Source: an uncultured bacterium
Lineage (GTDB): Bacteria; CALINM01
Length of the DNA: 9,936 nucleotides
Assembly (NCBI GenBank): GCA_938045315.1
Contig: CALINM010000057.1
Coordinates: forward strand, 1 to 9,936
Direction of reading: 5' to 3'
A model generated the notes under the pieces. It was not told where the DNA came from. It ran no database searches and saw only the letters and a list, made by a program, of their open reading frames with translations. Below, piece by piece: positions 1 through 9,936 of this stretch; position 1 is the stretch's first letter, and each line of letters begins with the position of its first letter. The position numbers and the translations under genes were made by a program.

Positions 1-120
1 TATTTTTCCAAAAAAATTAAGTTTGTTCTGATAAATTGAAAAATTTTTATCATAATATTTTAGTACGGCATATTTATGGCAATAAAATTAAAACTAAATT
101 TTAAAAGGAGGAGAAGGGGA

Positions 121-1313
121 ATGAAAAAATTGATTTTAACCCTATTTATCTCATTAATGATGATTTCAATGTCAAATGCAGCTGATAAGATGGTATTTGG
201 AGCTGCTCTTTCATTGACTGGTAAGTTAGCAAAAGAGGGGAATTTAGTAAAAGATGTATATGAACTTTGGAAAGAAGAAGTTAACAAAAAAGGTGGCATT
301 AATGTGGGAGGTAAAAAATATTTAGTTGATATTAAGTATTATGATGATGAAAGTGACCCAAATAGAGGAGCAAAGCTTGTAGAGAAGTTAATTACAGAGG
401 ACAAAATTAAATTAATTCTTGGACCTTACGGTAGTGAATCAGTTTTTGCTACTTCTGCTATAATTGAAAAATATGGTGCTATTATGGTTCAGGGTGGTGC
501 TGCAGCTGATAAGCTGTACAAAAGGGGGTTTAAAAACCTTTTTGGTACTTACACTGTTGCTACAGAATATATGGATGACATCCTGAAAATGTTAAAAGAT
601 AAAAACCCTAGCCTTACTACTGTAGCAATTGTGTACTCAAACGACCTCTTTTCAGCTCAAGTTGCACAGGGTGCAAAAGCATCTGCTCAAAAATATGGTT
701 ACAATGTTGTTCTTTTTCAAGATTATCCAAAGGGAACACAAGATCTTTCAACTGTAATTGCTCAGATTAAAGGTAAAAATCCCGATATAATTGTAGGTTG
801 TGGGCATTTTCAGGACACGATTGTTATTGTAAAGCAGTGCAAAGATTATAAAGTTAATCCAAAGGCATTAGCATTTTCCGTAGGTCCAACACTACCCGAC
901 TTCGTAGATTCTCTCAAAGGTGATTCTGAATATGTTTTTGGTTCCGCTCAGTGGACAAAAAGTTTAAATTACAAAGATCCTGTTTCTGGCAGCAATACAG
1001 AATTTGTAAAGTTATATAGGGCAAAATATAAGGAAGATCCAAATTATCACTCAGCAGGTGGGGCAGCAGCAGCAGTTATATTCCAGAGGGCTATAGAAAA
1101 AGCTGGTACTTTTACAGATATTGCAAAAATCAGAGAGGCACTGGCAAACTATGATGAGGAAACGCTTTTTGGAAGAATAAAGTTTGATAACACAGAAAGG
1201 TAATTGGTAAGGGTATGGCTGTAATTCAAATATTAAAAGGTACACAGGTAACAGTTTTTCCTGAAGCTGTAGCAGAGGGAAAAATGGTTTATCCAAAACC
1301 GGCATGGAAGTAA
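121..1313 (+). pseudogene. livK: Liv-type ABC transporter substrate-binding protein, frameshifted near the C-terminus
   Basis: Periplasmic type I substrate-binding protein that would deliver branched-chain amino acids or a related ligand to the LivHM permease. The start at 121 is preferred over an in-frame ATG at 76 because AGGAGG (106-111) precedes it and a signal peptide begins there: MKK, a hydrophobic stretch, then a likely cut after SNA at residue 20. There is no lipobox Cys, so it is probably soluble. The body reads openly for 360 codons and contains family-like stretches such as YYDDESDP and ILGPYGS. The frame ends at TAA 1201-1203 just after FGRIKFD. One frame over, from 1203 to 1313, lies the expected C-terminal tail of 36 residues (IGKGMAVIQI to VYPKPAWK). 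One missing base near 1198-1202 explains both. It could be a real mutation or a sequencing error; the truncated product might still fold. An upstream TTGAAA (36-41), 17 bases, TTTAGT (59-64) is a weak promoter candidate. Confidence 0.85.
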
Positions 1314-1326
1314 AAATATAAAAAAT

Positions 1327-1341
1327 GGGGGATTCTCCCCC
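1327..1341 (+). promoter_or_regulatory. GC-rich stem-loop between livK and livH
   Basis: GGGGGA (1327-1332) pairs perfectly with TCCCCC (1336-1341) around a TTC loop, in an otherwise AT-rich gap. No run of T follows, so it is not a classic intrinsic terminator. Its place between binding protein and permease suggests partial attenuation or 3' end protection that keeps the binding protein more abundant, as in other binding-protein operons. That role is inference. Confidence 0.5.
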
Positions 1342-1372
1342 CTTAACTTCTTAATAATAGGGGAGCTTTGTA

Positions 1373-2248
1373 ATGATATTGCAGATTTTAGTTAATGGTG
1401 TATTATTAGGTGGTTTTTATGCTCTTATTGGAGTTGGATTTTCACCTGTCTGGGGTGTTACCAATATTATAAATCTAGCTCATGGTGCAATAGCACTCCT
1501 TGGTTCATATATTACTTATTATATGTTTCAAAATCTTCATTTGGATCCATTCTTAACGTTACCTGTAAGTTTTGTTTGTCTTTATATTTTTGGTTACCCT
1601 GTTCAAAGATATTTGATGAATATGGTGGTTAAAGCTCAGATATTCATGCTTCTGATATTAACATTCGGGCTGGAGATATTTTTAGTTAATTTTATGACTA
1701 CTTTTTTTTCCGCCGATTTCAGGTCAGTTACACCTGAATATGCAGGAAAAAGTATTGAAATTGCTGGTGTAGTTATACCTTATATAAGATTAGCAGTTTT
1801 TGCTATTTGTATGGTTGTTACTGCCATAATGGGATTTTTTCTTGAAAAAACGTGGACAGGCAAAGCAATAAGGGCTACATCTTTAGACCTTGAAGCTGCT
1901 ATGATGACAGGTATTAGCCCAAAAAAAATATATTCTATAACATTTACATCAGGCTCAGCTTTAGCAGGGCTTTCCGGTAGTCTTCTTTCATTAACACAGG
2001 CTTTTTCACCTAATATTGCAGGAGGTCTAGCTTTAAGGGCTTTTATTGTTGCCATATTAGGTGGGTTGGGACGTGTTGAAGGTGCATTTTTAGGTGGTTT
2101 ACTATTGGGAGTTATTGAAACGCTTAGTGCATTTTATATAGGTGAAAGCTATAAGAATGCTATTGCCTTTGGATTAATGGTATTTATGTTAATCGTAAAA
2201 CCATCAGGTCTTTTAGGCAGAAAATATTATGCGGAGGTTAAACATTGA
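1373..2248 (+). CDS. livH: Liv-type ABC transporter permease LivH
   Basis: Inner-membrane permease subunit, 291 residues, the usual length for LivH. It is strongly hydrophobic throughout, with the family stretch WGVTNIINLAHG (residues 27-38) near the N-terminus and the conserved late segment AILGGLGRVEGAFLGG. It would pair with LivM to form the channel energised by LivG and LivF. The start at 1373 is supported by AGGGGAG at 1359-1365. The stop overlaps the TTG start of livM by two bases, implying translational coupling. Prolines at residues 25 (GFSPVWG) and 76 (GYPVQRY) sit where, from memory of the family, leucine is usual; both are CCT and could each be one T-to-C change from CTT. The frame is open, but function is uncertain because the operon's livF is broken. 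Confidence 0.93.
   Translation: MILQILVNGVLLGGFYALIGVGFSPVWGVTNIINLAHGAIALLGSYITYYMFQNLHLDPFLTLPVSFVCLYIFGYPVQRYLMNMVVKAQIFMLLILTFGLEIFLVNFMTTFFSADFRSVTPEYAGKSIEIAGVVIPYIRLAVFAICMVVTAIMGFFLEKTWTGKAIRATSLDLEAAMMTGISPKKIYSITFTSGSALAGLSGSLLSLTQAFSPNIAGGLALRAFIVAILGGLGRVEGAFLGGLLLGVIETLSAFYIGESYKNAIAFGLMVFMLIVKPSGLLGRKYYAEVKH
2233..2237 (+). promoter_or_regulatory. Ribosome binding site that fixes the TTG start of livM
   Basis: GGAGG, within GCGGAGGT (2231-2238), lies seven bases before TTG at 2245 and inside the end of livH. No ATG lies between it and the first conserved hydrophobic segment of LivM, so it supports a TTG start. Confidence 0.7.
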
Positions 2249-3204
2249 TTAATAAAAAGTTAATTTTATTTATTGTCTTTGTAATTGTTTTGACTGCCCT
2301 TCCTTTTGTTATAAGTGGTTACTGGTTAAGGGTTTTAACTCAAACATTTCTCTTTGGTGCAATAGCAACGGGAAGTAATATTATAATTGGTTTTACCGGT
2401 TATCCTGCTTTTGGCAATATAGCTTTTTTTGGAATTGGTGCTTATGTTACTGGCGTGTTAACGACTAAATATAACATGCCCTTTTTTTATACGTTACCTT
2501 TCTGTGCAATTTCGGGAATTATAGTTGCTTCTTTATTGGGTATTCCTATTTTGAGACTTAAAGGGCATTATTTTGCTATTGCAACAGTGGGTGTAATGGA
2601 GACTATTAAAGAACTTGTAGATAATATGACTGAGCTTACAGGTGGTGGTCCTGGACTTACACTTCCCATAATGCAGGGGGAACCAGAGTATATTTACAAG
2701 TTTTTCTATTTTATTATGCCTGGTGTTATGCTTTTTTCTCTGTTAATTTTATTTATAGTATCAAAAATAAAACAGGGTTATGCACTTCGTGCAATAAGGG
2801 TTGATGAAGATGCAGCAAGCGTTATGGGAATAAATACACCAGTTTACAAAACCTTTGCTTGGGCTGTTTCTGCTGCACTTGTTGGAATTACAGGTGGCGT
2901 TTATGCATACTGGTTAAGTTATATCGATCCTCATACTGTATTTGGTGGGACATACCCTGTAAAAATGTTTGCTATGATTCTACTTGGTGGTGGTACAACG
3001 GTCATTGGACCAATGTTAGGTGCATTTATTCTGGAACTTATATCTGAAATCGTATGGAGTAAATTCATTGCAATCCATGGTATGGTGTTGGGATTGTTGA
3101 TTATTTTTATTATATTGTTTTTGCCAAAGGGATTATTTGAAACTTTTAAAGGTGGGTTTTCTTTTAAAAAACTCTTTAACAATCTAAAAGAAAATAGACT
3201 ATAA
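2245..3204 (+). CDS. livM: Liv-type ABC transporter permease LivM
   Basis: Second inner-membrane permease of the branched-chain amino acid type transporter, 319 residues, a normal length. Recognised by the LivM-like stretches GFTGYPAFGNIAFFGIGAY near residue 50, the GHYFAIATVG segment, and the C-terminal ILLGGGTTVIGPMLGA and FLPKGLFE. It starts with TTG at 2245, overlapping the livH stop (TGA 2246-2248) and placed seven bases after a strong GGAGG. It is followed 11 bases later by livG. The frame shows no lesion. Substrate cannot be read from the sequence; hydrophobic amino acids, amides, urea or aromatic compounds are all handled by this family. Confidence 0.93.
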   Translation: MINKKLILFIVFVIVLTALPFVISGYWLRVLTQTFLFGAIATGSNIIIGFTGYPAFGNIAFFGIGAYVTGVLTTKYNMPFFYTLPFCAISGIIVASLLGIPILRLKGHYFAIATVGVMETIKELVDNMTELTGGGPGLTLPIMQGEPEYIYKFFYFIMPGVMLFSLLILFIVSKIKQGYALRAIRVDEDAASVMGINTPVYKTFAWAVSAALVGITGGVYAYWLSYIDPHTVFGGTYPVKMFAMILLGGGTTVIGPMLGAFILELISEIVWSKFIAIHGMVLGLLIIFIILFLPKGLFETFKGGFSFKKLFNNLKENRL

Positions 3205-3215
3205 AAGGATGAAAG

Positions 3216-3953
3216 ATGGTTATATTAGAGGCTAAAAATGTTGCAAAAAGTTATGGTGGGTTAAAGGTTTTAACAGATGTTAATTTTGAAGTAAATAAAG
3301 GTGAAATTGTAGGTATAATTGGTCCAAACGGTGCAGGAAAAACCACATTTATGAATTTGATTTCCCGATTAACATCAATTACAGGCGGTATTATAACATA
3401 TAAGGGTGAAATTATAAATGACAAGAAACCCCATGAAATTGCAAGAATGGGAATTGCAAGAACTTTTCAAGTAGTTAAACCATTTGGAGGACTAACTGTC
3501 CTTGAAAATGTTATGGTAGGTGCTTTTTACGGAAAAAATAATGCTAAGTCTAAAAAAGAAGCTATATCTATAGCAGAAGAAGCACTGCAAATAGTTGGGT
3601 TGATAGATGTTAGGGATAAAGATCCGAGGGTCCTACCACTGGCGAAAAGAAAAAAATTGGAGGTTGCCAGAGCTTTAGCTATGGGACCTGAGCTTCTACT
3701 TTTAGATGAAGTCATGGCTGGGCTTAGTGTTAAAGAGTTAGATGAAATGATGACTGAAATAATCAAACTAAAGCAAAAGGGTATTACCATCATTGCTATA
3801 GAACATGTTATGAAAGCAATAATGGGTATTTCTGATAGAATTGTCGTTTTACATTTGGGCAAAAAGATTGCAGAGGGCAAACCTGAAGAAATAGTAAAAA
3901 ATCAAGATGTTATTGAAGCCTATCTGGGCAGTAAATATGCAAAAAAGGAGTAA
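3216..3953 (+). CDS. livG: Liv-type ABC transporter ATPase LivG
   Basis: Cytoplasmic ATPase of 245 residues that drives LivHM. Visible in order: Walker A GPNGAGKTT (36-44), Q-loop RTFQ (Gln85), a signature-region sequence LPLAKRKKLE (140-149), Walker B LLLLDE (160-165) and the H-loop His197 in AIEHVM. The usual LSGGQ is absent; a degenerate signature of this sort is, from memory, seen in a subset of Liv-type ATPases and is not necessarily damage. AAAGGA at 3204-3209 precedes the ATG at 3216. livF begins three bases after the livG stop. LivG normally works with LivF as a heterodimer, and LivF is broken here, so LivG may have lost its partner unless another LivF is supplied from elsewhere in the genome. 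Confidence 0.95.
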   Translation: MVILEAKNVAKSYGGLKVLTDVNFEVNKGEIVGIIGPNGAGKTTFMNLISRLTSITGGIITYKGEIINDKKPHEIARMGIARTFQVVKPFGGLTVLENVMVGAFYGKNNAKSKKEAISIAEEALQIVGLIDVRDKDPRVLPLAKRKKLEVARALAMGPELLLLDEVMAGLSVKELDEMMTEIIKLKQKGITIIAIEHVMKAIMGISDRIVVLHLGKKIAEGKPEEIVKNQDVIEAYLGSKYAKKE

Positions 3954-3956
3954 TTA

Positions 3957-4524
3957 ATGAGCCTTCTTGAAGTTAAAAATTTAAATACAGGATATGGTGA
4001 TTTACAAATACTTAGGAATGTATCAATAAATGTAGAAGAAGGGGAGATTGTGGATCTACTTGGTTCTAATGGTGCTGGAAAATCGACTTTAATGAGGACA
4101 TTGGTAGGTTTAAACAGAATATGGAGTGGGGAAGTGATATTTATTTAATGGTGTAAAACTGACGGATGCAACTTCAGATAAAATTGTAAAATCTGGTATC
4201 AGTATTGTTCCCGAGGGTAGAAGGCTTTTTGCCGGTATGACAGTAACAGAAAATTTGTATATGGGAGCGTTTGCAAATAGGAAAAATATACAGGAGAGGA
4301 TTGAAAAGATATTCCAAATATTCCCTCGACTATTTGAGAGAAAAGATTATCTTGATATAAACAAAAGCGGTGTAAGTATTTTGATAGTAGAACAGGATGT
4401 GCAGATGGTGCTGGAAATGTCTCAAAGAGCATTTGTTATGGAAGTTGGTTCTATAACACTCTCAGGCAAGTCTTCTGAGTTGATTAATGATCCCAAAATA
4501 AAATAAGCTTATTTAGGTATTTAA
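3957..4524 (+). pseudogene. livF: Liv-type ABC transporter ATPase LivF, multiply broken
   Basis: Remains of the second Liv ATPase. It starts at ATG 3957 after AAGGAG (3945-3950) and shows an intact Walker A, GSNGAGKST (36-44). Three lesions follow. (1) ATTT at 4143-4146 duplicates ATTT at 4139-4142 and shifts the frame, giving TAA at 4146. (2) From 4147 the proper frame resumes (NGVKLTDATSDKIV, then IVPEGRRLFAG, then FPRLFERKD), but it jumps near 4345-4362 straight to NKSGVSILIVEQD. About 50 codons are missing, including the LSGGEQQ signature and the Walker B region. (3) TAA at 4504 precedes AYLGI and a second TAA (4522-4524), the usual LivF ending, so it looks like a nonsense change. Aspartate at residue 33 (GEIVDLLG), where alanine is usual, may be a fourth hit. 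No product could hydrolyse ATP normally. Confidence 0.93.
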
Positions 4525-4533
4525 AGTTTTCTA

Positions 4534-4563
4534 TTGCTCACAGACTTTATAACAAAGTATAAT
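4534..4563 (+). promoter_or_regulatory. Sigma-70-type promoter for the slipin operon
   Basis: TTGCTC (4534-4539), an 18-base spacer, then a perfect TATAAT (4558-4563). Transcription would begin near 4570, just ahead of the AGGGGGGTG ribosome binding site (4575-4583) and the ATG at 4586. It lies in the first non-coding gap after the dead livF, so the downstream genes have their own start. The -35 box is weak. Confidence 0.5.
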
Positions 4564-4585
4564 TAGAAAAAAAAAGGGGGGTGCC

Positions 4586-5353
4586 ATGATATTTTTAGCA
4601 GTTTTAATATTTTTATTTATAATCATTATTGGCAGCATGATACGTATTGTCCCGGAATATGAAAGAGGAGTAGTTTTTAGACTGGGTAGGTGCATAGGGA
4701 GTAAGGGCCCGGGAATCATATTTCTTCTCCCTTTAGGAATAGATAAAATGGTAAAGATAAGCTTGAGAACTGTAACTCTCGATGTGCCAGCACAGGATGT
4801 TATAACAAAAGATAATGTATCTGTAAAAGTTAATGCTGTTGTATATTTTAGAGTTATAGATCCCACCAAAGCGGTTATAAGTGTTGAAAACTTTTTTTAT
4901 GCCACATCTCAGTTAGCTCAAACAACATTACGAAGTGTCTGTGGACAAGCAGAACTTGATAAACTTCTTTCTGAAAGGGATAAAATAAACGAAGAACTTC
5001 AGGAGATACTTGATAAACATACAGAACCATGGGGCGTAAAAGTTAGCAATGTGGAGTTGAAACAAATAGATTTACCCCAGGAAATGCAAAGAGCTATGGC
5101 ACGTCAGGCTGAAGCAGAGAGGGAAAGGAGAGCAAAAATTATTAATGCAGAAGGAGAGCTTCAAGCTGCAAATACGTTATCTGAGGCTTCTAGAATCATG
5201 GCTTCAAATCCAATTACTTTGCAATTAAGATATCTACAAACACTTGCAGAGATTTCTACAGAAAATAGCTCTACTATTGTATTTCCTATTCCTATTGAGC
5301 TGTTTAGATCGTTTATCCAGTCTGATGATAAGAAAACCGGCAATCCTTCTTAA
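4586..5353 (+). CDS. Slipin, SPFH/Band 7 family membrane protein
   Basis: Stomatin-like bacterial slipin of 255 residues, predicted to form membrane-anchored oligomers with a cytoplasmic or membrane-apposed SPFH ring. It begins with a hydrophobic anchor (about residues 1-20), then [15 protein letters not shown], the [21 protein letters not shown] strand region, [34 protein letters not shown] and a charged, probably coiled-coil stretch [14 protein letters not shown]. It ends with [15 protein letters not shown]. All of these are classic slipin segments and the length is normal. Bacterial slipins are usually encoded next to an NfeD-type protein; none is present here, as livF lies upstream and a transporter downstream. 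A strong G-rich ribosome binding site precedes the ATG. The stop overlaps the next start (TAATG). Confidence 0.93.
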
Positions 5354-6201
5354 TGAAGAGTTATTTATATACGAGTTTTGCTTTTATAATTTGGAGTTCA
5401 TGGGTCATACCCGTTAGATATTTAGAGGTAAGTGCTTATACATTAAGCTTTTACCTCTGTTTATTTTCTTCTTTTATCTGGGGAATATACAATTTCGCAA
5501 AAAAGAGAAGCTTACTTTTAAAAAAAAAGGAGTTATTTTTTTTGATTATATTGTCTTCACTTTTTGTAGGTAATCTTATAACTTATTTATTGTCCTTACA
5601 GCTTACTTCATCTTCCATAGCAGTGTTAACCCATTATACAGCTCCAATTTTTGTTGCCATTCTTGCACCATTGATTTTAAAGGAAAAAATTACTGGAACT
5701 GTAGTTTTAGCTTTAACCATTGCATTTTTCGGATTTCTTATAATCTTTGGAAAAACTAATTTTTCATTTTCTTTCAATAAAGGTGCTTTTTTTGGGCTTT
5801 TATCAGGTCTTTTTTATGGGTTGAGTGTTATTACTGCAAGAAAGATTCTTAAGAGTTTGAATAGTGAAACATTAATATTCTATCAAAATGTATTTAGTAG
5901 TATTTTGTTGCTCATTTTTTTATCAAAAATAGACTTAACTTTTCAAACAAAACTTTATATTAAGATGTTTCTTTTAGCTTTTCTGTATTCAGGAGTGGCA
6001 TCCTATCTTTATTTATATGGCTTACATCATTTAGGTGGCATTAGAACCTCAATTATTGGTTATTTTGAACCCTTAGGAACAATATTCTGGGGATGGTTTT
6101 TATTTAAAGAAACTTTAACAATAAAAATAGTTATCGGTGGTTTTTTAATACTTTTTTCAGGATATCTAATTACAAAGTATGATAGAATAGCAATTGATTA
6201 G
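5353..6201 (+). CDS. EamA/DMT-family transporter
   Basis: Integral membrane protein of 282 residues, typical of the ten-helix drug/metabolite transporter superfamily with two EamA halves. The first half ends around the recognisable THYTAPIFVAILAPLILKEKIT, and the second has GLFYGLSVITARK and a matching YFEPLGTIFWGWFLFKETLT; repetition of the P-x-x-LKE/FKE motif marks the internal duplication. Substrates in this family range from amino acids to nucleosides and cannot be told here. The ATG at 5353 shares one base with the slipin stop and has no Shine-Dalgarno of its own, so it probably depends on translation of the slipin gene. The frame is intact. Confidence 0.9.
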   Translation: MKSYLYTSFAFIIWSSWVIPVRYLEVSAYTLSFYLCLFSSFIWGIYNFAKKRSLLLKKKELFFLIILSSLFVGNLITYLLSLQLTSSSIAVLTHYTAPIFVAILAPLILKEKITGTVVLALTIAFFGFLIIFGKTNFSFSFNKGAFFGLLSGLFYGLSVITARKILKSLNSETLIFYQNVFSSILLLIFLSKIDLTFQTKLYIKMFLLAFLYSGVASYLYLYGLHHLGGIRTSIIGYFEPLGTIFWGWFLFKETLTIKIVIGGFLILFSGYLITKYDRIAID

Positions 6202-6205
6202 TAAT

Positions 6206-6775
6206 ATGGAGAGTTTTCTCACATCCTTTCTTATGGTTTTTGCAGCAGAGATGGGGGATAAAACGCAGTTTCTTGTGTTTTCTCTGGCTCTTAAATATGG
6301 TGGATTACCAGTTTTTTTTGGTGCCTCTTCCGCTTTTGCGATACTGAATGGGCCCGGTATTTATATTGGTAGTTTGGTATCAAGTTTTTTATCAGACAAA
6401 CTAATTGGAATAATTTCTTCATCAGTTTTTTTAATTTACGGGATTTATATGTTTTTTAATAAAGATAATGTTATTAACGAAGGTTCAGGTTCGGGAAAAA
6501 ATGGTTTTTTTGTATCCTTTGCAACAATATTTTTAGGGGAACTGGGAGATAAAACGCAGGTTTGTTCATTAGTTTTAGGGGCAAAATTTAAATCCTTTGG
6601 AACGGTTTTTTCAGGATGCTTTTTAGCATTAATTATTGCTACCTTTGTTGGGGTTTTTGTAGGTAGTAAAATCCAGAGGTTGCTACCTAAGGTTCCTTTT
6701 AAGAAAATTGCTGGATTAATAATGATTTTAACGGGGCTGTTAGGGATTTTTAGTATTTTTTTCTATAATATTTAA
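6206..6775 (+). CDS. GDT1/UPF0016 (TMEM165-type) cation transporter
   Basis: Small membrane protein of 189 residues with the two signature motifs of the UPF0016/GDT1 family, EMGDKTQ (residues 15-21) and ELGDKTQ (112-118), each at the start of a three-helix repeat. Characterised members move Mn2+ or Ca2+ out of the cytosol (for example the MneA manganese exporters), so cation export is the likely role. The ATG at 6206 is four bases after the transporter stop; a TTG at 6194 in the same frame is an alternative start overlapping it. Neither has a good ribosome binding site, so coupling to upstream translation is likely. The last 36 bases overlap the 3' end of the receiver gene on the other strand. 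Confidence 0.9.
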   Translation: MESFLTSFLMVFAAEMGDKTQFLVFSLALKYGGLPVFFGASSAFAILNGPGIYIGSLVSSFLSDKLIGIISSSVFLIYGIYMFFNKDNVINEGSGSGKNGFFVSFATIFLGELGDKTQVCSLVLGAKFKSFGTVFSGCFLALIIATFVGVFVGSKIQRLLPKVPFKKIAGLIMILTGLLGIFSIFFYNI

Positions 6776-7102
6776 AATCTCAAAAATACTAAAGGGTTTT
6801 AGAAGAAAGGAGTTAGCGCCTGCTTCAAGAAAATATTTTGATGCTTCTTCCAAGGAACTAATGCCAATTATTAAAAGTTGAGGGTATAGGTGTCTTATAT
6901 TTTTTACAAATTCTGCTCCATTTATACCGGGCATATCATAATCAATAATTAAAACTTCATAATTAAGTAATTCCTCATGTGAATAAATTAGGGATTGACA
7001 ATCACCTTGCTCTTTGACAACATAATCATTTATAGTAAAAAAATTATTTAAGAACTCTCTAATGATATGATTATCATCTATCACTAAAATACGTTTTTTC
7101 AT
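6740..7102 (-). CDS. Stand-alone CheY-like response regulator receiver protein
   Basis: Single receiver domain of 120 residues with no output domain. All key residues are present: acidic pair Asp9-Asp10 (VIDDN), phosphorylation site Asp54 (LIIDYDMPG), the switch Ser82 (IGISS) and Lys102 (LLKPF). It would be phosphorylated by a histidine kinase elsewhere and act through protein contacts or a phosphorelay. No kinase gene is seen nearby. The ATG at 7102 has no Shine-Dalgarno (aataatcccc precedes it), and a good promoter sits so close that transcription should begin at or next to the ATG, suggesting a leaderless message. Its 3' end overlaps the GDT1-type gene by 36 bases. The neighbouring XRE gene diverges from it. 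Confidence 0.93.
   Translation of the reverse strand: MKKRILVIDDNHIIREFLNNFFTINDYVVKEQGDCQSLIYSHEELLNYEVLIIDYDMPGINGAEFVKNIRHLYPQLLIIGISSLEEASKYFLEAGANSFLLKPFSIFEILNIIEKNTKNP
6749..6793. repeat. Perfect 12-bp inverted repeat at the convergent gene ends
   Basis: TTTAGTATTTTT (6749-6760) and AAAAATACTAAA (6782-6793) are exact reverse complements separated by 21 bases. The left arm lies within both overlapping coding ends; the right arm lies beyond the transporter stop and within the receiver gene. It may form a hairpin in transcripts from either strand and help termination or 3' end stability. The arms are AT-rich, with only two G/C positions each, and no clean U-run follows, so terminator function is uncertain. 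Confidence 0.45.
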
Positions 7103-7109
7103 GGGGATT

Positions 7110-7137
7110 ATTATAACACAATTTTTAGTTGTGTAAA
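7110..7137 (-). promoter_or_regulatory. Promoter of the receiver gene, giving a leaderless or near-leaderless transcript
   Basis: Read on the - strand: TTTACA (7137-7132), a 16-base spacer, then a perfect TATAAT (7115-7110). The expected start point, about seven bases on, is near 7103, directly against the ATG at 7102-7100. This fits the lack of a ribosome binding site. AT-rich sequence makes chance matches common, but both boxes are strong. Confidence 0.55.
7116..7134. promoter_or_regulatory. Operator-like inverted repeat between the receiver and XRE genes
   Basis: ACACAA (7116-7121) and TTGTGT (7129-7134) form a perfect dyad with a seven-base spacer, giving half-site centres 13 bases apart, slightly more than one helical turn. 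It fills the spacer of the receiver promoter and touches its -35 box, so a bound dimer would block it. The adjacent XRE regulator is the obvious candidate ligand, by position only. Confidence 0.45.
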
Positions 7138-7197
7138 TAAATTATGAACAACTTTCAATAAGTAGACTTTTTCAAAAAACTTTTTTAGAGTAATAAA

Positions 7198-7551
7198 GTG
7201 TTTGAAAATATAGATAAAATTGTGGGTTATAAAATAAGGGAGTTAAGAATCCTATCTGGCATGACGCAGAGCCAACTCGCAGAAAAAATAGGCGTTACAT
7301 ATCAGCAGATTCAAAAGTATGAGAAGGGCATAAGTAGCATTTCATTAAGGAGGTTATATGCTATTGCAAATACTCTTAATGTATCAATAAAAAGTTTTTT
7401 TGAAAATGTACCTTTAGTAGAGGAAGAGAATGTGAATTATTATTTGAGTAAAGAATGTATAGAAATTGCTAAACATATTAACGAAATTCATGACCAGAGA
7501 ATAAAAGATAACATAATTCAGTTAATACTGCTGCTTTCAAGTTCAAAGTGA
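7198..7551 (+). CDS. XRE-family (Cro/CI-type HTH) transcriptional regulator
   Basis: DNA-binding protein of 117 residues. The helix-turn-helix domain covers about residues 8-68, with the typical IRELRILSGMTQSQLAEKIGV core, recognition-helix region TYQQIQKYEKG and closing LRRLYAIANTLNVS. The C-terminal 45 or so residues (from VEEENVNYY) are helical and end in DNIIQLILLLSSSK; a comparable helical tail occurs in some XRE regulators and may serve dimerisation. The start is GTG at 7198, with only a weak AGAG (7187-7190) before it; starting at the ATG at 7261 would cut off the first helix. The 95-base gap to the divergent receiver gene holds the inverted repeat. No convincing promoter for this gene was found. 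Its stop is two bases from the convergent exchanger gene. Confidence 0.92.
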   Translation: MFENIDKIVGYKIRELRILSGMTQSQLAEKIGVTYQQIQKYEKGISSISLRRLYAIANTLNVSIKSFFENVPLVEEENVNYYLSKECIEIAKHINEIHDQRIKDNIIQLILLLSSSK

Positions 7552-7553
7552 AA

Positions 7554-8510
7554 TTATCCTCTTAGCATAAGATATGTGAGATACAAGCCATAGAGTATTA
7601 AAAATAAAATACCTTCTTTTTTATGAAGAGTATATTTTTTCTCAGTAAACATTAAAAGAAATAGAAATGAAGAAGAAATTATTAAAAAGACAATATCTAA
7701 ATTAAAGATTGATGAAAATGGTATGGGTCTAATTATAGAAGATACACCAAGTATCCAGAAAATATTGAAAATATTGGAACCAACGATATTGCCAATAGCA
7801 ATATCTGAATTTTTTTTATAAGCAGCAATGGCACTTGCAAATAGTTCTGGAAGGCTAGTTCCTATAGCTATTAATGTAAATCCAATTAATGCTTCTGAAA
7901 CTCCAATGTTTTTTGCTATTGCTGTTCCTGAATTGACAACCATTTTGCCACCTAAAATAAGGCCAAGTAATCCAATTATAAAAAACGAAAAAGAAGTTAG
8001 TTTCCCATATTTTGAAGGTATTATCTCTTCTTCAATATTCTGTTTTGATAGGGTAACTATATAGGATAAAAAAATAGTGAAAAAACATAGTAATATTAAT
8101 CCATCAGAACGAGAAATTATGTTTTCATAATTGCCATTGACGAATGTATCATTAGATAAAATAAATAAAACTACAACTGCAAGCATACTTAAGGGGATTT
8201 CTTTCCAGATTGTTGAGCTTTTAACACGAATCGGTGATATTAGTGATGAAGTTCCCAATATCAATAGTATATTAGCTATATTACTTCCTATGATATTTCC
8301 TATTGTTATATCACCTTTTGCTTCGATGGAAGAAACAACATTAACCATCAGTTCTGGTGCAGACGTCCCGAAAGAAACAATTGTAAGTCCAATCACTAAG
8401 TCACTTGTTTTGAAATGCTTTGCCAGTGATGAAGCTCCATCAACAAGAAAGCTCCCACCATAAATAAGAAAAACAAAACCTAAGATAAAAAATAAAAACT
8501 GGAAAAACAT
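7554..8510 (-). CDS. Na+/Ca2+ exchanger family (CaCA, YrbG-type) membrane protein
   Basis: Cation antiporter of 318 residues with about ten membrane segments and the two alpha-repeats that define the CaCA superfamily. Repeat 1 has GTSAPE (48-53) and GNIIGSNIANILLILG (71-86); repeat 2 has GTSLPE (217-222) and GNIVGSNIFNI (240-250). The paired Glu53 and Glu222 are expected to coordinate the cation. Calcium export in exchange for Na+ (or H+) is the likely job; the precise ions are not certain. The length is normal and no lesion is seen. No Shine-Dalgarno precedes the ATG at 8510. Possible boxes TTGATA (8549-8544) and TAATAT (8525-8520) would leave a very short leader, so this message may also be near-leaderless (weak evidence). 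It diverges from the dead haem-sensor gene to its right. Confidence 0.93.
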   Translation of the reverse strand: MFFQFLFFILGFVFLIYGGSFLVDGASSLAKHFKTSDLVIGLTIVSFGTSAPELMVNVVSSIEAKGDITIGNIIGSNIANILLILGTSSLISPIRVKSSTIWKEIPLSMLAVVVLFILSNDTFVNGNYENIISRSDGLILLCFFTIFLSYIVTLSKQNIEEEIIPSKYGKLTSFSFFIIGLLGLILGGKMVVNSGTAIAKNIGVSEALIGFTLIAIGTSLPELFASAIAAYKKNSDIAIGNIVGSNIFNIFWILGVSSIIRPIPFSSIFNLDIVFLIISSSFLFLLMFTEKKYTLHKKEGILFLILYGLYLTYLMLRG

Positions 8511-8536
8511 AATTAAGATATATTATTATAAACAAA

Positions 8537-9354
8537 GTGGAATTATCAACAGAAGATAATATAAATTGGATTTATAAACTAAAAAAACAGCTACTATACA
8601 CAATACTCATTGTAATTTTCTTTGTATTCCTCACAATTATTATATTTCTTAACATAGAAGTCAAAAGAAGTTTTTTAAAAAAATATGGAAAGGGATTCAT
8701 TTGAACTTGTCAATGCTATTCAGATGAGTATTAAGGGTCTAATGATCACAAGAAATTCTGATTTTATTCAGAGAACAGTTGAAAATATTAAAACTGAATC
8801 AGACATTAGCGAAATTACTGGTATCCATATACTTGAAATAAATGGGAAGGTTGTGTATTCATCAGAAAAAAATTTAATAAATAAAAAAATATGATAAGCT
8901 TCAGGATAAATCGTGTATTTTATGCCTAAAAAGAACAACCAGTTTCCTTCTATAAGTAGTATTGAATTGATACAAAAGGGAGAAAGGATTTTCAGGGTTA
9001 TTTCCATAGTGCCCAATGAGCCGGTTTGTTATGGATGTCATCAAGAAAATCAAAAAATAACAGGCAAGTTAATTATTGATAAATCAATGAAACAAATAGA
9101 GAGAGAAATAATTAGAATTCGGGTTATTATTGTGTTTATTGGTATCGTATGTGCTGCTATGTTATCACTTATAATCGGAGGTGCTGCTAGCTCTAAAACC
9201 TATTAGTATAGGATGTGCTTGTTGCCCATCAAATGCGGATAGGGTAAGGGATTTAATTAGCTTAGCTGATGAAGCTTTATATTATGCTAAAAGAAAGGGG
9301 AAAAATAAAGTTGTTACAGCAGATGAAATAGTTAACTTGTGTAAAAAAGATTAA
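8537..9354 (+). pseudogene. Decayed membrane diguanylate cyclase with a c-type haem sensor domain
   Basis: Remains of a sensor that would bind haem c outside the membrane and make cyclic di-GMP inside. Likely GTG start at 8537 (ELSTEDNINWIYKL), then a membrane helix (about 8591-8656). An extra base in the T6A7 run (8671-8683) shifts the frame. The outer domain resumes at 8685 (ERDSFELVNAIQ, GIHILEINGKVVYSS). A second extra base, in the A7 run 8883-8889, leads to TGA at 8892. In the next frame CILC (8914-8925) is followed by a missing base where His is expected, so a first CxxCH motif is destroyed. The second motif, CYGCH (9027-9041), is intact, followed by a second membrane helix (9123-9177). 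After that most of the cyclase is gone: only the GGDEF C-terminus remains, from PISIG (9199) through LISLADEALYYAKRKG to the stop at 9354. The catalytic GGDEF motif is absent. Confidence 0.85.
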
Positions 9355-9936
9355 CCTTTTAATAATCTATATTCTTCAAAGAAGCCCTTTATGTGTGCTA
9401 TCCCCTTAGAACCGCCATCTGATCCTATTTTTATACCCATTTATATGCTACTTTTATTTTTTCAATATGTTCCCTTGCAATTTGCTTTATGTTTTTTTTC
9501 TTTGCCTTCCAGAAATTTTGTTATGCTAATAAAGCATTTACTGTTGGGGCCATTTCAAATTAAATTCTTTCAACATGGTTATACTCTCCAGAGAAATAAA
9601 AAAACCATGTTCAATGGAAGGGTACGTTAGGAATTATTGATTCCTGTGCTTTTTTATCACCATTTACGTGACATGTCACATTAAGACCATTCATCTTGGC
9701 TTCCTATACATTATTTTAATTTCTTTTAAGAATAACCTCCCTTTGAGACAGGTTCGTTGGGGTTTTAAGTAACGATTCCCGAATTGACAACCTTTATAAA
9801 ATCAGCATCACTTTGATAAAGTTTTCTTAATAATAGGAATTTCTCTTTTATCTTTTATGGGATGTCCAATAAAAGAGCCGAATCCACCATCTTTATGAAG
9901 TGCATATCCACAGGTTTTAATACTTAATTTTTTTCT
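9351..9936 (-). pseudogene. Decayed metal-dependent amidohydrolase, running off the right edge
   Basis: No open frame survives, but hopping between the three - strand frames rebuilds an amidohydrolase of the imidazolonepropionase/prolidase-like type. From the edge inward: GGFGSFIGHP (within 9936-9811); SDADFIKVVNSGIVT (9812-9768), then TAA; NPNEPVSKGGYS (9764-9729), then TAA; NGLNVTCHVNGD (within 9703-9632); SIEHGFFISLESITML (from 9618, ending at W 9552-9550); APTVNALLA, a stop, and REHIEKIKVAYK (9553-9434); and GIKIGSDGGSKG to FFEEYRLLKG (9440-9351). H-x-N-G-D, S-I-E-H-G and G-S-D-G/A-G are the family's metal-site and active-site landmarks, in the right order. At least four frameshifts and three in-frame stops are visible. 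The last 80 or so residues normally after EEYRLLK are missing. The 5' part lies outside the window. Confidence 0.85.

Follow-up and report, generated by a model that had tools for sequence, protein, structure and literature searches.

A livF gene with three apparent lesions in a probably decaying Liv-type operon of an uncultured bacterium

The operon and its intact counterpart in a sister species

The window analysed here, a stretch of 9,936 nucleotides, is the entire contig C57 of an assembly of 1.86 Mb in 244 contigs with an estimated completeness of 91.8%. As reference served its closest relative, genome G001 (MAG SKW176), which is the sole other genome of the genus in the comparison set; the phylum is represented by just three genomes (G000-G002) in the genome collection searched, and the lineage is hence very sparsely sampled. 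The first half of the window holds five genes in the order livK-H-M-G-F, and this order, together with best matches to Liv/Urt-type families, identifies them as an operon for a Liv-type importer. In NCBIfam, the best matches are the LivF, LivG, LivM and LivK models for the respective genes, and for livH first UrtB and then LivH, but all matches lie below the curated cut-offs, so that the substrate of the operon is not settled by them. In the syntenic region of G001, every frame is open, with livK encoding 397 aa, livH 291, livM 319, livG 245 and livF 235 aa. Compared with this region, the operon in the window has the following features:

121 to 1314, plus strand: livK (periplasmic binding protein), pseudogene by a 1-bp deletion relative to the intact 397-aa G001 ortholog
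1373 to 2248, plus strand: livH permease, open, with L25P, L76P and L193S relative to G001 (ORF, alignment)
2245 to 3204, plus strand: livM permease, open, with L136P and L159P relative to G001 (ORF, alignment)
3216 to 3953, plus strand: livG ATPase, open, 92% identity to G001 (ORF, alignment)
3957 to 4524, plus strand: livF, apparent pseudogene with three lesions (alignment to G001 livF, tblastn, ORF frames)
4139 to 4146, plus strand: ATTT tandem duplication in livF, +4 frameshift (alignment to G001 livF)
4353 to 4354, plus strand: junction of a 141-bp in-frame deletion in livF (alignment to G001 livF)
4504 to 4506, plus strand: TAA nonsense codon in livF, replacing Q before AYLGI (alignment to G001 livF)

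Lesions in livF and livK

The intact livF of G001 (G001:C139:7183-7890) has the motifs LSGGEQQ and LLLIDE, and alignment of the window gene to it recovered all three lesions that had been proposed in an earlier note on this DNA. The duplication, ATTTATTT at 4139-4146, is a +4 insertion relative to the ortholog, by which frame 1 stops after 63 codons at the TAA of 4146-4148, and a continuation in a second frame begins at 4147. The in-frame loss, which had been put at about 50 codons with a junction between 4345 and 4362, measures 141 bp or exactly 47 codons between 4353 and 4354; the corresponding 47 residues are present in G001 and include the ABC signature LSGGEQQ, Walker B and the D-loop. 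At the junction in the G001 sequence, no more than a single base of microhomology was seen by eye. The TAA at 4504-4506 takes the place of the Q in the QAYLGI of G001, and AYLGI continues in frame directly behind the stop. In agreement with these lesions, tblastn of an intact LivF against the window gave three pieces (residues 3-64, 61-132 and 180-235) with 84-91% identity.

Without the signature and Walker B motifs, an ABC ATPase is unable to hydrolyse ATP. A functional LivF is recognised by a continuous frame with Walker A, an LSGGQ-type signature and Walker B, and such a frame is absent from the window livF; what is found instead are the marks of a bacterial pseudogene, namely disruption relative to an intact syntenic ortholog and loss of essential motifs (ABC signature, Walker B). 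As judged from these comparisons, the lesions are real differences from the intact ortholog and the window livF appears dead. An ATG-started ORF of 89 aa at 4237-4506 might be taken to mean that the fragments give rise to a novel functional protein of smaller size. This ORF, however, is collinear with the LivF remnants and lacks Walker A, signature and Walker B; moreover, mechanical ORFs of comparable length abound in the window (27 of at least 60 aa), which leaves such a protein hardly any credibility.

The state of the operon differs in part from what had been described. It stands that livF is dead while livH, livM and livG are open, but the frameshift in livK had been missed, and livH and livM carry Leu-to-Pro changes. 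Relative to G001, a single base is missing from livK near 1193, which leads to a premature TAA at 1201-1203 and cuts off about 38 C-terminal residues; the broken frame ends in KFDNTER, and the ancestral frame picks up as RKVIGKGMAVIQ and continues to YPKPAWK and a stop at about 1313. When the differences between the two species were judged against distant homologs (for the liv proteins, the best of these reach about 37-52% identity), the window copy of livK was the worse one 21 times and the G001 copy 7 times, whereas in livG and livF window-side and G001-side worsening were about even. In livH and livM, four of 36 differences from G001 are proline gains in the window (all Leu-to-Pro) and none goes in the reverse direction, compared with no proline gain among 196 differences in the SPFH, EamA, TMEM165 and Na/Ca exchanger genes of the same contig. 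In LivG, the signature position reads LPLAKRKKLE and Walker B reads DEVMAGL; since G001 carries the same variants, they do not represent a lesion.

Local decay or assembly error

Further genes near the end of the contig are degraded as well. A GGDEF sensor gene at about 8550-9350, the ortholog of which is intact in G001 with 552 aa, has frameshifts and a deletion of about 840 bp at 9199|9200 that removed most of the GGDEF domain. An amidohydrolase gene remnant on the minus strand (about 9355-9936, at the contig end) has many indels relative to the 264-aa G001 protein and is degraded further than livF. Between TMEM165 and the Na/Ca exchanger, at 6740-7551, the window carries a response-regulator receiver-domain gene and a Cro/C1-type HTH gene, neither of which lies between the G001 orthologs of these two genes.

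A sample of about 335 kb, corresponding to 18% of the genome, was screened using 69 G001 ORFs with orthologs. Seven of them were flagged, three inside the window (livK, livF and GGDEF) and four elsewhere, the latter with stops near the ORF ends (codons 5 and 42 of 685, 8 of 472, 5 of 205, and 197 of 199) that, judged without case-by-case inspection, most likely reflect differences in start or stop sites. Clear breaks were thus found in three of ten window orthologs, and none was found among the approximately 59 orthologs outside the window in this 18% sample (Fisher p = 0.002, whereby livK and livF do not count as independent cases and the numbers per region were compiled by hand). The decay is therefore local and not genome-wide; a genome-wide decay was rejected also in view of a coding density of 93% in the sampled stretches.

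The fact that every clear break in the sample sits on C57 could also point to an artefact, i.e. a low-coverage mixed-strain contig with false indels and a misjoin, especially as the assembly is fragmented and incomplete and several of the lesions are small indels. However, the breaks are limited to livK, livF, GGDEF and the amidohydrolase, whereas livH, livM, livG, SPFH, EamA, TMEM165 and the Na/Ca exchanger, together about 6 kb of the same contig, are unbroken, as are the orthologs on other contigs. The clean, codon-phased deletion of 141 bp and the deletion of approximately 840 bp are not base-calling errors, as the earlier note had already argued for the livF deletion. The contig also is not foreign: its identity to G001 is about 77-80% across the first 6.7 kb and 68-73% over the remainder, within the range of the genome (72-81% on other contigs), and a contamination was rejected on these grounds. 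An artefact is thus unlikely, and by all these comparisons a biological pseudogene appears far likelier than an assembly error.

Redundancy, selection and known pseudogenes

Other liv loci exist in the same genome. Complete livKHMGF sets are kept on contigs C50 and C25, and C215 carries livG, a CoA ligase gene, livH, livM and livF. The LivF proteins of these three loci are intact but only 42-47% identical to the intact G001 ortholog of the window gene; by their sequences they are paralogs that may serve other substrates. A second copy of the window livF, for which a search had been suggested, was not found in the assembly, from which about 8% of the genome may be absent. With three other loci that encode an intact LivF, the loss in the window would be buffered, or the substrate would no longer be needed. 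The intact paralogs, together with the open frames and low dN of livH, livM and livG, could also suggest that the operon still functions, with LivHM and LivG relying in trans on the LivF of a different liv locus and only this livF being dispensable. However, livK is frameshifted as well, the permeases have Leu-to-Pro changes, and the other LivF proteins are distant, so that a functional operon of this kind is very improbable; the same slight chance is given to a shift to shared parts, in which permease and LivG are retained while LivF comes from another liv locus and the binding protein acts in trans.

The surviving codons of livF tell about the age of the decay. Calculated with the NG86 method against G001, dN is 0.04 in two of the surviving pieces and 0.10 in the N-terminal piece, near the values of livG (0.054) and SPFH (0.046), whereas dS is about 1.0-2.3 and saturated. 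These codons thus look constrained, which suggests that the inactivation is recent: livF probably stayed under selection during most of the period after the two species separated and died only lately, with an age that the saturated dS bounds roughly. A relaxation of selection on the operon is weakly visible, as livF dN is not strongly raised, livG is conserved as in G001, and the excess of Leu-to-Pro changes is confined to livH and livM.

Two of the five genes, livK and livF, are broken and the others are beginning to erode, and the whole operon is thus decaying in what is ordinary gene decay. Very probably it is a pseudo-operon of young age: the Liv-type (HAAT) importer with its five genes livKHMGF is intact in the sister species and decays in this lineage. 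The importer would have lost its use, and once a first gene was broken, selection on the remaining genes would have been relaxed and more lesions would have accumulated, i.e. the small duplication, deletion and nonsense codon in livF, the 1-bp deletion in livK, and the missense changes to proline in the permeases. We infer the order of these events, the loss of transport, and that the other liv systems buffer this loss. For annotation, livK and livF should both be marked as pseudogenes, and this importer should not be counted among the transporters of the species. The locus is an example of the loss of one redundant transporter in a lineage from which few genomes have been sequenced.

The intact LivF of G001 (NCBIfam NF008626), the ATPase of a Liv-type branched-chain amino acid importer, shares with the window copy the gene order, Walker A and the AYLGI end, and the two are 87-92% identical in the parts that survive. 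The window copy differs from it by the +4 frameshift, by the absence of the 47 codons that include signature and Walker B, and by the premature TAA. The description of this state as an unusual mid-decay state goes too far, as pseudogenes with several lesions are a described minority class: in Salmonella, two or more inactivating mutations were present in 32 of 378 curated pseudogenes (PMC2916853). The window livF is a new instance of this class, and like the Salmonella cases it combines several lesions (small indels, nonsense changes, deletions) within a single gene that has kept its syntenic position, but unlike them it comes from a MAG whose lineage is sparsely sampled and is one of two affected genes in the same operon.
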